Assembly: GCF_024494725.1 (NCBI RefSeq)
Contig: NZ_JANHDK010000002.1
Location: 1 to 64,000 of the forward strand
DNA: 64,000 nt
Direction of reading: 5' to 3'
Source of the DNA: Haloplanus ruber
GTDB taxonomy: Archaea; Halobacteriota; Halobacteria; Halobacteriales; Haloferacaceae
The position numbers and the translations under genes are program-made. The notes beneath the pieces are model-generated. The model ran no database searches, had not been told where the DNA came from, and worked only from the letters and a program-made list of their open reading frames with translations. Shown here one piece after another: positions 1 through 64,000 of this stretch (the stretch's first letter is position 1; each line of letters starts with the position of its first letter).

Positions 1-324
1 ACCGAAATCGAACTCGAGGATGTCCAGACGGGGACCTACGACCTCGAGGCCGACGACGGTGAGAACACGGACATCATCGAGGTAGAGATCGTCCAGAACG
101 TCCAGACGGCAACGCCGGAACCGACGGAGACGGCGGAACCGACGCCGACTGAGACGGCAACGCCGGAACCGACGGCCACGGCAACGCCCGAGCCGACGCC
201 GACCGAAACGATGGAACCGACCGACACGCCGACGCCCACCAGCAGTGGCGGGCCTGGCTTCGGTGCCATCGTCGCGGTCATCGCGCTGCTCGCGGCGGCC
301 CTGCTGGCCACCCGGCGCGACTAA
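1..324 (+). CDS. C-terminal end of a PGF-CTERM surface protein (partial)
   Basis: The reading frame is open from the window edge to a TAA at 322-324, so only the last 107 residues are visible. They end in a short folded stretch, a Thr/Pro/Glu-rich linker (repeats such as TPEPTPTET), the motif GGPGFG, a hydrophobic segment and a basic tail ATRRD. This is the tripartite PGF-CTERM signal that archaeosortase A recognises in haloarchaea. It marks a secreted protein that is cut near the membrane and lipid-anchored to the cell surface; the Thr-rich linker is the usual O-glycosylated stalk. The upstream domain, and so the specific function, lies outside the window. An S-layer or other surface glycoprotein is likely. 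Confidence 0.85.
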   Translation, partial: TEIELEDVQTGTYDLEADDGENTDIIEVEIVQNVQTATPEPTETAEPTPTETATPEPTATATPEPTPTETMEPTDTPTPTSSGGPGFGAIVAVIALLAAALLATRRD

Positions 325-444
325 CTCACCACGACTGACCGCCGATAGCGGTCGCCCGACTGCCGCTTTTTATCGACACTGGACACACAGCGACTGCCCC
401 GTCACAAACGATATGTCGTCGCCGTCCGCCACTCGGAACGTGCG

Positions 445-789
445 ATGACCGACCGTATCATGACCGGTGACGCCGACGAGCGTCCCCACGGCGGCACGTG
501 TCCGGCCTGCAAGCGGGAGTACCGACGGGCGATTACGTTCACCGACGACGGCGTGATCAGGGGTGAACTGGCGGGCGATGTCTGCATCACGCCCGAATAT
601 CTGTTCACTCATTCGACGATCACGGTCGCCGAACCCGACGACGACTTCCCGACTCGGGAGGTGGGCGCGATGGGCAACAGACGGGAGGAGTCGGTCGAGC
701 CGACGGCGGTGACGGACGTTTGGGTGTCGGCGGACCCGGACGATCCGGACGGTGATGGGTTCGTCTTTCCCGACGCAGACGGGGAGTAA
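445..789 (+). CDS. Hypothetical protein with a CxxC knuckle
   Basis: Codes for 114 acidic residues. The only motif is Cys-Pro-Ala-Cys near residue 19, with another Cys near residue 47, which suggests a small zinc-binding fold but not a complete four-ligand site. A second ATG six codons in is an alternative start. A TATA-like TTTTTATCG at 367-374 leaves a leader of about 45 bases. The stop at 787-789 coincides with the first recognisable codons of the adjacent redoxin remnant, so the downstream neighbourhood looks degraded. I do not recognise the family. Codon use and acidity are like the neighbours, which supports a real gene. Confidence 0.55.
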   Translation: MTDRIMTGDADERPHGGTCPACKREYRRAITFTDDGVIRGELAGDVCITPEYLFTHSTITVAEPDDDFPTREVGAMGNRREESVEPTAVTDVWVSADPDDPDGDGFVFPDADGE

Positions 790-1024
790 CGGACGGCTTC
801 GACGCTCAGTTACTCGTCGGTCCGGACGCAGAGGTGGCGACACAGTACAGCGGTACCGAGGAGACGAGTCACGGGCTGACGGGAATCGCCGCGACGTACG
901 TGATCGGCGCCGAGGGAGTCGTCCGGGACGAACAGGTAGCCGACAACCCCGGCGACCGGACGTACGGCAACTACGTCCGGTATTCCCCCGTAACGACTAC
1001 ACCGACCGGTTCGAGGGAGCGTAA
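789..1024 (+). pseudogene. Remnant of a redoxin-like (thioredoxin-fold) protein, frameshifted
   Basis: From about 789 one frame reads as the C-terminal half of an AhpC/TSA-type redoxin: GPDAEVATQY, then TYVIGAEGVVRDEQVADNP, then TYGNYVRY. There is no plausible start or N-terminal half with the peroxidatic Cys; that frame opens only after a TGA at 753-755. Near 984 the protein-like reading jumps by one base to the frame giving FPRNDYTDRFEGA and a TAA at 1022-1024. A single missing base would restore one continuous reading. I infer a truncated and frameshifted relic. The family assignment rests on pattern resemblance only and is tentative. Confidence 0.45.
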
Positions 1025-1066
1025 GCACGGCCGAGGGGTTTTGCCGCTCCAGTCCCGTCTACCGAT

Positions 1067-1378
1067 ATGAGCGAGCTCGACCCGGGCACGTTGTTGCCGA
1101 ACGACCGCATGCGCCAGCAGGCTCTCGACGGCGACGTGACACAGATCCACCGCGGACAGCGGTACGCGGCGGAGGGCGACACCTTCGAAATCGACGGCAC
1201 CACCTTCGAGGTCGTCGCCGTCGACGACCGAACCCTCGGTGACATGACCGACGCCGACGCCCGCGCAGAGGGCGCACGCGACCTCGACCAGTACAAGCAG
1301 ATCCTGGAGCGTGCACACGAGAACTTCGAGTGGGAGGACGACTCAGAGATCGTCCGGCACCGCTTCGAGCGGGTCTAA
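1067..1378 (+). CDS. ASCH domain-containing protein
   Basis: A 103-residue protein that is essentially one ASCH domain, a PUA-like beta-barrel thought to bind RNA or act in translation-linked regulation. Visible features are the N-terminal PGTLLPNDRMRQQALDG segment, IHRGQRYAAEGDTFEIDG and the GDMTDADARAEGARDLDQY helix typical of haloarchaeal ASCH proteins. A TATA-like GGGTTTTGC centred near 1039 sits about 27 bases before the ATG, consistent with a leaderless transcript. It converges with the chemotaxis transducer downstream, separated by only 16 bases. The precise substrate is unknown. Confidence 0.8.
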   Translation: MSELDPGTLLPNDRMRQQALDGDVTQIHRGQRYAAEGDTFEIDGTTFEVVAVDDRTLGDMTDADARAEGARDLDQYKQILERAHENFEWEDDSEIVRHRFERV

Positions 1379-1394
1379 CCGGCGGGCGGTCCAG

Positions 1395-3287
1395 TTACCT
1401 GCCGTCGGTGCGGGGGGCTTTCGATGCCGTTTCCGCCTCCGTGGCGGACTCACAGGTAAAGGTATCGAGCCGTGTCTTCAGCGTCGCAGTCTGTTCTGTG
1501 AGGGCGTCGAGCCGCGAGCTGATCTCCGAGACGGTCGTCGCGCCGGAGTCGGCCCGGTCGGCGAGCGTTTCGCTGCGATCCGCGATGGCTCGTGACCGGT
1601 CGGCCACACGCTCGATGGCGTCGACGACCGTCTCGGTGGTCCGGGCGCCGTCGTCGGTCGCGGCCGCAACCTCGTCGACCGAGGCGTCGACCTCTTCGAC
1701 GGTGTCAGTCAGAGCCGTGAACGCGTCGCCGGCGTCGTGCATCGTCGCTTTCCCCGTCTCGATCCGTGCCTTGGTCCGTTCCATCTCGGCTTGCACCCGC
1801 TCGACGTCGGCGACCGTCTGTTCGACCGTCTGCTCGATAGCCGCCGAGTGATCGCGAGTCTCACTGGCGAGAGACTTCACTTCGTCGGCGACGACCGCAA
1901 ATCCTTGGCCGTCGGCGGTCGCGTGCGCTGCCTCGATGTTGGCGTTCAGCGCGAGGATGTTCGTCTGTTCGGCAATCTCTTCGATGAGGTCCGTGCTCTC
2001 GGCGACATCGTCCATGCGGGCGTCGAGCGCCTCGACGAGGCCGCCAAGTTCCGCGACCGTCTCCTCGACGTGTTCGATGGCATCGATAGCCTCGGCGGCG
2101 GTTTCGACGCCCGATTCGGCGGCGTCGGCCGCGTTGCTAGCCTCGCCGGAAACCTGGCTCGCGTTCGCGGCAATCTCTTCGATGGTCGCCGAGAGCGTAC
2201 TCAACTCGTCCGTGGTGGATTCGAGTTCTCCGGCCTGGTCACGGAGGTCGCGAGCGAACTCACGAACGTCGTTGGACAGTTCCTGTTGGTCGCGTTCGAG
2301 CGCCGCAGCGTCGTCGTGGACCGACCGGGTGGTGTCCTCGACGGTCGCGGCGAACGCGCGCAGATCGAGGATCGTCGCCGAGAGTTCGTCGGTCATGGCT
2401 TCGAAGGCCCCGCTGATCTCCGCGATGGCCTCGATATCCGTCTCCGACGGCGGGTCGGCGGTCAGGTCGCCGTCCGAGACGGCGTCCATCGCCGCGGCGA
2501 CATCGTCGGCCTGGGTCAGGAGCGTCCGGTTCAGGCGTTCGACCTCGGCCTGTCGGCGCTCCGCCTCGGCTTTCGCCTCCTCGATTGCCGCTTGCTTCTC
2601 TTGGAGGTCTTCGATCAGTCCCTCACTTTCCTCGACGTTTGCGATCTGTTCCTCGGTTTCCGCTCGGGACCGCTCGATGGAGATCCAGTTCTGGATCAAC
2701 GCGGTCGAGAGGGCGAGAATGTAGACCGCATGGATGAACGCCCACCCCCACGGGTTCTGGATGGCCGCGGTGTGGTTGTACACCGCCGCAGGGTTCATCA
2801 TACCGAAGACGCCGTGCTGGATGGCGACGTACAGGATGCCGACGAGGAAGGGAACCCAGTCCTCGTAGGCGGCGACCACCGCCACCATGACGAAAAAGTG
2901 GAAGTGGGCCTCGATGAACCCGCCGGAGAAGTAGACGACGACGGCCGACGCCATCATCAATCCGACCGCCGCGAGCGCCGTCCGTATCCGTCGTCGGAGT
3001 CGACCCCATCGGGCAAGCAGGCCGATTCCGACGATCACCCCGAGGGCGAACAGGACGTATACCATCGGCTCCGCGGTGAAGGTTGCCCCCGTAACGTACG
3101 GGTCAGTCCCCGAAAACCGCCCCAACAGAAACAGGAAGGGAACGTGTGCGAACAACAGTCGAACGATATTCCGGTGGCGCGTGCGCCACGTATTCTCCGG
3201 AATCTTGTCCCCTGTCGGGATGTATTCGAGATACTTCCGGTTCACTCGCTGCCACAGTCCCGACCGATCCGTACTCACCCCTGCCAT
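1395..3287 (-). CDS. Membrane-embedded methyl-accepting chemotaxis transducer (Htr)
   Basis: A chemotaxis transducer of about 630 residues. The N-terminal 200 residues hold about six membrane segments and no large extracellular domain. The third segment carries [13 protein letters not shown] and later ones IQHGVFG and a His before [10 protein letters not shown], a histidine-rich membrane sensor domain also seen in some bacterial kinases and cyclases. A coiled coil and HAMP-like linker follow, then the cytoplasmic signalling hairpin with its tip at [17 protein letters not shown], the CheA/CheW contact. I chose the ATG at 3287 because a GGAGGTG lies six bases upstream. An in-frame ATG at 3314, with an AT-rich box near 3335-3350, is a leaderless alternative. 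Divergent from the Bat-type regulator. The sensed signal is unknown. Confidence 0.9.
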
Positions 3288-3466
3288 ACGAGACACCTCC
3301 TCGCTGAGAATCATATGGATTGTGTCGCCCGCATCAATGATGATAATTTGATAGGGTACTCGTGCGGGGCCGAAGAGAAGCGAGACGACGAGTCCGCCGG
3401 CCGGACAGCCCGTCCGGCCGACTCTTCCGTCGACGGAACTATATGTGTACGAAAAAACACGACACT

Positions 3467-5701
3467 ATGGCGTCAGGTTCGTCGCAGGACATCTACGAGC
3501 GAACCCTGGCCGTCTTCGACCGAGACGGGGGTCGATACGAGCCACTCACCACCCCGGAGGTGACCGAGGCACTCGACGTGGACCGCCGGGCGGTGTACGA
3601 GCGGCTGCAGCGACTCGTCGACCGGGGCGACCTCGAGACGAAGGAGGTGGGATCACACGCGCGGGTCTGGTGGCGACCGCCGGGGTCGTCCGGCGCGGAC
3701 GACGCCGATCAAGCCGGTCTGGCGGGGCAGTCGGGCGACGGCCCGGTACGGGAGCAGGCGCTACGACAGCGGTCGCGGGCGATGGAATCGGCCATCGACG
3801 GGATTGCAGTCGTCGACGAGAGCGGCGAGTTCGTCTACGTTAACGAGACGCACGCCGACGTGTACGGCTACGGGGATCCGGCGGAGATGGTCGGCGAACA
3901 CTGGCACCGGTGTTACGACGAGGCGGAACTCGCCCGACTCGAGGAGGAGATTCTCCCCACGCTCTACGACGAGGGCTCGTGGCGCGGCGAGACGCGCGGG
4001 CGACGCGCGGACGGAACGACGTTCCCACAGGAACTCTCGTTGACCGTGTCCGACGACGGCGGGGTGATCTGTGTCGTCCGGGACATCACCGAACGGAACG
4101 CACAGGAGCGACGGCTCCGAGACGCTCGGCGGTTCAACGAGGAACTGGTCGAGAACGCTCCGTTCGGGATGTTCCGCCTCGACGAGGACCTCCGGATCAC
4201 GTACGAGAACCCGCGGGCCGAGGAGATCATCGGTCTCCCCGAAGAGCAAGACACCTCGGATGCGATGGGGGTCGACATCCGGAAGCTACCACCCATCGTC
4301 GAGACGGGGCAGTCGGCTCTTTTCAGCCAGTTGCAGGAAGGCGAGACCATCGAGTTCGACTTTCCCTTCGAGTCCATCTACGGCAAGGAGGCGTACTTCA
4401 CGGGGCGTGCCGTGCCGGTGTACCGCGACGGCGAGTTCGACGGGGCGATCCTGATGGCCACCGACATCTCGGAGCGAAGACAGTACGAGCGACGACTGGA
4501 GCGACAGCGCGAGCAACTCGCTGCCCTCGACGAACTCAACGGCGTCGTGCGTGGCATCACCGAAGCGGTCATCGAGCAGTCCACTCGAGAGGAGATCGAA
4601 CAGGTGGTCTGTGATCGGCTGGCCGCCGCCGACTCGTACCGGTTCGCGTGGATCAGCGCGGCCGACGCGGGACTGGAACTGGAGACGCGGGCGGCTGCCG
4701 GCGTCGACGACGACTTCACCGACCGGTCGGTCGCCACCACCCCAAATGAAGCGACCGGACAGGGCCCAATCCGCCGGGCCGTCAGAACGCGGGAGATGCA
4801 GATCACCCGCAACGCGCTCGACAGCGACACGCCACAGAGGCTTCGCGAGGCCGCACGAGAGTCGGGCTACCAGTCGCTCGCGGTGATTCCGGTTGTCCAC
4901 CAAGGAATGTTCTACGGCGTTCTCGGCGTCTCCTCTGGCCGCCCCGACGCGTTCGCAGTGGAGGAGCGGGCGGTCATCGGACAGTTGGGCGACGTGATCG
5001 GGCACGCCATCGCTGCCGTCGACCGCAAGCGGGCACTCATGGGCAACGAAGTCGTCGAACTCACGATCAGGATTCCGGGACTACTCGGCGATCAGGTCCC
5101 AAACTCGACCGAAGGAACGATCACCATCGACCGGGTGACACCCGTCGGCGACGACGAGTATCTCGCCTACGGGACCGCGACAGAGGACGGCATGGAGATG
5201 ATCCGTGCGCTCGGCGAACACCGGTCGGAGTGGACGGAGTTGCGGACGTTCGACGAACGCGACGACGAAGTGCGATTCGAACAGCGACTCTCCAATCCGC
5301 CGCTGACCTCCATCGTCGCCGACTACGGAGGGAACTTCAAGTGCGGCTGGATCGAGGACGGCGTGTACAGTGCGACCATCCAGTTCCCGCCCGGGACGGA
5401 CGTCCGAGGGGTCGTTACCCACATCCAGGAGTCGTATCTCGACGTCAGAGTCGTCAGCCGCCGACAGGTGGTCCGGGAAGATCCCACCTCACAGCACATC
5501 CTGGACGTCCTCGCCGAGGACCTGACCGAGCGTCAGCGAACCGCCCTCGAAGCGGGCTACTTTGGTGGCTTCTTCGAGTGGCCCCGGCACCGCTCCGGGG
5601 AGGCCGTCGCCGAGTCGCTGGATATCGGCGCCTCGACGTTCCACCAGCACGTTCGCAAGGCCGAGAAGAAGCTTCTCGACGTGGTGTTCGCCGAGTTGTG
5701 A
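3467..5701 (+). CDS. PAS/PAS/GAF sensor with Bat-type HTH (bacterio-opsin activator-like)
   Basis: A one-component sensory regulator of 744 residues. In order: an N-terminal winged helix (DVDRRAVYERLQRLVDRGDL), two PAS domains (beginning MESAIDGIAVVDESGEF and LVENAPFGMF), a GAF domain from about residue 350, the BAT beta-domain, and a C-terminal HTH_10 motif (LTERQRTALEAGYFGGFFEWP). Family members such as Bat regulate genes in response to oxygen, light or redox state. A TATA-like AACTATAT at 3437-3444 is about 27 bases before the ATG at 3467, which favours that start over in-frame ATGs at 3443 and further upstream. Two DNA-binding regions in one chain are notable. Targets cannot be read from the sequence; the divergent transducer may be one. 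Confidence 0.88.
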   Translation: MASGSSQDIYERTLAVFDRDGGRYEPLTTPEVTEALDVDRRAVYERLQRLVDRGDLETKEVGSHARVWWRPPGSSGADDADQAGLAGQSGDGPVREQALRQRSRAMESAIDGIAVVDESGEFVYVNETHADVYGYGDPAEMVGEHWHRCYDEAELARLEEEILPTLYDEGSWRGETRGRRADGTTFPQELSLTVSDDGGVICVVRDITERNAQERRLRDARRFNEELVENAPFGMFRLDEDLRITYENPRAEEIIGLPEEQDTSDAMGVDIRKLPPIVETGQSALFSQLQEGETIEFDFPFESIYGKEAYFTGRAVPVYRDGEFDGAILMATDISERRQYERRLERQREQLAALDELNGVVRGITEAVIEQSTREEIEQVVCDRLAAADSYRFAWISAADAGLELETRAAAGVDDDFTDRSVATTPNEATGQGPIRRAVRTREMQITRNALDSDTPQRLREAARESGYQSLAVIPVVHQGMFYGVLGVSSGRPDAFAVEERAVIGQLGDVIGHAIAAVDRKRALMGNEVVELTIRIPGLLGDQVPNSTEGTITIDRVTPVGDDEYLAYGTATEDGMEMIRALGEHRSEWTELRTFDERDDEVRFEQRLSNPPLTSIVADYGGNFKCGWIEDGVYSATIQFPPGTDVRGVVTHIQESYLDVRVVSRRQVVREDPTSQHILDVLAEDLTERQRTALEAGYFGGFFEWPRHRSGEAVAESLDIGASTFHQHVRKAEKKLLDVVFAEL

Positions 5702-5769
5702 TCGGGTCCACCGGCGAGTCACAGATTTTGGGTAGGTAAACTATGCGTTATCACTGTCTGACACTATCT

Positions 5770-6417
5770 ATGGACGGCGCACCGCGACCACGGTCGAGTG
5801 GAGGTGGGGACGCCCTCGCTCGGTCGTCGATCATCGGCGACCTGCGCCAGCGTCGAGTCCTCTCGCTTCTGTTAGACCGGTCCCCGCTGACGGAACGCGA
5901 ACTCGCTGTCCGACTCCTCGCACGTGAGCGTGGCCTCGCACCCGCGGCCGTCTCCGAGACCGACCTCGACCCAGTGCAGACCGACCTCCGTCACCGATGT
6001 CTCCCGCAACTAGAGGCTGTCGGCTGGATCGACCGCTGTCCGGACGGCGTCGTCCTCGACGAGCGACCAACCTTCGAGTCTGTCACCCCATCGCCACCGG
6101 ATCTACGGACACCCGAGGATCCCGCCTGGGACGCCATCGGCGCCCTCCTCGCACGACCGTATCGGGCGGACGTCGTCACGCTACTCGCGAATCGGGACCG
6201 CGACACCACCGTAGCGGACCTCGTCACTGCCCTCCGCGAGCGCCACACGGCGTCCGCGCTCCCCGAAGACGACCGGTCCCTCCGGATCTCGCTTCACCAC
6301 GTCGACCTCCCGAAACTGGCGTCCACGGGACTGGTCGCGTACGATGCATCGGCACGAACCGCCACACCAACCCCCCGCCTGACCGCGTTCGTCGACCGGA
6401 TCGACCTCGATAACTGA
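5770..6417 (+). CDS. Tandem winged-helix protein (DUF7344-like)
   Basis: About 215 residues made of two similar winged-helix units: the first around RSSIIGDLRQRRVLSLLLDRSPLTERELAV, the second around the PYRADVVTLLANRDRDTTVADLV stretch. Each continues into an LRHRCLPQLEAVGWI or LHHVDLPKLASTGLV helix. Such duplicated modules are common in haloarchaea, usually annotated as DUF7344, and probably bind DNA. An in-frame ATG at 5743 exists, but AT-rich sequence around 5744 is 26 bases before the ATG at 5770, so the shorter form is preferred. It follows the Bat-type regulator on the same strand with its own promoter. Target genes are unknown. Confidence 0.75.
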   Translation: MDGAPRPRSSGGGDALARSSIIGDLRQRRVLSLLLDRSPLTERELAVRLLARERGLAPAAVSETDLDPVQTDLRHRCLPQLEAVGWIDRCPDGVVLDERPTFESVTPSPPDLRTPEDPAWDAIGALLARPYRADVVTLLANRDRDTTVADLVTALRERHTASALPEDDRSLRISLHHVDLPKLASTGLVAYDASARTATPTPRLTAFVDRIDLDN

Positions 6418-6552
6418 GCCTGTTCCCGTCGCTCCACGCTCCTTCGAGTGTCACGGGCGCTGTCGCTCGTAGGTAGTAGAGAGACGGGGTAGGCCGGCCG
6501 ACGGAACCACACGTGGAAACGTGGGCTGAAAGGAGTCGACCGTCCGTGCCGT

Positions 6553-6636
6553 CTACTTGATACAGCCGTCGCGACCACAAAACACCTCCGGTACGTGTCG
6601 CGGCGTCGGCCGACCACAGACGACACACCCGGTCAT
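6553..6636 (-). CDS. Putative 27-residue zinc-finger microprotein
   Basis: An ATG at 6636 (minus strand) opens 27 codons ending in TAG. The peptide has C-x2-C-G near the start (CVVCG) and C-x4-C near the end (CGRDGC), four cysteines in the spacing of a minimal zinc ribbon, with a basic middle. A TATA-like GATAAGAAC (minus strand, about 6662-6671) is about 30 bases upstream, as for a leaderless haloarchaeal gene. Haloarchaea encode many small zinc-finger proteins of this kind, which regulate motility, biofilm or metabolism. The rest of the 6418-6698 gap shows no other gene. Assignment rests on motif and promoter only. Confidence 0.5.
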   Translation of the reverse strand: MTGCVVCGRPTPRHVPEVFCGRDGCIK

Positions 6637-6698
6637 CGGTTTCGAGTCGCGTTGCGGAGCCGTTCTTATCGTCGTACTAGTGGTTCGGGTGACCCTTC

Positions 6699-7046
6699 TC
6701 ACACCTCGTCGCGGTCGGTGAACGTGTACCGGCGGACGATCTGGCCGTTCTCGAGCTCGTGAAAGTCGGCGAATCCGAACGCGACCTGTCTGTCGCCCTG
6801 CCGTCCCGAGAACGATCCCCGCACGGCAACGGTGTCGCCGTCCGAAACGACCGTGTGCACCTCGTGACTTCCCTTCGACAGTGGGCGTTCCTCCTCGTAG
6901 AACCGACGTAATTCCTCTCGGCCCTCAATCGGTGACTGTCCCGGTCGCTCGTAGGTCACGTCCGGCGCGAACAGTGCGACGAGATCGTCGTACTCCTCGG
7001 CGTCAACCAGGTCGTAGTACTCTCTGACTGTCTCGGCGTTGCTCAT
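6699..7046 (-). CDS. NTF2-like / SnoaL-like family protein
   Basis: A 115-residue single-domain protein of the NTF2-like cone fold. Visible signatures are the N-terminal helix NAETVREYYDLVDAEEYDDL, the FAPDVTYERPGQSPIEGREEL segment shared by SnoaL-type and polyketide-cyclase-like members, and the final strands FADFHELENGQIVRRYTF. These proteins bind small hydrophobic ligands or act as isomerases or hydrolases; the substrate cannot be predicted. A TATA-like GACTTAGTA (minus strand, about 7067-7076) lies about 25 bases before the ATG, indicating a monocistronic leaderless transcript. The gene lies downstream of tRNA-Ala on the same strand. Confidence 0.85.
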   Translation of the reverse strand: MSNAETVREYYDLVDAEEYDDLVALFAPDVTYERPGQSPIEGREELRRFYEEERPLSKGSHEVHTVVSDGDTVAVRGSFSGRQGDRQVAFGFADFHELENGQIVRRYTFTDRDEV

Positions 7047-7200
7047 GTGTACACATCGACGAGTCGCGTACTAAGTCGTCCGGTCTCTGTCAGCACTCTT
7101 GCTGCGGGCCTTGCTATAGTCTCGATACGGGTTTGATATAGGCAGGAAGTAGTGTGAGCGACACGCTGGCGAGGTAACGAGTCGAACGAAGCGAGAGGAA

Positions 7201-7272
7201 TGGACTCGCCGGGATTTGAACCCGGGGCCTCTTCCTTGCGAAGGAAGCGATCTGCCACTGATCTACGAGCCC
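7201..7272 (-). tRNA. tRNA-Ala (CGC)
   Basis: Read on the minus strand, the sequence folds into a cloverleaf. The acceptor stem GGGCTCG pairs with CGAGTCC and contains the G3-U70 pair that identifies alanine tRNAs. The anticodon stem CTTCC/GGAAG encloses the loop TTCGCAA, giving anticodon CGC for codon GCG. The T arm GGGTTCAAATCCC is canonical. The discriminator is A; CCA is not encoded. An AT-rich GCTTACAAG about 30-35 bases upstream (near 7300-7308) is a likely TATA box. It lies directly downstream of rpsJ. Confidence 0.97.
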
Positions 7273-7353
7273 GTATTGTGACCCAGCCGTCGGGCGTACT
7301 TGTAAGCTTCTGTTCGGATCGAAAAGGCGATGAAACGCCTTAGCGCCGTGTGA

Positions 7354-7662
7354 TCAGTCTTCGAGGACGATCTCGATGCTGACGTCGTTCGGCACCTGAA
7401 TGCGCATGAGCTGGCGCAGCGCACGTTCGTCCGCGTCGATGTCGATCAGCCGCTTGTGGACGCGCATCTCCCAGTGCTCCCAGGTGGCAGTCCCCTCGCC
7501 GTCGGGGGACTTCCGCGATGGAACCTCCAGTGTCTTCGTGGGCAGCGGGATCGGACCGCTGAGGTTGACGCCCGTCTTGCTCGCAATCTCGCGGACTTCG
7601 TCGCAGATGCCGTCGAGATCCTCGGGGCTCGTGCCCGCCAGGCGAACGCGTGCCTGCTGCAT
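7354..7662 (-). CDS. rpsJ: Small ribosomal subunit protein uS10
   Basis: A 102-residue S10. It contains [20 protein letters not shown] and the loop [23 protein letters not shown] that reaches into the 30S head, plus [23 protein letters not shown]. The archaeal length and ending ([13 protein letters not shown]) fit. Its ATG immediately follows the tuf stop codon (adjacent at 7662/7663), so the two are co-transcribed and probably translationally coupled. This tuf-rpsJ-tRNA arrangement is conserved in haloarchaea. Confidence 0.97.
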
Positions 7663-8928
7663 CTATCGCTCGCTGACCGAGAGCACTTTGCCGGCCGCGA
7701 TGGTCTGACCCATGTCGCGGATGGCGAAGCTCCCGAGTTCCGGGATCTCAGAGGACGGCTCGATGCTGAGAGGCTTTTGCGGTCGAACCGTCACGACAGC
7801 GGCGTCACCGGACTTGATGAAGTCCGGGTTCTCTTCGGCGACCTCGCCGCTGGCGGGGTCGAGCTTCTGGTCGATGGACTCGATGGTACACGCGACCTGT
7901 GCCGTGTGGGCGTGGAAGACCGGCGTGTAGCCCGCCGTGATCACGGACGGGTGCTGCATGACGACGACCTGCGCCTGGAACGTCTCGGCGACCGACGGCG
8001 GGTCGTCGGCCGGGCCACAGACGTCGCCACGGCGGATGTCGTCCTTCCCGATACCGCGGACGTTGAACCCGACGTTGTCACCGGGACCGGCCTCGGGCAC
8101 CTCTTCGTGGTGCATCTCGATGGTCTTGACCTCGCCACCGACGTCCGAGGGCTGGAACGACACGTTGTCACCGGTGTTCATGATACCCGTCTCGACACGG
8201 CCGACCGGGACCGTCCCGATGCCGGAGATGGTGTAGACGTCCTGGATCGGCAGGCGGAGCGGCGCGTCCGTCGGCGGCTCCGTGGCCGGCAGGTCGTTGA
8301 GAGCTTCGAGCAGCGTCGGTCCGTCGAACCACGACATGCTGTCGGAGTCCTCGGCGACGTTGTCGCCTTCGAAGGCCGAAATCGGGATGAAGGAGGCGTC
8401 CTCCGTACCGAAGCGGACTTGCTTGAGGAGCTGCTTGACCTCCTCGACGACCTCGTTGTAGGTGTCCTCACTGTAGTCGACGATGTCCATCTTGTTGACG
8501 CCGATGATCAGCTCGTTGATGCCGAGCGTCCGCGCGAGGAAGACGTGCTCGCGCGTCTGGGGCGCGACGCCGTCGTCGGCCGCGACGACAAGCACCGCGT
8601 TGTCGGCCTGAGAGGCCCCCGTGATCATGTTCTTCACGAAGTCACGGTGACCCGGACAGTCGACGATGGTGAAGAAGTACTCGTCCGTGTCGAACTCTTG
8701 GTGGGCGATGTCGATGGTGACACCTCGCTCTCGCTCCTCAGCGAGGTTGTCCATGACGTAGGCGAACTCGAAGCCGCCTTTGCCCTTCTCTTCTGCTTCC
8801 TCGCGGTACTGCTCGATCACGTGCTCGGGTACGGACCCTGTCTCGAACAGGAGTCGCCCGACGAGCGTGCTCTTGCCGTGGTCGACGTGGCCGATAATGG
8901 CCAAGTTCTGGTGCGGTTTGTCACTCAT
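7663..8928 (-). CDS. tuf: Translation elongation factor EF-1 alpha (aEF-1A)
   Basis: A 421-residue GTPase that delivers aminoacyl-tRNA to the ribosome. G motifs are visible: GHVDHGKST near residue 12, DCPGHRDF near 90 and NKMD near 145. Domains II and III follow ([38 protein letters not shown]). The upstream minus-strand GGTTTTAGG near 8978-8990 looks like a TATA box, leaving a leader of about 30 bases; no strong ribosome binding site is seen. Co-transcribed with rpsJ. Length and motifs are typical for haloarchaea. Confidence 0.98.
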
Positions 8929-9069
8929 GGTGGGATCACGCGCTAAGGCGCTTGGTGACGACTATTTGCCGCGAATCACCTAAAACCATTTCGATACACG
9001 TCACAGAGCGTCCCATCGCTGTCTTGCGGTTCGTGACACCGTACCGCACGACCGCGGGGTGACGGGGCC

Positions 9070-10023
9070 TTACTCCAGTCGGCCGACGTCAGAGAGGATG
9101 GCCGTCGCCGTCTCCGGGCCGCCCGCGCCGCGGCCGCTGAGGTGGAGTTGGCCGGCATTGACCGTCTCGAACTGGACGATGTTGCGTGTCCCCGTCACCG
9201 CCAGCGCGTCGTGTTGCGGGACGAGCCGTGGCCCCACGCGGACGCCGTCGGCCGTCGCCTCGCCGATCAGCCGGATGGTCCGGCCGTCCTCCGCGGCCAG
9301 GTCGAGTGCGCTCGCCGGAATCGACCGGATGCCCTCGACGTCCGCGTCGGCGAGACTGTAGATCTGATCCTCGTCACCGAGGACGTTCGCGAGGATGACG
9401 AACTTCAGCGCCGCGTCCGTCCCCTCCACGTCGAAGGCAGGGTCGGCCTCCGCGACGCCGAGGTCCTGTGCCTCCGCGAGGACGTGTTCGTAGCCCAGTC
9501 CCTCGGCGGCCATCCGCGAGAGGACGAAGTTGGCGGTGCCGTTGAGCACGCCACGAGCCGCCGTGATCTGTCCGGGACCGAAGTCGGCGATGGTCGAGAG
9601 AATGGGGATGGCGCCGCCGACGGCCGCCTCGAACTGGACGGTGCCCGCACTCTCCGCTTCGAGCGCCATCAGGTCCGCGTACCGCTCCGCCACGGGGCCT
9701 TTGTTCGCCAACACGGCGTGTCGGTCGCGTTCCAGCGCCGCCTTGACGTGCGAGAAGCCGGGTTCAGCGTCGCCCAGGGTTGTCGGCGTCACCTCGACTA
9801 GGACGTCGTACTCCGCAGCCAGCGCGTCCTCGGGGTCGGCCGCGCCGACGGTACCCTCCGCGTCCTTCCGGTCGAAAACCGTCGCTGCGTCCAAGCCGTC
9901 GGGGTCGACCGCCGCCGACCGCGAGTCCGCGAGCGCGGTCACAGTGTGGCCGTACTCCGGGGCGAGGTCGACGACCGAGCGCCCGACGGCGCCGGCGCCG
10001 ATCACCGCGAGTCGGAGGCTCAT
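9070..10023 (-). CDS. hom: Homoserine dehydrogenase
   Basis: A 317-residue enzyme reducing aspartate semialdehyde to homoserine, the branch point to threonine and methionine. The N-terminal Rossmann motif is VIGAGAVGRS. The catalytic Lys lies in VLANKGPVA, and the homoserine-binding region includes GGAIPILSTIADF, GVLNGTANF and EADPAFDVEGTDAALK. There is no C-terminal ACT domain, unlike longer bacterial forms. Instead the upstream gene encodes a separate ACT protein, and the two overlap by ATGA (10020-10023), so they are translationally coupled. The ACT protein is probably the allosteric partner. Regulation may involve the leader ORF and palindrome upstream of that gene. Confidence 0.95.
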   Translation of the reverse strand: MSLRLAVIGAGAVGRSVVDLAPEYGHTVTALADSRSAAVDPDGLDAATVFDRKDAEGTVGAADPEDALAAEYDVLVEVTPTTLGDAEPGFSHVKAALERDRHAVLANKGPVAERYADLMALEAESAGTVQFEAAVGGAIPILSTIADFGPGQITAARGVLNGTANFVLSRMAAEGLGYEHVLAEAQDLGVAEADPAFDVEGTDAALKFVILANVLGDEDQIYSLADADVEGIRSIPASALDLAAEDGRTIRLIGEATADGVRVGPRLVPQHDALAVTGTRNIVQFETVNAGQLHLSGRGAGGPETATAILSDVGRLE

Positions 10024-10622
10024 TCCGCCACCTCCACCAGCGGCTCGACCACGTTCAGGTCCTTCTCGTCGGCGACCTGCCGCACGTGCTCGAAGACTTC
10101 GTCAGACCGGCCGGTCCGGGTGGCCAGCCGAAGGCGCGCGCTGGAGGCGCCACCGCGGCCCTCCGGCGCCGACAGCGACAGGTCCGCGAGCGCCGCGTCG
10201 GTGCTCGATTCGATCCGCTGGAGCGTATCCGAGAGATCGGTGTCGACGATATCACCGACCAGCAACAGAGTCAGCTCCTCGCCGTACCGCTCGGCACCCG
10301 CCTGGATGACGTTGACCCCCTCCGCGCGGAGGGCGTCGACGATGGTCTCGAACCGCTCCGGCGGGCACTCGACGTCCACCTCGACGGGGATGTGTCCCCG
10401 CGGGGTGAGGTTCCCACGCTCGTGGAATATCGAGAGAAGGTTCCCACCGTTCTCCGCGATTGGATGAAGCGCCGACAGGAGTTCGCCGGGTTTGTCGACG
10501 AGCTCTAGCCGGATCGTGTGGGTCTGTGAACGCTCGCCGCCGTCGGTGCGTTCCTCGTCAGCGTCCGTCTCCGCGTCGTCGGTGGTGGCGGCCTCGGTCT
10601 CCGCGTCGCCCGCGTCAACCAT
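10020..10622 (-). CDS. ACT-domain amino-acid-binding regulatory protein
   Basis: About 200 residues. A disordered acidic N-terminus (about 35 residues) precedes an ACT domain (IRLELVDKPGELLSALHPIAENGGNLLSI) and a second ACT-like half (RLRLATRTGRSDEVFEHVRQVADEK). ACT domains bind amino acids and control biosynthetic enzymes. The gene overlaps hom by four bases, so the likely role is feedback control of homoserine dehydrogenase by threonine or a related amino acid; this is inference from context. The ATG directly follows the stop of a 39-codon leader ORF. A minus-strand GACAATTATTACG near 10655-10668 could be a second, internal TATA box giving a short leader. Confidence 0.88.
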   Translation of the reverse strand: MVDAGDAETEAATTDDAETDADEERTDGGERSQTHTIRLELVDKPGELLSALHPIAENGGNLLSIFHERGNLTPRGHIPVEVDVECPPERFETIVDALRAEGVNVIQAGAERYGEELTLLLVGDIVDTDLSDTLQRIESSTDAALADLSLSAPEGRGGASSARLRLATRTGRSDEVFEHVRQVADEKDLNVVEPLVEVAE

Positions 10623-10742
10623 TCAGGCCGTCACCCCCGCGGCACGCCCCGTCGACGTAATAATTGTCATCGGCGACGGGGAAGGGCCGCGGGGTAGCTC
10701 CGTGCCGACACGTCGACTGCCGGTAGTCGTGCCGCAAGGCAT
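10623..10742 (-). CDS. Putative 39-codon leader ORF upstream of ACT-hom
   Basis: An ATG at 10742 opens 39 codons that stop with TGA exactly one base before the ACT-protein ATG (TGAATG at the junction). A TATA-like CATATACC (minus strand, about 10763-10770) is about 25 bases upstream, so the transcript should begin at or very near this ATG. Eight of 39 codons are threonine, including three in a row (residues 5-7) and a MTIITST stretch. Threonine is an end product of the pathway the downstream genes feed. A translated leader controlling the operon is plausible but unproven; the alternative is a non-functional reading frame in an ordinary 5' leader. Confidence 0.4.
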   Translation of the reverse strand: MPCGTTTGSRRVGTELPRGPSPSPMTIITSTGRAAGVTA

Positions 10743-10757
10743 GGTGTACACTGTGCC
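10738..10757. promoter_or_regulatory. 20-bp palindrome over the ACT-hom transcript start (candidate operator)
   Basis: GGCATGGTGTACACTGTGCC reads the same on both strands except for two symmetric mismatched pairs around the perfect core GTGTACAC. It lies between the TATA-like box (10763-10770) and the leader ATG at 10742, so a protein bound here would cover the start site. This is the geometry of an archaeal repressor site. The factor is unknown; Lrp/AsnC-type or TrmB-type regulators are candidates. Confidence 0.5.
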
Positions 10758-10792
10758 AGTGGGGTATATGATTGCATCGGTCGCGGACGGCC

Positions 10793-11986
10793 TCAGGTCG
10801 CGGGCGACTGGGCGGCGGACACAGCGTCGTCGCTCACCATCTCGACGGTGGCTGGGGCGTCGGCCCGGTCGTGAGCGAGGCGAACGACCGTTCGCTCGCC
10901 GTCGGTGTCGAAACACAGGTCACCGTCGGCGGCCTCCGCGACCGAGCGGGCGACCCAGAGACCGAGACCACTCCCGTGTTTGAGCTGTGTGATCTCCTCG
11001 TCGCCGGAGATGACGATCCGTTCGTCCTCGGGGACGCCGGGACCGTCATCCGCGACGTCGATCCGGACCGTCTCGTCGTCGGGAGCGTCGGCGCTGACGT
11101 GAATCTCCGATCCGCCGTGTTCGACCGCGTTCTCGACGAGTTCAGTGAGCGCCCGCTCGATGCTGTCGTCGGCCCAGACCCACAGGTTCCGTGGCACGTC
11201 GACGGCAATCTCCGCTCCGTCGTCCGCCGACACGTCGTCGACGGCGTTCGTGGCGACGTCGTGGACGTTCAATCGCACGTTCGGCGTCGACCGCCGATCC
11301 AGCGCCTCGACCATCGCCTTGGTCTTGTCGGCGAGGTCACCGACGGACCGGGCGCGGCCGTAGAGGAGTTCGGCCGTCTCGGCGAGCGAACCGTCGGGAA
11401 GTTCGGTCGCCAGTCGCTCGGACTGCCCCATCAACACCGTGGCGTCGTTCCGGAGGTTGTGCCGGAGGACGCGACTCAACACGGCGAATTTCTCCCGTTC
11501 GTGCGCTAGCTGTTCGGCTCGAACCCGCCGGGCGTCGTGGACCCCGATGATGACGTGGGCGGCGGCACTGATCGCGAGAACGTTGCCCGCCGCCAGCGCG
11601 TCGGCCGGGGTGACGGTCCCGAGCGCGCCACGGTAGGCGCCGTGTGCGAGCAAGACAACCCCGAGGACGACGAACCCGAGGAAGTTCCACACCGCGATCC
11701 GAACGGCGTTGGGCGTCGAGAAGTCACTCCGGTACAACAGGACGCCGGCGGCGACCAGGCCGAGACAGACGAGCGACCCGAGGACCGCCAATCCGATCCC
11801 GACGGCTGGTTGTGACCCCACCAGGAACGGCGCCAGGTTTGGGACGAACAGCGCGACGCCGGTCAGGCTGACGACCGCACACGACGCGATCCGAGCCAGC
11901 CGTTCCCGCTGGCGACCCCCGCCGGCCGGTCCCGGCCCGAACAGTCGAACGAGTGCTTGGTCGATGCGGGCGAGTACTCCAGTCAT
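10793..11986 (-). CDS. Membrane histidine kinase
   Basis: About 397 residues from the ATG at 11986; a GTG at 12025 would add 13. Four hydrophobic segments lie between about residues 30 and 145. The dimerisation helix carries the H-box SRVLRHNLRND. The catalytic domain has the N box ELVENAVEHG, the G1 motif DDGPGV and the G2 motif GSGLGLWV. The shorter start is preferred because an AT-rich box (minus-strand GATAATTC, about 12026-12035) would place transcription just upstream of it. No response regulator is adjacent, so it is an orphan. The signal is unknown; with no extracellular loop of size, it is probably membrane-derived. Confidence 0.88.
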   Translation of the reverse strand: MTGVLARIDQALVRLFGPGPAGGGRQRERLARIASCAVVSLTGVALFVPNLAPFLVGSQPAVGIGLAVLGSLVCLGLVAAGVLLYRSDFSTPNAVRIAVWNFLGFVVLGVVLLAHGAYRGALGTVTPADALAAGNVLAISAAAHVIIGVHDARRVRAEQLAHEREKFAVLSRVLRHNLRNDATVLMGQSERLATELPDGSLAETAELLYGRARSVGDLADKTKAMVEALDRRSTPNVRLNVHDVATNAVDDVSADDGAEIAVDVPRNLWVWADDSIERALTELVENAVEHGGSEIHVSADAPDDETVRIDVADDGPGVPEDERIVISGDEEITQLKHGSGLGLWVARSVAEAADGDLCFDTDGERTVVRLAHDRADAPATVEMVSDDAVSAAQSPAT

Positions 11987-12067
11987 CGCCGGAGACAGAC
12001 GAAGGCGAGTGATGAAACTATCCACCGAATTATCGTCGCTGAGAGAAGGATGGCCGACGACGGCGCC

Positions 12068-14257
12068 TTAGATGTAGTCGACCGACGGCGGCAGTTCCAG
12101 CTTCATCCCCTTGCGCTGGCGAATCTCCTCGATCAGATCGGGCTGGAGATTGTCGGCGAGCACACGGAAGCCGGCGTTCTCGGTGTTCCACGACGCGCGA
12201 CCCTCGGTGGCGCTCCGAATGTCCGAGGAGAAGCCGATCATCTCCTCGACGGGCGCGATGCCCTCGATGACCATGAGGTCGCCCTCCTGGTACATGTCGT
12301 CGACGCGGCCACGACGGCCCTGAATCTCGCCCGAGGCCGCACCCATGTGTTCGGACGGCACGTCGATACGAACGTCCTGGATGGGTTCGAGCAGGCGGAT
12401 CTCACCGTCGATGAGCGAGCGGTGAACGGCCTCTCGGACTGCGGGGATGACCTGTGCCGGGCCGCGGTGGATGGTGTCCTCGTGGAGCTTCGCGTCGTGC
12501 AGGCGGATCAGCGCGCCCTGGACGGGTTCGGCCGCGAGCGGGCCGTCGTCCAGCGCCTCTTCGAGGCCCTCGACGACGAGTTCCATCGTCTCGTTGAGGT
12601 GCTGGATCCCCTTCGTGTCGTCGATGAGGATGTTCGTCCCGTGGATGTGTTCCACGTTCTGGGAGGTGTCCTTGTCCATGCCGGCCTCCTGCAGCGCCTC
12701 GCGGCGCTCCAGTTCGGGCATGTCCATCGAGACGTTCCCCAGCTGGATTTCGTCGACGATGTCGTCGCTCAGGGTTTCGACCGTGATGTAGAACTTGTTG
12801 TGACGGTTCGGCGAGACGCCTTCGACCTCGCCGGAGGCTTCCTGGGGTGCCTCACGATAGACGACGATGGGCTCCCCGGTGTTGATCGGGATGCCCTGGT
12901 TGCGCTCGATGCGCTGGCCGATGACTTCGAGGTGGAGTTCGCCCTGGCCGGAGATGAGGTGTTCGCCCGTCTCCTCGTTGATCTCGACCTGGATGGTGGG
13001 GTCTTCCTTGGCGACCTGCTGGAGCGTCTCGATCAGCTTCGGCAGGTCGTCCATGTTCCGCGCCTCGACGCTTTTCGTGATGACCGGCTCGGAGATGTGT
13101 TCGATGGACTCGAACGGCGTCATCTCGACGCTGGACACCGTGGAGCCAGCGATGGCGTCCTTGAGGCCGGTGACGGCGGCGATGTTGCCCGCGGGAACGC
13201 GTTCCACTTCCTCGCGCTCGCCGCCCATGTAGATGCCGACGCTCTGGACGCGGTTCTGCCGGGCCGTCCCCGAGACGTACAGCTCTTGGCCCTTCTCGAT
13301 GGTGCCGGAGAAGACACGCCCCGCCGCGATTTCGCCGGCGTGGGGGTCGATCCCGATGTCGGTGACCATCATGACGAGTTCGCCGTCCTCGTCGACCAGT
13401 CGCATCGTCCCGGCGAGGTCGGACTCCGCGTCACCGCGCCAGATGCGCGGGATACGTCGGGGCTGGGCGTCGAGCGGGTTCGGGAAGTGCTCACACACCA
13501 TGTCGAGCACGACGTCCGAGAGCGGCGTCCGGTCGTGGAGTTCCTGACGCTTGTCCGCGCGTTCGAGGTCGATGATGTCGCCGAAGTCCATCCCCGTCCG
13601 CTGCATCGAGGGCATAGACACGCCCCACTTATAGAGCGCGGAGCCGAAGCCGACGGTGCCGTCCTCAACGCCGACGGTCCAGTCCTCGGTGATGTCGTCC
13701 ATCTCCTCGGTCATCCCGCGGATGAGCTCGTTCACGTCGTGGATGACCGACAGGAGGCGGTCCTGCATCTCCTGGGGACCCTCCTGCAGTTCGGAGATGA
13801 GGCGGTCGACCTTATTGATAAAGAGTGTCGGCTTGACGCCCTCGCGAAGCGCCTGCCGGAGCACCGTCTCCGTCTGTGGCATCGCGCCCTCGACGGCGTC
13901 GACGACCACGAGCGCACCGTCGACGGCGCGCATCGCGCGGGTCACGTCGCCACCGAAGTCGACGTGGCCCGGCGTGTCGATCAGGTTGATCAGGTGGTTG
14001 TCGCCCTCGTACTCGTGGGTCATCGAGACGTTCGCGGCGTCGATGGTGATGCCGCGTTCCTGCTCGTCCTCCTCGGTGTCCATCGCGAGCTGTTCGCCCG
14101 CGGTGTCCTGAGAGATCATGCCCGCGCCGGCGAGCAGGTTGTCCGTCAGCGTCGTCTTGCCGTGATCGACGTGAGCGGCGATGGCGATGTTCCGGATGTT
14201 CTCCGGTTTGTCCATCAGCCGTTCACATTCTTGTACGATCTTCTTTCGTCGGCCCAT
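12068..14257 (-). CDS. fusA: Translation elongation factor EF-2 (aEF-2)
   Basis: A 729-residue translocase GTPase. G motifs: [13 protein letters not shown] near residue 28, [10 protein letters not shown] near 93 and NKVDR near 147. The C-terminal half holds the diphthamide loop with [12 protein letters not shown], the His that is modified to diphthamide in Archaea. The C-terminus [15 protein letters not shown] is typical of haloarchaea. A TATA-like minus-strand CTACCCTTTTGAC lies about 30 bases upstream (14282-14295). The gene sits near rpsG/rpsL as in the archaeal str operon, but is separated by two metabolic genes and has its own promoter. Confidence 0.98.
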
Positions 14258-14421
14258 TACAGGTACATACCGCCAGGAGGGTCAAAAGGGTAGTGTTTTG
14301 CCGGCAACGAAACCGTCGATTTCCGGCGGCTGGCACCGTGTGTCACGTGATGCCACGATTCGCCGACGACGACCGCCGGACCGCAACCGTCTTACCGATC
14401 TGACCCGTGATAACGGTAAGC

Positions 14422-15186
14422 ATGGATGTACGCGTAGAGGCGGGCGCGCCACCGGATCCGTTTCTCGGCGCCGCCGACCTGCTGGCCACCGAACACGACC
14501 TGACCCGACCGGTTCACGTACGCGTCCGGGACGACCCGGACGAGCGAACCTGGACCGCACATTACGACGACCACCACGTGCTCAACATCTCCCGACAGGC
14601 CGCCACGAGCGCCATGGCGCGGGAACTCGCCCTCCACGAACTCGCACACATGGCCCGGTACGAACAGGGGCACGCCTCGCACACCCAGTCGACGGACGAA
14701 GCGCTATTTCTCGCGCTCTCCGGCCGCGATGTCGAGCGCCGGAAGCTGACTCACTGCTATCAGATCGCCAACCACATGCGCGACATCTACGCCGACGACA
14801 TCACCCTCTCGGTGGCGCCGGCGGCGAAGCTCGTCCAGTTTCTCGAATCACAGCTCGCGGCCGCCGTCGCCGACGCGCCCGGACCCAGTCCCGCTGCCAC
14901 GACCCCCGACTCGCGTCGCGTCTCCGTCGGCGCCGACCCCGACATCACCGCCGTCAACGCCGCCTTCGCCCTCGCGCTCGTCGAGCGCCACGAGTTGATC
15001 GACACCGAACACCGGCTGTACGACCTGGCGCGCGCCGCCGCCACCGACGCCCCGACCGTCGGGATGGAGACGTTCAAACGCCTCTTTCGTACCCTCTCGG
15101 AGGACCCGAGCGAGAGCGACTTCCGCCGCGACCTGGTGACCGCGACCCGAGAGTACGCCCTCGACGCGGGGCGGGCGGCGGACTAG
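14422..15186 (+). CDS. DUF5781 family protein with a zincin HELAH motif
   Basis: About 254 residues. Near residue 74 it carries ALHELAHMARYEQGHASH, a HExxH zinc-metalloprotease signature with further histidines. The rest is helical and matches the DUF5781 type found next to translation genes in haloarchaea. The ATG at 14422 is chosen over the GTG at 14407 because CTTACCG near 14390-14396 is about 27 bases upstream, as in a leaderless gene. Its stop overlaps the stop of the convergent iron alcohol dehydrogenase by four bases. Peptidase activity is inferred from the motif only; the substrate is unknown. Confidence 0.8.
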   Translation: MDVRVEAGAPPDPFLGAADLLATEHDLTRPVHVRVRDDPDERTWTAHYDDHHVLNISRQAATSAMARELALHELAHMARYEQGHASHTQSTDEALFLALSGRDVERRKLTHCYQIANHMRDIYADDITLSVAPAAKLVQFLESQLAAAVADAPGPSPAATTPDSRRVSVGADPDITAVNAAFALALVERHELIDTEHRLYDLARAAATDAPTVGMETFKRLFRTLSEDPSESDFRRDLVTATREYALDAGRAAD

Positions 15187-16376
15187 CGACCGGCGGCCGC
15201 CGCTTGGAAGACGTCAATCACGTCCGCGCGGTCCATCGTCCGAGGATTTCGCTCGATGTTGTGTGCCGAGTGCTCGAAGGCAACGTCCGCGAACTCGGCG
15301 AAGGTCTCCCGGTCGAAGTCGCCGAACGCGGCGATGTTCGTCGGCACGTCCACGTCCGCTAGTAGGTCGAAGACGGCCTCAACGCTCCGTGCAGCAAAGG
15401 CCCGGTCGGACTCCCCGGGTCGCCGCGTGGCGCCCAGTGCCGCCGCCAGGTCCGCGAATCGGTCGACCTCCGCGGGCAGGTTGTACCGCATCACGTGCGG
15501 CAAGAGCACACCGTTCGCCAGTCCGTGCCCCAGGTCACACTCCATGCCGAGCGGGTAGGTGAGTGCGTGGACGGCTCCCAGTCCGGAGTTGACGAACGCC
15601 TGCCCGGCGAGGGTGGCCGCGAGGCTCATGTTGGCCCGGGCTGCCTCGTTTGCCGCCCCCTGGGTGACCGCGGCCCGGAGATTCTCCCCGACCAGTTCGA
15701 CCGCTCGGAGCGCCAGCGTGTCCGTGTACGGCGTCCGCAGGAGCGTGACGTAGCTCTCGATGGCGTGAGTCAGGGCGTCGAGTCCCGTCGCCGCCGCGAC
15801 CCCTGGCGGCAGCGTCGCCGTCAGATCCGGATCGACCGTCGCGAGGTCGGCAAAGAGCCGCGGCGAGAAGACGACTTTTTTCACCCCGCCCGCGCGCTCG
15901 TCGGCAAAGACGCCGATGTGGGTCACCTCGCTCCCGGTGCCGGCCGTCGTGGGCACAAGCGCCAGTGGCTTCGTCGGCGTCGAGACGTTGTCCATCCCCA
16001 GCAACTCGCGAACGGGGCGATCCGCGGCCGCAAGCGCCGCCGCGAACTTCGCGGTGTCCATCGAACTCCCGCCGCCGACGCCGACGACGACGTCGTGATC
16101 GGCGACCAGTTCGGCCGCCGCTTCGACCATCGAGAGCTTCGGCTCGGGGGCGACGCCGTCGTACACCGTCACGTCGACGCCCGCCGCCTCCAGGCGAGCG
16201 CGCGGGTCGTCGACGACGCCGGCCGTCGACAGGTGCTCGTCGGTGACCAGCAACGCCGAGTCGGCGTCGCGGTCGGCCGCGAACGGTTCGAGGGCGTCGA
16301 TTGCGCCCGATCCGTACTCGACGTGGGCGGGGCTCCGGATCGCGTGTGACGTATCGAGGGACCCGATGTCCGACAT
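15183..16376 (-). CDS. Iron-containing (class III) alcohol dehydrogenase family protein
   Basis: A 397-residue NAD(P)-dependent dehydrogenase. The nucleotide-binding motif GVGGGSSMDTAK lies near residue 100 and PTTAGTGSEVT follows. Metal ligands are visible in LDALTHAIESY (Asp/His) and in the C-terminal half at GAVHALTYPLG and HGLANGVLLPHVM. It oxidises or reduces a short-chain alcohol or aldehyde; the substrate cannot be named. It lies between rpsG and DUF5781/fusA, breaking the str gene order, and overlaps the convergent DUF5781 stop by four bases. The 41-base gap to rpsG leaves room for little besides a promoter. Confidence 0.93.
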   Translation of the reverse strand: MSDIGSLDTSHAIRSPAHVEYGSGAIDALEPFAADRDADSALLVTDEHLSTAGVVDDPRARLEAAGVDVTVYDGVAPEPKLSMVEAAAELVADHDVVVGVGGGSSMDTAKFAAALAAADRPVRELLGMDNVSTPTKPLALVPTTAGTGSEVTHIGVFADERAGGVKKVVFSPRLFADLATVDPDLTATLPPGVAAATGLDALTHAIESYVTLLRTPYTDTLALRAVELVGENLRAAVTQGAANEAARANMSLAATLAGQAFVNSGLGAVHALTYPLGMECDLGHGLANGVLLPHVMRYNLPAEVDRFADLAAALGATRRPGESDRAFAARSVEAVFDLLADVDVPTNIAAFGDFDRETFAEFADVAFEHSAHNIERNPRTMDRADVIDVFQAAAAGR

Positions 16377-16417
16377 ACCGCCACCGTCGGACGGGACGTA
16401 AGTAGCTCTTCGGGAGG

Positions 16418-17044
16418 TTACCGTGCGGCGGCGGCGACCCGCTCGGCTTCCTCTTTCTGGTTGATGGCGTAGGCACCGACGTCGTAGTCGGCGGCGCCCA
16501 TCAGCTGGTTCGCGAGCGCCTCGGCGGCACTCGTCGGCGTCTTGTACGACCCGCGGTAAGCGCCCTCCGCGAGGAACTTCAGCGCCTGATCGACGCGGCG
16601 CTGGGGCGCCACGTCGACGGCCTGCGGGACCGAGATCCCGCCGTACTTCAGGCGGACGGTCTCCTCGCGCGGCGCGGCGTTCTCGACAGCCGTGACGAGG
16701 ATCTGCACTGGGTTCTCGTCGGTCCCTTCGTGGACGAGTTCGAAGGCATCACGGACGATCCGCATCGCCTGCTGTTTCTTCCCCGTGTTCTCCTCGGTCT
16801 GCATCAGCCGGTTGATCAACCGCTCGACGACCGAGATTTCGCTTTTCTGGAACTGCTTGGAGGCGTGTCGCCCCATCGTGTGCGCGATGGGAGTCACGTT
16901 GATGTAGCGCTTCGTGCTCGGGTCGGCGTACGCAATGTCGTCGGTCTCCCACACGCCGAACAGCAGGGCGTCGGTCTCCGTCTCGTCGCTGCCGGCCGGG
17001 GCGTCCGGATCGGGCTCGGGGGAGTCGCTTTCGCTTTCGGACAT
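16418..17044 (-). CDS. rpsG: Small ribosomal subunit protein uS7
   Basis: A 208-residue S7 that nucleates assembly of the 30S head. After a disordered acidic N-terminal extension of about 25 residues typical of haloarchaea come INVTPIAHTMGRHASKQF, the helix ISVVERLINRLMQT and the conserved RLKYGGISVPQAVDVAPQRR rRNA-binding region. It ends in the usual NQKEEAERVAAAAR tail. The ATG overlaps the rpsL stop by one base (TAATG), so the two are coupled. Confidence 0.97.
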   Translation of the reverse strand: MSESESDSPEPDPDAPAGSDETETDALLFGVWETDDIAYADPSTKRYINVTPIAHTMGRHASKQFQKSEISVVERLINRLMQTEENTGKKQQAMRIVRDAFELVHEGTDENPVQILVTAVENAAPREETVRLKYGGISVPQAVDVAPQRRVDQALKFLAEGAYRGSYKTPTSAAEALANQLMGAADYDVGAYAINQKEEAERVAAAAR

Positions 17045-17472
17045 TATCGAACCGGTTTCTCCGCGTTACCGCGCACGAGTTCGATGAGCGAGACGCCGTT
17101 GACCTTCTCGACCTTGTAGTTCACGCCGGAGAGGTCACCCATCGCACGACCCTTCGCGCCACCGATACCGGCGATGGTAACCTCGTCGTGTTCATCGATG
17201 AAGGAGATGGCTCCGTCGCCGGGGCAGAACGCCGTCACCTGCTTGCCGTTCTTGATCAACTGGACCCGGACGCACTTTCGGATCGCCGAGTTGGGCTGTT
17301 TCGCCTCGATGCCGACCTTCTCCAGGACGATGCCCCGTGCCTGGGGCGCCCCCTCGAGCGGGTCCGACTTCTTCCGGAGGCCGCGCTCGCGTCGCGCGTA
17401 CTCCGAGTCGGACCACCGCCGCGTCTGGCGGTCCTTCTTGAGTTTGCGGGCCGCATATTTGCCGTTCGCCAT
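17044..17472 (-). CDS. rpsL: Small ribosomal subunit protein uS12
   Basis: A 142-residue archaeal S12, the decoding-centre protein. The invariant loop [15 protein letters not shown] and [18 protein letters not shown] are present. A TATA-like GCTTAAGTAG (minus strand, about 17498-17508) is 27 bases upstream of the ATG, so rpsL-rpsG has its own leaderless promoter despite following nusA in the RNA polymerase cluster. The 183-base gap upstream (17473-17655) shows no gene. Confidence 0.98.
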
Positions 17473-17655
17473 AGTGCAACCTCGTTGCCGACGGAGCTAC
17501 TTAAGCCTCCCTTTTCGGCCGGAGCGAAACCGTCTCAGAACGCGTTAGGACACCCGCTACTCCGATCTGAGGATCTATCGGCGTCAGGAGAACGACGATA
17601 AGTCCCGGAAGAGCGTCGAGAGCCCGTGAGAGACGGCGCCGACGACGGGTGAGAC

Positions 17656-18081
17656 TCAGGTCAACTGCACGTCGTCGAGGTCGTAATGTCGGCTGGCGAG
17701 CCGCCGGGCCGTTTCGATGTTTCGCCCGTCGCGGCCGATGGCGGCGCCGCGGTCCGCCTCCGGCACCTCGGCGTAGGCGATCCGGTCGCCCTGTTCGCTG
17801 ATCGTGACGTGTTGGACCGCCGCCGGCGCAAGGGTGTTGGCGACGAAGGCCTCCGGCGTGTCGGCGTCCTCGACGAGTTCGACCGAGCGTCCGAGCGTCT
17901 CCTCGACTGCCCGCACCCGCCGGCCGTCGGGGCCGACCGCGTCGGCCATCTCGCCGGCCGCGACGAGGAAGACGACCCGGTCCTCGTCCTCGTAGACAAG
18001 ACAGTCGCGGGCGGTCGCCCCGGTTTCGTCCTCGAAGCAGGCGATGTACCGACGGTCGCGGTCCGACAGGGTAATACGCAT
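17656..18081 (-). CDS. nusA: NusA-like transcription factor (two KH domains)
   Basis: A 141-residue archaeal NusA made of two KH domains and lacking the bacterial N-terminal and S1 parts. The GxxG loops are VGPDGRRVRAVEE and IGRDGRNIETARR. It binds nascent RNA and is associated with termination or elongation. The ATG at 18081 gives the normal MRITLSDRDRRYIACFEDE start; longer in-frame extensions upstream are out of character. It lies 79 bases downstream of rpoA2, the conserved archaeal position. Confidence 0.95.
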   Translation of the reverse strand: MRITLSDRDRRYIACFEDETGATARDCLVYEDEDRVVFLVAAGEMADAVGPDGRRVRAVEETLGRSVELVEDADTPEAFVANTLAPAAVQHVTISEQGDRIAYAEVPEADRGAAIGRDGRNIETARRLASRHYDLDDVQLT

Positions 18082-18160
18082 TATCGAGGGGTGGACGGCC
18101 GGATACCAGTGGGTCGCCGCCCCCTCGTGTCCCGCCGGAGCCGACGTGCGTTCTCCATCG

Positions 18161-19378
18161 CTAGTCGTCCGAGGGCTGTGCGCTGAACGATCCCATCCGG
18201 AGGTCGACGTCGCCGGTGCCGATGGCGACCGGCTTGCCGACGATGACGTTCTCGATGACGCCGTCGAGGCGGTCACGCTCGCCGTGGACCGCGGCGTCGA
18301 GCAGGTGGTTCACCGTCACCTCGAACGCCGCGCGGGCGAGCACCGACTCCTTCGACCCCGAGATGCCGTGCCGACCGATAGACTCGATGGTCCCCCGGTT
18401 GGTCATAATGTCCGAAACCAGCATCAGGTGACGGACGTTCACGTCGTCGAGGCCCTGTTCCTCGAGGGTGTCCATCGTCTCGTTGATGATGGCCTCGCGG
18501 GCCGCCTCGACGCCCAGGTTCCGGTAGATCTCGTGGATGTTGTTACACGTGGTACGAGAGGCGTCGACGCCTTCGATCTCGATCACGTCACCGAAGGCCG
18601 ACCCCTCGGTGTAGAGGACGAACTCCTCGTCCCCGTCCGCGACCGTCTCCTTGCGGATGACGACGCGGGAGACCTCTTCGATCCCCTTGAAGACGACGTC
18701 GCGAAGCTCCTCGACGAGTTGGAGGAGTTCGCGGTAGCTGGGTTCGGAGGGACCGAACTCGATGAGCGTCTCCGAGCGTTGGGTCTGGACGCCCAACGCG
18801 TCCTCGATGGTCTCCGCAATCTCGGCGGCCACGACGTCGACGTCCTCGACGGTCGGCCACCGCTCGATCAGCGTCTCCTCGTTGAGATCGACCTGGACGA
18901 GCATGTCCGCGACGTTCGTCGAGACGTCACCCAGCGAGAGGATCTTCGTGGACTCGATTGACCACACCACTTCGTGGGCGCGCTCGCGGTCGGTGGCGTA
19001 CTCCTCGTCGAGATACACCGTCATCATCGGCGTATCCGGGGTCTTCCGAGCGTCCACCAGTTCGATCAGGCGCGGGAGTCCCTGGGTCACGTCGATCTCC
19101 GCGACGCCCGCGTAGTGGAACGTGTTCATCGTCATCTGGGTTCCCGGTTCGCCGATGGACTGCGCCGAAACCGTCCCGACCGGGTCCAGCGGGTCGACTC
19201 GCGTGTCGACATACTTCGTCTCGGTCGCTTGGGCGATTTCGTCGGCCTGCTCGGTCGGGATCGGGCCGCGTTCCTCGATGGTCTCGTAGATCCGCTCTTT
19301 CAGCCGCCGGGGCAACTCCGTGTCCTCGACGACCGCCTCGATGTCCGCGGTGACGTGTTCGTACTCGGCTTCAGTCAT
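18161..19378 (-). CDS. rpoA2: DNA-directed RNA polymerase subunit A''
   Basis: A 405-residue C-terminal part of the split largest subunit. It carries the jaw and the end of the bridge and trigger-loop region: [29 protein letters not shown] is spread over residues 66-93. It ends with [22 protein letters not shown], the conserved cleft and clamp closure. Its start overlaps the rpoA1 stop by eight bases (19371-19378), so translation is coupled. Split A'/A'' is a standard archaeal feature. Confidence 0.98.
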
Positions 19379-22310
19379 CCGACTCCACCTCCATGCCCTG
19401 GGCCTTGTTCAGGCCGGGGCCGGCGTACTCCGAGAGGTTCGTCGGCGGTTCGCGCCCGCCGAGGAACCGCTCTTTCTCGACATCGGAGTCGAACTCCGCC
19501 TCGATCACGCGGTCGGCGATCCCCTCGACGTCGATTGGGTTGTCGTCGTTCGAGGAGACTTTCACCGGACTGGTGCCGTCCTCGCCGTATTCGAACTGAA
19601 CGATGGTGTCGGAGGTGTCACGCACGGTACCGTCGTACTGTGACTCCAGTTCGGACAGGGCGTTGATGAGACGGCGCTGGAGGTAGCCCGACTTCGAGGT
19701 CCGGACTGCCGTGTCGACTAGGCCTTCGCGGCCACCCATGGCGTGGAAGAAGAACTCTCGCGGGGTCAGACCGCCACGGTAGGAGTTCTCCACGAACCCG
19801 TGGGCCTCCGCCGAGAGGTCGTTGGGCTGATAGTGGCTCAGCGTGCGATCCTCGTAGCCACGGTTGATCCGCTCGCCGCGAACCGCCTGCTGGCCGACAC
19901 AGCCGGCCATCTGGGTCAGGTTGAGCATCGACCCACGGGCACCCGAGCGGGCCATGATGACCGCCGGGTTGTCCTCGTCGAAGTGCTCCTCGGCAATCTC
20001 GCCCGCGCTGTCGCGGGCCTTGCCGAGCGTCTGCATGATCTTCATCTCCAGGGTCTCGTCGATGGTCCGCCCGGGCAGCGACTCGAGTTCGTCCGCCTCG
20101 TAGCGCTCGATGAGTTCGTCGATGCGCTCGTAGGCGTTGCCGATGGCGTCGTCGACCTGTTCGTTGGCCGCCGGCGGAATCGACTCGTCGTCGATGCCGA
20201 GCGAGAACCCGAAGTGCATGATCGCCCGCATCGCCAGCGCGGCCACCTCGTTGATGAACACGCGGGCGCGAGTCTCGGAGTACACCTTCGTGAGGGTGTC
20301 GACGATTTCGCCGCCGAACGCGCCGACAGCGTCCTCGTCGATGGTACCCGAAACCAACTGGCCGTCGACGATTTCGACGGTGTCGCCCGCCGACGACCTG
20401 AACTCCAGGTTGAGGTCGTCAGGCAGGAGTTCCGAGAAGACGGTGCGACCCGTCCAGTAGGGTTCGCCGTCCTCCTCGCCGTCCGCCGGCGGGAGTTCGT
20501 CGACGCTCGTCGCCCGCAGCAGGTCGAGCGCCTGCGTCTCGGTGAAGTGGGGGTTGTCGTGGGTCAGCAGGTAGGTCCCGCTGATGTGGTCCTGAATGGC
20601 CCCGATGATGTTCTCGCCGAACCGGGGGCTGAGGATCTGCTCTTGGACCCGCATCAGCACGCGCGCTTCGGCCCGCGCCTCCTCGTTCTGGAGGGCGTGC
20701 ATGTTCATCTCGTCGCCGTCGAAGTCGGCGTTGTAGGGGGGACAGACGGTGGTGTTCAGTCGGAACGTCTTGTACGGCATCACGACCACCTCGTGGGCCA
20801 TGATCGACATCCGGTGGAGCGACGGCTGGCGGTTGAAGATCACGATGTCGCCGTCGACGAGGTGGCGGTTGACCTCCCACCCCTCCTCGACCTTGGTGGC
20901 GAGTTCCTCGCAGTTCTTCTCGGTTACCTTCAGCCGTCGCCCGTCGGGGCGCCGGACGTAGTTCGCGCCGGGATGGCCCTCGGGGCCGTTGGCGACGTAC
21001 TGTCGGGCCTCATCGACGTTGCGCTCGGTGACGTTCAGCGTCTGGGTCATCTCCTTGGCGACCCGGTCGGGGACGCCCACCTCGTTCAGGCTGAGGGTGG
21101 GGTCCGGGCTGATGACCGTCCGTGCCGAGAAGTTGACGCGCTTTCCGGACAGGGACCCACGGAATCGGCCTTCCTTCCCTTTCAGGCGCTGGGAGAGCGT
21201 CTTCAGCGGTCGGCCGGAGCGGTGTCGCGCCGGCGGCGTGCCCGAAATCTCGTTGTCGACGAACGTGGTGACGTGATACTGGAGTAGTTCCCAGAGGTCC
21301 TCGATGATGAGTTGGGGGGCACCCGCCTCGCGGTTCTCCATGAACCGCTGGTTGATGCGGATGATGTCGACCAACTTGTGCGTGAGGTCGTCCTCGGAGC
21401 GCTGGCCGTTGTCGAGCGTGATCGAGGGACGGGCCGTCACCGGCGGCACCGGAAGGACGGTCAGAATCATCCACTCGGGGCGCGACCGCGCGGGGTCGAT
21501 ACCCAGAACCTCGATGTCCTCGTCGGGGATGTCCTCGAACCAGTCGCGGATGTCGGAGGGCATCAGCTTGTTCATGTCCTCCTCGGTGAGATCCACGTCG
21601 AGGACCTTCTCCAGTTTCTTTCGCGTGTCGCTCTTGGGGCGGAACTCCCCCGCCATAATGTCGTTGATCCGCTCGAGTTCGACGCCCACCGCCTCGGCGA
21701 GGTCGCGAGGGCTGGTCCCCTCACCGTCCTCGTCGTCCGGGTCGGGCTGCATCGCCTCCGCGATACGCTCGGAGTAGTCCCCCGCGAGGACGTCTTGCAC
21801 CTCGTAGTAGGTGGTCGGCTTCTCGTGTTTGATGTCGTGCATCACGCCGTCACAGTCCGGGAACGGGCAGTAGCTCTGCTTGCGCGCCTGCCGGACCGCC
21901 GACTTCAGCACGTCGTTGGGGTCGTTACCGAGCTCTTCCGCCCGGATCAGCTTCTCACTGTACTCATCGCGTTCCTCCTCGGTGAGCGCGAGGCGCCCAC
22001 ACTCCCGACACGTCGAGCGCAGGAGCCGCCGGATGAGCTTCGTGAAGCCGACGTGGATGACGGGCGCCGCGAGTTCGATGTGCCCGAAGTGCCCGTTACA
22101 CGATCCGGAGTGCTGACCGCAGGTTCGACACTCCAGCCCGGGGTCGATGACCCCGAGGCGTGGATCCATCAGCCCCATGTCGATGGGGTAGCCGTCGTCG
22201 TCGTAGGTGTCCGCGGTGATGACCTTCGTCGCGGACATGTCCCGATACGTCTCCGGGTCCATCAGCCCGAACTGGATGCCGCCGATCTCTTTTGGTGTTT
22301 GCATTGACAT
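19371..22310 (-). CDS. rpoA1: DNA-directed RNA polymerase subunit A'
   Basis: A 979-residue N-terminal part of the largest subunit. The catalytic magnesium site is [12 protein letters not shown]. Zinc sites are visible near the N-terminus ([17 protein letters not shown]) and a second one with CRECGR and CPFPDC. The clamp and funnel ([20 protein letters not shown]) and [21 protein letters not shown] are intact. The gene follows rpoB1 by three bases and overlaps rpoA2 by eight, as one operon. Confidence 0.98.
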
Positions 22311-22313
22311 GGT

Positions 22314-24140
22314 TTACACTGCGTCCTCGAGTTCCAGCCGCGGTCGGATGCCGAGCGCCATCATCTCGTCGAGGAGGAGCTTGAACGCGTAGCTCACCTC
22401 GAGTTCGTGGATGTCGTCCTCGTCACCGGTGGAGGGGTCGTACACCCGGCGCTGGTCGGTGTCCTCGACGGCGACCATTCCGGTTTCGGCGCTGATGTAG
22501 ACGCTCTCGCGGTCCGAGGAGTCGAGTAGACGCTCTTTGAGCGCCATCGCCGCTCCGTGACCGATCAGCACCTCACGTTCCATCTCGCCCACGCGCAGGC
22601 CGCCCTCGCGGGCGCGACCCTCGGTTGGCTGGCGGGTGAGCACCTGCACCGGCCCGCGGGAACGGGCGTGCAGTTTGTTGCTCACCATGTGGTAGAGTTT
22701 GTGATAGAAGATGGTCCCGACGAAGATTTCGGCCTCGATCTTTTCCCCGGTCACCCCGGAGTACATGATCTCCTTGCCCGAGGACTCGAAGCCGTGTTCC
22801 TCTAAGGCCCCGCGGAGATCCTCCTCGTCCTCGCCCTGGAAGGCGGTGCCGTCGACGCGGCGACCTTCGAGGGAGCCGACCTTGCCGCCCAGCATCTCCA
22901 GCACGTGGCCGACCGTCATCCGGGACGGGAGCGCGTGTGGGTTGAGCACCAGGTCGGGGACGAGACCCTCCTGGGTGAACGGCATGTCCTCCTGGGGCGC
23001 GAGGTGGCCGACGACGCCCTTCTGGCCGTGTCGGGACGCGAACTTGTCGCCGAGTTCGGGGATGCGTTCGTCGCGCACGCTCACCTTCGAGAGCTTCGAC
23101 CCGTCCTCGCCTTCCATCAGCGTGACCGTGTCGACGACGCCGTCCTCGCCGCTCCGCATCGTGACGCTCGTCTCGCGGCGTTTCTGGGGCGACAGCCCGC
23201 CCATGTCGTCTGGCTCCTCGAGGAACCGGGGCGGACTCGTCTTGCCCAACAGGACCGAGTTCTCGTCGACCTTCGTCTCGGGGTTGACGAGGCCGTCCTC
23301 GTCGAGGTGGGTGTAGGCGTCCTCACCGCGGGCGCCGCGGACGTCCTGGCTGGGGACCTCGAAGCGGTCCTCCTGACCGCCCGGATAGCGGCGCTCCTCA
23401 CCCTCGTAGGTCCGGAAGAAGTGCGAGCGGGCCAAGGCCCGGTCGACAGACCCCTTGTTCATGACGAGCGCGTCCTCGATGTTGAACCCCTCGTAGCTCA
23501 TGACGGCGACGACGAAGTTCTGGGCCGCCGGCCGCTCGTCGAACCCGATCTGCTCGGTGGTCTGAGTCTTGACCATCGCCAGCTGCGGGTAATGCATCAG
23601 GTGCTGGCGTGTGTCCGGTCGAATCCGGTAGTTGGCCGCCGGCAGACCGAGCGACTGCTTCATCATCCCCGCGCCCATCGTGATCCGCGGCGAGGCGTTG
23701 TGCTCGGGATACGGAATCATCCCCGCGCCGATGCCGAAGATCAGCTGTGGGTCGATTTCCAGGTGGGTGTGGTCCTCGGTGAGTTCGTCCTCGTCGACGG
23801 CGACGTAGATGTCCTCCTCCTCTTCGGCGTCGATAAACTCGACGTAGCCGCGGTCGACGAGCTGTTCGAATTCGAGGTCCCCCGCGCTGACGGCCTCGAT
23901 TTCGGCGTCCGAGAGGAGTGGTTCGCCGTCGTCGACGACGATCAGCGGCCGACGGGCGCGACCCGCGTCCGCGTTGATGATGACCTCGCGGGTCCGCTCC
24001 TTGATGGAGACGTTGACCATGTCGCTGACGTCGCCCCGGCGGCGCGCCTCGCGGATCTGTTCTGCGAGCTGTTCGGGGTCGGGATGGGTCCCGACCAAAC
24101 TGCCGTTGACGTATACTTTCGCCTCGCGTGCCTGAGCCAT
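22314..24140 (-). CDS. rpoB1: DNA-directed RNA polymerase subunit B'
   Basis: A 608-residue C-terminal part of the split second-largest subunit. Conserved blocks include [52 protein letters not shown] and [16 protein letters not shown]. Near the C-terminus, where many archaeal B' subunits carry a four-Cys zinc ribbon, this protein reads [11 protein letters not shown] and [11 protein letters not shown], so the four expected cysteines appear as Ser, Thr, Asp and Thr. Loss of that zinc site may be a haloarchaeal feature rather than damage. Starts one base after the rpoB2 stop. Confidence 0.98.
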
Positions 24141-24141
24141 G

Positions 24142-25701
24142 TTAATCCGCCATCGAGTCGACGCCTTCGATTCCGGGGATACCCTCGACCCCCATCGACG
24201 CCAGTTCGCGCTTGAGTCCCTGTTCGTCCTCCACGTTCTGGGAGAGCTCCATCGCCTGCGCGAAGTTCTTCACCAGTCCGCAGTTCGGACCCTCCGGCGT
24301 CTCGGAGGGACAGATGCGACCCCACTGGGTCGCGTGCAGGTCCCGCGCCTCGAAGTGAGGCTGGGACCGCGAGAGCGGCGAGCGCAGGCGCCGCAGGTGG
24401 GACAGCACACCCATGTAGTCGGTGCGGTCGACCAACTGAGAGACGCCGGACCGACCACCGACCCAGTTGCCCGTCGCGATGGGGTGTTCGAGGCGCTCGG
24501 TCAGCACGTCCGACCGGACGACCGTGTTGACCGTCAGCTGTCGGTTGCGCATGTTCGCGCGTTCGAGCTGGTATTTCACGTCGCGCGCCAGCTTGTTCAG
24601 CGCCGTCCGGAACAGGTCCCGCATCAGGTCGCCGCTTACCTTCAGGCGCTTGTTCGCGTAGTGGTCCTTGTCGTCGGCCTCGCGGCGCTCCAAGGCGAGT
24701 TCGAAACACGCCTCGGCCATCCGGCAGAGATAGTACGCCTTGTTGATCCGGACCTCCTCCTCGTCGACGCCCTCCTCGTGGAGGTGCGGCAGGAGATATC
24801 GGTCGATCACATAGTTGGCGCGTTTGAGCTGGTAGTTTTTCCCCTGGCCGCCGGCGACCCGCTTGCCGAGCGTCTCGATGGCTTCCTCCTCTGTCTGGAC
24901 TTCGGCCATCTCCAAGTTCTCCAGCATGAACTTCACAATCTCGGGATCGTCGCTAACGCGGTGGACGATCTCCTCGTCGGATTCGAGGCCGAGCGCCCGA
25001 ACCAACGTCACGAAGTCGACGCTCCCCGAAACGGAGGGGAACGAGACCTCGAGAATCCCCTCGCGGTTGCGCTCACAGAGCACCAGCGCGCGGTACCCGC
25101 GTCGCTGGCTGAACGTCTTGGCGACCTGGATCTCGTCGCCGTACTTCGTGTCGTACTCCGCGAGAATCTTGTTCGGTGCGAGGTCCTCGCTCGTCATCAG
25201 CACCCGCTCGGAGCCGTTGACGATGAAGTAGCCCCCCGGATCGACGGGGTCCTCGCCGATGTCGATCAGTTCCTCGCGGGTCAGCTCCGCGATGTTACAC
25301 TTGCGGGAGCCGACCATGATCGGCATGCGGCCGACCTTCGTCTCGGTGGAGTCGACGACGACCTCCTCTTCTTCCTCGCCACCGCGGACGATGGCCATCT
25401 CCATGAACACCGGCGCGGCGTAGGTGATGTTGCGCAGGCGGGCCTCCTGTGGGTAGAGGAGTTCCTCGCTTCCGTCGGCTTCCCGCACTCGCGGGGTCTC
25501 TACGCGCACGTCGCCGAGTTCGACGAAGACCGGCTCTTGGCCCTCCTTGTCGCCGATGTCGGTCTCGATCCGCTCTTTCTCGTCGACGACTTCCTGCATC
25601 CCCCGGTCGAGGAAGGCGTTGAACGAGCGGAAGTGGTGTTCGGCGAGGCGTTCCTGTGAGAAATACTCCCGTGAGATGGTACGGCGGCTTTCTCGGTTCA
25701 T
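24142..25701 (-). CDS. rpoB2: DNA-directed RNA polymerase subunit B''
   Basis: A 519-residue N-terminal part of the second-largest subunit (protrusion, lobe and fork). Recognisable blocks are [40 protein letters not shown], and [20 protein letters not shown] at the fork loop, followed by NCGLVKNFA. The C-terminus stops where the archaeal gene split normally occurs. Its start overlaps the rpoH stop by four bases (25698-25701), and it is followed by rpoB1 one base later. Confidence 0.98.
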
Positions 25702-25928
25702 TCGACCACCAGTCGGTACACTGTCGCTTGCTCCGTGGTTCGCGAATCGCGAACGATCTCGATCACGTCGCCGACCTCGGCGTCCTCGGGCAACGCGGGG
25801 TCGCTGGATTTGATCTTCGGCAGGTTGGTTTTGCTGACGTTGTACTCCGCCAGTACCTCGTCGACCCGGTCCGGGTCGTCGAGGACTGTATGCTCCGGAA
25901 CCAGTTCGTGTTGGCTTACGTCTACCAT
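25698..25928 (-). CDS. rpoH: DNA-directed RNA polymerase subunit H (Rpb5-like)
   Basis: A 76-residue subunit, the archaeal counterpart of the C-terminal half of eukaryotic Rpb5. Motifs: [40 protein letters not shown] and VYRLVVE at the end. The ATG at 25928 gives the standard N-terminus; a longer reading from 26015 crosses the promoter. A minus-strand GATAACTT near 25948-25955 is about 24 bases upstream, so the RNA polymerase operon starts here with a leaderless transcript. Confidence 0.96.
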
Positions 25929-26174
25929 GGATGTTCGGGTGGAGAAGTTATCACGAGATACTACGGCGCCATTGTACGGCCACGTATTTAACGCTTGCCA
26001 AGGAGCGCGACGCAAGGCTATTCAGCCCGCCGGCCCTGGCCGCCGAGCGATGCTCGATACGGGGTGACACACGCTCTCCCGGTACAAAACCATTCCGGCG
26101 CGCGGTACAACGGCACACGGCGTCCCGATATGGCAAGTCTTATTTTCCAGTCCCCGATTTGTATAGATGCGAAG

Positions 26175-26247
26175 GCCCGGATGGTGTAGTGGCCCATCAT
26201 ACGACCCTGTCACGGTCGTGACGCGGGTTCAAATCCCGCTCCGGGCG
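26175..26247 (+). tRNA. tRNA-Asp (GTC)
   Basis: A complete cloverleaf. The acceptor stem GCCCGGA pairs with TCCGGGC. The anticodon stem CGACC/GGTCG encloses CTGTCAC, giving anticodon GTC. The T arm GGGTTCAAATCCC is canonical and the discriminator is G, as for aspartate. CCA is not encoded. CTTATTTT at about 26129-26136 is a likely TATA box, about 40 bases upstream. Divergent from the rpoH operon. Confidence 0.97.
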
Positions 26248-26390
26248 TTCTTCCCGATTTTACCCTTCCAGCGACGAGTATCCCGGAAGTCAGCTGACCG
26301 AATCGGAGACAGTTCTGGATTCACCGCTATCGGGCGTCCTGGGCCGCGAGAGCGGACCACGCCCACATCGACGACCCCGCCGGCACCGCC

Positions 26391-26483
26391 TCACCCCGCG
26401 ACGAACGTGATGCCGAGACCGAGGAGGATGGCGAGGAGAATGAGCAAGAGTCCGTACAGCATGAATCGATCTGCGCCCTCCAT
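26391..26483 (-). CDS. Putative 30-residue single-pass membrane microprotein
   Basis: An ATG at 26483 opens 30 codons ending in TGA. After an acidic/polar head (MEGADRF) nearly the whole peptide is one hydrophobic helix (MLYGLLLILLAILLGLGIT) ending FVAG. The charge arrangement fits a signal-anchor. Haloarchaeal genomes contain many such tiny membrane proteins, often missed by gene finders. It stands alone between tRNA-Asp and the HerA-like ATPase. No clear TATA box was seen. Function unknown. Confidence 0.45.
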   Translation of the reverse strand: MEGADRFMLYGLLLILLAILLGLGITFVAG

Positions 26484-26575
26484 TACCGAATCGTAGGGAC
26501 TCCGAGGTGAAAACTCGTGTGTCACACCCCGGTCGTCGGGGGCATGTGTTCGGACTGCGGGACCGTACTGGCCGA

Positions 26576-27607
26576 CTAGTCGGCGCGGTCGCTAGCCCGC
26601 GGATCGGCGCCGCGGTGGGGCGTCTCCCGGTGACGCACCTGTACGCCGTGGACCGCCTCGGTGGCGTCGTCGACGACGACGGCGCCGCCGGGGGTCGTCG
26701 GCAGGCGCTCGCGGAGCGGCGCCGAGAGGTAGGTCGGTGCGGCGGCCGCCAACGCCTCCACGTCGGCCGCGGCCGTCAGGCGGTGGGCGATCAGGAGGTC
26801 CGCCTGCGAGACGGCAACCGGTGGAAGCGCGCTCGGCCGTTGGGTGGCTGCGACCAGCGAGACGCCGGGAGTTCGACCCCGCGTCAGCACCGTCTCCAGT
26901 GCCGGTGCCGCAACACCGTCGAAGAAGGCGTGCCCCTCGTCGAGCAGGAGCCAGGGCAGGCGGTCGGGTGAGCGCGCGACACAGCGGTCGTACAGGCCGC
27001 GAGCGACGGCCCGGACCAGCGCCCCGGCGGCCCGGTCGTCGAGTCCCGCACAGTCGAGGACGGTCGCCGCTCCCGACAGCAGTGCGTCGGGTGTGAGACC
27101 GTCGGCGTCGAACACGCCCCAGGAGTCGGCGAGGTCGAGGTGATTCCGGGCGGCGCGGCGGACGTCGTCGGCGGCGGCCGCCGTCTCGACTCGCTCGACC
27201 ATCGCAGAGAGGGTGTCGGCCGCCGCCGCAGCGTCCCAGAGCAAGCCGCCAACGGGACCGGTCGGAGAGAGGTCGAACAGCGCGGGCCAGGCGGGCGGCG
27301 GGAGCGTCGCCGCAGGAATCGTCGGCGCGCCGACGACCCGTGCCGGCACGGTGTCGCCGGCCGCGAGGCCGTCGAACCCGCCCATCGGGTCGACGACGAC
27401 GGGGGCGACCCCCGCCGCCCGCGCCGCATCCTCGGCGAGAACGCCGAGCGTGTGTGACTTGCCGTAGCCCCGCTTGCCGACGATCAGCGCCGCGTGCGGG
27501 CGGTCCAAGTCGAGGCCGACCGTCGCGCCGTCGCTACCGTCGGCCGCGCGGTACCGCCCCAGTCGGACCGCCGGTCCTGGCCCGTCGTCGCGTCCGAGTA
27601 CGTGCAC
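26576..27607 (-). CDS. HerA/DUF87-like P-loop ATPase
   Basis: About 343 residues from a GTG at 27607. The Walker A motif GKRGYGKS lies at residues 44-51, the Walker B LPWLLLDEGHAFFDG near 250, and a sensor-like SLVAATQRPSALP follows, the layout of archaeal HerA-like translocases used in DNA processing or conjugation. It is shorter than true HerA (about 500 residues) and lacks the N-terminal HAS barrel, so it is a small helicase-like ATPase of unknown partner. No nurA or mre11 is adjacent. A minus-strand ATTTAGG near 27634-27640 is about 28 bases upstream, supporting the GTG. It is divergent from the small membrane protein at 27684. Confidence 0.8.
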   Translation of the reverse strand: MHVLGRDDGPGPAVRLGRYRAADGSDGATVGLDLDRPHAALIVGKRGYGKSHTLGVLAEDAARAAGVAPVVVDPMGGFDGLAAGDTVPARVVGAPTIPAATLPPPAWPALFDLSPTGPVGGLLWDAAAAADTLSAMVERVETAAAADDVRRAARNHLDLADSWGVFDADGLTPDALLSGAATVLDCAGLDDRAAGALVRAVARGLYDRCVARSPDRLPWLLLDEGHAFFDGVAAPALETVLTRGRTPGVSLVAATQRPSALPPVAVSQADLLIAHRLTAAADVEALAAAAPTYLSAPLRERLPTTPGGAVVVDDATEAVHGVQVRHRETPHRGADPRASDRAD

Positions 27608-27636
27608 GGCGGAGGATGGTCGCCCGACCGTTCCTA

Positions 27637-27654
27637 AATCTCCGTCCGGAGATT
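27637..27654. promoter_or_regulatory. 8-bp inverted repeat between divergent promoters
   Basis: AATCTCCG, two bases, CGGAGATT: a perfect dyad centred in the 76-base gap between the HerA-like ATPase and the divergent membrane protein. TATA-like sequence for the leftward gene (CTAAATC read on the minus strand) overlaps one arm, and that for the rightward gene (GATTCAAATG) overlaps the other. One bound protein could control both genes. No experimental support. Confidence 0.45.
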
Positions 27655-27683
27655 CAAATGCGAGGCCGGGGGCAGGCCGACCC

Positions 27684-28127
27684 GTGTTCGACTCGTTCAG
27701 AGCAGATCGGCGGGCCATCGAGGGGTTACCGATCAGGCTGGTCATCGCGCTGGTCATCGGCGTCGCCAGCCTGAGCGTCATGATGAACATGCTGACCGGG
27801 ATCCAGGGGTTGTCGACGACGGAACTGGACGTCCGGCCGGAACCGGAGGTGGTGAGTCCCGGGGAGCGGTCGCTCGAACTGACGGTGGTCGGGGCTGACG
27901 GGTCGTCGGTCGCCGACGCGACGGTGATCGTCAAGGCCGGCAGCGCCGACCTCGACGGCGTCCGGACGGCCACGACCGGTGAGGACGGCACGGCAACGGT
28001 CGTGGCGGCGCCGAGTCTCCGGTCGAACCAGGACGAGGGGACACTGGTAATCGAGGTGAAACCGCCGGCTGGGAGCGGCTACGTCGACCGCCGGGGGAAC
28101 GCGAAGATACTGGTGGTTCGGGGGTGA
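27684..28127 (+). CDS. Small membrane-anchored protein with a beta-sandwich domain
   Basis: About 147 residues from a GTG at 27684. An N-terminal basic stretch (RADRRAIEGLPIR) precedes one membrane helix (LVIALVIGVASLSVMMNML). Next comes an extracellular carboxypeptidase-regulatory-like fold (ELTVVGADGSSVADATVIVK; TGEDGTATVVA) ending near KILVVRG. The helix-plus-beta-domain layout recalls pilin-like or surface-accessory proteins, but no class III pilin cleavage site is obvious. GATTCAAATG about 27 bases upstream fits a leaderless start. Reading frames extending upstream run antisense through the ATPase and are rejected. Function unknown. Confidence 0.75.
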   Translation: MFDSFRADRRAIEGLPIRLVIALVIGVASLSVMMNMLTGIQGLSTTELDVRPEPEVVSPGERSLELTVVGADGSSVADATVIVKAGSADLDGVRTATTGEDGTATVVAAPSLRSNQDEGTLVIEVKPPAGSGYVDRRGNAKILVVRG

Positions 28128-28143
28128 CAGAGCGGGCGACCCG

Positions 28144-28917
28144 TCACCGGCGGTGGTGGCCACGGCCGCCGTCGAGTCGTTCGTCCCAGTCGATCCACTC
28201 CTGTTCCCACCCGGTCGGCGCGAAGTAGCCCTGCTCGGCGAACTCGCGGTCCTCGCGCTCGGTGCGGTTGCGGGTGACGCCTCCCGCCTGTTCGCCGTCG
28301 ACGAGCAGCGGTGCGAGCGTCAGGGGGCCGAACTCCTCGACGACCGCGTACCCGTCGGCGGAGTCGTCGGGTTCGACGGCGACGAGCGTCGGATCGGGCG
28401 TCCCCATCGGCATCACGAGGCGACCGCCCGGAACGAGTTGATCGATCAGCGCACGCGGCGGGCGCACGGCCGCCGCCTCGACGACGACACGGTCGAACGG
28501 GGCGTACTCGGGGAAGCCGTCCGCACCGTCACGCTGGTCGACGAGGACACCCTCGTAGCCCGCCTGGCCGAGGTTGTGGCGCGCCTCGAGGACGAGACGG
28601 CGGGAGATGTCGACGGCGTGGACGCGTCGCTCGCCGACGAGTTCCGCGAGGAGGGCGGCCGTGTACCCGACGCCGGCGCCGACGACGAGGATGGTATCCT
28701 CGTCCTCGACGGCGAGTGCCTCGACGAGTCTGGCGACGGTTCGCGGTGCGAGAACCGCGGTCCCGGCGTGTTCGCCACGCCGGTCGTCGTAGGGTCGGTC
28801 CTCGACGAACGCGTGCCGGGGGACCGACCGCATGGCGACCCCGAGCGACTCGTCGAGGCCGCCGAGGGCATGATCGAGACCGTCGACCATGTCCTCGCGC
28901 AGCACCGTTTGGTCCAT
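28144..28917 (-). CDS. Diverged protein-L-isoaspartate methyltransferase paralogue
   Basis: A 257-residue SAM-dependent methyltransferase of the PIMT family. The N-terminal VAMRSVPRHAFVEDRPYDD matches the neighbour at 29072, and motif I is VVGAGVGYTAALLAELVG. However, the substrate-binding GAGQTISAPHM of true PIMT is replaced by HAGTAVLAPRT, and there is a C-terminal extension of about 40 residues ending in a Trp- and Arg-rich tail. It may methylate a different substrate or be regulatory. It follows the canonical pcm on the same strand after a 154-base gap with no gene. Confidence 0.85.
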   Translation of the reverse strand: MDQTVLREDMVDGLDHALGGLDESLGVAMRSVPRHAFVEDRPYDDRRGEHAGTAVLAPRTVARLVEALAVEDEDTILVVGAGVGYTAALLAELVGERRVHAVDISRRLVLEARHNLGQAGYEGVLVDQRDGADGFPEYAPFDRVVVEAAAVRPPRALIDQLVPGGRLVMPMGTPDPTLVAVEPDDSADGYAVVEEFGPLTLAPLLVDGEQAGGVTRNRTEREDREFAEQGYFAPTGWEQEWIDWDERLDGGRGHHRR

Positions 28918-29071
28918 GCCGGGTCAAGGGAACGGGTGCTTATGCATCTATTGAAACCGAGGACCGCGGGGAGGGCGAGAACCGACGACGACCGGGGCCT
29001 CACTTGTCGCTGGCCCGGGCGGAGACGCTGTGATCCCCGAGAGGGATCAGATCGCCGTCTGCCGGCGTGGC

Positions 29072-29719
29072 TCAACTGTGCTCGCCCTGCATCGAGACGA
29101 ACCGGACGCCGCCGTGAGTCTCGCGGTCGACCGTGCCGTCGGCCCGTCGGGTCAGTGCGACGAGTTTCTGCCGGCCGCGTCCGACCGGGCCGACGACGCG
29201 ACCGCCGGGGTGTACCTGCTCGACGACGGGCGCGGGGAGCGACGCGGGCGCACACGTGAGATACGCTCCGCCGTAGGGAGCATGGTCCGGCCAGCCATCG
29301 TGGCCGTCGCCCACGCGGACGCGAACGTCGTCACCGTAGCCCAAGCGGGCGAGTCGGTCCCGCGCCTCGCGCGCGAGCGTGGGTTCGTACTCAACGCTGT
29401 AGACGGTCCCGTCACCGATCACCTCGCTCGTCACCGCGGCGTGGTAGCCACAGCCGGTCCCGATTTCGAGGACGTCCTCTCCCGGGTCGGGCGCGAGGAG
29501 ATCCGTCATCATCGCCACCATGTGTGGGGCACTGATTGTCTGACCCGCCCCGATAGGAAGGGGCCGGTCGTCGTAGGCCGCGTCGCGGTGCTCCGCAGGG
29601 ACGAACTCGTGACGGGGGACGGCACGCATCGCCCGTTCGGTCTCGGGGCGGTCGATCCGTCCGGCCTCGATCAGCCGGTCGACGAGAGCGTCGCGGGCGC
29701 GGTCAAAGTCGGTGGGCAT
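29072..29719 (-). CDS. pcm: Protein-L-isoaspartate O-methyltransferase
   Basis: A 215-residue repair enzyme that methylates isoaspartate in damaged proteins using SAM. All hallmark motifs are present: MRAVPRHEFVPAEHRDAAYD, DRPLPIGAGQTISAPHM and the SAM motif VLEIGTGCGYHAAV, followed by VYSVEY and the HPGGRVVGPVG strand. Normal length. It follows the zinc-finger gene (stop at 29727) by seven bases, so the two probably share a transcript. Confidence 0.95.
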   Translation of the reverse strand: MPTDFDRARDALVDRLIEAGRIDRPETERAMRAVPRHEFVPAEHRDAAYDDRPLPIGAGQTISAPHMVAMMTDLLAPDPGEDVLEIGTGCGYHAAVTSEVIGDGTVYSVEYEPTLAREARDRLARLGYGDDVRVRVGDGHDGWPDHAPYGGAYLTCAPASLPAPVVEQVHPGGRVVGPVGRGRQKLVALTRRADGTVDRETHGGVRFVSMQGEHS

Positions 29720-29726
29720 GCCTCGG

Positions 29727-30389
29727 TTACCACGCCGACCACGCGGCGGAGGTGACGTCGCGGCCGTACACCCGTTTTGTATCCTTCGCGAACACGCTAT
29801 CGCCGTCGTGATCGAGTTTCTCGAAGCGGTACTCGGGGGCGTCGTCGCGCACCTGGACGCCGGTGATCTCGAACTCCTCGTCCCCGAAGGTCGCCGTCTC
29901 GCCGACGACGAACTCGTGGTCGCCGGGAACCGAGACGGCGACGCTCCGAGAGTCGTCTCGCCGCCCGTCGTTGGGGTGGACGGTCACGTTGACACGGACG
30001 TTGTCGACGGCGCGCGTCCACAGTGTCGCGATGTCCTCGACCGTCGCCTCCTCAACGCGCGTATCGCCCGCTACCTCGATGGACGTGACCCGCGCCTGCA
30101 TGATCGCCTCCGGCGTCTCGACGACGAACTCGTCGCCAACGGCGACCGTGTCGGCTGGCGGCGCGTCGACGGTCGTCGACAGCGATTCGTCGTCCTGCGA
30201 GACGATCACGTCGAGTTCGACCTCGCGGGGCGGGTCGTACTGTTCCTTGTGGACGTGATCACAGGCCGTACAGCGGACGGTGACCTGCCCGCCGGGTTTC
30301 AACACCTCGTGGACGGTCGGTTCCGTCGTCGAACAGGAGGGACAGGCGAGTGCGACGCGGTCGCCCGCGTCGGGTCCGGGATGGCTCAT
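29727..30389 (-). CDS. HVO_0476-type zinc-finger protein
   Basis: About 220 residues. The N-terminus carries a four-cysteine zinc ribbon (LACPSCSTTEPTVH and VRCTACDHVHKEQ). A beta-rich body follows with DEFVVETPEAIMQARVTSIEV and the late block FGDEEFEITGVQVRDDAPEYRFEK (spread over about 24 residues). This is the haloarchaeal HVO_0476 family, of unknown function; RNA binding or a translation link is only a guess. The ATG at 30389 is preferred to one two codons upstream because a minus-strand ATTTTTA at 30414-30420 is about 27 bases upstream. Probably co-transcribed with pcm. Confidence 0.88.
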   Translation of the reverse strand: MSHPGPDAGDRVALACPSCSTTEPTVHEVLKPGGQVTVRCTACDHVHKEQYDPPREVELDVIVSQDDESLSTTVDAPPADTVAVGDEFVVETPEAIMQARVTSIEVAGDTRVEEATVEDIATLWTRAVDNVRVNVTVHPNDGRRDDSRSVAVSVPGDHEFVVGETATFGDEEFEITGVQVRDDAPEYRFEKLDHDGDSVFAKDTKRVYGRDVTSAAWSAW

Positions 30390-30460
30390 ACCCAATCGTA
30401 GCCGGTCAGGCGGTAAAAATCCGCCCTTCCGACGACGGCGTGCGTCGGCCCCCGACGGCG

Positions 30461-32635
30461 TCAGAAGACAAACCGTTCGAGTAGCCGCCGGGGAAGCGGC
30501 GGTCGACGGTCGGCCTCCGGATAGACGGTGACGGTCGTACAGCCGGGGTTCGGGACCTTGGGCCGGTCGTCGAACAGGACGGTCCGGAGCCGGTGGTCGG
30601 CGCCGGCCCGGACGAGTAGGTCGGGCCGGGTGCGGCCACCACCGTCGGTCCGAACGGCTTCGGACTGGACGGGGACCGAGAGCAGCGACGACAGCTCGGA
30701 CTGATACTCGTCGACCGTCCGGCTGTGTCGGGTCGTGGCCCCCTCGTCTGGGTACCAGAGTGCGATCCGGCCGTCGTTGGCCGTTGCGACGGCGTCGGCC
30801 AGCGTCACGGCACGCGATTCGTACGGCCCGCCGTCACCCGAGAGCGCGACGTGTGTCGGGGCGTCGTAGCCCACGTTGTCCACAAGGAGAACCTCACAGG
30901 GCGCGTGCCGGACGACCCAGTCGACGGGGTCGCCCAGCAGGCGCGAGCGGAGGCGGAGCGGTTCGTGTTCGGCGAGGATGGCGTCCATGCTGTGGTGGTC
31001 GGCGAAGTTGACGATGGCGTGTTTGGTGTCGTGGCTGACGACCTCGTCGGCTTCGACCGCAACGTCAAACTCCGCGGCAAGCGCCTCAACGCGGGCCTCG
31101 AAGGAGTGATCGGCCGGTGACTGGACGGTCGCGTCCTCGGTGAGGGGGGCTTGGTCGGGAATCTCGTCGAATCGGACGACGACCACGCGCCCGTCGTGTG
31201 GCCGGACGACGTCCGCCGCCAGTGCGACGAGCGAGCGTTCCCGCTCCGCGCCGACGGCCTTCGTCAGCGCGACGAGCACCTCGTGGGTGTCCTCGGCGGT
31301 GGCGGATTCGACGTCCGCGAGCGCGTCCCGGCCCACCTGTCGGCGGATCGCGTCGGTGGCGACCCCCTCGCGGCGCACCCGCGGGCGGACGTAGAGGAAG
31401 TACCAGGCGATGCTCCCGACCGTGATCACGAGGGCGCCGAGGAGCGCGACGGTCCCCATCTGGGTCAACAGGAGCACGCCGGTGATAGCCCCGAAAATCT
31501 GCATCCACGGGTACAGCGGCGACGTGAACGCGGGGTCGTAGTCGGCGTTGCCCTCGCGGAAGGCGACGACCGCGACGTTGATCAGGGCGAAGACGATGAT
31601 CTGGAAGGCGCTGGCCAGTTTCGCGATTTCGAGGATCGGGACGAAGGCGATGAGCGCGAGCAACACCGCGCCCGTGAGCGTGATCGAGGTAACCGGCGTC
31701 CCGAACCGGTCGCTGACCGTCGAGAGCGACGGTGGCGCCAGCTTGTCCCGACTCATCGCGAAGGGATACCGCGACGAGGAGAGGATGCCGGCGTTGGCCG
31801 TCGAGACGAGCGCGAGGATGGCCGCGAGGATGACCGCGACGACGCCCGCCTCGCCGAGAGTCACCTCGGCGGCGACGGCGACCGGCGTCAGCGACCCCGC
31901 GACGCTTCCGGGGTCGGTGATACCGACGAGAACGGCCACGATAGCCACGTATAGCACAGTCGTGAACGCGAGCGATCCCAAGATGCCGAGGGGAATGTTC
32001 CGGCCGGGGTCCTCGACCTCCTCGGCGATGCTCGCCACCTTGGTGACGCCGGCGTAGGAGACGAACACGAGACCGGTCGCGGCGAGGAGGCCACCGAGAC
32101 CGGAGCCGAAGAAGTTCGCGTAGTTGGTCGACTGGACGGTCGGCGCACTCCCCGCGGCGAACCAGCCCAGCGCCGCCAGCATGACGACGACGATGGCGAC
32201 CTGGAGGCGGCCGGTCTGTTTCGCACCGACAATGTTGACCAAGATCAGGACCCCTGCAAGCCCGAGCGCCACCGGCTTCAGGGGGAGATCGAACAGCAAG
32301 AGGAGATACGGGACGCCGCCGACGAGCGCGAGCGCACCCTTGAACGAGAGCGAAAACCAGGTGCCGACGCCGGCCACGGTCCCGAGCAACGGGCCCATGC
32401 CGCGCTCGATGTAGATGTAGGTCCCGCCGGCCTCGGGCATCGCGGTGGCCATCTCCGACTTCGAGAGAGCGGCCGGAACCACCAGCAGCCCCGCGAGTAG
32501 ATACGCAAGGACAACCGCGGGGCCGGCGATTTCGAGGGCGAGCGCCGGCAGAATGAAGATACCACTCCCGATCATCGCACCGATGCTGATCGCGAGCACG
32601 GAGGGTAGGCCGAGGTCGCGTTCGAGTTCCTTCAT
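30461..32635 (-). CDS. APC-family amino acid permease fused to UspA-like domain
   Basis: A 724-residue fusion. Residues 1 to about 430 form a 12-helix APC transporter with GAMIGSGIFILPALAL in the first helix, PEAGGTYIYIERGMGPL and SYAGVTKVASIAEEVEDPGRNIP. After a basic loop, about 290 residues form two universal-stress-protein-like units (VLVALTKAVGAERERSLVALA; DPVDWVVRHAPCEVLLVDN). Such fusions import amino acids or cations under control of nucleotide binding by the Usp part. Its ATG overlaps the stop of the TrkA-N gene by four bases (32632-32635), so the two are coupled, pointing to NAD- or nucleotide-gated transport. Confidence 0.92.
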   Translation of the reverse strand: MKELERDLGLPSVLAISIGAMIGSGIFILPALALEIAGPAVVLAYLLAGLLVVPAALSKSEMATAMPEAGGTYIYIERGMGPLLGTVAGVGTWFSLSFKGALALVGGVPYLLLLFDLPLKPVALGLAGVLILVNIVGAKQTGRLQVAIVVVMLAALGWFAAGSAPTVQSTNYANFFGSGLGGLLAATGLVFVSYAGVTKVASIAEEVEDPGRNIPLGILGSLAFTTVLYVAIVAVLVGITDPGSVAGSLTPVAVAAEVTLGEAGVVAVILAAILALVSTANAGILSSSRYPFAMSRDKLAPPSLSTVSDRFGTPVTSITLTGAVLLALIAFVPILEIAKLASAFQIIVFALINVAVVAFREGNADYDPAFTSPLYPWMQIFGAITGVLLLTQMGTVALLGALVITVGSIAWYFLYVRPRVRREGVATDAIRRQVGRDALADVESATAEDTHEVLVALTKAVGAERERSLVALAADVVRPHDGRVVVVRFDEIPDQAPLTEDATVQSPADHSFEARVEALAAEFDVAVEADEVVSHDTKHAIVNFADHHSMDAILAEHEPLRLRSRLLGDPVDWVVRHAPCEVLLVDNVGYDAPTHVALSGDGGPYESRAVTLADAVATANDGRIALWYPDEGATTRHSRTVDEYQSELSSLLSVPVQSEAVRTDGGGRTRPDLLVRAGADHRLRTVLFDDRPKVPNPGCTTVTVYPEADRRPPLPRRLLERFVF

Positions 32636-33084
32636 GAGTGTTCGTACGCCGGTCGCGTCAGTTCGTCCACGAGGACAGCCGAGAGGACGGTCGTCACGCA
32701 GAACGGATCGTGACCGGCGGCGGCGACGGGGTCGTGACGGTCGGGGTCGTTCACCCGGACGACGACGTCGGTGGCGTCGAAGTGGGTCTGGACGAGTTGG
32801 GCGAGCAGAAGGTTCCGCTCGTCCCGCGGTGTCGCGACGATCACGGTCGAATCGGTGTCGATGTCGGCCGCCTCCAACTGCCGCAGGTCCGTCGGATCAC
32901 CGCGGACGGTGCGGTGGTCGGCCGCGTCGGCCGCGTCGCCGATGGCCGTGACGGCGTGTCCGTCGGCGTGCAGGCGCCGGGCGATGGTTTCGGCGACGGG
33001 GCCGCTACCGAGGACACAGAAGTGTCCCTCGGGGTTGTCGCCGGTCGTTTCGTCGGTCGAGCGTCGGAGCGGACGTATGGTCAT
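32632..33084 (-). CDS. TrkA-N (RCK) nucleotide-binding protein
   Basis: About 150 residues: one Rossmann-type TrkA-N domain with HFCVLGSGPVAETIARRL near residue 21 and IVATPRDERNLLLAQLVQ, but no C-terminal TrkA-C domain. It probably gates the downstream APC-UspA transporter by sensing NAD(H). An AGGAGG five bases before the ATG at 33084 decides the start. The promoter is probably the minus-strand GCTTATG near 33156-33165, giving a leader with a true ribosome binding site, which is unusual in this mostly leaderless window. The upstream gap to the Lrp gene (33085-33310) holds a dyad and TATA-like clusters. Confidence 0.88.
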   Translation of the reverse strand: MTIRPLRRSTDETTGDNPEGHFCVLGSGPVAETIARRLHADGHAVTAIGDAADAADHRTVRGDPTDLRQLEAADIDTDSTVIVATPRDERNLLLAQLVQTHFDATDVVVRVNDPDRHDPVAAAGHDPFCVTTVLSAVLVDELTRPAYEHS

Positions 33085-33173
33085 GGCGGCCTCCTGTGGG
33101 GCTGGGGTCGGTCGTCGCAGCGACGTGGGCACACCCACCGTAGATCACGGAAGCACATAAGCTAGCGGATTCA

Positions 33174-33190
33174 ATCGACGATCCGTCGAT
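33174..33190. promoter_or_regulatory. Inverted repeat in the trkA-lrp intergenic region
   Basis: ATCGACG, three bases, CGTCGAT forms a perfect 7-bp dyad. It directly abuts an AT-rich ATATATCACGCATATAC stretch with two TATA-like cores. The site is within about 15 bases of the probable transporter-operon promoter and about 120 bases upstream of the Lrp gene. An autoregulatory or cross-regulatory site for the adjacent Lrp-type protein is plausible; this is inference. Confidence 0.4.
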
Positions 33191-33310
33191 ATATCACGCA
33201 TATACATCAAGTTCCGTCACCAGTTAGGCGCGTGGCGTCGGCGGGCGGCGCCGTCGGTGGCGGGCGGGGCGACGAACACGCATAAGTCGCGGTGCCGAGA
33301 GGGTACATCC

Positions 33311-33802
33311 ATGAAAGATGGGGAACTGGACGCCATCGACCGGTCCATCCTCTACTATCTCCAGCAGGACGCTCGGCGGACGTCGTCGAGCGACATCGCG
33401 GAGAAACTCGACCTCTCTCCGAGTACCGTTCGAACGCGACTCGGCAAACTAGAGGAGAGCGGAATCATCCGAGGGTATCACATCGATATCGACTACGACC
33501 TGGCGGGCTACCCGCTGTACACGAAGATCATCTGCACGGCGCCGGTCACGGAGCGGGACGTACTCGCGAACGCGGCCCGGAAAGTACACGGAGTCACGGC
33601 CGTCCGTGAGATCATGACCGGCAAGCGAAACGTGTACGTAAACGCCATCGGAGAGAACCACGACGACCTCAACCGGATCGCCGGCGAACTCGACGAACTC
33701 GGCCTCGACATCGTCGACGAACAGATCATCCGCGACGAGTACGTCTGCCCGTATCATGGATTCCTCGACGACGATGACGCGACCCTCGACGACGAGGCGT
33801 GA
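33311..33802 (+). CDS. Lrp/AsnC family transcriptional regulator
   Basis: A 163-residue feast/famine regulator. The N-terminal HTH runs through DAIDRSILYYLQQDARRTSSSDIAEKLDLS in pieces to STVRTRLGKLEESGIIRGY; the C-terminal RAM/ACT-like effector domain follows (YPLYTKIICTAPVTERD; EIMTGKRNVYVNAIGENHDD). The start at 33311 is supported by CGCATAAGT near 33277-33286, about 28 bases upstream. It binds an amino acid or similar ligand and regulates its own or neighbouring genes. It diverges from the TrkA-N/APC transporter operon, a likely target. Confidence 0.93.
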   Translation: MKDGELDAIDRSILYYLQQDARRTSSSDIAEKLDLSPSTVRTRLGKLEESGIIRGYHIDIDYDLAGYPLYTKIICTAPVTERDVLANAARKVHGVTAVREIMTGKRNVYVNAIGENHDDLNRIAGELDELGLDIVDEQIIRDEYVCPYHGFLDDDDATLDDEA

Positions 33803-33865
33803 CGACGCGCCGTCGGAACGGGAGCGGCCACGCACGGGGATGCGACCCCCGTGGTGCGCACGGTC

Positions 33866-34816
33866 TCAGCGCTCGACCGACGGGAGTTCCACGGCCGTCC
33901 CGTCGGCGTACACTGTCGGGTTCCGGATGATGCCGTCGAGGTGAAGCGGCGCCTCTGTGTCGCCGCCGATGCTCGCGTCGTCGCCGATAGCGACGTGGAC
34001 CGTCCCCGCGGCCTTCTCGTCGAGGAGGACGGAGCCGACGAGGGCGGTCACGCCGACGTTGGTGCCGATACCGAGTTCGGCGAGGTTGGCGGCGTCGCGG
34101 CCGACCTGTTCGCGCCCCGCCTCGACTTGCTCTCGGACGGCGTCGTCGGAGATGTGGGTGACGTAGCCGTCCTCGACCTCGAACCGGATCGGCTCCTCGA
34201 TCAGCCCGTGAGGCATCATCGTCCCGTCGACGACGTACGTTCCGTTGGCCGTCTCGGGGCTGACGAACACTTCGCCGGCCGGTAGGTTGGAGAAGTCGCC
34301 GCCCTCGTGGACCATCCCGGTGTCGGTGAGCCACGACCGACCACCAGGCGCGACCGTGAGGTCGGTGCCAGCGGGCGTTGTCACCCGAATCTCGTCGGCG
34401 TCCGCGACGCGGTCGCGTACCGCACGGCAGTGCCGGGCGATGGTCTCGTAGTCGGCGTCCAGTCCCGCGATCATCACCTCCTCGGTGATGCCCGGAAGGG
34501 TCGCCACGCGGGCGCCGGCGTCGGTCGCATGCTTGCGGGCCCGAGTGTGGCTCAGGCTCTTTGTCGTCGGCGCGAGCGCCACGTCCGTGTCGGCCATCGC
34601 CGCCGCCACGGGCGCGGGCGGTTCGGTCCCGTGTTGTTCGCCCGGCGGGTATCGGAGGAGCACCGCGTCGTCGGTCACCTCGCGGGCAACCTCGTAGAGC
34701 GTTTCGCCGATGTGGCGGCGCTTGTCGTCAGTGACGACGACACAGGACTCACCGGCCTCCACGGCCATACACTGGTGAACGGCCGTCTCGGCGGCCTCGC
34801 GGAGTGTGTCGGACAT
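33866..34816 (-). CDS. M29-like aminopeptidase
   Basis: About 316 residues from the ATG at 34816. The C-terminal half carries the M29 metal-ligand pattern: NLAELGIGTNVGVTALVG, EKAAGTVHVAIGDD and APLHLDGIIRNPTVYADG (Glu, His, His-x-Asp). The family cleaves N-terminal residues using two metal ions. It is shorter than AmpS or aminopeptidase T (about 400), as is common for haloarchaeal members. Longer in-frame starts upstream give an unlikely basic extension. Substrate preference is unknown. Confidence 0.85.
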   Translation of the reverse strand: MSDTLREAAETAVHQCMAVEAGESCVVVTDDKRRHIGETLYEVAREVTDDAVLLRYPPGEQHGTEPPAPVAAAMADTDVALAPTTKSLSHTRARKHATDAGARVATLPGITEEVMIAGLDADYETIARHCRAVRDRVADADEIRVTTPAGTDLTVAPGGRSWLTDTGMVHEGGDFSNLPAGEVFVSPETANGTYVVDGTMMPHGLIEEPIRFEVEDGYVTHISDDAVREQVEAGREQVGRDAANLAELGIGTNVGVTALVGSVLLDEKAAGTVHVAIGDDASIGGDTEAPLHLDGIIRNPTVYADGTAVELPSVER

Positions 34817-34929
34817 GGTCGAAGTCACGGGCGGGCGTCGGTTAGCCCTTTCCGTCGTCACGGCAACCCGGGCGTCAGAGAGCGAGCGACCGGCGGAAGC
34901 ACTATTCACATCTGGTCCTTATGCGGGCC

Positions 34930-35679
34930 ATGGCCGTCCCGATCCAGGTCCTCCACGTCGACGACGATTCGGACTTCCTGGCGGTGGCGTCGACGTTCCT
35001 CGAACGCGCGGACGAGCGATTCGCCGTCGAGACGGCGACGGGCGTCGCCGAGGCACTCGGCCGACTCGACACGGAGGACATCGACTGTGTCGTCTCGGAT
35101 TACGACATGCCCGGCCAGAACGGTATCGAATTCCTAGAGGCGGTCCGCGAGAACTGTCCGAAGCTTCCCTTCGTCCTCTTTACCGGCCGCGGGTCGGAGG
35201 ACATCGCGAGTCGCGCCATCTCGGCTGGCGTCACCGAGTACCTCCAGAAGGGTGGAGGGACCGACCAGTATACCATCCTCGCCAACCGGATTGCGAACAG
35301 CGTTCGCGCGTTTCGCGCCGAAACGGCGGTAAGTCGGACGGAAGAGCGCTATCACAACCTCGTCGACACGGCACCGATTCCGATCATCGTCTTCGACCGC
35401 GATGGGGTGATGGTCTACTCGAACGACGCCGCCGTCGACTTCCTGAACGCCGACTCGCACGTGGACTTGGAGGGGTCGTCGTTCACCGACTTCCTCCACC
35501 CGGCGGACCGGGAGCGAGCGGGCGACCGATTCGACCGCCTCATGAGCGAGGGCGTGTCGCTCCCCGAAGCCGAATTTCGGCTCCGAGCAATCGACGGCGA
35601 GATCAAGGTCGCGACCGTCGCGACCGCACCTGGATACTACCGGGGGGAGCGGGTCGCACAGGCGATGGCGTACCGGTAG
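34930..35679 (+). CDS. Response regulator receiver-PAS protein
   Basis: About 249 residues: a receiver domain (VLHVDDDSDF; phospho-acceptor Asp in CVVSDYDMPGQNG; conserved Lys in YLQKGGG) followed by one PAS domain (LVDTAPIPIIVFDRDGVMVY). There is no kinase or DNA-binding domain. Such receiver-PAS proteins are usually parts of multi-protein phosphorelays in haloarchaea. ACTATTCAC at 34901-34909 is about 25-29 bases before the ATG at 34930, so the ATG at 34921 is less likely. No cognate kinase is adjacent. Confidence 0.88.
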   Translation: MAVPIQVLHVDDDSDFLAVASTFLERADERFAVETATGVAEALGRLDTEDIDCVVSDYDMPGQNGIEFLEAVRENCPKLPFVLFTGRGSEDIASRAISAGVTEYLQKGGGTDQYTILANRIANSVRAFRAETAVSRTEERYHNLVDTAPIPIIVFDRDGVMVYSNDAAVDFLNADSHVDLEGSSFTDFLHPADRERAGDRFDRLMSEGVSLPEAEFRLRAIDGEIKVATVATAPGYYRGERVAQAMAYR

Positions 35680-35729
35680 GGTGGGCATAGCTCGAAACGA
35701 TTATCACCGTCGCCCATCGACTCCGCGAT

Positions 35730-36755
35730 ATGACACAGGTCGGCGTCAACGGGTACGGAACCATCGGCAAACGCGTCGCGGACGCGGTCACGGCACAACC
35801 GGACATGGAACTCGCCGGCGTGGCCAAGACGCGACCGAACTTCGAGGCGGAGACGGCCACGCGCAAGGGCTATCCGCTCTACGCGGCCGTTCCCGAACGC
35901 GCCGATCAGTTCGGCGAAGCGGGACTCGACATCGCCGGCGAGGTGGACGAACTGGTCGCCGCCGCCGACGTGATCGTCGACTGTACACCGTCCGGGATCG
36001 GTGCCGAAAACCGCTCGCTCTACCGCGAACACGACACGCCAGCCATCTTCCAGGGCGGCGAGGACGCGGACGTCGCTGACGTGAGCTTCAACGCCCGCGC
36101 CAACTACGAGAACGCCGTCGGCGCCGACTCCGCGCGCGTCGTCTCCTGTAACACCACGGGACTGTCTCGCATCCTCGCGCCGCTCGACGAGACGTACGGT
36201 GTCGAGAAGGCACGCGTCACGCTGGTCCGCCGCGGGGGCGACCCCGGACAGACCGGCCGCGGCCCAATCGACGACATTCTCCCCGACCCGGTGACCATCC
36301 CCTCCCACCACGGCCCGGACGTGAACACGATCTTCCCGGATCTGAACATCGATACGCTCGGGATGAAGGTGCCGGCGACGCTGATGCACACCCACAGCGT
36401 CAACGTGACGCTAGAATCGGACGCGACCGCCGCGGCGGTACGTGACCTGTTTGCCGACGAGACCCGCCTCTTCCAGATCCCCGCGGACGCGGACATCGAC
36501 GGTGCGGGCAAGCTCAAGGAGTTCGCCCACGACGCCGGCCGTCCCCGGGGCGACCTCTGGGAGAACTGCATCTGGTCGGAGTCGATCACCGTCGAGGAAC
36601 GCGACCTCTATCTCTTCCAAGCGATCCATCAAGAAAGCGACGTGGTGCCCGAGAACATCGACGCGGTCCGGGCGCTCACCGGCACCGCCGACGCCGCGGA
36701 GAGCATGGCGACCACCGCAGACGCAATGGGCGTCGGCATCGACTACGGTCGATAG
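35730..36755 (+). CDS. gap: Type II (archaeal) glyceraldehyde-3-phosphate dehydrogenase
   Basis: A 341-residue archaeal-type GAPDH. The N-terminal Rossmann motif is [17 protein letters not shown], and the catalytic Cys is in [11 protein letters not shown] near residue 140. [12 protein letters not shown] and the [13 protein letters not shown] phosphate-binding region are diagnostic of type II enzymes, which in haloarchaea serve mainly the gluconeogenic direction. The convergent pgk, which acts on its product, follows with a 120-base gap. Confidence 0.96.
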
Positions 36756-36875
36756 AACTGAGCGACGTCGCCGACCTCACCGCTCGAACGCCAGGTCGGG
36801 GGAGCGAACGACGTGCTCCTGTTCGGGGTCAGAGTAGACGCAAGGCGCGAAGCGCTCCGCCGTCAGTCGGCAGGG

Positions 36876-38087
36876 TCAGCGGTCACGACAGTTTTCAGCC
36901 AGCGCCTCGACCGCAGGGAGGGTCTGTCCGGTGAGCGCCCGGACGTAGGCGCCGCCGGCGATGGACACGTGAGAGAAGTAGTCCTCTTCGAGACCGTAGA
37001 GTTCGATAGCCCGAGAGGTGTCGCCACCGCCGATGACCGAAAAGCAGTCCGTCGAGGCGATGGATTCGAGGACGCCGACGGTCCCGTCGGAAAAGCGTTC
37101 GTCCTCGAAGACCCCGAGGGCACCCTTCACGAAGACGGCCGCGGAGTCCTCGATGATCTCGCCGTAGTCGGCGATAGTGCTGGCCCCCACGTCGAGCAAC
37201 GGGTGGGTCTTCGCCACGCCCTCGATGGGCATCTCGGCCCGGTCGTCGTCGTGTTCGTACGCCAGATCGACGGGGAGGTGGATGCGGTCGTCCCGCTCCG
37301 CGAGGAGTTCGCGGATGCGGTCCGCGTTGTCCGCCCACTGGTGGTCGTACAGTTCGCCGTCGTCCACGTCGTAGCCGACGTCGTGGCCGGCCGCGCGGAG
37401 GAAGAGTTCGCCGACGATTCCGCCGAGCAGGTAGTGATCGATTTCGTCGTCGAGCGCCGACATCACGTCGATGACGTCGGTCGCCTTCGCGCCGCCGAGT
37501 ACCATCGTCACGGGGCCGTCGAATTCCCGGCTGGCGATGCTGGTGTTGGCCTCGTACTCCGACTCCATGACGCGCCCGGCATAGGCGGGAAGGCGGCGCG
37601 GGAAGCCGACGAGCGAGGCGTGTGCGCGGTGGGCCGCGGAGTAGGCGTCGTTCACGTAACAGTCGACCTCGGGGGCGAGCGCCCGAACGAAGGCACTGTC
37701 GGCGTGTTCCGCGGGAGTCTTCTCCGGAAGTTCATCCTCGGACATCCGGACGTTTTCGAGCATGAGGACCTCGCCGGCGCCGAGATCACGGACGGCCGCG
37801 ATGGCCCGGTCACCGTGGACGTCGTCGACGAACGCAACGGGTGTCCCGACGTACTCGGCCAGAAGGTCAGCGTGTTGGTCGAGTGAGACGAAGGAGTCGC
37901 GGCCCGGCCGCCCCTGGTGGGCCATGACGACGACACGGTGTCCGGACTCGACGAGTTCGTGAACGGTCCGGGCGTGGCGTGTAAACCGCCGGTTGTCCTT
38001 GACGATACCGTCCTCGACCGGCGAGTTGAGATCCAACCGGACGAGGACGCGTTTCCCGGACCCGAGATCGTCGAGCGTCTTGAACAT
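36876..38087 (-). CDS. pgk: Phosphoglycerate kinase
   Basis: About 403 residues. Signatures: VLVRLDLNSPVEDG near the N-terminus, RHARTVHELVESGHRVVVMAHQGRPG split across the N-domain, YVNDAYSAAHRAHASLVG, VLGGAKATDVIDV and the C-terminal VIGGGDTSRAIELYGLEEDY. It transfers phosphate between 1,3-bisphosphoglycerate and ADP, next in the pathway from GAPDH. The ATG at 38087 gives the standard MFKTLDDL start; an in-frame GTG at 38099 would add four residues and fits a TATA box near 38118-38128. In-frame coding-like sequence continues for 32 codons past the TGA. Confidence 0.96.
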   Translation of the reverse strand: MFKTLDDLGSGKRVLVRLDLNSPVEDGIVKDNRRFTRHARTVHELVESGHRVVVMAHQGRPGRDSFVSLDQHADLLAEYVGTPVAFVDDVHGDRAIAAVRDLGAGEVLMLENVRMSEDELPEKTPAEHADSAFVRALAPEVDCYVNDAYSAAHRAHASLVGFPRRLPAYAGRVMESEYEANTSIASREFDGPVTMVLGGAKATDVIDVMSALDDEIDHYLLGGIVGELFLRAAGHDVGYDVDDGELYDHQWADNADRIRELLAERDDRIHLPVDLAYEHDDDRAEMPIEGVAKTHPLLDVGASTIADYGEIIEDSAAVFVKGALGVFEDERFSDGTVGVLESIASTDCFSVIGGGDTSRAIELYGLEEDYFSHVSIAGGAYVRALTGQTLPAVEALAENCRDR

Positions 38088-38212
38088 GTGCCTCGTCACG
38101 TCGATAATCGGGCGAGTACTTCAAACGGCCGATTCCCCGGACGGGCGTGTGATATCCTCACGTGGGAGTTGGCGACAGAAAGTTTTTGACCGCGAACGGC
38201 CTAGGACTGTCC

Positions 38213-38593
38213 ATGAGAGGCGACGACCGCGACGACCCGTTCGGCGACATCTTTGACGAGATCGAACGGATGATGAACGAGATGACGGGAGCGACCGGTC
38301 CTGTCGGTGACGGCTCTGGATTCAGCTCCGAGACTCACGTCGACGTCTACGACGAGTCGGCGCAGGTGCGACTCGTCGCCGACCTGCCCGGCGTCGAAAA
38401 GGGGGGAATCGAGTTGCAGTGTGACGGCGAAACCCTCACCATCAGCGCCGCCTCCCCGCACCGCGAGTACGACGAGCGCATCCGCCTTCCCACCCGCGTC
38501 GACGAACACTCCGCGTCGGCCACGTTCAACAACGGCATCCTAGAGGTCACTATGGACAAGCTTGGCGACTCCGCCGCCATCGACGTCGAGTAG
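38213..38593 (+). CDS. Hsp20 / alpha-crystallin small heat shock protein
   Basis: A 126-residue small heat shock protein, an ATP-independent holdase. After an acidic N-terminus (DPFGDIFDEIERMMNEM) the alpha-crystallin beta-sandwich covers residues about 45-120 (VDVYDESAQVRLVADLPGV; REYDERIRLPTRVDEH; FNNGILEVTM). The start at 38213 is chosen because AGTTTTTG about 29 bases upstream (38181-38188) looks like the TATA box. It converges with the RimK-like gene with no gap (stops at 38593/38594). Confidence 0.92.
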   Translation: MRGDDRDDPFGDIFDEIERMMNEMTGATGPVGDGSGFSSETHVDVYDESAQVRLVADLPGVEKGGIELQCDGETLTISAASPHREYDERIRLPTRVDEHSASATFNNGILEVTMDKLGDSAAIDVE

Positions 38594-39457
38594 CTACTCC
38601 TCGGCGGTTCGCCGAATCAGCCCGGCCAGTCGGTCGTAGAAGTCCGGCACGTACTTCGTCGCGGCGTCGACTGTCGGCCGCGCGTTCGTCTCCGCGACGA
38701 CCGCCCGGTCGTCGGTAACCAGCAGATCCACACCCAGATACGACGCACCGAGCGTGTCGGCCGTCCGTTCGGCCAGTCGCCGGAGGTCCGGGTCGAGATC
38801 GACCCCGGTCGCCTCGGCACCCCGGTGGACGTTGTGTTTCCACCGCCCAGCCGCCCGGTCGTCCGCAGGAAGGTGTCGCTCCACCGCTCCCGCGTACGTC
38901 CCGTCGACGACCATCACCCGATAGTCGCGGGCGTCGGGGAGATACTCCTGCAGGAGGAATGTCTTGTCGCCGGTGGCGCGGTAGTCGTGGACCAGATCCA
39001 GGTAGTCGATCACGCCGAGCAACGAGTCGAGATCTGTCGCCTTCGTCACGCCCGTGCCACGGGTCGTCGAGTTGGGTTTGACGACGACCGGCCAGGAGAG
39101 GCTGGCGGCGGCGTCGGCGACGGCCTCGGCGTCGACGGGGCTCGATACCATCGTCGTCTCGGGGACGGGGAGTCCCGCGGCACCGAGCGCCGCGAGGACG
39201 CCACCCTTGTTCCGCGAGGTCAGGACCGTCCCGCGTCCGTTCACCCACGGGATGGCGTACAGCGCCGACAGCGCGGTCCCCGCCTGCGTTCGCGAGGGAA
39301 AGACAAAGCCAGCGTCGAACCGCTCGTCCGGGGGTGTCGAGAGGTCGATAGTCCGCCCCTCCGCGGGGAGATGTGTGACCGCGATGTCGCGGTCGGCGAG
39401 CGGGTCGCGCACCCGGTCGAAGGTTTCGGCGCGGGTCGTCACCGCGAGGCGAAGCAT
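38594..39457 (-). CDS. RimK-like ATP-grasp ligase
   Basis: About 287 residues from the ATG at 39457. ATP-grasp features are WPVVVKPNSTTRGTGV (ATP Lys), TFLLQEYLPDARDYRVMVVD and the metal site VVAETNARPTVDAA. Related enzymes add glutamate to proteins or small molecules (RimK, LysX, coenzyme F420 ligase), but the acceptor here is unknown. It lies 43 bases downstream of rpl10e on the same strand, so they may share a transcript; RimK itself modifies a ribosomal protein, so a ribosomal target is one possibility. Confidence 0.85.
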   Translation of the reverse strand: MLRLAVTTRAETFDRVRDPLADRDIAVTHLPAEGRTIDLSTPPDERFDAGFVFPSRTQAGTALSALYAIPWVNGRGTVLTSRNKGGVLAALGAAGLPVPETTMVSSPVDAEAVADAAASLSWPVVVKPNSTTRGTGVTKATDLDSLLGVIDYLDLVHDYRATGDKTFLLQEYLPDARDYRVMVVDGTYAGAVERHLPADDRAAGRWKHNVHRGAEATGVDLDPDLRRLAERTADTLGASYLGVDLLVTDDRAVVAETNARPTVDAATKYVPDFYDRLAGLIRRTAEE

Positions 39458-39500
39458 ACCCCCAGTGACGGCGGCGCGGAGAAAAGTCCGAGGGTCCGAC

Positions 39501-40031
39501 TCAGGCGACCAGCAGTTTCTCGCCCTTCTCGACGACGATGCGGCAGGGAGGCGAGATCTTGTTGTACGAGCGACGGAAGGCGTCCTTGACCGTGGCGGCG
39601 TCCTCGGGGTCGCAGTAACAGGTGAAGACCGTCTCGTTGGCGTTGATGCGGGCGGCAGTGCCGACCGGCTTACCGAACGCCTGTCGCATCCCGTCGGAGA
39701 CACGGTCCGCACCCGCACCCGTCGCCTGCTTGTTCTCGCGGATGACGTGGTGGGGGAACTTCCGGAGGACCATCTTGTAGTTCTCCTGGCCGACCTCTTT
39801 CAGGAGGCGTCGGTTGGCCGACAGCCGCGAAGCTTCGAGCGCACCGTGGCGGATCTGACACTCCTCCTCGACTTCGAGGCTGATGTGGACCGGGTAGTCG
39901 TGGGGGTCGGTCTGGAGGTTACCCATGTTGTGCTGTGCAATCTTGGAGCCCGGGATGCCCGTGATGTACTCGCGTCGCGTGTACGGGCGCTTGCTGAGTT
40001 CCCGGTACATGGAGGCCGGTTTGTCTGACAT
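39501..40031 (-). CDS. rpl10e: Large ribosomal subunit protein uL16 (L10e)
   Basis: A 176-residue archaeal L10e. The hallmark N-terminus [19 protein letters not shown] and [20 protein letters not shown] are present, and the loop [19 protein letters not shown] reaches toward the tRNA site. A minus-strand GCTTTATTC near 40066-40076 is the probable TATA box. It is a single-gene ribosomal locus outside the main clusters, as in other haloarchaea. Confidence 0.97.
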
Positions 40032-40104
40032 GGTTACTTGGCGTAGCTGAGGCCGAGGCGGCGAATAAAGCCTTCGATGCCGTGCGACGCCGGCCAGCGG
40101 GCGC

Positions 40105-42798
40105 CTAGCCCGTGCTCTTCATCCCCGCAGCGATCCCCTTGACCGTCAGGCGGAGCGTCCGCTCCTCAGAGGGGGTGCGGTCGTCCCGGGCGAGCAACCG
40201 CGTCTGCAACAGGTTCAGCGGGTCAACGTAGGGGTTGCGCCGGTCGAGGCTCTCGCGAAGCCACTCCTCGCGAAGCAGATCATCGCGGTCCGAGATGCTC
40301 AGCGCGAGGTCGGTCGCCCGCTCGTACTCGCCGCTGATCCGCGGGAAGAACCGCTCGCGCAACTCGGAGGGGGCAAGCCCCGCGTACACCTCCGCAATCT
40401 CCATGTCCGTCCGTGCCATCGACTGGGCGGCGTTGTCGAGCGTGGTCTTGAAGAAGGGCCAGCGGTCGTACATCTCCTGAAGGGTCTCCATCGACCCACC
40501 GTCGTCGAGGTAGGCGTCGATGCCGGTCGCGAGGCCGTACCACCCCGGGATGATACACCGGGACTGCGTCCACGAGAACACCCACGGGATGGCCCGGAGG
40601 TCCTCGACGGTCCGCTCGTCGGACCGGGAGGCCGGCCGTGATCCGAGGTTGAGATCCTCGATGACCGTGATGGGGGTTGCCGTCTCGAAGTACGGGATGA
40701 ATCCCTCGGTGTCGAGGAGGTCCTGATAGGCGTCTCTGGCGGCCGTGGCCATCGTCTCCATCGCCTCGGTCCACGCGTCGGGTGTCTCCTCGACCGGCCC
40801 CTCCATCGACCGGTGGCGGGTGCGCATCTGGGCGTCGAGCATCCGTTCGAGGTTCCGCTCGGCGATCCGCGGGTTGCCGTACTTCTCGGCGATTGCCTCG
40901 CCCTGTTCGGTGAACTTGATCTCGCCGGTGATCGTCTCGGTCGGGAGGGCGAGCATCGCCTCGTGCATCGGGCCGCCGCCGCGGGAGATTGAGCCACCAC
41001 GCCCGTGGAACAGGCGCATCTGCACGTCGAACTCGTCGGTGATGCGGGCGAGGCGCCGCTGGTTCCGGTAGAGGTCCCAGTTGGCCGCTAGGAAGCCGTT
41101 TTCCTTGTTCGAGTCGGAGTAGCCCAGCATGATCTCCTGGGTGCCACCCCGGCAGTCGAGGGCCGCAGCGTACGCCTCGTTCTCGAACAGCGTTCCCATG
41201 ATGCGCCGGGCGCCGTCGAGGGCGCTCTCCGTCTCCAGCAGCGGCACCACATCGAGACCGCTGTACGCCGGCAGATCCACCACGTCCGCCTGATCCGCCA
41301 GGAACAACACCTCAAGGACGTGGCTCGGCTCCTCGGTCATGCTGATGCAGTAGGTGTCGATGGCGTCGGCGCCGTACTCCCGTTGCCAGCGCCGGAGCGC
41401 CTCGAACCGCTCGCAGACGCGTGCCGTCGTCTCGCTCACGTCGCCCGGTTCCCCCAGGTCGACCACCGTCGCGTCTTGGGTGATCGCCTCGGTGAGCACC
41501 TCGACCCGGCCGTCCTCGTCCCGGTCGTGATAGTCGATGCCCTGTCCCGCCAGTAGTTCGCCGACTGCCTCGGTGTGGTTCTGCTGGTGGTCGCGCAAGT
41601 CGAGGCTGGCAAGCGAGAAGCCGAACGTGTCGACCTTCCGAATCAGGGGTGCGACGTAGGCGTCGGCGATAGATTCGGCGTCGTTCAACCGCAGGCTCGC
41701 GTCGATGGCCGCTAGGTCGTCGACCAGTTCGTCGGCGTCGGTGTAGCCGCCGGGGCGCACGTCACCGACCCGTTCGAGTCGCTCGCGCATCAGCTTCAGC
41801 TTCTGGCGATAGAACTCGTGGGGGTAGCGCTCCTCGGCCTCGCTGGCCACCGTGGGCAGTCGGTCGCGGTCGGCGACGAGCGACTCCTCGAACTGCTCGC
41901 CGGGCGTGATCCAGGCGGCGTCTTGGCTGAGGACGCCCGAGAGCCGTTTCAACTCCGCGCGATACTTCGAGAGAACGACCGAGCGCTGACGGTCGAGCGT
42001 CTGGCTCGTCACGTCGACGGTCACCGAGGGGTTGCCGTCGCGGTCGCTCCCCGCCCACGACCGGAACTCGAAGAGCTTGGGCACGTCCACCTCCGGGTAC
42101 GACTCGGCGAGGATGTCTTCGAGTTCGGCGTACACGTCGCCCACCACGTCGAAGAGCGTGTTCTCCAGGTACCACTGGACGTTACGCGCCTCGTCTTCGG
42201 GTTCGGGCGCTCGGTCGCGAACCTGCGGGGTCTGCCACAGGCTCGTCACCTCCGCCTCTAAGCGGTCCCAAGACTGTCGGCGCTCGGCGTCGGTCAGTCG
42301 GCGCTCGTCCAGCCCTTCGAGCAGGGTCGTGATCGCCCGGAGTTTTGCCTTGATCGTCTTCCGGTGGGCCTCGGTCGGATGGGCGGTGAAGGTCGGCTGA
42401 ATGAGGACGTCGTCGAGCACCTGTTGGACCGTCTCGGCGTCGGCCTCCGCCTCGACGAGTGCGGCGACTGTCGCCCGCTGGCTGTCCGCGAGGCCGCCCT
42501 CCTGGGCGCTTCGGCGGATAGCGCGAACTCGCTCGCGTTCCTCGGCGAGGTTGATGAGTTCGAAGTACGCGGAAAACGCCCGCGCGGCCGCCCCTTCGAG
42601 GTCGGTATCGAGCGATCCAAGCGTCGTTCGCAGCGGCTCGCGCGACGGCAGGCTCCCCTCGCGGTAGTCGATGGCCGCGGTGCGGAGTTCCTCGACTGCC
42701 TCGAACGCCTGCGTGGAGGACTGCGCCTCCAGCACGTCGCCGAGGAGTTCGCCGAGTTCCCGGACGTCCTGTCGGACGGTTCGGTGGTGGAGATCCAT
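40105..42798 (-). CDS. ppc: Phosphoenolpyruvate carboxylase
   Basis: An 897-residue bacterial-type PEPC that makes oxaloacetate from PEP and bicarbonate. The catalytic His is in [18 protein letters not shown]. The glycine loop [14 protein letters not shown] and [20 protein letters not shown] are intact, as is the C-terminal MKSTG (QNTG in most relatives), which helps form the active site. The ATG at 42798 gives the normal [12 protein letters not shown] start; a GTG-led extension upstream is not needed. An anaplerotic enzyme common to haloarchaea. Confidence 0.97.
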
Positions 42799-42898
42799 CG
42801 AACGTGGGTATTGAGACCACACACATTAAACGCCGGGATGGGGTGGTATTGACGCCTCTGGCGCGGACTCGTCGTGATCGTTCGTGTCGGACCGTCGG

Positions 42899-43645
42899 CT
42901 ACGGCGCCGAGTCGTCGGGGGGGCGGCCGGTCGTCGGATCGAGTGCGACAAAGTCCAATCCGTCGCGTTCCAACAGCGACGCGGCGCGGTCGGTGACCGA
43001 CGGGGCGACGAGGACGCCACGGATCGTCGTGTCGGCGCCGAACTCGCGTTCGAGCGCGTCGACGTAGCGGCGGAGTTGGCCGACAGCGTCCGGCCCGACC
43101 CGCCGACGCTTCAACTCGACGGCGACCGGCCGGCCGGACGCGTCCTCGCCGAAGACGTCCATCGGGCCGGCCGTCGTCTCGCGTTCCGTCGCCAACGGCT
43201 CGAATCCGGGTTCGATCCGCTCGGGATTGGCGACGACGTGTTCCTTGAGGTCGGCCTCGCTCCCCCGCAAGTCGAGGTCGTCGGGGTCGGTCACGTCGTA
43301 GGCGACGAGGTGGTGGACGCGGTCGAAGCGCACGTCGAGGAGTTCCTCGGGCGAGCGACGGACGCTCCGCACGCGCAGGCGACCGTCGCGGACGCTCGCG
43401 AAGTGATCACAGCCCGGCGGTTGCCAGTTGACCGGCGTCCGCCCCTCGTCGGTGTGGACGAGCGCCGAGCCGTCGGGTTTGAGCAAGAGGAGGCGATCAC
43501 CGGCGCCGAGACTGCTCGACGCCCGGCCGTCGTATTCGACGGAACACCGTCCGAAGACGGTGATCAGGTCGCCGCGCCGGAAGGCGTCTTCGAGGGAGGC
43601 GAGTGCGTCCCGGTGGGCCGGGCGATGGAGTGTGGTGACCGTCAT
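42899..43645 (-). CDS. nucS: Mismatch endonuclease NucS (EndoMS)
   Basis: A 248-residue NucS, which cuts both strands at mismatches or acts on branched DNA with PCNA. The N-terminal beta-domain (LITVFGRCSVEYDGRASSSL) and C-terminal RecB-like nuclease (GPMDVFGEDASGRPVAVELK, then RRRVGPDAVGQLRRYVDALE) match the family, with catalytic Asp and Glu-x-Lys. The ATG at 43645 is chosen; longer starts lie over the promoter. It coexists with MutS and MutL in this window, so two mismatch-repair routes are present. Divergent from the DICT gene. Confidence 0.93.
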   Translation of the reverse strand: MTVTTLHRPAHRDALASLEDAFRRGDLITVFGRCSVEYDGRASSSLGAGDRLLLLKPDGSALVHTDEGRTPVNWQPPGCDHFASVRDGRLRVRSVRRSPEELLDVRFDRVHHLVAYDVTDPDDLDLRGSEADLKEHVVANPERIEPGFEPLATERETTAGPMDVFGEDASGRPVAVELKRRRVGPDAVGQLRRYVDALEREFGADTTIRGVLVAPSVTDRAASLLERDGLDFVALDPTTGRPPDDSAP

Positions 43646-43747
43646 CCGTCGCCGGCCGTACGGCGGCGCCGGGGAAAAGGGGTGTGTCGGCGCAGCCAGC
43701 GGAACGGCATAAAAGCACAAATAGCGGCCGCCCCTCTACACGAGCGA

Positions 43748-44503
43748 ATGGGGCTGTTCGAACTCATCGCGGCGGTCGAGGCGGAAGAAAAGACCCTGAC
43801 GGTGTTCAACCCAGAAGCGGGCGTGGCGACGGCGCTCCGCGAACACTTCGTCGACCGCAATCTCACCATCGAACGGGCGGAGAGCGACGCTGGGCCCCAC
43901 AACTACGCGGTGCTGAGCCGCGACAACGACTTCCTCGCCGCCGTCGACGTGGGCGACGTGCTCGAGTCGACGAACGGCGTCACCCCGGAGTTCACCCGAG
44001 AAAACTACGAGACCGTTCTCGACGAACTCGAAGAGACGCTGTTTACCTCCTACGACACCGAGCGCATGGTGGCGGCCTCGAAGGAAATCGAGGACCGTGC
44101 CTGGCGCGGCGCGAACGGTGAACTCCACGCTGGCTTCCAGACCTGCGGGCGCTTTGCCTCGCAGGCCGACGTGTACGCGCACCTGGCCGACCGGGGCGAC
44201 CTCGCGGTCCACGTCTACGCACACCCCGAGGGCTGCGACGAACTCGACGGCGTCGGGGCGGCGAACCTCCACGTCTCGACGGCGACGGAAATCCACGACT
44301 CGTGGTTCGTCGCCTACGACGGCGGCGGCGTCGACGCCATGAAGTGTGCGCTGTTGGCCGAAGAGCGACTGCCGGGATCGTTCTACGGCTTCTGGACGTA
44401 CGACCCGGAGACCGTCGACGAGGTGATCGAGCACCTCTGGACCACCCACGGAAGCCCCGAAGCCGACGGCACCACGCCCGACGGCGGGTGCGGCGGGACC
44501 TGA
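43748..44503 (+). CDS. DICT sensory domain protein
   Basis: A 251-residue protein with the DICT domain (MGLFELIAAVEAEEKTLTVF; HNYAVLSRDNDFLAAVDVGDV) followed by a helical and beta region with FTSYDTERMVAASKEIEDRA and HLWTTHG. DICT is a predicted ligand-sensing domain often near two-component or diguanylate-cyclase systems. The C-terminus is Gly/Cys-rich (CGGT). No kinase is in the same gene, but a HalX response regulator is next on the opposite strand. Output unknown. Confidence 0.8.
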   Translation: MGLFELIAAVEAEEKTLTVFNPEAGVATALREHFVDRNLTIERAESDAGPHNYAVLSRDNDFLAAVDVGDVLESTNGVTPEFTRENYETVLDELEETLFTSYDTERMVAASKEIEDRAWRGANGELHAGFQTCGRFASQADVYAHLADRGDLAVHVYAHPEGCDELDGVGAANLHVSTATEIHDSWFVAYDGGGVDAMKCALLAEERLPGSFYGFWTYDPETVDEVIEHLWTTHGSPEADGTTPDGGCGGT

Positions 44504-44562
44504 TACCGACCGTCGGCCCCAACAGCGCTCGCGGCGGTCTACCACGAAGTCGCACGCGGATA

Positions 44563-45141
44563 CTACGAATCGACCAAGTCGTCGTGGCCGCCGTCCGCAA
44601 GCGCCCGGTTCAGATACGGGTCGTCCAGCGGCCGGTAGTCAATCCGTGCGGCGAGAGACGACAGTTCGGCCTCGAAGGCGGTGTAGATCGGATCGGCACG
44701 GAGCACCGACTGTGACTCCGATTCGAGCAGAGCCGCCCGCTTCGAGAGTTTCTCGACGTACCGGTCGACCGTCTCGGGGAACGCCTCCCGCCGGAGCAAC
44801 GATTCGACCATGTCGACGAACTCGTCCCGCGAAACCGGCTTGGTGAGGTAGGCGTCGATGTCGAGGTTGACGATGTCGACGTCCGGCGTGGCCGCCGTCA
44901 CGAACGCGGTCCGCGGACCCGAGTCGTCACGGAGGGCATCGAGCACCTCGTCGCCCGAAACCCGTGGCATGTGTCGGTCGAGGATCACCACGTCCAGGTC
45001 GCCCTCGCCACAGCGGTCGAGCGCCGCCGCGCCACAACCCGCGAGAACGACCACGACGGCGATGTCGTCGAGCCACGTCGCATAGAGGTCCAGTAGCTCA
45101 GGTTCGTCGTCGGCGATCAGAACGCGAGGCGTGTCGGTCAT
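44563..45141 (-). CDS. HalX-domain response regulator
   Basis: A 192-residue response regulator. The receiver has IADDEPELLDLYATWL, the phospho-acceptor Asp in VVILDRHMPRVSGDE and the Lys in YLTKPVSRDEF. The C-terminal HalX domain (LLRREAFPETVDRYVEKLSK) is a haloarchaeal output domain of unclear mechanism, probably protein- rather than DNA-binding. Its ATG overlaps the stop of the secreted repeat protein (45138-45141), so it is translated from that transcript. No dedicated histidine kinase is next to it. Confidence 0.9.
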   Translation of the reverse strand: MTDTPRVLIADDEPELLDLYATWLDDIAVVVVLAGCGAAALDRCGEGDLDVVILDRHMPRVSGDEVLDALRDDSGPRTAFVTAATPDVDIVNLDIDAYLTKPVSRDEFVDMVESLLRREAFPETVDRYVEKLSKRAALLESESQSVLRADPIYTAFEAELSSLAARIDYRPLDDPYLNRALADGGHDDLVDS

Positions 45142-46760
45142 CGCCCGCCACCCCCGGCGTTCCCGTTCCCGCCAGAGCCACCGTTTCCACCGGAGCCACC
45201 GTTTCCACCGGAGCCACCGTTTCCACCGGAGCCACCGTTTCCACCGGAGCCACCGTTTCCACCGGAGCCACCGTTCCCGCCAGAGCCGCCGCCGCTGTTT
45301 CCGCTCCCGCCGCTGTTTCCGCTAGAGCCACCGTTGCCACCGCCGCTCCCGGCGCCGTCGCCGCCACTCCCGGAATCACCCGAGCTATCGCCGCTTCCCG
45401 AGTTTCCTGCATCACCTGAGTTGCCTCCGTCGCCCGAATTGCTTGTGCTATCGTCGTTTCCTGAGCTTCCGGCGTCGTCCGAACTGCCTCCGTTACCCGA
45501 ATTACTTGTGCTATCGTCGTTTCCCGAGTTTCCGGCGTCGTCCGAACTTCCTCCGTCGCCTGAATTGCCCGGGCTATCGTCGTTTCCCGAATTGCCTGCG
45601 TCGTCCGAATTGCCGCCATTGCCCGAGCTACCGGCACCTTCACCGTTTCCCGAATTATCTGCGTCGTCCGAATTGCCGCCATTGCCCGAGCTACCGGCAC
45701 CTTCACCGTTTCCAGAGTTGCCTGCGTTCCCCGAGTTATCCGCACCTTCACCGTTTCCAGAGTTGCCTGCATTCCCCGAGTTACCGGCGCCCTCACCGTT
45801 TCCAGAGTTGCCTGCGTTCCCCGAGTTATCCGCACCTTCACCGTTTCCCGAATTGCCTGCGTTCCCCGAGTTCCCCCGAGCGTCGTCCTCGGGTGGGCCA
45901 GCCGTCGCGGATCGATTGTTCGTCTCGGTTCCGTTACCTCGGTCCTCGGGCGGGCCAGCCGTCGCGGACCGATTGTTCGTCTCGGTTCCGTTGCCTCGGT
46001 CCTCGGGCGGGCCACGCTCCTCCGGCGGGCCGGTGTCCTCGTCACCGCCTTGGGCGGGCGCTGGCAACTCACTGGGACCGCGTTCGGGGTCCATCTCCCG
46101 ACCGGGGTTCTCGCCGGCGATGTCGCGTGCCATCTCGGCGACCTCCGGCCCTTGCAGTTCGTCGGCGTTCTCCCGCAGTCGGTCGAGTTCGGTCCGGTTC
46201 ACGCCGGCGGAGGCGAGCGTCTCGTTGGGGAGGTCCTCGGACACCTCCGTGTTCGCCTCGATCCGGGTCTGAAGCGAGCGAACCTGAGCGCTGGTCACGG
46301 CCATCCGGGCGCGAAACTCCCCGGTCGAGAGCTCGCCGGAGCGGTGTCGCTGGCGGAGGCGCTCCTGACGTTCGCGGAGGTCGGTGAGTCGGTCGCGGAT
46401 CCGGTTGACGTCCGACGCGACCACGGCCGCCTTCGAGTCGTTGGAGCCGGCACGGGAGACACGAGTCGACAGCGACCGTTCGTCCATCTCGCCCTCGATT
46501 TCAGCGCCCTGGACGCCGACAACGCCGGCGAGTCGCTGGCCCGGCGCGACAGAGTCGCTGTTGTTCGTCGTGCCCTCTTCGGGCGTGTCGTTCCGTACTC
46601 CGGCATCGTCGTCGGTCGTCTGTGGCAACAACTCGTCGGCCGTCGTGTGCCCCGTGGGCGACGCCGGTGACCCCAGCGCCGACGCCGGCACCGTCGCCGC
46701 CCCGACGACGGCGATGACGGCAAGCGCGAACACGACGACGTCCGGAACGTCTCTGCTCAT
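45138..46760 (-). CDS. Secreted Gly/Asn/Ser-repeat protein
   Basis: About 540 residues. An N-terminal signal peptide (VVVFALAVIAVVGAATVPASA) is followed by a helical domain of about 150 residues (RIRDRLTDLRERQERLRQRH; NADELQGPEVAEMARDIAGE), then tandem units GPPEDRGNGTETNNRSATA (x2), NSGNAGNSGNGEGA-type 15-residue units, and a final run of GGNGGS. No sorting motif or membrane segment is seen at the end. The start at 46760 is favoured by GGTTTATCC (minus strand) about 30 bases upstream; a GTG at 46772 is an alternative. The stop overlaps the HalX regulator start. Extracellular matrix or adhesin role is a guess. Confidence 0.82.
   Translation of the reverse strand: MSRDVPDVVVFALAVIAVVGAATVPASALGSPASPTGHTTADELLPQTTDDDAGVRNDTPEEGTTNNSDSVAPGQRLAGVVGVQGAEIEGEMDERSLSTRVSRAGSNDSKAAVVASDVNRIRDRLTDLRERQERLRQRHRSGELSTGEFRARMAVTSAQVRSLQTRIEANTEVSEDLPNETLASAGVNRTELDRLRENADELQGPEVAEMARDIAGENPGREMDPERGPSELPAPAQGGDEDTGPPEERGPPEDRGNGTETNNRSATAGPPEDRGNGTETNNRSATAGPPEDDARGNSGNAGNSGNGEGADNSGNAGNSGNGEGAGNSGNAGNSGNGEGADNSGNAGNSGNGEGAGSSGNGGNSDDADNSGNGEGAGSSGNGGNSDDAGNSGNDDSPGNSGDGGSSDDAGNSGNDDSTSNSGNGGSSDDAGSSGNDDSTSNSGDGGNSGDAGNSGSGDSSGDSGSGGDGAGSGGGNGGSSGNSGGSGNSGGGSGGNGGSGGNGGSGGNGGSGGNGGSGGNGGSGGNGGSGGNGNAGGGGR
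45155..46010. repeat. Intragenic tandem repeats (18-, 45- and 57-bp units)
   Basis: Within the secreted protein gene, three repeat types are stacked. About 45162-45285: some seven to eight near-identical 18-bp units (CCACCGGAGCCACCGTTT), coding GGNGGS. About 45640-45870: 45-bp units (coding NSGNAGNSGNGEGAD/G), nearly identical. About 45892-46010: two 57-bp units coding GPPEDRGNGTETNNRSATA. All unit lengths are multiples of three, so copy-number change keeps the frame. No unique spacers of CRISPR type are present. Confidence 0.9.
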
Positions 46761-46888
46761 CTTGGCGCTCACTACGCGGCTAAGGTGGATAAACCACGAC
46801 GAACCTGAAACACCGTTAACCCGGATTAAACCGTGGTTAGGCCGAGCCTGAACGCTTTCAAGCCGCCCGATTCCCGGCGGCTGACGGA

Positions 46889-48037
46889 TCAGTCCTCGTC
46901 CGGAAGCTTCAGAACGTTCTCGCGACCGAGGCGGAAACCTTCGAGTGCGCCATCGTCCCGCAGGTCGCGGACGATCTGGCTCGTCCGGGCCTCGGTCCAG
47001 TCGAACGCCTCGACGATTTCCTGTTGTTTGACACGGCCGCCCTGTTCCCTGACGAACTGGAGGACGCGCTCCTCGTTGCTCAGGAGGTCCTCACGCTCCG
47101 ATTCGGAGGCAACCCCGGTGTCGGCACCATCGCCGTCGTCGGTGGCGACGCGACCCCCCTCGTCCGCGTCGGCGGCGCTCGCCACGGGACCGGACGCGCC
47201 GCGGAATCGGTCGCGGTACCGCCACGCCACCCCGCCGACGAGCGCGACCAACAGGCCGAGACCGAGCACCGAGGACGGGCCGGTGCCGTCGTCCGATGCG
47301 GCGGTCGACTGGCCGCCGGCACCGTCGGCACCGGCGGCGGTCGGGGTGGCCGTAGCGGTCGGCGTCGCGGGTTCGAGGACGAGTGTCGGTTCGCCGGAGA
47401 CGAAACTCGTCTCGGCGCCGCGCCAGACGGCGGCGTTAGTCCGGCGCTCGTCGGGGTCCGGCGTCGCTTGGGCCGTGGTGTAGCCCGCGGGCCACTCGAT
47501 GGCGAGACGGGTCCGCTCGTCGAGGAAGAGCCCCTCGATGGCGTCACCGACCTGGACGGTGTCGCCGTCCAGGCTGGCGAACCCCTCCCAGCGGAAGGTG
47601 TAAGAGACGACGCCGTACTGTGGCGGGGTCCGCGTCTCGGCGCTCACCGCGAAGTCGGTCGCGTTCATCTCGCGGCCGGTCGCGTTCTCGGCCGCCGACA
47701 CCGTCGAACGCATCCGTGCGGCGAACCGGCCGGAGTAGTTCCCCGAATTTGCCCGGATGTCCGCCTGGAGTGACTCGAAGGCGGCCGTGGTATTCTCGTC
47801 GTCGAGACGCGTCCAGTACTGGACGGTCCACGTCGCGGACCCATTCGGGTCGACCGAGACGATGAGTCGAACCGAATCGGTGTCGACGCCCTGCTGGAAG
47901 GTTGGCCCCGAGGCCATCTGCGCCGGCGATGTCGGCCGCTCGGTGAGCGCGACGACACCGATCCCCGGGATAGCCGCGACGGCGAGCATGGCGACGGCGA
48001 CGACGGTCACGACCCGACCAGGCGAACGCACCCACAT
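46889..48037 (-). CDS. Membrane-anchored winged-helix protein (DUF7345/DUF7343-like)
   Basis: About 382 residues with a reversed layout for a regulator. An N-terminal signal sequence (VVTVVAVAMLAVAAIPGIG) leads to an extracellular beta-rich domain (VRLIVSVDPNGSATWTVQYW; YGVVSYTFRWEGFA), a Thr/Ala linker, one membrane helix (VLGLGLLVALVGGVAW), then a cytoplasmic winged helix at the C-terminus (LLSNEERVLQFVREQGGRVK; FDWTEARTSQIVRDLRDDGA). This could pass a surface signal straight to DNA. A minus-strand CTATCTATG near 48062-48070 is the probable TATA box. It lies next to the repeat-protein gene on the same strand, a possible target. Confidence 0.85.
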   Translation of the reverse strand: MWVRSPGRVVTVVAVAMLAVAAIPGIGVVALTERPTSPAQMASGPTFQQGVDTDSVRLIVSVDPNGSATWTVQYWTRLDDENTTAAFESLQADIRANSGNYSGRFAARMRSTVSAAENATGREMNATDFAVSAETRTPPQYGVVSYTFRWEGFASLDGDTVQVGDAIEGLFLDERTRLAIEWPAGYTTAQATPDPDERRTNAAVWRGAETSFVSGEPTLVLEPATPTATATPTAAGADGAGGQSTAASDDGTGPSSVLGLGLLVALVGGVAWRYRDRFRGASGPVASAADADEGGRVATDDGDGADTGVASESEREDLLSNEERVLQFVREQGGRVKQQEIVEAFDWTEARTSQIVRDLRDDGALEGFRLGRENVLKLPDED

Positions 48038-48111
48038 CTGCGTGCTCCTGCGTTTCTACCGGGCATAGATAGGTCTTGCCGCTCGGATCGATCCCATACC
48101 CGTCCATCACC

Positions 48112-48123
48112 GATAAATATTAG
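48112..48123 (+). promoter_or_regulatory. TATA box of the thiDN transcript
   Basis: GATAAATATTAG is a near-ideal haloarchaeal TATA element. It is about 27 bases upstream of an ATG at 48142, so transcription should begin at that codon, not at the thiDN start 65 bases further on. No TPP riboswitch fold is recognisable in the short leader. Confidence 0.65.
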
Positions 48124-48141
48124 CTCGTAATAGTCGACACT

Positions 48142-48210
48142 ATGGCACCGACACTCGGTACGGAGCCGTCTCGTGTGCAGCCGGCGCGGACGCTCGGGAG
48201 GACGAGATGA
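48142..48210 (+). CDS. Putative 22-codon leader ORF overlapping thiDN
   Basis: The first ATG after the strong TATA box opens 22 codons (basic, no clear motif: [11 protein letters not shown]...) ending in a TGA whose first two bases are the last two of the thiDN ATG (ATGA at 48207-48210). A ribosome starting leaderlessly here would terminate on the thiDN start, so thiDN may be translated by reinitiation. Whether the peptide is functional is unknown. The alternative is that transcription starts further downstream. Confidence 0.4.
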
Positions 48211-49619
48211 CCCGTCGTCGTGCGCCCGTCTCACCGCCCGTCGCGCTTACTATCGCCGGAAGCGACTCCGGTGGTGGCGCGGGAATCCAAGCGGATCTGA
48301 AGACCATGGAAGCCCACGGCGTCTTCGGCACGTCGGTCGTCACTGCGGTGACGGCACAAAACACCGTCGGCGTCGAGCGCTCGCACGTCCTGCCCGCCGA
48401 AGAGATTCGCGCCCAGTACGACGCCGTCGCCGGCGACTTCGACCTCGGAGCGGTGAAGACGGGGATGTTGGCGACCGACTCCGTGATCGATCTAGTGGCC
48501 GAGCAGGTAGGCAACGCCGACGCGCCGGTCGTCGTCGACCCGGTGATGGTCGCCGCAAGCGGTGATCGCCTGCTCGATCCGGACGCCGAGGCGGCCTACG
48601 AGTCACTCGTCGCCGAGGCGACGCTCGTCACGCCGAACGCCGACGAGGCGGCGGTGTTGACGGGGACCGAGCCGACCGACCGGGAAGGCGCCCGAGAGGC
48701 CGGCGAGACGCTGGTGTCGATGGGCGCCGACGCCGCACTCGTCAAGGGCGGCCACGTCGGCGACGGCGGGGCGGTGACGGATACGCTCGTCAGCACGCTC
48801 CCGGACGGTGAGCCGACGGTCCGGCGGTTCGAACACCCGCGGATCGACACCGACGCCACCCACGGCTCGGGCTGTACGCTGTCGAGTGCGGTGGCCGCCC
48901 ACCTCGCCCACGGCGAGACGCTCGACTACGCCGTCGAGGCGGCGACGGCGTTCATGGAGCGAGCGATCCGGTACGGCCTCGCCGTGGGCGAGGGCCCGGG
49001 TGCGGTCCACCACCTCGCCGCACTCCGGGAGGCGGCCGACCGACACCGGACCATGACCGACGTGGCCGAAGTCGTCGAAGCGTTCGTCGACCGGGACGTC
49101 TCGCGGCTCATCCCCGAGGTGGGGATGAACGTCGTCGGCGCCACGGAGTACGCCGAGGCGGTCGGTGAGACGGCCGCCGTCGAGGGCCGCATCACGCGCA
49201 CACTCTCGGGGGCGGCGCCGAACCGCGGCGTGCGACTCGGCGCGTCGAGTCACGTCGCCCGCTTCCTGCTGGCGGCCCGGGAGTTCGACCCCGACCTTCG
49301 CTTTGCCGTCAACTGCCGGTTCGACGACGCAGTCGAGGCGGCGACGAGCGAGTTGGACGGGCCGGTGACGGCGTACGACCGCGACGCCGAACCCGACGAG
49401 GCAAGCGGGACGATGGGCTGGGGCGCCCGGCGGGCGTTCGGCGCCGTCGACGCCGATGATCCGACGCCGGCGGCTGTCCTCGACCGCGGCGCCGTCGGGA
49501 AGGAGGCCATCGTGAAGGTGGTCGCCGAGACGCCCGAACGACTGGGCGAGCGCGTGTTCACGCTGCTGGACGCCGTCGAACGGCATTCTGCCGGCGGTCA
49601 GCCGGGGACAGGCGAGTGA
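48207..49619 (+). CDS. thiDN: Bifunctional HMP kinase / thiamine-phosphate synthase (ThiD-ThiN)
   Basis: A 470-residue fusion for thiamine biosynthesis. Residues 1 to about 270 are ThiD, which phosphorylates hydroxymethylpyrimidine twice ([55 protein letters not shown]). The C-terminal 190 residues are ThiN, which in Archaea couples HMP-PP to the thiazole phosphate in place of ThiE ([56 protein letters not shown]). Regulation in haloarchaea usually goes through ThiR-type factors. The start sits in the ATGA overlap with the leader ORF. Confidence 0.95.
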
Positions 49620-49692
49620 GGACCGACGGGCGGGGGCGTCGCCGGCGGCCGCGACCCACAGTGTTTTAGCCGACGACGGTCCGGATGGGAGT

Positions 49693-52305
49693 ATGACCGC
49701 CGATGGCATCGTCGGAGAGTTTCTCGCCCTGAAGGCGGAGACCGACGCCGATCTGCTGGCGATGCAGTGTGGCGACTTCTACGAGTTCTTCGCGGAGGAC
49801 GCGGAGTTCGTCGGGGACGAACTCGATCTGAAGGTCTCGGAGAAGTCCTCGCACGGCTCGACGTATCCGATGGCGGGAGTGCCGGTCGACGACCTCACCC
49901 CCTATCTGAAGGCGCTCGTCGAGCGTGGCTACCGCGTCGCCGTCGCGGACCAGTACGAGACCGACGACGGCCACGCTCGCGAGATCACCCGGATCGTCAC
50001 GCCCGGAACCTTACTGGAGACGACGGACCCAACCGCCCAGTTCCTAGCGGCTGTCGTCGACGTCGACGACCGCTACGGTCTCGCGCTCGCAGACGTGACC
50101 ACGGGAGAGTTTCTGGTGACGACGACGGCTTCGGCCGCGGAAGTGGAGGCCGAACTCCACCGATTCGACCCCGCAGAGGTGTTGCCGGGGCCGACCGTCC
50201 GCGACGACGCCCTGTTGGACCGGGGAGAGACAACCGCGCCGGTGATCGACTACGACGACGCCGCCTTCGCTCCGGGGCGGGCCGAGCGCCGACTGCGCGA
50301 TCACTTCGGGGCGGGCGCCCTCGACAGCGTCGGCCTCGCGGATCGAGCGGGCGTCGCCGCCGCGGGCGCCGTCCTCGCGTACGTCGAGGAGACGGGCGTG
50401 GGCGTCCTCGACGCGTTAACGCGACTGGGGACCTACGACACCGGCGACCACCTCGACCTGGACGCGACGACACAGCGCAACCTCGAACTCACGGAGACGA
50501 TGCACGGGGAACGCGAGGGGTCGCTCCTGGCGACGGTGGATCACACGGTGACGAGTGCCGGAGGGCGTCGCCTCCGGGAGTGGCTCACCCGCCCCCGCCG
50601 CGACCGGGACGTGATCGACCGCCGAATCGACAGCGTGGCGGCGCTCGTCGAGGCGGCCCTCGCTCGCGACCGGGTGCGGGAGGTGCTCGACGACGCCTAC
50701 GACCTCGAACGCCTGGCCGCGCGGGCGACCAGCGGGAGCGCGGACGCGACGGACCTACTGTCGATCCGCGACACCCTCGATGTTCTCCCAGCCCTCGGCG
50801 AGGCGGTGGCGGACTCCCGGCTGGAGGACTCGCCGTTGCCGGCCATCGTCGACCGCCCGAACCGGGAGCGTGCGGCGTCGCTGCGGGCTGAACTTGACGC
50901 CGCGCTCGCCCCCGACCCGCCGGGAACGGTCACCGAGGGGGGCCTCTTCCAACGCGGCTACGACGACGAACTCGACGACCTGATCGACCGCTACGAGGCG
51001 GCCCGGGAGTGGCTCGATGGCCTCGCCGACCGCGAGAAGGCACGGACGGGGATCACCCACCTGCAGGTCGACCGCAACAAGACCGACGGCTACTACATCC
51101 AGGTCGGGAACTCCGAGACCGACGCCGTCCCCGAGTCGTACCGGGAGATCAAGACGCTGAAGAACTCGAAGCGGTACACCACCGACGAGTTGGCCGAGCG
51201 GGAACGCGAGGTGTTGCGACTGGAGGAAGCCCGCGGCGACCTAGAGTACGACCTCTTCTGTGAGCTACGGGAACGGGTGGCAGACCACACCGAACTCCTG
51301 CAGGACGTGGGGCGAACACTGGCGACGGTCGATGCCCTCGCCTCGCTGGCGACCCACGCCGCGAGCCACGACTGGACGCGGCCGGAAGTGGTCGCCCCCG
51401 GACCGCTGGTCGTTGAGGCCGGCCGTCATCCGGTCGTCGAGACGACGACGGACTTCGTTCCCAACGACCTCCACCTGGATACGGACCGCGGGTTTCTGCT
51501 GGTCACCGGGCCGAATATGAGCGGGAAGTCGACGTACATGCGCCAGGCGGCGCTGATAACCCTGCTGGCACAGGCGGGGAGTTTCGTCCCCGCACGGGCC
51601 GCGACGGTGGGCGTCGTCGACGGCATCTACACCCGGGTCGGCGCCCTCGACGAACTCGCAGGCGGGCGGTCGACGTTCATGGTCGAGATGGAGGAGTTGA
51701 GCAACATCCTCCACTCGGCAACCGAGGAGTCGCTGGTCGTCCTCGACGAGGTGGGCCGGGGGACGGCGACGTACGACGGCATCTCCATTGCGTGGGCGAC
51801 GACAGAGTACATCCACAACGAGGTGGGCTGTAAGTGTCTCTTTGCCACTCACTATCACGAACTGACGACACTCGCCGACCACCTGCCACGGGTCGAGAAC
51901 GTTCACGTTGCCGTCGCGGGCGACGGCGGCGACGACGGCGACATCACGTTTCTCCGGACCGTCGAGGACGGGCCGACCGACCGGAGCTACGGCGTCCACG
52001 TCGCGGACCTGGCGGGCGTCCCCGATCCGGTCGTCGAGCGGTCCCGAGACGTACTCGACCGCTTGCGCGAGGACCGCGCCATCGAGGCCCGCGGCGCCGG
52101 AACGAGCGACGGGACGACACAGGCCGTCTTCGACCTCGGCTCGGGTGACTTCCAGCGCACCGAGGAGGACGACGAGGAGCCACTCGATCCGGCCACGGAG
52201 TCGGTCCTCGCGGAACTGCAGGAGACGAGCGTCGCGGAGACGTCACCGGTCGACCTCATGGCGCGAGTCCGCGAGTGGCAGGGCCGACTCGACGGCGAGG
52301 AGTGA
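49693..52305 (+). CDS. mutS: DNA mismatch repair protein MutS
   Basis: An 870-residue MutS1-type protein. The N-terminal mismatch-reading motif is present (QCGDFYEFF), as are the clamp and lever region and the Walker A GPNMSGKSTYMRQ, Walker B VVLDEVGRGTATYDG and the FATHYHELTTL helix. It recognises mismatches and recruits MutL, encoded 1.7 kb downstream. GTGTTTTAG near 49660-49668 is about 28 bases before the ATG. The C-terminus is typical. Confidence 0.97.
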   Translation: MTADGIVGEFLALKAETDADLLAMQCGDFYEFFAEDAEFVGDELDLKVSEKSSHGSTYPMAGVPVDDLTPYLKALVERGYRVAVADQYETDDGHAREITRIVTPGTLLETTDPTAQFLAAVVDVDDRYGLALADVTTGEFLVTTTASAAEVEAELHRFDPAEVLPGPTVRDDALLDRGETTAPVIDYDDAAFAPGRAERRLRDHFGAGALDSVGLADRAGVAAAGAVLAYVEETGVGVLDALTRLGTYDTGDHLDLDATTQRNLELTETMHGEREGSLLATVDHTVTSAGGRRLREWLTRPRRDRDVIDRRIDSVAALVEAALARDRVREVLDDAYDLERLAARATSGSADATDLLSIRDTLDVLPALGEAVADSRLEDSPLPAIVDRPNRERAASLRAELDAALAPDPPGTVTEGGLFQRGYDDELDDLIDRYEAAREWLDGLADREKARTGITHLQVDRNKTDGYYIQVGNSETDAVPESYREIKTLKNSKRYTTDELAEREREVLRLEEARGDLEYDLFCELRERVADHTELLQDVGRTLATVDALASLATHAASHDWTRPEVVAPGPLVVEAGRHPVVETTTDFVPNDLHLDTDRGFLLVTGPNMSGKSTYMRQAALITLLAQAGSFVPARAATVGVVDGIYTRVGALDELAGGRSTFMVEMEELSNILHSATEESLVVLDEVGRGTATYDGISIAWATTEYIHNEVGCKCLFATHYHELTTLADHLPRVENVHVAVAGDGGDDGDITFLRTVEDGPTDRSYGVHVADLAGVPDPVVERSRDVLDRLREDRAIEARGAGTSDGTTQAVFDLGSGDFQRTEEDDEEPLDPATESVLAELQETSVAETSPVDLMARVREWQGRLDGEE

Positions 52306-52400
52306 CCGTCACCCGCGTTCGGGGCGAAGGGCTGTCCCCGAATCCGGGTGCTCCTTCCGGTTGAGACACCTATTTCCGCCGGGACAGCGATAGTAGTGGT

Positions 52401-52991
52401 ATGGCATCAGTCATCGTCGTTGGCGGCGGTCCCGCCGGCCTGAGTGCGGCACTGTTCGCGGCGAAAAACGGTCTCGATACGACGGTGTTCGACACCGACG
52501 AGACGTGGATGCACAAGGCCCACCTGTTCAACTACCCCGGCATCGGCTCCATCGGCGGGGCGGAGTTCGTGGGCGTGACGCGCCAGCAGGTCGACGACTT
52601 CGGTGTCGACCGCCGGCAGGGCGAGGAAGTGACGGCCGTCGCCGAGAGCGATGACGGCTTCGCCGTGACGACCGAGGACGGCGACCACGAGGCGGACTAT
52701 CTGGTCCTGGCGACGGGTGCCGACCGGAGTCTCGCGACCGACCTCGGCTGTGCGACGGACGACGACGGCGTCGTCGAGGTGGGTGTCGAGATGGAGACGA
52801 GCGTCGCGGACGCCTACGCCACGGGCGCGATGGTCCGGGCCGAGGAGTGGCAGGCGGTCATCGCGGCGGGCGACGGCGCGGCGGCGGCGCTGAACATCCT
52901 GAGCAAGGAGAAAGGCGAACATTACCACGACTTCGACGTGCCCGCGGACGCGACGGCGGCGTTCGGCGCGATGGTCGACGACGAGAGCTGA
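52401..52991 (+). CDS. Short FAD-dependent oxidoreductase (thioredoxin-reductase-like)
   Basis: A 196-residue flavoprotein. The FAD-binding motif VVGGGPAGLSAALFAAKNG opens the protein and a second FAD site, VEMETSVADAYATGAMVRAE, closes it. The NAD(P)-binding domain and the redox CxxC of thioredoxin reductase are missing, and the only Cys is outside such a motif. This is a minimal single-domain form, about half normal length, common in haloarchaea. The electron donor is unclear. CCTATTTCC near 52370 is about 27 bases upstream. It lies between mutS and mutL. Confidence 0.82.
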   Translation: MASVIVVGGGPAGLSAALFAAKNGLDTTVFDTDETWMHKAHLFNYPGIGSIGGAEFVGVTRQQVDDFGVDRRQGEEVTAVAESDDGFAVTTEDGDHEADYLVLATGADRSLATDLGCATDDDGVVEVGVEMETSVADAYATGAMVRAEEWQAVIAAGDGAAAALNILSKEKGEHYHDFDVPADATAAFGAMVDDES

Positions 52992-53045
52992 TCTCGGCCA
53001 CGTGCGGGGCGAACGTACAAACCGTCGGCGTCCCAACGGGTGTCT

Positions 53046-53399
53046 ATGTCCGCACTCGCCGACGAACCGTGTGAAGCCTGCACCAGCGACGACGAACCGC
53101 TGACCGACGAGGAGTACGCGGAGTATCTGGCCGACCTCCGAGGGGACGTCTGGGAGGTCGTCGACGACCACCATCTGCTCGCCCGCTACGAGTTCGAGGA
53201 CTTCAGAGACGCCCTGGAGTTCACCTACGAGATCGGCGAACTCGCCGAAGAGGAGTGGCACCACCCCGATATCGCGCTCGCGTGGGGTGAAGTCGAGGTG
53301 GAGATGTGGACCCACAAGATCGACGGCCTCCACAAGACCGACTTCGTGATGGCGGCGCGGATGGACCGCATCTACGAGGGGTACGAGCCGACGGAGTGA
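53046..53399 (+). CDS. Pterin-4a-carbinolamine dehydratase
   Basis: A 117-residue enzyme of the PCD/DCoH family that dehydrates 4a-hydroxytetrahydrobiopterin. The key active-site motif is [20 protein letters not shown], with the paired histidines and a following strand; [20 protein letters not shown] matches the N-terminal helix. No phenylalanine hydroxylase is visible nearby, so the substrate may be a folate-like or molybdopterin-related pterin. TACAAACCG near 53017 is about 29 bases before the ATG at 53046, which is preferred to a GTG two codons earlier. Confidence 0.9.
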
Positions 53400-53457
53400 T
53401 CGGAGCGGGACCCGACGGAGTCCAAGCCCTTATGCGTCCCACGGCACTGAATCGAAC

Positions 53458-53925
53458 ATGACGATTTCTACCGGCGATTCGGTCACCATCGCGTACACCG
53501 GTCGCCTCGACGACGGGACGGTCTTCGACACCACCGACGAGTCGGTCGCCGCGGAGACCGGCCTCCTCGAGGAGCAACCGGAGCGTGAGTTCGAACCGCT
53601 CACCGTCGAGGTGGGCGAGGGCAACCTCATCGAGGGGATGGAACAGGGCCTGCTGGGTCTCGAAGCGGGCGACTCCGAGACCATCACGGTGCCCCCGGAG
53701 GAGGCCTACGGCGAGGCCGACGGCGACAGCGTCCGCGAGTTCGAGCCCGCACAGTTCGAGGAAATGGTCGGTCAGGACCCCGCCGAAGGACTGCAGGTTC
53801 GCGCACAGGGCGGTGCAGTGGGCACCGTCGTCGAAGTGAGCGCAGACGTCGTGCGAGTCGACTTCGAACACCCGCTGGCGGGCGAGACGCTGACCTTCGA
53901 CATCGACGTCATCGACGTCGAATAG
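53458..53925 (+). CDS. FKBP-type peptidyl-prolyl isomerase (SlyD-like)
   Basis: A 155-residue archaeal FKBP. The core is VTIAYTGRLDDGTVFDTTDE and LIEGMEQGLLGLEAGDSETI, with the IF (insert-in-flap) domain PPEEAYGEADGDSVREFEPA and HPLAGETLTFDIDV at the end. It catalyses prolyl cis-trans isomerisation and acts as a folding helper. There is no His-rich metal tail. CCTTATGCG at about 53428 is a likely TATA box. It lies in the mutS-mutL interval on the same strand. Confidence 0.95.
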   Translation: MTISTGDSVTIAYTGRLDDGTVFDTTDESVAAETGLLEEQPEREFEPLTVEVGEGNLIEGMEQGLLGLEAGDSETITVPPEEAYGEADGDSVREFEPAQFEEMVGQDPAEGLQVRAQGGAVGTVVEVSADVVRVDFEHPLAGETLTFDIDVIDVE

Positions 53926-53980
53926 CTGGGTCGGCGGCCGGCACCGTGGCGTTGATGTCCCTTCCTCCCGACTATCGAGC

Positions 53981-56113
53981 GTGAGCGAGACGCCGACCAT
54001 CCACGCACTCGACGACGCGACGGTCCGACGCATCGCCGCCGGCGAGGTGGTCGAGCGTCCGGCGAGCGTCGTGAAGGAACTGTTCGAGAACAGCCTCGAC
54101 GCCGACGCCTCCCGGATCACCGTCGCCGTCGAAGGCGGTGGCGTCGAAGGACTCCGCGTCCGCGACGACGGGGTCGGAATGACCGCAGCGGACCTCGAAC
54201 GGGCGGTCGAGGAACATACGACGAGCAAGATCACGGGAAGTGACGACCTCGACCGGGTGGGGACGCTCGGATTCCGTGGCGAGGCGCTACACACCATCGG
54301 CGCGGTGTCGCGGCTGACGATCCGGTCGCGTCCCCAATCCGGCGGGCGCGGACACGAACTCACCGTCGAGGGCGGGACCGCCGGCGAGGTCACCCCGTCG
54401 GGCTGTCCGCCGGGGACGGTCGTCGAAGTCGAGGATCTGTTCTACAACACGCCGGCCAGACGGAAGTTCCTCAAGGCGGAGACGACGGAGTTCGACCACG
54501 TCAACCGGGTGGTGACCCAGTACGCCCTCGCCAACCCCGAGGTGGCGACGACCCTCGAACACGACGGCCGCGAGGTGTTCGCCACCGAAGGGGCGGGCGA
54601 CCTTGAATCGACCATCCTGGCGGTCTACGGCCGCGAGGTGGCGTCGTCGATGATCGACGTATCGGCCGAGCCGTCGGGGCCTCTCAACTCGGTGTCGGGG
54701 CTGGTGAGTCACCCCGAGACGACGCGGGCAGGGCGGGAGTACCTCTCGACGTTCGTCAACGGCCGGTACGTCACCGCGGGGACGCTCCGCGAGGCCGTCC
54801 TCGACGCCTACGGCGGACAACTCGCGACCGACCGGTACCCCTTTGCCGTCCTCTTCGTCGCGGTGCCGCCCGACGCCGTCGACGTGAACGTCCACCCCCG
54901 GAAGATGGAAGTTCGGTTCGACGACGAGGCGGGCGTCCGCGAGGCGGTGACGACGGCCGTCCGCGAGGCGCTCTTAGACGAGGGGCTGGTCCGCTCGACG
55001 GCCCCGCGGGGACGCTCCGCGCCCGCGGAGACCGAAATCGACCCGTCGTCACCGGATCGGGAGGTCGTCGGCGGCGAGGCGGTCGAGGCCGCCGATTCCG
55101 ACCCCGGCCCGGACGACGACGCGGACGAGCCTCCGGCGACGCCGAGCGGCGACGACTCGGCGGTCGCAGGCGGCCCGACGGAGGTCGAGTCGACGGACGA
55201 CGGTGACCTGACGGGAACGGAACGCGACGCGACTCCGGACGCCGACGAGTCGACCCGGGCGGCCACCCTGGACGAGGTGCCGTCGAGCGACGCCACGGGG
55301 ACACGCGAGAGCGACGAGACAGGGCCGGTCGACGACGAACGGGGGGCAGAGAGCGAACGCGACGGCGAGGGGGCCGGCTCCGGGGACTCGACGACCGACC
55401 GCAGCGCAGGCGGCGAGTGGCGCACCACGGAGGTTCGCCCGCCGAGCGAACAGCGGACGCTCGACGGGGAACGTGCGGCGCCGGACCGCGCGTTCAACCG
55501 CCTGCCCGCGATGCGGGTGCTCGGGCAGTACGACGACACGTACCTCGTCGCGGAGACGCCCGACGGCCTGGTGTTGATCGACCAGCACGCGGCCGACGAG
55601 CGGATCAACTACGAGCGCCTGCGCGCCGAGATGGAGGGCGAGACGCCGACGCAGGCGCTCGCCGAACCGGTGGACCTCGAACTCACGGCCCGGGAGGACG
55701 AGCTGTTCGGTCGCTTCCGCGAGGCGCTGGCGGCACTCGGCTTCCACGCGGAGCAGGCGGGCGAGCACACCGTCGAGGTGCGGACAGTCCCGACGGTGTT
55801 CGACGCAGCGCTCGACCCGTCGCTACTGCGGGACGCGCTGACGGGATTCGCGACGGGGGCGGCGTCGGCAGGGGAGACTGTCGACGCCGTGGCCGACTCG
55901 CTGCTCGCTGATCTGGCCTGTTACCCGTCGATCACGGGCAACACGTCGCTCACGGAGGGATCGGTCGTCGACCTCCTCGACGCGCTCGACGACTGCGAGA
56001 ACCCCTTCGCCTGCCCGCACGGGCGGCCGGTCGTCGTCTCATTCGACCGCGAGGAGATCACCGACCGATTCGAGCGCGACTACCCGGGTCACGGCGGCAG
56101 ACGCGCCGAGTGA
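53981..56113 (+). CDS. mutL: DNA mismatch repair protein MutL
   Basis: A 710-residue MutL from a GTG. ATPase motifs: IAAGEVVERPASVVKELFEN, DDGVGMTAADL and GFRGEALHTIGAVSRL. A disordered acidic linker covers about residues 345-500. The C-terminal domain keeps the endonuclease motif DQHAADERINYE and ends with ACYPSITGNTSLTEG and CPHGRPVVVSF, so this MutL should nick DNA as in organisms lacking MutH. The linker is longer and more acidic than in mesophiles, as is usual for halophiles. Tandem with mutS, three genes apart. Confidence 0.97.
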   Translation: MSETPTIHALDDATVRRIAAGEVVERPASVVKELFENSLDADASRITVAVEGGGVEGLRVRDDGVGMTAADLERAVEEHTTSKITGSDDLDRVGTLGFRGEALHTIGAVSRLTIRSRPQSGGRGHELTVEGGTAGEVTPSGCPPGTVVEVEDLFYNTPARRKFLKAETTEFDHVNRVVTQYALANPEVATTLEHDGREVFATEGAGDLESTILAVYGREVASSMIDVSAEPSGPLNSVSGLVSHPETTRAGREYLSTFVNGRYVTAGTLREAVLDAYGGQLATDRYPFAVLFVAVPPDAVDVNVHPRKMEVRFDDEAGVREAVTTAVREALLDEGLVRSTAPRGRSAPAETEIDPSSPDREVVGGEAVEAADSDPGPDDDADEPPATPSGDDSAVAGGPTEVESTDDGDLTGTERDATPDADESTRAATLDEVPSSDATGTRESDETGPVDDERGAESERDGEGAGSGDSTTDRSAGGEWRTTEVRPPSEQRTLDGERAAPDRAFNRLPAMRVLGQYDDTYLVAETPDGLVLIDQHAADERINYERLRAEMEGETPTQALAEPVDLELTAREDELFGRFREALAALGFHAEQAGEHTVEVRTVPTVFDAALDPSLLRDALTGFATGAASAGETVDAVADSLLADLACYPSITGNTSLTEGSVVDLLDALDDCENPFACPHGRPVVVSFDREEITDRFERDYPGHGGRRAE

Positions 56114-56165
56114 TCGACTGACGGAGCGTGCGTAGCTTTTTGCGTCGGTCGGCCGAAATGCGGCC

Positions 56166-57107
56166 GTGACGGATCTGGTTACCGTCGGTGACGCCACCCT
56201 TCGGTTCTCGCCGCCACGGGGCGAACGCATCGAGACGGCGGCCGGCTTCGACGCCCACGTCGGCGGCCCCGAGAGCAACGTCGCCGTCGCGGCGACGACG
56301 CTCGGCCTCGACGCCGCGTGGCTGTCGAAACTGCCGGACACGCCACTCGGACGACGGGTCGTCGGCGAACTGCGTCGTCACGGCGTCCGGACGGGCGTCG
56401 TCTGGGCAGGGTCCGGGCGAGCGTCGACGGCGTTCGTCGAGCGTGGCGGGGCGGCCGGCGCGCGGACGGTTCCCGACCGCGACGGCGCTGCCGTCGCCAC
56501 GGCCGCCGCCGAGGACCTCCCGCTTGGGGTGGTCCGGGAGGCCAACACCCTGTTCGTCAGCGGGGCCACACCCGCCCGGTCGGAGACACTCTTGGAGACG
56601 ACAGCGACCCTGTTCTCGGTCGCCGGCGAGGCAGACACGACACGGGCCTTCGACACGCGCTTCGGCGCGACAGGGCTAGACGCCGACCAAGCCCGCGACC
56701 TGTACGACCATCTCCTCGACGATGTGGACGTACTCGTAGTCGACGAGGCGGACGCCGAGGCGGTCTTTGGCCTCGACGGCGACGTAGTGCCCGCCGCCCA
56801 CAACCTCCGGACGCGATACGACTGCACGACGGTGGTCGTCACCCGCAAGGAGTACCGCCACCCGACGGTCGGCCTCCACGGTGGGGAGATACACGAGGTG
56901 TCGCCGTTCGCCGTGGAGACACGCGACCCCGCGGGTGTCCACGACGCGTTCGTCGGCGGCTTCCTCGCCGGGCGACAGCGGAACACGAGCGTGAAGGAGG
57001 CGCTGCGCCAGGGGGCGGCGACGGCGGCGCTCAAGCGAACCATCGTGGGGGATGTCGTCGTCGGATCGCCGGACGATGTGGCGGCGATCCGCGACGACCG
57101 GGAGTGA
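56166..57107 (+). CDS. PfkB-family carbohydrate kinase
   Basis: A 313-residue ribokinase/2-keto-3-deoxygluconate kinase-type protein from a GTG. The N-terminal GGPESNVAVAATTLGLDAAW and the C-terminal catalytic block PAGVHDAFVGGFLAGR are visible. The usual GAGD anion hole reads GVHD, with the catalytic Asp kept; similar GxHD forms occur in haloarchaeal KDG kinases. The substrate cannot be fixed; a keto-deoxy-sugar is likely. AGCTTTTTG at about 56133-56141 is about 29 bases upstream. No sugar genes lie next to it. Confidence 0.85.
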   Translation: MTDLVTVGDATLRFSPPRGERIETAAGFDAHVGGPESNVAVAATTLGLDAAWLSKLPDTPLGRRVVGELRRHGVRTGVVWAGSGRASTAFVERGGAAGARTVPDRDGAAVATAAAEDLPLGVVREANTLFVSGATPARSETLLETTATLFSVAGEADTTRAFDTRFGATGLDADQARDLYDHLLDDVDVLVVDEADAEAVFGLDGDVVPAAHNLRTRYDCTTVVVTRKEYRHPTVGLHGGEIHEVSPFAVETRDPAGVHDAFVGGFLAGRQRNTSVKEALRQGAATAALKRTIVGDVVVGSPDDVAAIRDDRE

Positions 57108-57250
57108 TAGCAAAGAGTGACAGCAGTCGCGGCCGGCCGGCGCCCCGGTCGGGGAACTCGGGGCGAGGCCGGTGCGAAGCGTCGGTCGGGTCGGGGAGAC
57201 GCGATGCGGGGACCGACGCCACCGGCACACGGGGAGAGGTCCGGAGGGCG

Positions 57251-57308
57251 TCGGCATCTGAACGTACTGTCGCTGACAACATAAATCCATCAGAGAGTCA
57301 GATGCCGA
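57251..57308. repeat. 11-bp inverted repeat with a 36-bp spacer
   Basis: TCGGCATCTGA (57251-57261) and TCAGATGCCGA (57298-57308) are exact reverse complements. They lie between the PfkB gene and the Rieske gene, the right arm just before the Rieske promoter. They could form a hairpin ending the PfkB transcript or act as paired operator half-sites. The rest of the 246-base gap shows no gene. Confidence 0.6.
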
Positions 57309-57353
57309 TTTTAGTCTCGACAACCCTTTTTCACCCCGGAACGGAGGGCAGCC

Positions 57354-57734
57354 ATGACCGAAGAGGGAGCGACCGACGGGCATCGCATCGCCCCGGTCGA
57401 GGACCTGCCCGACGGCGGGACCGCCCGGTTCGAGGCGACCGCCGGGCGACGACAGATCGAGGGAATCCTGAAACGCGACGGGACGGCGGTCGTGGGCTAC
57501 CGCAATAGCTGTCCACACGAGCCAGAGGTGAAACTCGACCGGGGGCTTGGCGCACTCGTCGACGGCGACCAACTCGTCTGTCACAAACACGGCGCGCGCT
57601 TCGACTGTGCGGACGGGTACTGTACCCGCGGGCCGCCGAGAGGCCGGTCGCTCGACACCATCGAGGTGACCGTCCGCGACGGGACGGTATTTCTGACCGA
57701 CGAGCGATTCGACGGCGGCCGCCGGATAGACTGA
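57354..57734 (+). CDS. Rieske [2Fe-2S] ferredoxin-like protein
   Basis: A 126-residue single-domain soluble Rieske protein. The cluster ligands are in NSCPHEPEVKLDRG (Cys-x-His) and QLVCHKHGARFDCADGYCT (Cys-x2-His). There is no transmembrane helix, so it is not the bc-complex subunit but a small electron carrier, as in ring-hydroxylating systems or nitrite reductase small subunits. ACCCTTTTTC near 57322-57331 is about 27 bases upstream. No partner oxygenase is adjacent. Confidence 0.92.
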   Translation: MTEEGATDGHRIAPVEDLPDGGTARFEATAGRRQIEGILKRDGTAVVGYRNSCPHEPEVKLDRGLGALVDGDQLVCHKHGARFDCADGYCTRGPPRGRSLDTIEVTVRDGTVFLTDERFDGGRRID

Positions 57735-57758
57735 CGGACAGTCTTCGAGTACAGGGGT

Positions 57759-58089
57759 GTTCCCCACGTGTTTTCCAGAAGCGGTTCCCACAACGAGCGA
57801 AGAATCCCCCGATGAGGGGGACAGTGGGTGGATGCCACCTTCCGATTTGAACTCGCCGAGACGGTCCGGGCGTGCGACTCGCTTCACTTTCTGTTCCGGG
57901 CTGCGACTCGTCTGCTCAAATCGAGTGAAGCTGTACCGAGCGAAGCGAGGTTTCACCGGACGCGACCGCAGGGAGCGTCCGGGAGTTTTTCCCCACGTTT
58001 TTGCAAGGAGTGGTTCCCGCAGTGAGCGAAGCGAGCGAGGAAACCCGACGCAGCAAAAAGTGGGTGAATGCCGCCTCCCCGATTTGAAC
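57759..58089. repeat. Degenerate duplication of the tRNA-Phe 3' flank
   Basis: Two imperfect direct copies of about 94-102 bases, 57759-57852 and 57988-58089. Shared blocks include TTCCCCACGT, GGTTCCC, GAGCGAAG and GTGGGTG. Both end in a tRNA 3' end and T arm: the second is the real tRNA-Phe (ATGCCGCCTCCCCGATTTGAAC on two lines of text), the first a mutated copy with ATGCCACCTTCCGATTTGAAC-like sequence. The 135 bases between them hold no gene. A hairpin (TCCCCC, 5 bases, GGGGGA; 57805-57821) lies in the left copy. This covers the 334-base gene-free gap and looks like a scar of integration or of tRNA duplication. Confidence 0.6.
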
Positions 58090-58142
58090 GGGGGACAGCT
58101 CGATCTTCAGTCGAGTGCTCTCCCAGTCTGAGCTAAGGCGGC
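58069..58142 (-). tRNA. tRNA-Phe (GAA)
   Basis: A complete cloverleaf on the minus strand. The acceptor stem GCCGCCT pairs with AGGCGGC, and the anticodon stem CTCGA/TCGAG encloses CTGAAGA, giving anticodon GAA. The T arm CCCCGTTCAAATCGGGG is canonical. The discriminator is A and CCA is not encoded. A degenerate copy of its 3' end lies about 230 bases away (57829-57852). Confidence 0.97.
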
Positions 58143-58200
58143 GCATCTCGGTGGAGGCGGATAACGGTCAAAAGGATTTCGAAACGCCGCGGGCGGGCGG

Positions 58201-58812
58201 TCAGACGACCGTCCGTTCCTCGGTGAACGTGCGGGTGGCGTTGGCCGTCCGAACGACCGTCTCGATCCGGATACGGCCGTCGTTGGCCTTGATCTTCGCG
58301 GCGTCAGCGTAGCCGATACGGACCGTCCGCGTCCGCGTGGCCGTCTCCTCGGTCGCGATGCGCCCGACGTCGGAACTCGCCTCCCAGACGAGGCTGTCGC
58401 CGGTGGTGATGCTGGTGGCGACACGGACGTCGCGGGCCGCCTCCGCCCCCTCGTTCGACAGCGCGATGGTGACCGTCCGACACCGGGACCCGCAGTTCTC
58501 GACCGACCGGACACGCATCGTGACGTTCGGCGACGTCGCCGCCGCTGGCGCCGCGGTCGGCGTATGAGTTGGTGTCGCGGCGGCCGGCCCGGTCGCGCCG
58601 CTGTCGGCGTCCGCGGCAGTCGTGTCGTTGGGCGGCGCGAGGATGAGCGCCGCCGTGCCGGCGACGGCGACGACGAGCAACGCGGCGAACACGAGTTCCA
58701 TCCGTCCCCAAGAGCCGAGGGCACCCGAGTTGTCGGCGTCGGCGTCGCTCTCGGCGTGAGTGCTCTCGCCCCCGGTCCCCGCCGGTGACGACGGCCGTCG
58801 CTCCCCCGACAT
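58201..58812 (-). CDS. Membrane-anchored protein with a CARDB-like domain
   Basis: About 203 residues from the ATG at 58812. A polar N-terminus of about 35 residues precedes one membrane helix (MELVFAALLVVAVAGTAALIL). A Thr/Pro/Ala linker and an extracellular beta-sandwich follow (VTMRVRSVENCGSRCRTVTI; NEGAEAARDVRVATSITTGD), with a Cys pair likely forming a disulfide. This resembles CARDB-type adhesion modules. It may be an adhesion or cell-wall accessory protein. The 190-base gap to the next gene shows nothing coding. Function unknown. Confidence 0.72.
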   Translation of the reverse strand: MSGERRPSSPAGTGGESTHAESDADADNSGALGSWGRMELVFAALLVVAVAGTAALILAPPNDTTAADADSGATGPAAATPTHTPTAAPAAATSPNVTMRVRSVENCGSRCRTVTIALSNEGAEAARDVRVATSITTGDSLVWEASSDVGRIATEETATRTRTVRIGYADAAKIKANDGRIRIETVVRTANATRTFTEERTVV

Positions 58813-59002
58813 AGGAGAGACGTGGCGGTCGGCGCGCATAGCTCTGACGGCCGGCACGGGACTCTCGCGCCGCGGGGAGGCGTAACCCCTACTCTGGCCG
58901 GTCTGTGAGTACGAGCGTACGTCCTGTCCACCTTGCGCGAACAGCCACGTCGCCACCACGAGAGGTAGGCATCGCCCGACGTCGCCGTGGACCCGAACGG
59001 CG

Positions 59003-59524
59003 TCACGCCGGGAGGCGGTAGATATCGGTATCGGTGCCGGTACCGGGGTCGCGCTCGGCAGCGGCCGCAAGGGCGTCACGGGCGAGTGCCGCGGCGTCGT
59101 CGAGCGTGTCGGGGGACTCACCGGCTTCGAGGACGCCGAGAACGAGGGCCGCGCCGCTCCCGAGTGCCGCCAGCGACTCCTCGGTGATTCCACCGTCGGG
59201 GTCGACCGAACGGAGACGCGGGACGCCCCCGTCGTCGGGGGCGGTCACGAGCACCGCGGCGTCGAAGTCGGCGGCGACGTCACCGACGAGACGGGCGAAC
59301 GCGTCGATCCGGAGTCGCCGGTGTTCGGTACGGTACGCGCGGATCTCGGCGTCGAGGCGGTCGGCAAGAGCCGGCACGTCCCCACCAGTGACGGCGACGC
59401 CGACGCCGTCGAAATCGAGGACGTGTCGTCGTGACCGACTCCGGACGTGACCCCCACTCGTGACGAGGCGGTCGCCGGCGAGGACGACCCCGGCGGGGCA
59501 GGCGACAGCGGCGACTGTGCTCAC
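59003..59524 (-). CDS. Proteasome-beta-like protein with altered active site
   Basis: A 173-residue protein that aligns end to end with the 20S proteasome beta subunit: STVAAVACPAGVVLAGDR (like TTTVGI...GVVMATDKR), GVGVAVTGGDVPALADRLDA, LRSVDPDGGITEESLAALGS and AAAAERDPGTG. By that alignment Ser2, exposed after Met removal, replaces the nucleophile Thr1, and catalytic Lys33 is Arg/His. Asp17, the GSG Ser129 and Asp166 are kept. There is no propeptide. It may be a Ser-type Ntn hydrolase or a dead paralogue. Starts with a GTG, 38 bases after ftsY on the same strand, with a GTAGGCG-tgt-CGCCTAC hairpin over the ftsY stop. Confidence 0.75.
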   Translation of the reverse strand: MSTVAAVACPAGVVLAGDRLVTSGGHVRSRSRRHVLDFDGVGVAVTGGDVPALADRLDAEIRAYRTEHRRLRIDAFARLVGDVAADFDAAVLVTAPDDGGVPRLRSVDPDGGITEESLAALGSGAALVLGVLEAGESPDTLDDAAALARDALAAAAERDPGTGTDTDIYRLPA

Positions 59525-59562
59525 GTGTGTGCTTTCGTGACGAACGGAGGTAGGCGTGTCGC

Positions 59563-60648
59563 CTACGCGCCGAGGAGGTCGTCAACCAGCGACTCGGGAT
59601 CAAACCGTTCGATATCGTCGTATCCCTGCCCGGTGCCGAGAAAGAGGACGGGCTTGCCGGTCACGTAGGCGACGGAGATAGCGGCTCCGCCCTGGGAGTC
59701 GGCGTCCGCCTTTGTCAGAACGGCACCGTCGATTTCGGCGGCTTCGTCGAACTGCTGGGCGCGTTCGACGGCGTCCTGACCGGCGACCGCCTCGTCGACG
59801 AACAGCGTGAGGTCGGGGCCGACGACGCGGTCGATCTTCTCCAGTTGGGCCATCAGGTCGCTTGAGGTATGGAGGCGGCCGGCGGTGTCACCGAGGACGA
59901 CGTCCACGTCGTTGGCCTCGGCGTACTCCACGCCGTCGTAGACGACGGCCGCGGGGTCGCCGCCCTGTTCGTGAGCGATCAGGCGCGTATCGAGGGCTTC
60001 GGCGTGCTCTCGGATCTGCTCGTTGGCGCCCGCGCGGTACGTGTCGCCGTTGGCGAGCACGGCGGAGTAACCACGCGCCTCCAGATAGCGGGCCAGTTTG
60101 GCGATGGTGGTCGTCTTCCCGACGCCGTTGACGCCCGTGAAGACGATGGTCACCGGCTTCTCCGCCTGCGCGATGCGCTCGTCGAAGTCGAACTGGCCGA
60201 CGCTGATGACCTCGAGGAGGGCGTCCCGGAGGGCGTCCTCGACGAGGTCACCGGTGCTCGCCATCTGGGATTTGGTCTCGCCGACCAGATTCGACCGAAT
60301 CTCCGCCAAGATGGCTTCCGCGACACCCATCTCGACGTCGCTTTCCAGCAGTGCCATCTCGAGGTTCCAGAGGGGGTCCTCCAGATCCTCCTCTTCGAGG
60401 ACGACCTTGCCGGTGGCGAAGGCCTTGGCTCGCTGGAGCCGGCCGGGGGAGTCGGTGTCGGCGTCGTCCGGGTCCGACGGCGTCCCGTCAGCGTCAGCCG
60501 TCGTCTCGGGGTCGGCACCGTCGTCGGAACTGGCCTCCGTCGCGGCCGCGGCGTCGTCGTCCGGGTCCGCCTCGGATTCGGCTGCCTCGGCGCTCTCCTC
60601 GACGTCGCTCCGGAAGCTGTCCAGTTTGTCCTTCAGTCCGTCGAACAT
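59563..60648 (-). CDS. ftsY: Signal recognition particle receptor FtsY
   Basis: A 361-residue SRP receptor GTPase. The N-terminal 65 residues are acidic and disordered (the A domain of haloarchaeal FtsY). The NG domain follows: VFTGVNGVGKTTTIAKLARY, VVLGDTAGRLHTSSDLMAQL, GAVLTKADADSQGGAAISVA and the C-terminal FLGTGQGYDDIERF. It works with SRP54 in co-translational membrane targeting. It starts six bases after the pfdA stop, in the conserved haloarchaeal operon with eif6 and ribosomal genes. Confidence 0.97.
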   Translation of the reverse strand: MFDGLKDKLDSFRSDVEESAEAAESEADPDDDAAAATEASSDDGADPETTADADGTPSDPDDADTDSPGRLQRAKAFATGKVVLEEEDLEDPLWNLEMALLESDVEMGVAEAILAEIRSNLVGETKSQMASTGDLVEDALRDALLEVISVGQFDFDERIAQAEKPVTIVFTGVNGVGKTTTIAKLARYLEARGYSAVLANGDTYRAGANEQIREHAEALDTRLIAHEQGGDPAAVVYDGVEYAEANDVDVVLGDTAGRLHTSSDLMAQLEKIDRVVGPDLTLFVDEAVAGQDAVERAQQFDEAAEIDGAVLTKADADSQGGAAISVAYVTGKPVLFLGTGQGYDDIERFDPESLVDDLLGA

Positions 60649-60654
60649 CGGCCG

Positions 60655-61116
60655 CTACTCGCCTTCGTCCTGCTGTTGTTGCAGTTGCTGCATCTGCTGT
60701 TGCTGCATCTGCTGTTGCATCTGCTGGGCCTGCTGTTCGAGCTCCTCGCTCTCGGATTCGAGCTCCGAGATTTCGTCGTCGACGTCGTCGATCCGGTCGT
60801 CGAGCACGTCCCGCTTGCGTTCGAGGGCGTCGATGGCGTCACCCTGCTCTTGTTCGGCCGCGTAGCCGCCGCCGAGGTCGACGATCACTTCGTCGATGTC
60901 CTGCACTTCGGCACGGAGGTACGCGCCGCCGCCGAGAGGCACCTGAACCGTCGCGCCGGTGTCGAGGGTTTCGATGGCCTCGACTGCCTCGTCGATCTCG
61001 CTCTGTCGGGTGCGGAGCGACTCGATCTCGGTTTCGAGCTCCGCAATCTCTTCGTCGATAGCCTCGATCTCCTGGGAGAGCTGCTGGAGTTGCTGCTGAC
61101 CGCCACCACCCATCAT
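60655..61116 (-). CDS. pfdA: Prefoldin subunit alpha
   Basis: A 153-residue prefoldin alpha: two long coiled coils (EIEAIDEEIAELETEIESLR; ALERKRDVLDDRIDDVDDEI) around a small beta hairpin core (ATVQVPLGGGAYLRAEV). It ends in a Gln-rich tail (QQMQQQMQQQQMQQL) that is longer than in most relatives. Together with prefoldin beta it forms a hexamer that hands unfolded chains to the thermosome. The ATG overlaps the eL20/LX stop (ATGA at 61113-61116); a second ATG directly follows. Confidence 0.95.
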   Translation of the reverse strand: MMGGGGQQQLQQLSQEIEAIDEEIAELETEIESLRTRQSEIDEAVEAIETLDTGATVQVPLGGGAYLRAEVQDIDEVIVDLGGGYAAEQEQGDAIDALERKRDVLDDRIDDVDDEISELESESEELEQQAQQMQQQMQQQQMQQLQQQQDEGE

Positions 61117-61289
61117 GCCGCGGTCACCTCCTCAATCTCGACCTGCGTGCGCTTGAGGCCGTGCTCGCTCCCGAGTTGGGCGAGGGTGTGTTCGCGCGCG
61201 ACATTCTCGTTGGTGGCGTCTACCGCCTTCTGGAACTGACGGTAGCCGGTTCGGTCCTGAAAGCGTCCGCTGACGACGAATTCGCTCAT
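61113..61289 (-). CDS. rplX: Large ribosomal subunit protein eL20 (LX)
   Basis: A 58-residue archaeal LX protein (L18a/L20a type). The peptide reads SEFVVSGRFQDRTGYRQFQ through REHTLAQLGSEHGLKRTQVE to the end, which matches the family at full length. It overlaps the pfdA start by four bases and follows eif6 by 36. It is below the size most gene finders report but is clearly real. Part of the rpl39e-rpl31e-eif6-rplX-pfdA-ftsY operon. Confidence 0.93.
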   Translation of the reverse strand: MSEFVVSGRFQDRTGYRQFQKAVDATNENVAREHTLAQLGSEHGLKRTQVEIEEVTAA

Positions 61290-61325
61290 GTACCGAACGG
61301 TCGTGAGGAAGCGGGAAGTATCTTC

Positions 61326-61997
61326 CTACTGGCGGTCGATGTAGCCGAGCGTCTCCTCGATGCGTCCGAGCTCCGGTCCCGTGGTATCCGTACCGACCAC
61401 GTAGCCCGCGTCGGTAGCGACGAGACCGGAGCCGACGAGCGGCGCACCGTAGTTGACGGTGCCAATGTCGGCCCGCACGTCGAGACAGTCTTCGAGCGCC
61501 TCCAGTTCCGGCTCGCGCGATTTCGGGTGACAGAGCACTCCCTCGTTGGTCGCGACGGCGGCGGTGCCGACGGTACGCACGTCGGCCAGGTCGCCGCGTT
61601 CGACGGGCACGTCCAAGGCTGTCTTGACCGTCTGGATCGCCTCCCGACTCAGATCCGGGTGGACGTACGCGCCGTAGTCGTTCGCGAGGACGACGTTGCC
61701 CGCGGCGTTGATCCGACCGGGAAGCTCGGTCACGTCGAGACCGGTCTCCGCTTCGATGGTCGAAATCTCGCGGTCGGTCGCCCGACTCGAGACGAGGAGT
61801 CCGTGCTCGTTGCCGACGGCGAGGGCGCCGACGGTCCCGGAGCCACCGACCGTGGTCGACACGGGATCGACGCCGAGTTCGGCCGCGATGTTGTCGACGG
61901 TGTCGGCGTCGGCGTCGGGGCGAACGAGCAGACAGTCGTCGGTCGCGCGGGCGAACACCCCGACGTAGGACGATCCGGCGAAGGAGGCGCGTAACAC
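61326..61997 (-). CDS. eif6: Translation initiation factor aIF-6
   Basis: A 223-residue anti-association factor that keeps the large subunit free of the small one. Five-fold pentein repeats are visible, e.g. [40 protein letters not shown] and [20 protein letters not shown]. It starts with a GTG immediately after the rpl31e stop (one base apart), so the two are coupled. Full length and typical. Confidence 0.97.
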
Positions 61998-61998
61998 G

Positions 61999-62277
61999 TT
62001 ATTCGGCGGTCTCTGCTTCGACGATCGATTCGCCGTCCTCGACGAAGCGGGCGGCGCGAACGCGAAGCTTGCTCGGCGGGTTGTTCCGGCCCTGCGCCCA
62101 GATCGCCTCGTTGATGTCCGGATCGAGGCGGACCTCGTTCTCGTCGACCTTGAAGTGTTTCGCGAGGTGTTCGCGGACGATGGTCATCGCCCGGTCGGCA
62201 CGCTCGGTCGACGGTTCCGCCCGGGCGTCGCGGAGCGGGACGGTGACGACGCGCTCCTCGAAGTCGTTGGCGCTCAT
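61999..62277 (-). CDS. rpl31e: Large ribosomal subunit protein eL31
   Basis: A 92-residue archaeal L31e: [20 protein letters not shown], the helix [20 protein letters not shown] and the basic stretch [18 protein letters not shown]. Its ATG directly follows the rpl39e stop (62278), and eif6 starts one base downstream of its own stop. Second gene of the operon. Confidence 0.97.
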
Positions 62278-62430
62278 CTATTCGTCCGTGTCGTTCCGGC
62301 GCCAGTTGCGGCGCTTCGGGTTGCGGGTGACCTGTCGGTCCGTCTTGAGCATGACCCACGCAGGGACGCGGCTGTTCTGGTTCTCAAGTTTGGCGAGTCG
62401 CTTCTTTTTCGCCTTCGATTTCTTACCCAT
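62278..62430 (-). CDS. rpl39e: Large ribosomal subunit protein eL39
   Basis: A 50-residue basic protein that lines the exit tunnel. It starts [20 protein letters not shown] and ends in [15 protein letters not shown], the full L39e pattern. GATTTTATGCGG (minus strand, near 62452-62464) is the operon TATA box, about 27-30 bases upstream, so this is the first gene of a leaderless operon. The 207-base gap to the divergent oxidoreductase holds no other gene. Confidence 0.96.
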
Positions 62431-62637
62431 AGTGCCCTTGTCTACCCCGTCGCCGCATAAAATCTTGTTCTTTCGGGCGTCGGCCGGGAGGCGGGCCTCG
62501 CCTCGGCGCTCTCATTCGACACGACGGCAAAACGGTAGCCCGGAAATCGACACGCCCGCCCCGACAGCTATCGGTGTTGCCGGCGAAAGGCCCGCCGGAC
62601 CAAAGACTGAAACTCCTCAGCACCCTCCGTGTGAGCC

Positions 62638-63657
62638 GTGAAAGCCTACGAAGTACAGGAGTTCTCGAGTGACTACTCCGGAATCGTCGACGTCGAACGC
62701 GACCAGCCAGAACCAGCGGCTGACGAGGCACTCGTCGAGATCCGAGCTACCTCGCTCAACTACCGCGACCTGGCGATTGCCAACGAGAACCTCGAATATC
62801 CCGGCGTCGAACTGCCGGTCGTCCCGCTGTCCGATGGGGCCGGCGAGGTGACTGCGGTCGGCGAAGACGTCCAGCGCCTCTCGAAAGGTGACCGCGTCGT
62901 GACCCCTTTCGCGCCCGACTGGATCGACGGCCCAGTCGCGTCGGAAAAGATTGCACGGACGTCCGGTGGCAACGTCGACGGCGCCCTCGCGGAGTACGCG
63001 ACGTTCCCGGCCGACAGCCTCGCACGCCTCCCTGACACCCTCTCGTACGAACAGGGAGCCACGCTGCCCTGCGCCGGATTGACTGCGTGGCGTGAACTGC
63101 ACGAAGAGGGTGATCTGACCGCCGACGAGACGGTGCTGGTACTGGGTACCGGCGGCGTCTCCACGTTCGCGCTACAGTTCGCGACGATGCGGGGCGCCGA
63201 CGTGTTCGTCACCTCGTCGAGCGACGAGAAGTTGGAACGCGCCCGCGAACTCGGGGCGGCGTGGACTCTCAACTACGAGGAAACCCCCGAGTGGGGCAAG
63301 GCCGTTCGGGAGGAGACCGGCGGCGTCGACCACGTCGTCGAGGTCGGTGGCTCCGGAACCCTCCAGAAATCACTGAACGCGACCTGTTTCGGCGGGCACG
63401 TCCACCTGATCGGCGTCCTCTCCGGGCCGGAAGGGCGAGTCGATCCAAGCCCCATTCTGACCAAGAGGCTGACAGTCAAGGGATCGCTGGGCGTCGGCAG
63501 TCGCGCGATGGTCGACCGTATGACCAGCGCAATCGAAGCCGCGGGCCTCGATCCGGTCGTCGACCGCACGTTCGCGGCGACAGACATTCGCGAGGCCTAT
63601 CGGTACGTCGCGGGCGGCAACCACCAAGGGAAGGTCGTCGTGTCGGTCGCCCCGTAG
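62638..63657 (+). CDS. NAD(P)-dependent MDR-family oxidoreductase (zinc-free)
   Basis: A 339-residue medium-chain dehydrogenase/reductase from a GTG. The GroES-like half has EIRATSLNYRDLAIANENLE and PVVPLSDGAGEVTAVGEDVQ; the catalytic zinc ligands of true ADHs are absent, as in quinone oxidoreductases. The Rossmann half has VLVLGTGGVSTFALQFATMR. It probably reduces a quinone, enone or alcohol with NAD(P)H. It is divergent from the ribosomal operon. No partner gene is seen. Confidence 0.9.
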   Translation: MKAYEVQEFSSDYSGIVDVERDQPEPAADEALVEIRATSLNYRDLAIANENLEYPGVELPVVPLSDGAGEVTAVGEDVQRLSKGDRVVTPFAPDWIDGPVASEKIARTSGGNVDGALAEYATFPADSLARLPDTLSYEQGATLPCAGLTAWRELHEEGDLTADETVLVLGTGGVSTFALQFATMRGADVFVTSSSDEKLERARELGAAWTLNYEETPEWGKAVREETGGVDHVVEVGGSGTLQKSLNATCFGGHVHLIGVLSGPEGRVDPSPILTKRLTVKGSLGVGSRAMVDRMTSAIEAAGLDPVVDRTFAATDIREAYRYVAGGNHQGKVVVSVAP

Positions 63658-63716
63658 ACGGGCGCATCGTGAGTCGATAGCGCCGACGGCGATTCGTGGC
63701 TCTGGTAGACATTCGA

Positions 63717-63946
63717 TATCGCAGTATGCGATTTATTTGGGGCGGATGGAGGTCGACGCGGTGGTCGCCCGTAGTCAGCGTGTACAAGCCGAGTCCGATT
63801 CCTGCGGTCGCGCGCCCATCGTCTTGCACCCCCCAGCCAGACGTGGTGGGGGGTCCCGACCGAGCGTCACGGACCGATCAGCAGTAGTGAACCCGAACGC
63901 CCCACCGACGGCATCCGTGAGCCTCGATAAATCACATATCGCGATA
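63717..63946. repeat. 20-bp imperfect inverted repeats enclosing about 190 bp
   Basis: TATCGCAGTATGCGATTTAT (63717-63736) and ATAAATCACATATCGCGATA (63927-63946) are reverse complements at 17 of 20 positions. The 190 bases between them show no convincing gene. They may be the ends of a MITE-like element or an insertion-sequence remnant, or two inward-facing AT-rich promoters. No target-site duplication is obvious. Confidence 0.45.
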
Positions 63947-64000
63947 CAAAATCGGTGCCGCCTGATACGGCAGATTCATCCCGTGAATCGTCAGCAGTCG
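63932..64000 (-). CDS. Possible C-terminal end of an unidentified gene (partial)
   Basis: On the minus strand a frame is open from the window edge to a TGA at 63932-63934, giving 22 residues that read like protein (LLTIHGMNLPYQAAPIL). The stop lies inside the right inverted repeat. Too short to identify. The frame may be chance; sequence beyond the edge would decide. Confidence 0.25.
   Translation of the reverse strand, partial: RLLTIHGMNLPYQAAPILYRDM

Follow-up and report, generated by a model that had tools for sequence, protein, structure and literature searches.

A proteasome-beta-like protein of haloarchaea with an incomplete catalytic centre

The stretch of Haloplanus ruber DNA analysed here (64,000 nucleotides, positions 1 to 64,000 of contig NZ_JANHDK010000002.1; hereafter the window) encodes a proteasome-beta-like protein, PBL, in which the residues required for peptide cutting are incomplete. 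Based on the comparison with its relatives, we propose that PBL is probably a haloarchaeal paralogue derived from a PsmB-type beta subunit, which does not cut but serves as a binding-type accessory and is not obligatory in the 20S beta ring. At a functional level, this family cleanly combines the loss of the cutting parts with a near-constant pocket that binds the N-terminus, and it occurs in a class of archaea amenable to laboratory genetics. It lets one ask what a non-cutting proteasome fold does. A further question that it opens is whether inert paralogues are employed by archaeal proteasomes, as seems to be the case in Sulfolobus.

Fold, active-site positions and locus of PBL

PBL belongs to the proteasome superfamily. 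The Pfam Proteasome profile PF00227 was covered nearly over its whole length (E=5.2e-21; 75.6 bits, for a cut-off of 22.4), and the AlphaFold (AF2) model, for which 39 aligned family sequences were used, had a mean pLDDT of 96.7 and matched 20S beta chains in Foldseek with TM scores up to 0.91. This match is far beyond chance and bears out the initial annotation, which had assigned the 173-residue product to the 20S beta fold. By contrast, the archaeal PsmB model TIGR03634 scored 87.5 bits, far short of its equivalog cut-off of 224, and by this score PBL falls outside the archaeal PsmB family. Among solved structures, the best sequence match was the S. acidocaldarius beta subunit 6z46 (2.7e-16), followed by the T. 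acidophilum beta subunit. The model comprises 172 residues and four helices (including 49-66 and 72-86) without insertion; its last predicted strand spans residues 165-171, where the protein stops with no C-terminal coiled-coil extension. PBL thus ends after the penultimate strand, about 20 residues short of PsmB, the last strand and helix of which are absent.

When PBL and PsmB were aligned without gaps through GVVLAGDR, Met1 fell on Gly0 (the residue before the PsmB cleavage point), Ser2 on Thr1, Asp18 on Asp17 and His34 on Lys33. The residue exposed after Met removal is Ser and not Thr, as initially proposed, and of the two residues suggested at position 33, Arg or His, this protein has His. 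Downstream, the GSG motif carries Ser129, the ERD motif carries Asp166, and Ser169 is replaced by Thr. Compared to PsmB, Thr1 and Lys33 are therefore substituted by Ser and His, and Asp17, Ser129, Asp166 and a hydroxyl-bearing residue at 169 are retained, the first three as previously noted. In the place of a self-cleaved propeptide, PBL has its Met at the Gly0 position, and neither ATG, GTG nor TTG occurs in frame in the 19 codons between the upstream stop and the GTG start codon (ATG at the same place in most relatives). Hence PBL has no propeptide, in agreement with the initial reading, and an upstream start giving back Thr1 was ruled out.

The features of the locus are listed in Table 1. 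The source genome contains two further PF00227 genes, encoding one normal PsmA and one normal PsmB; these genes, the minus-strand location of PBL and its shorter C-terminus had not been mentioned in the initial annotation. No match was obtained in a sigma-70 promoter scan, which does not cover archaeal promoters. The downstream neighbour gene was detected beside PBL within the genus. At 57760-58031, adjoining a tRNA-Phe gene (58069-58142, minus strand), there are a tRNA-tail-like sequence and a 43-nt direct repeat, the latter imperfect (81%), an arrangement that resembles the surroundings of an old integration site.

Table 1. Positions of PBL, its active-site codons and its neighbours in the window
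Feature	Position	Strand	Remark
PBL gene (proteasome-beta-like, catalytically incomplete protein)	59003..59524	-	173 aa, GTG start
Ser codon where catalytic Thr1 would be (position 1 after Met removal)	59519..59521	-	
Asp at the Asp17 place	59471..59473	-	Asp in 48/49 of the family
His at the catalytic Lys33 place	59423..59425	-	Family: Arg 27, His 14, Lys 6, Tyr 1, Gln 1
ftsY, SRP receptor GTPase	59563..60648	-	Same strand as PBL, 38 bp upstream of it
Prefoldin alpha subunit	60655..61116	-	Upstream of ftsY, same gene run
Downstream neighbour gene	58201..58836	-	Weak DUF7490/CARDB match, under cut-offs

Distribution, conservation and selection

A family profile built from 39 PBL members was used to search haloarchaeal genomes, and PBL was found in 49 of 391 (12.5%), representing 16 of 86 genera. 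Nearly all members scored between 157 and 240 bits, compared to 104 bits or less for PsmB; the lowest score, 115 bits, was that of a copy in genome G107 which an internal deletion has shortened to about 130 aa. Genomes of the same phylum but outside this class (about 310) gave no score above 104 bits with this profile, and a scan of named genomes with the single PBL protein matched only Bathyarchaeota and unclassified archaeal PsmB. Neither the plasmid nor the phage collection yielded a PBL match, and a plasmid or phage role was dropped on this ground.

PBL formed a single clade (100/100) with a stem length of 1.7, within the haloarchaeal beta branch (98/91), in an IQ-TREE tree of 49 PBL, 35 beta and 6 alpha sequences. 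The phylogeny with PsmB that had been suggested as a check thus returned a distinct clade, sister to haloarchaeal PsmB; its exact placement is uncertain because the stem is long. The beta subunit nearest to the PBL clade (97/85) is a divergent second PsmB of genome G120 (L066:5626-6198, plus strand), which has Thr1, Lys33 and a full C-terminus; this neighbour fits the descent of PBL from a PsmB duplicate. Genome G212 carries two PBL genes (L014 and L060), which are sisters in the tree.

Residues were counted in the 49 PBL sequences of the tree, which come from 48 genomes, G212 giving two and the degraded G107 copy being excluded. Position 1 is Ser in 18, Gly in 14, Ala in 10 and Pro in 7 members, and never Thr; seven or more changes of this position are needed on the tree, and Ser1 is found throughout the source genus. 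At position 33, Arg and His prevail (Table 1). All six members with Lys33 have Gly1, Ser1 and Lys33 occur together in 0/49, and no member combines a possible position-1 nucleophile with Lys33. The residues of the amine pocket are S/T129 in 49/49, Asp166 in 48/49 and Thr169 in 48/49, with Ser in the remaining member, and Asp17 is likewise conserved (Table 1). The oxyanion Gly47 is retained in 37 members and falls in a small deletion in genus g8. R19, K29, V49, Q53 and L65, which are invariant in PsmB, are not maintained. In yeast, the N-terminal amine of Thr1 is held by Ser129, Asp166 and Ser169, the beta5 T1S variant is processed and keeps more than half of its activity, and the K33R variant is processed yet inactive (PMC4792962). 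The residue pattern of PBL fits a protein in which cutting is lost and a docked free N-terminus is retained.

Selection was estimated among seven species of the genus (21 pairs). The mean dN/dS of PBL was 0.31 (identity 67.7%), compared to 0.08 for PsmB (94.3%), 0.16 for PsmA (90.6%) and 0.08 for FtsY (93.8%). PBL is under purifying selection, yet it evolves far faster than PsmB; these values indicate a working gene under looser constraint. The frame is open and of near-constant length in nearly all of the 49 genomes. PBL is dispensable: one species of the genus (G289) has lost it cleanly, its ftsY being directly followed by the tRNA-Phe gene and both PBL and the downstream neighbour being absent. 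In the G107 copy (L137, about 6000-6373, minus strand), about 50 residues are lost internally in frame and the GSG region is gone; this is decay in progress.

Proposed mode of action and alternatives

From the sequences compared above, we propose that the ancestor of PBL was a haloarchaeal PsmB-type beta subunit and that peptide cutting was then lost. The sequences show that the fold is kept, that Thr1 is exchanged for S, G, A or P and Lys33 mostly for Arg or His, that propeptide, C-terminal strand and helix have disappeared, and that S/T129, D166 and T169, the holders of the amine, have stayed. Methionine aminopeptidase normally takes off Met when it is followed by a small residue such as Ser, Gly, Ala or Pro, and would remove Met1 of PBL. 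The free N-terminus may then dock in the retained pocket and act there as a structural clamp, whereas a salt bridge may persist between Asp17 and the basic residue at position 33. PBL would act by binding something, as an accessory and dispensable factor located outside the obligatory 20S beta ring, and binding rather than cutting appears to be its most likely activity. That PBL is not an obligatory ring subunit is suggested by (i) its low identity among the seven species when compared to PsmB and PsmA and (ii) the loss of the five PsmB-invariant residues and the absence of H5, an element to which stabilisation of the double beta layer has been attributed (PMC8665760). Its accessory nature is suggested by its presence in one-eighth of the genomes, its clean loss in G289 and the internally deleted G107 copy. 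Some points speak against this reading: a specialised binding subunit can also evolve fast, a Sulfolobus beta subunit that is reported to be seemingly inert within a 20S particle, and that is the top match of PBL by sequence and fold, may be taken as a precedent for incorporation, and the conservation of D17, S129 and D166 could mean that some chemistry is retained.

The main rival explanation, a modulatory subunit as in one of the readings initially put forward, gives PBL a non-catalytic role within the haloarchaeal 20S particle, in which it would occupy some places of the PsmB ring or pair with PsmA rings and lower the number of active sites. The presence of one PsmA, one PsmB and one PBL in the source genome would suit such an arrangement, as would the properties of Saci0662 (PDB 6z46), the S. 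acidocaldarius beta paralogue which is the best PDB match: Saci0662 is seemingly catalytically inert, and its propeptide-less form assembles with alpha into a stable 28-subunit particle that gains activity only once a second beta subunit, Saci0909, is added (PMC4569737). However, Saci0662 has a Thr1 equivalent and a propeptide (PMC4569737), both missing in PBL, as well as Lys33 in the alignment with PBL, and the tree does not group the two proteins. In addition, PBL diverges far faster than both of its possible partners, PsmB-invariant residues are lost and H5 is absent. Incorporation into the 20S particle is a possible but rather unlikely fate for PBL.

The gene context bears on a second alternative. 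In 17 of the 49 genomes, which belong to five genera of only one family, PBL follows ftsY on the same strand; ten of these 17 have srp54 on its other side, so that PBL is flanked by the two genes, and a further genome has PBL and srp54 in convergent orientation. It had been proposed that this position hints at a link with protein quality and that co-conservation with ftsY should be checked. The link is real, but it is confined to part of one family, PBL being found elsewhere in all other lineages, and it is therefore weak evidence for a protein-quality role. One inherited place accounts for the cluster, and it is unlikely, despite the directly adjacent genes, that PBL acts together with the SRP receptor FtsY or takes part in translocon quality control. 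The AU test of the ftsY-linked members as one clade gave a p value of 0.139, so that such a clade is neither rejected nor shown. There is no gene neighbourhood common to the PBL family, the surroundings differing from lineage to lineage. PBL is beside CetZ-like and Rdx-like genes in genus g30 of family f6, and in family f9 it is beside an aspartate-dehydrogenase-like gene (all named by sequence resemblance). At six g30 loci (L040, L041, L044, L047, L069 and L133), PBL stands in a same-strand row with a CetZ-like tubulin gene and a small gene of the Rdx-like type. The neighbourhood of PBL follows descent and indicates no common function.

PBL had also been regarded as a potential dead paralogue. 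With regard to catalysis this is right; the gene itself is not dead, being subject to purifying selection in the seven species. A decaying, functionless remnant would agree with the patchy presence, the clean loss in G289, the internally deleted G107 copy and an evolution faster than that of PsmB; however, a dN/dS of about 0.3 over the 21 pairs, the open frames of near-constant length and the near-invariant amine pocket make it very unlikely. We give a similarly small chance to PBL being a new kind of Ntn-fold protein, in which the side-chain nucleophile has been dropped and the processed, pocket-bound N-terminal amine kept, Ser, Gly, Ala and Pro being interchangeable at position 1, and in which the amine or the pocket is put to a ligand binding or chemistry foreign to all known relatives of the proteasome. 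The hydrolase with a Ser1 nucleophile that had initially been considered is the least probable reading: Ser1 is genus-wide, D17, S129 and D166 are kept and yeast T1S is active, but no member pairs a nucleophile with Lys33, position 1 is G, A or P outside the 18 Ser1 members, and yeast K33R is inactive.

Relation to known proteasome homologues

A literature search, in which few subscription journals were covered, found no paper describing a haloarchaeal PBL. Inert beta subunits as such are not new: eukaryotes have them, and Sulfolobus apparently does too. In the eukaryotic 20S particle, the non-catalytic beta subunits have the beta fold without activity. Only three of the seven beta subunits are catalytic (PMC4569737). 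PBL does not belong to that lineage but is an offshoot of the haloarchaea. Its closest known relative is haloarchaeal PsmB (TIGR03634), the nearest tree branch, with which it shares the fold, most sequence motifs and D17, S129 and D166, and from which it differs by the absence of Thr1, Lys33 (in this protein), propeptide and last strand and helix and by a much faster evolution.

Fuchs et al. (2021) described 22 proteasome homologues (WPH, PHI, ACC, PMI and others), found through conserved active-site residues (PMC8665760); such a survey would tend to miss or merge relatives lacking these residues. In that work, a propeptide is absent outside Psm-beta and HslV, and group I (HslV, BPH, AAH, CPH and PPH) is also devoid of S12 and H5 (PMC8665760). 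These homologues, together with Anbu, BPH and connectase, belong to the same superfamily as PBL, which is set apart from the Fuchs et al. homologues by described features: Thr1 is absent, Lys33 is mostly absent, and there is no coiled-coil tail or large insertion. PBL fits none of the tested described features of the 22 homologues. WPH and ACC have a C-terminal coiled-coil extension, whereas PBL ends after its last strand; PHI and PMI have helical or multiple core insertions, of which the PBL model has none; and connectase lacks the first helix pair and bears an insertion between S3 and S4, whereas PBL has both helices and no insertion.
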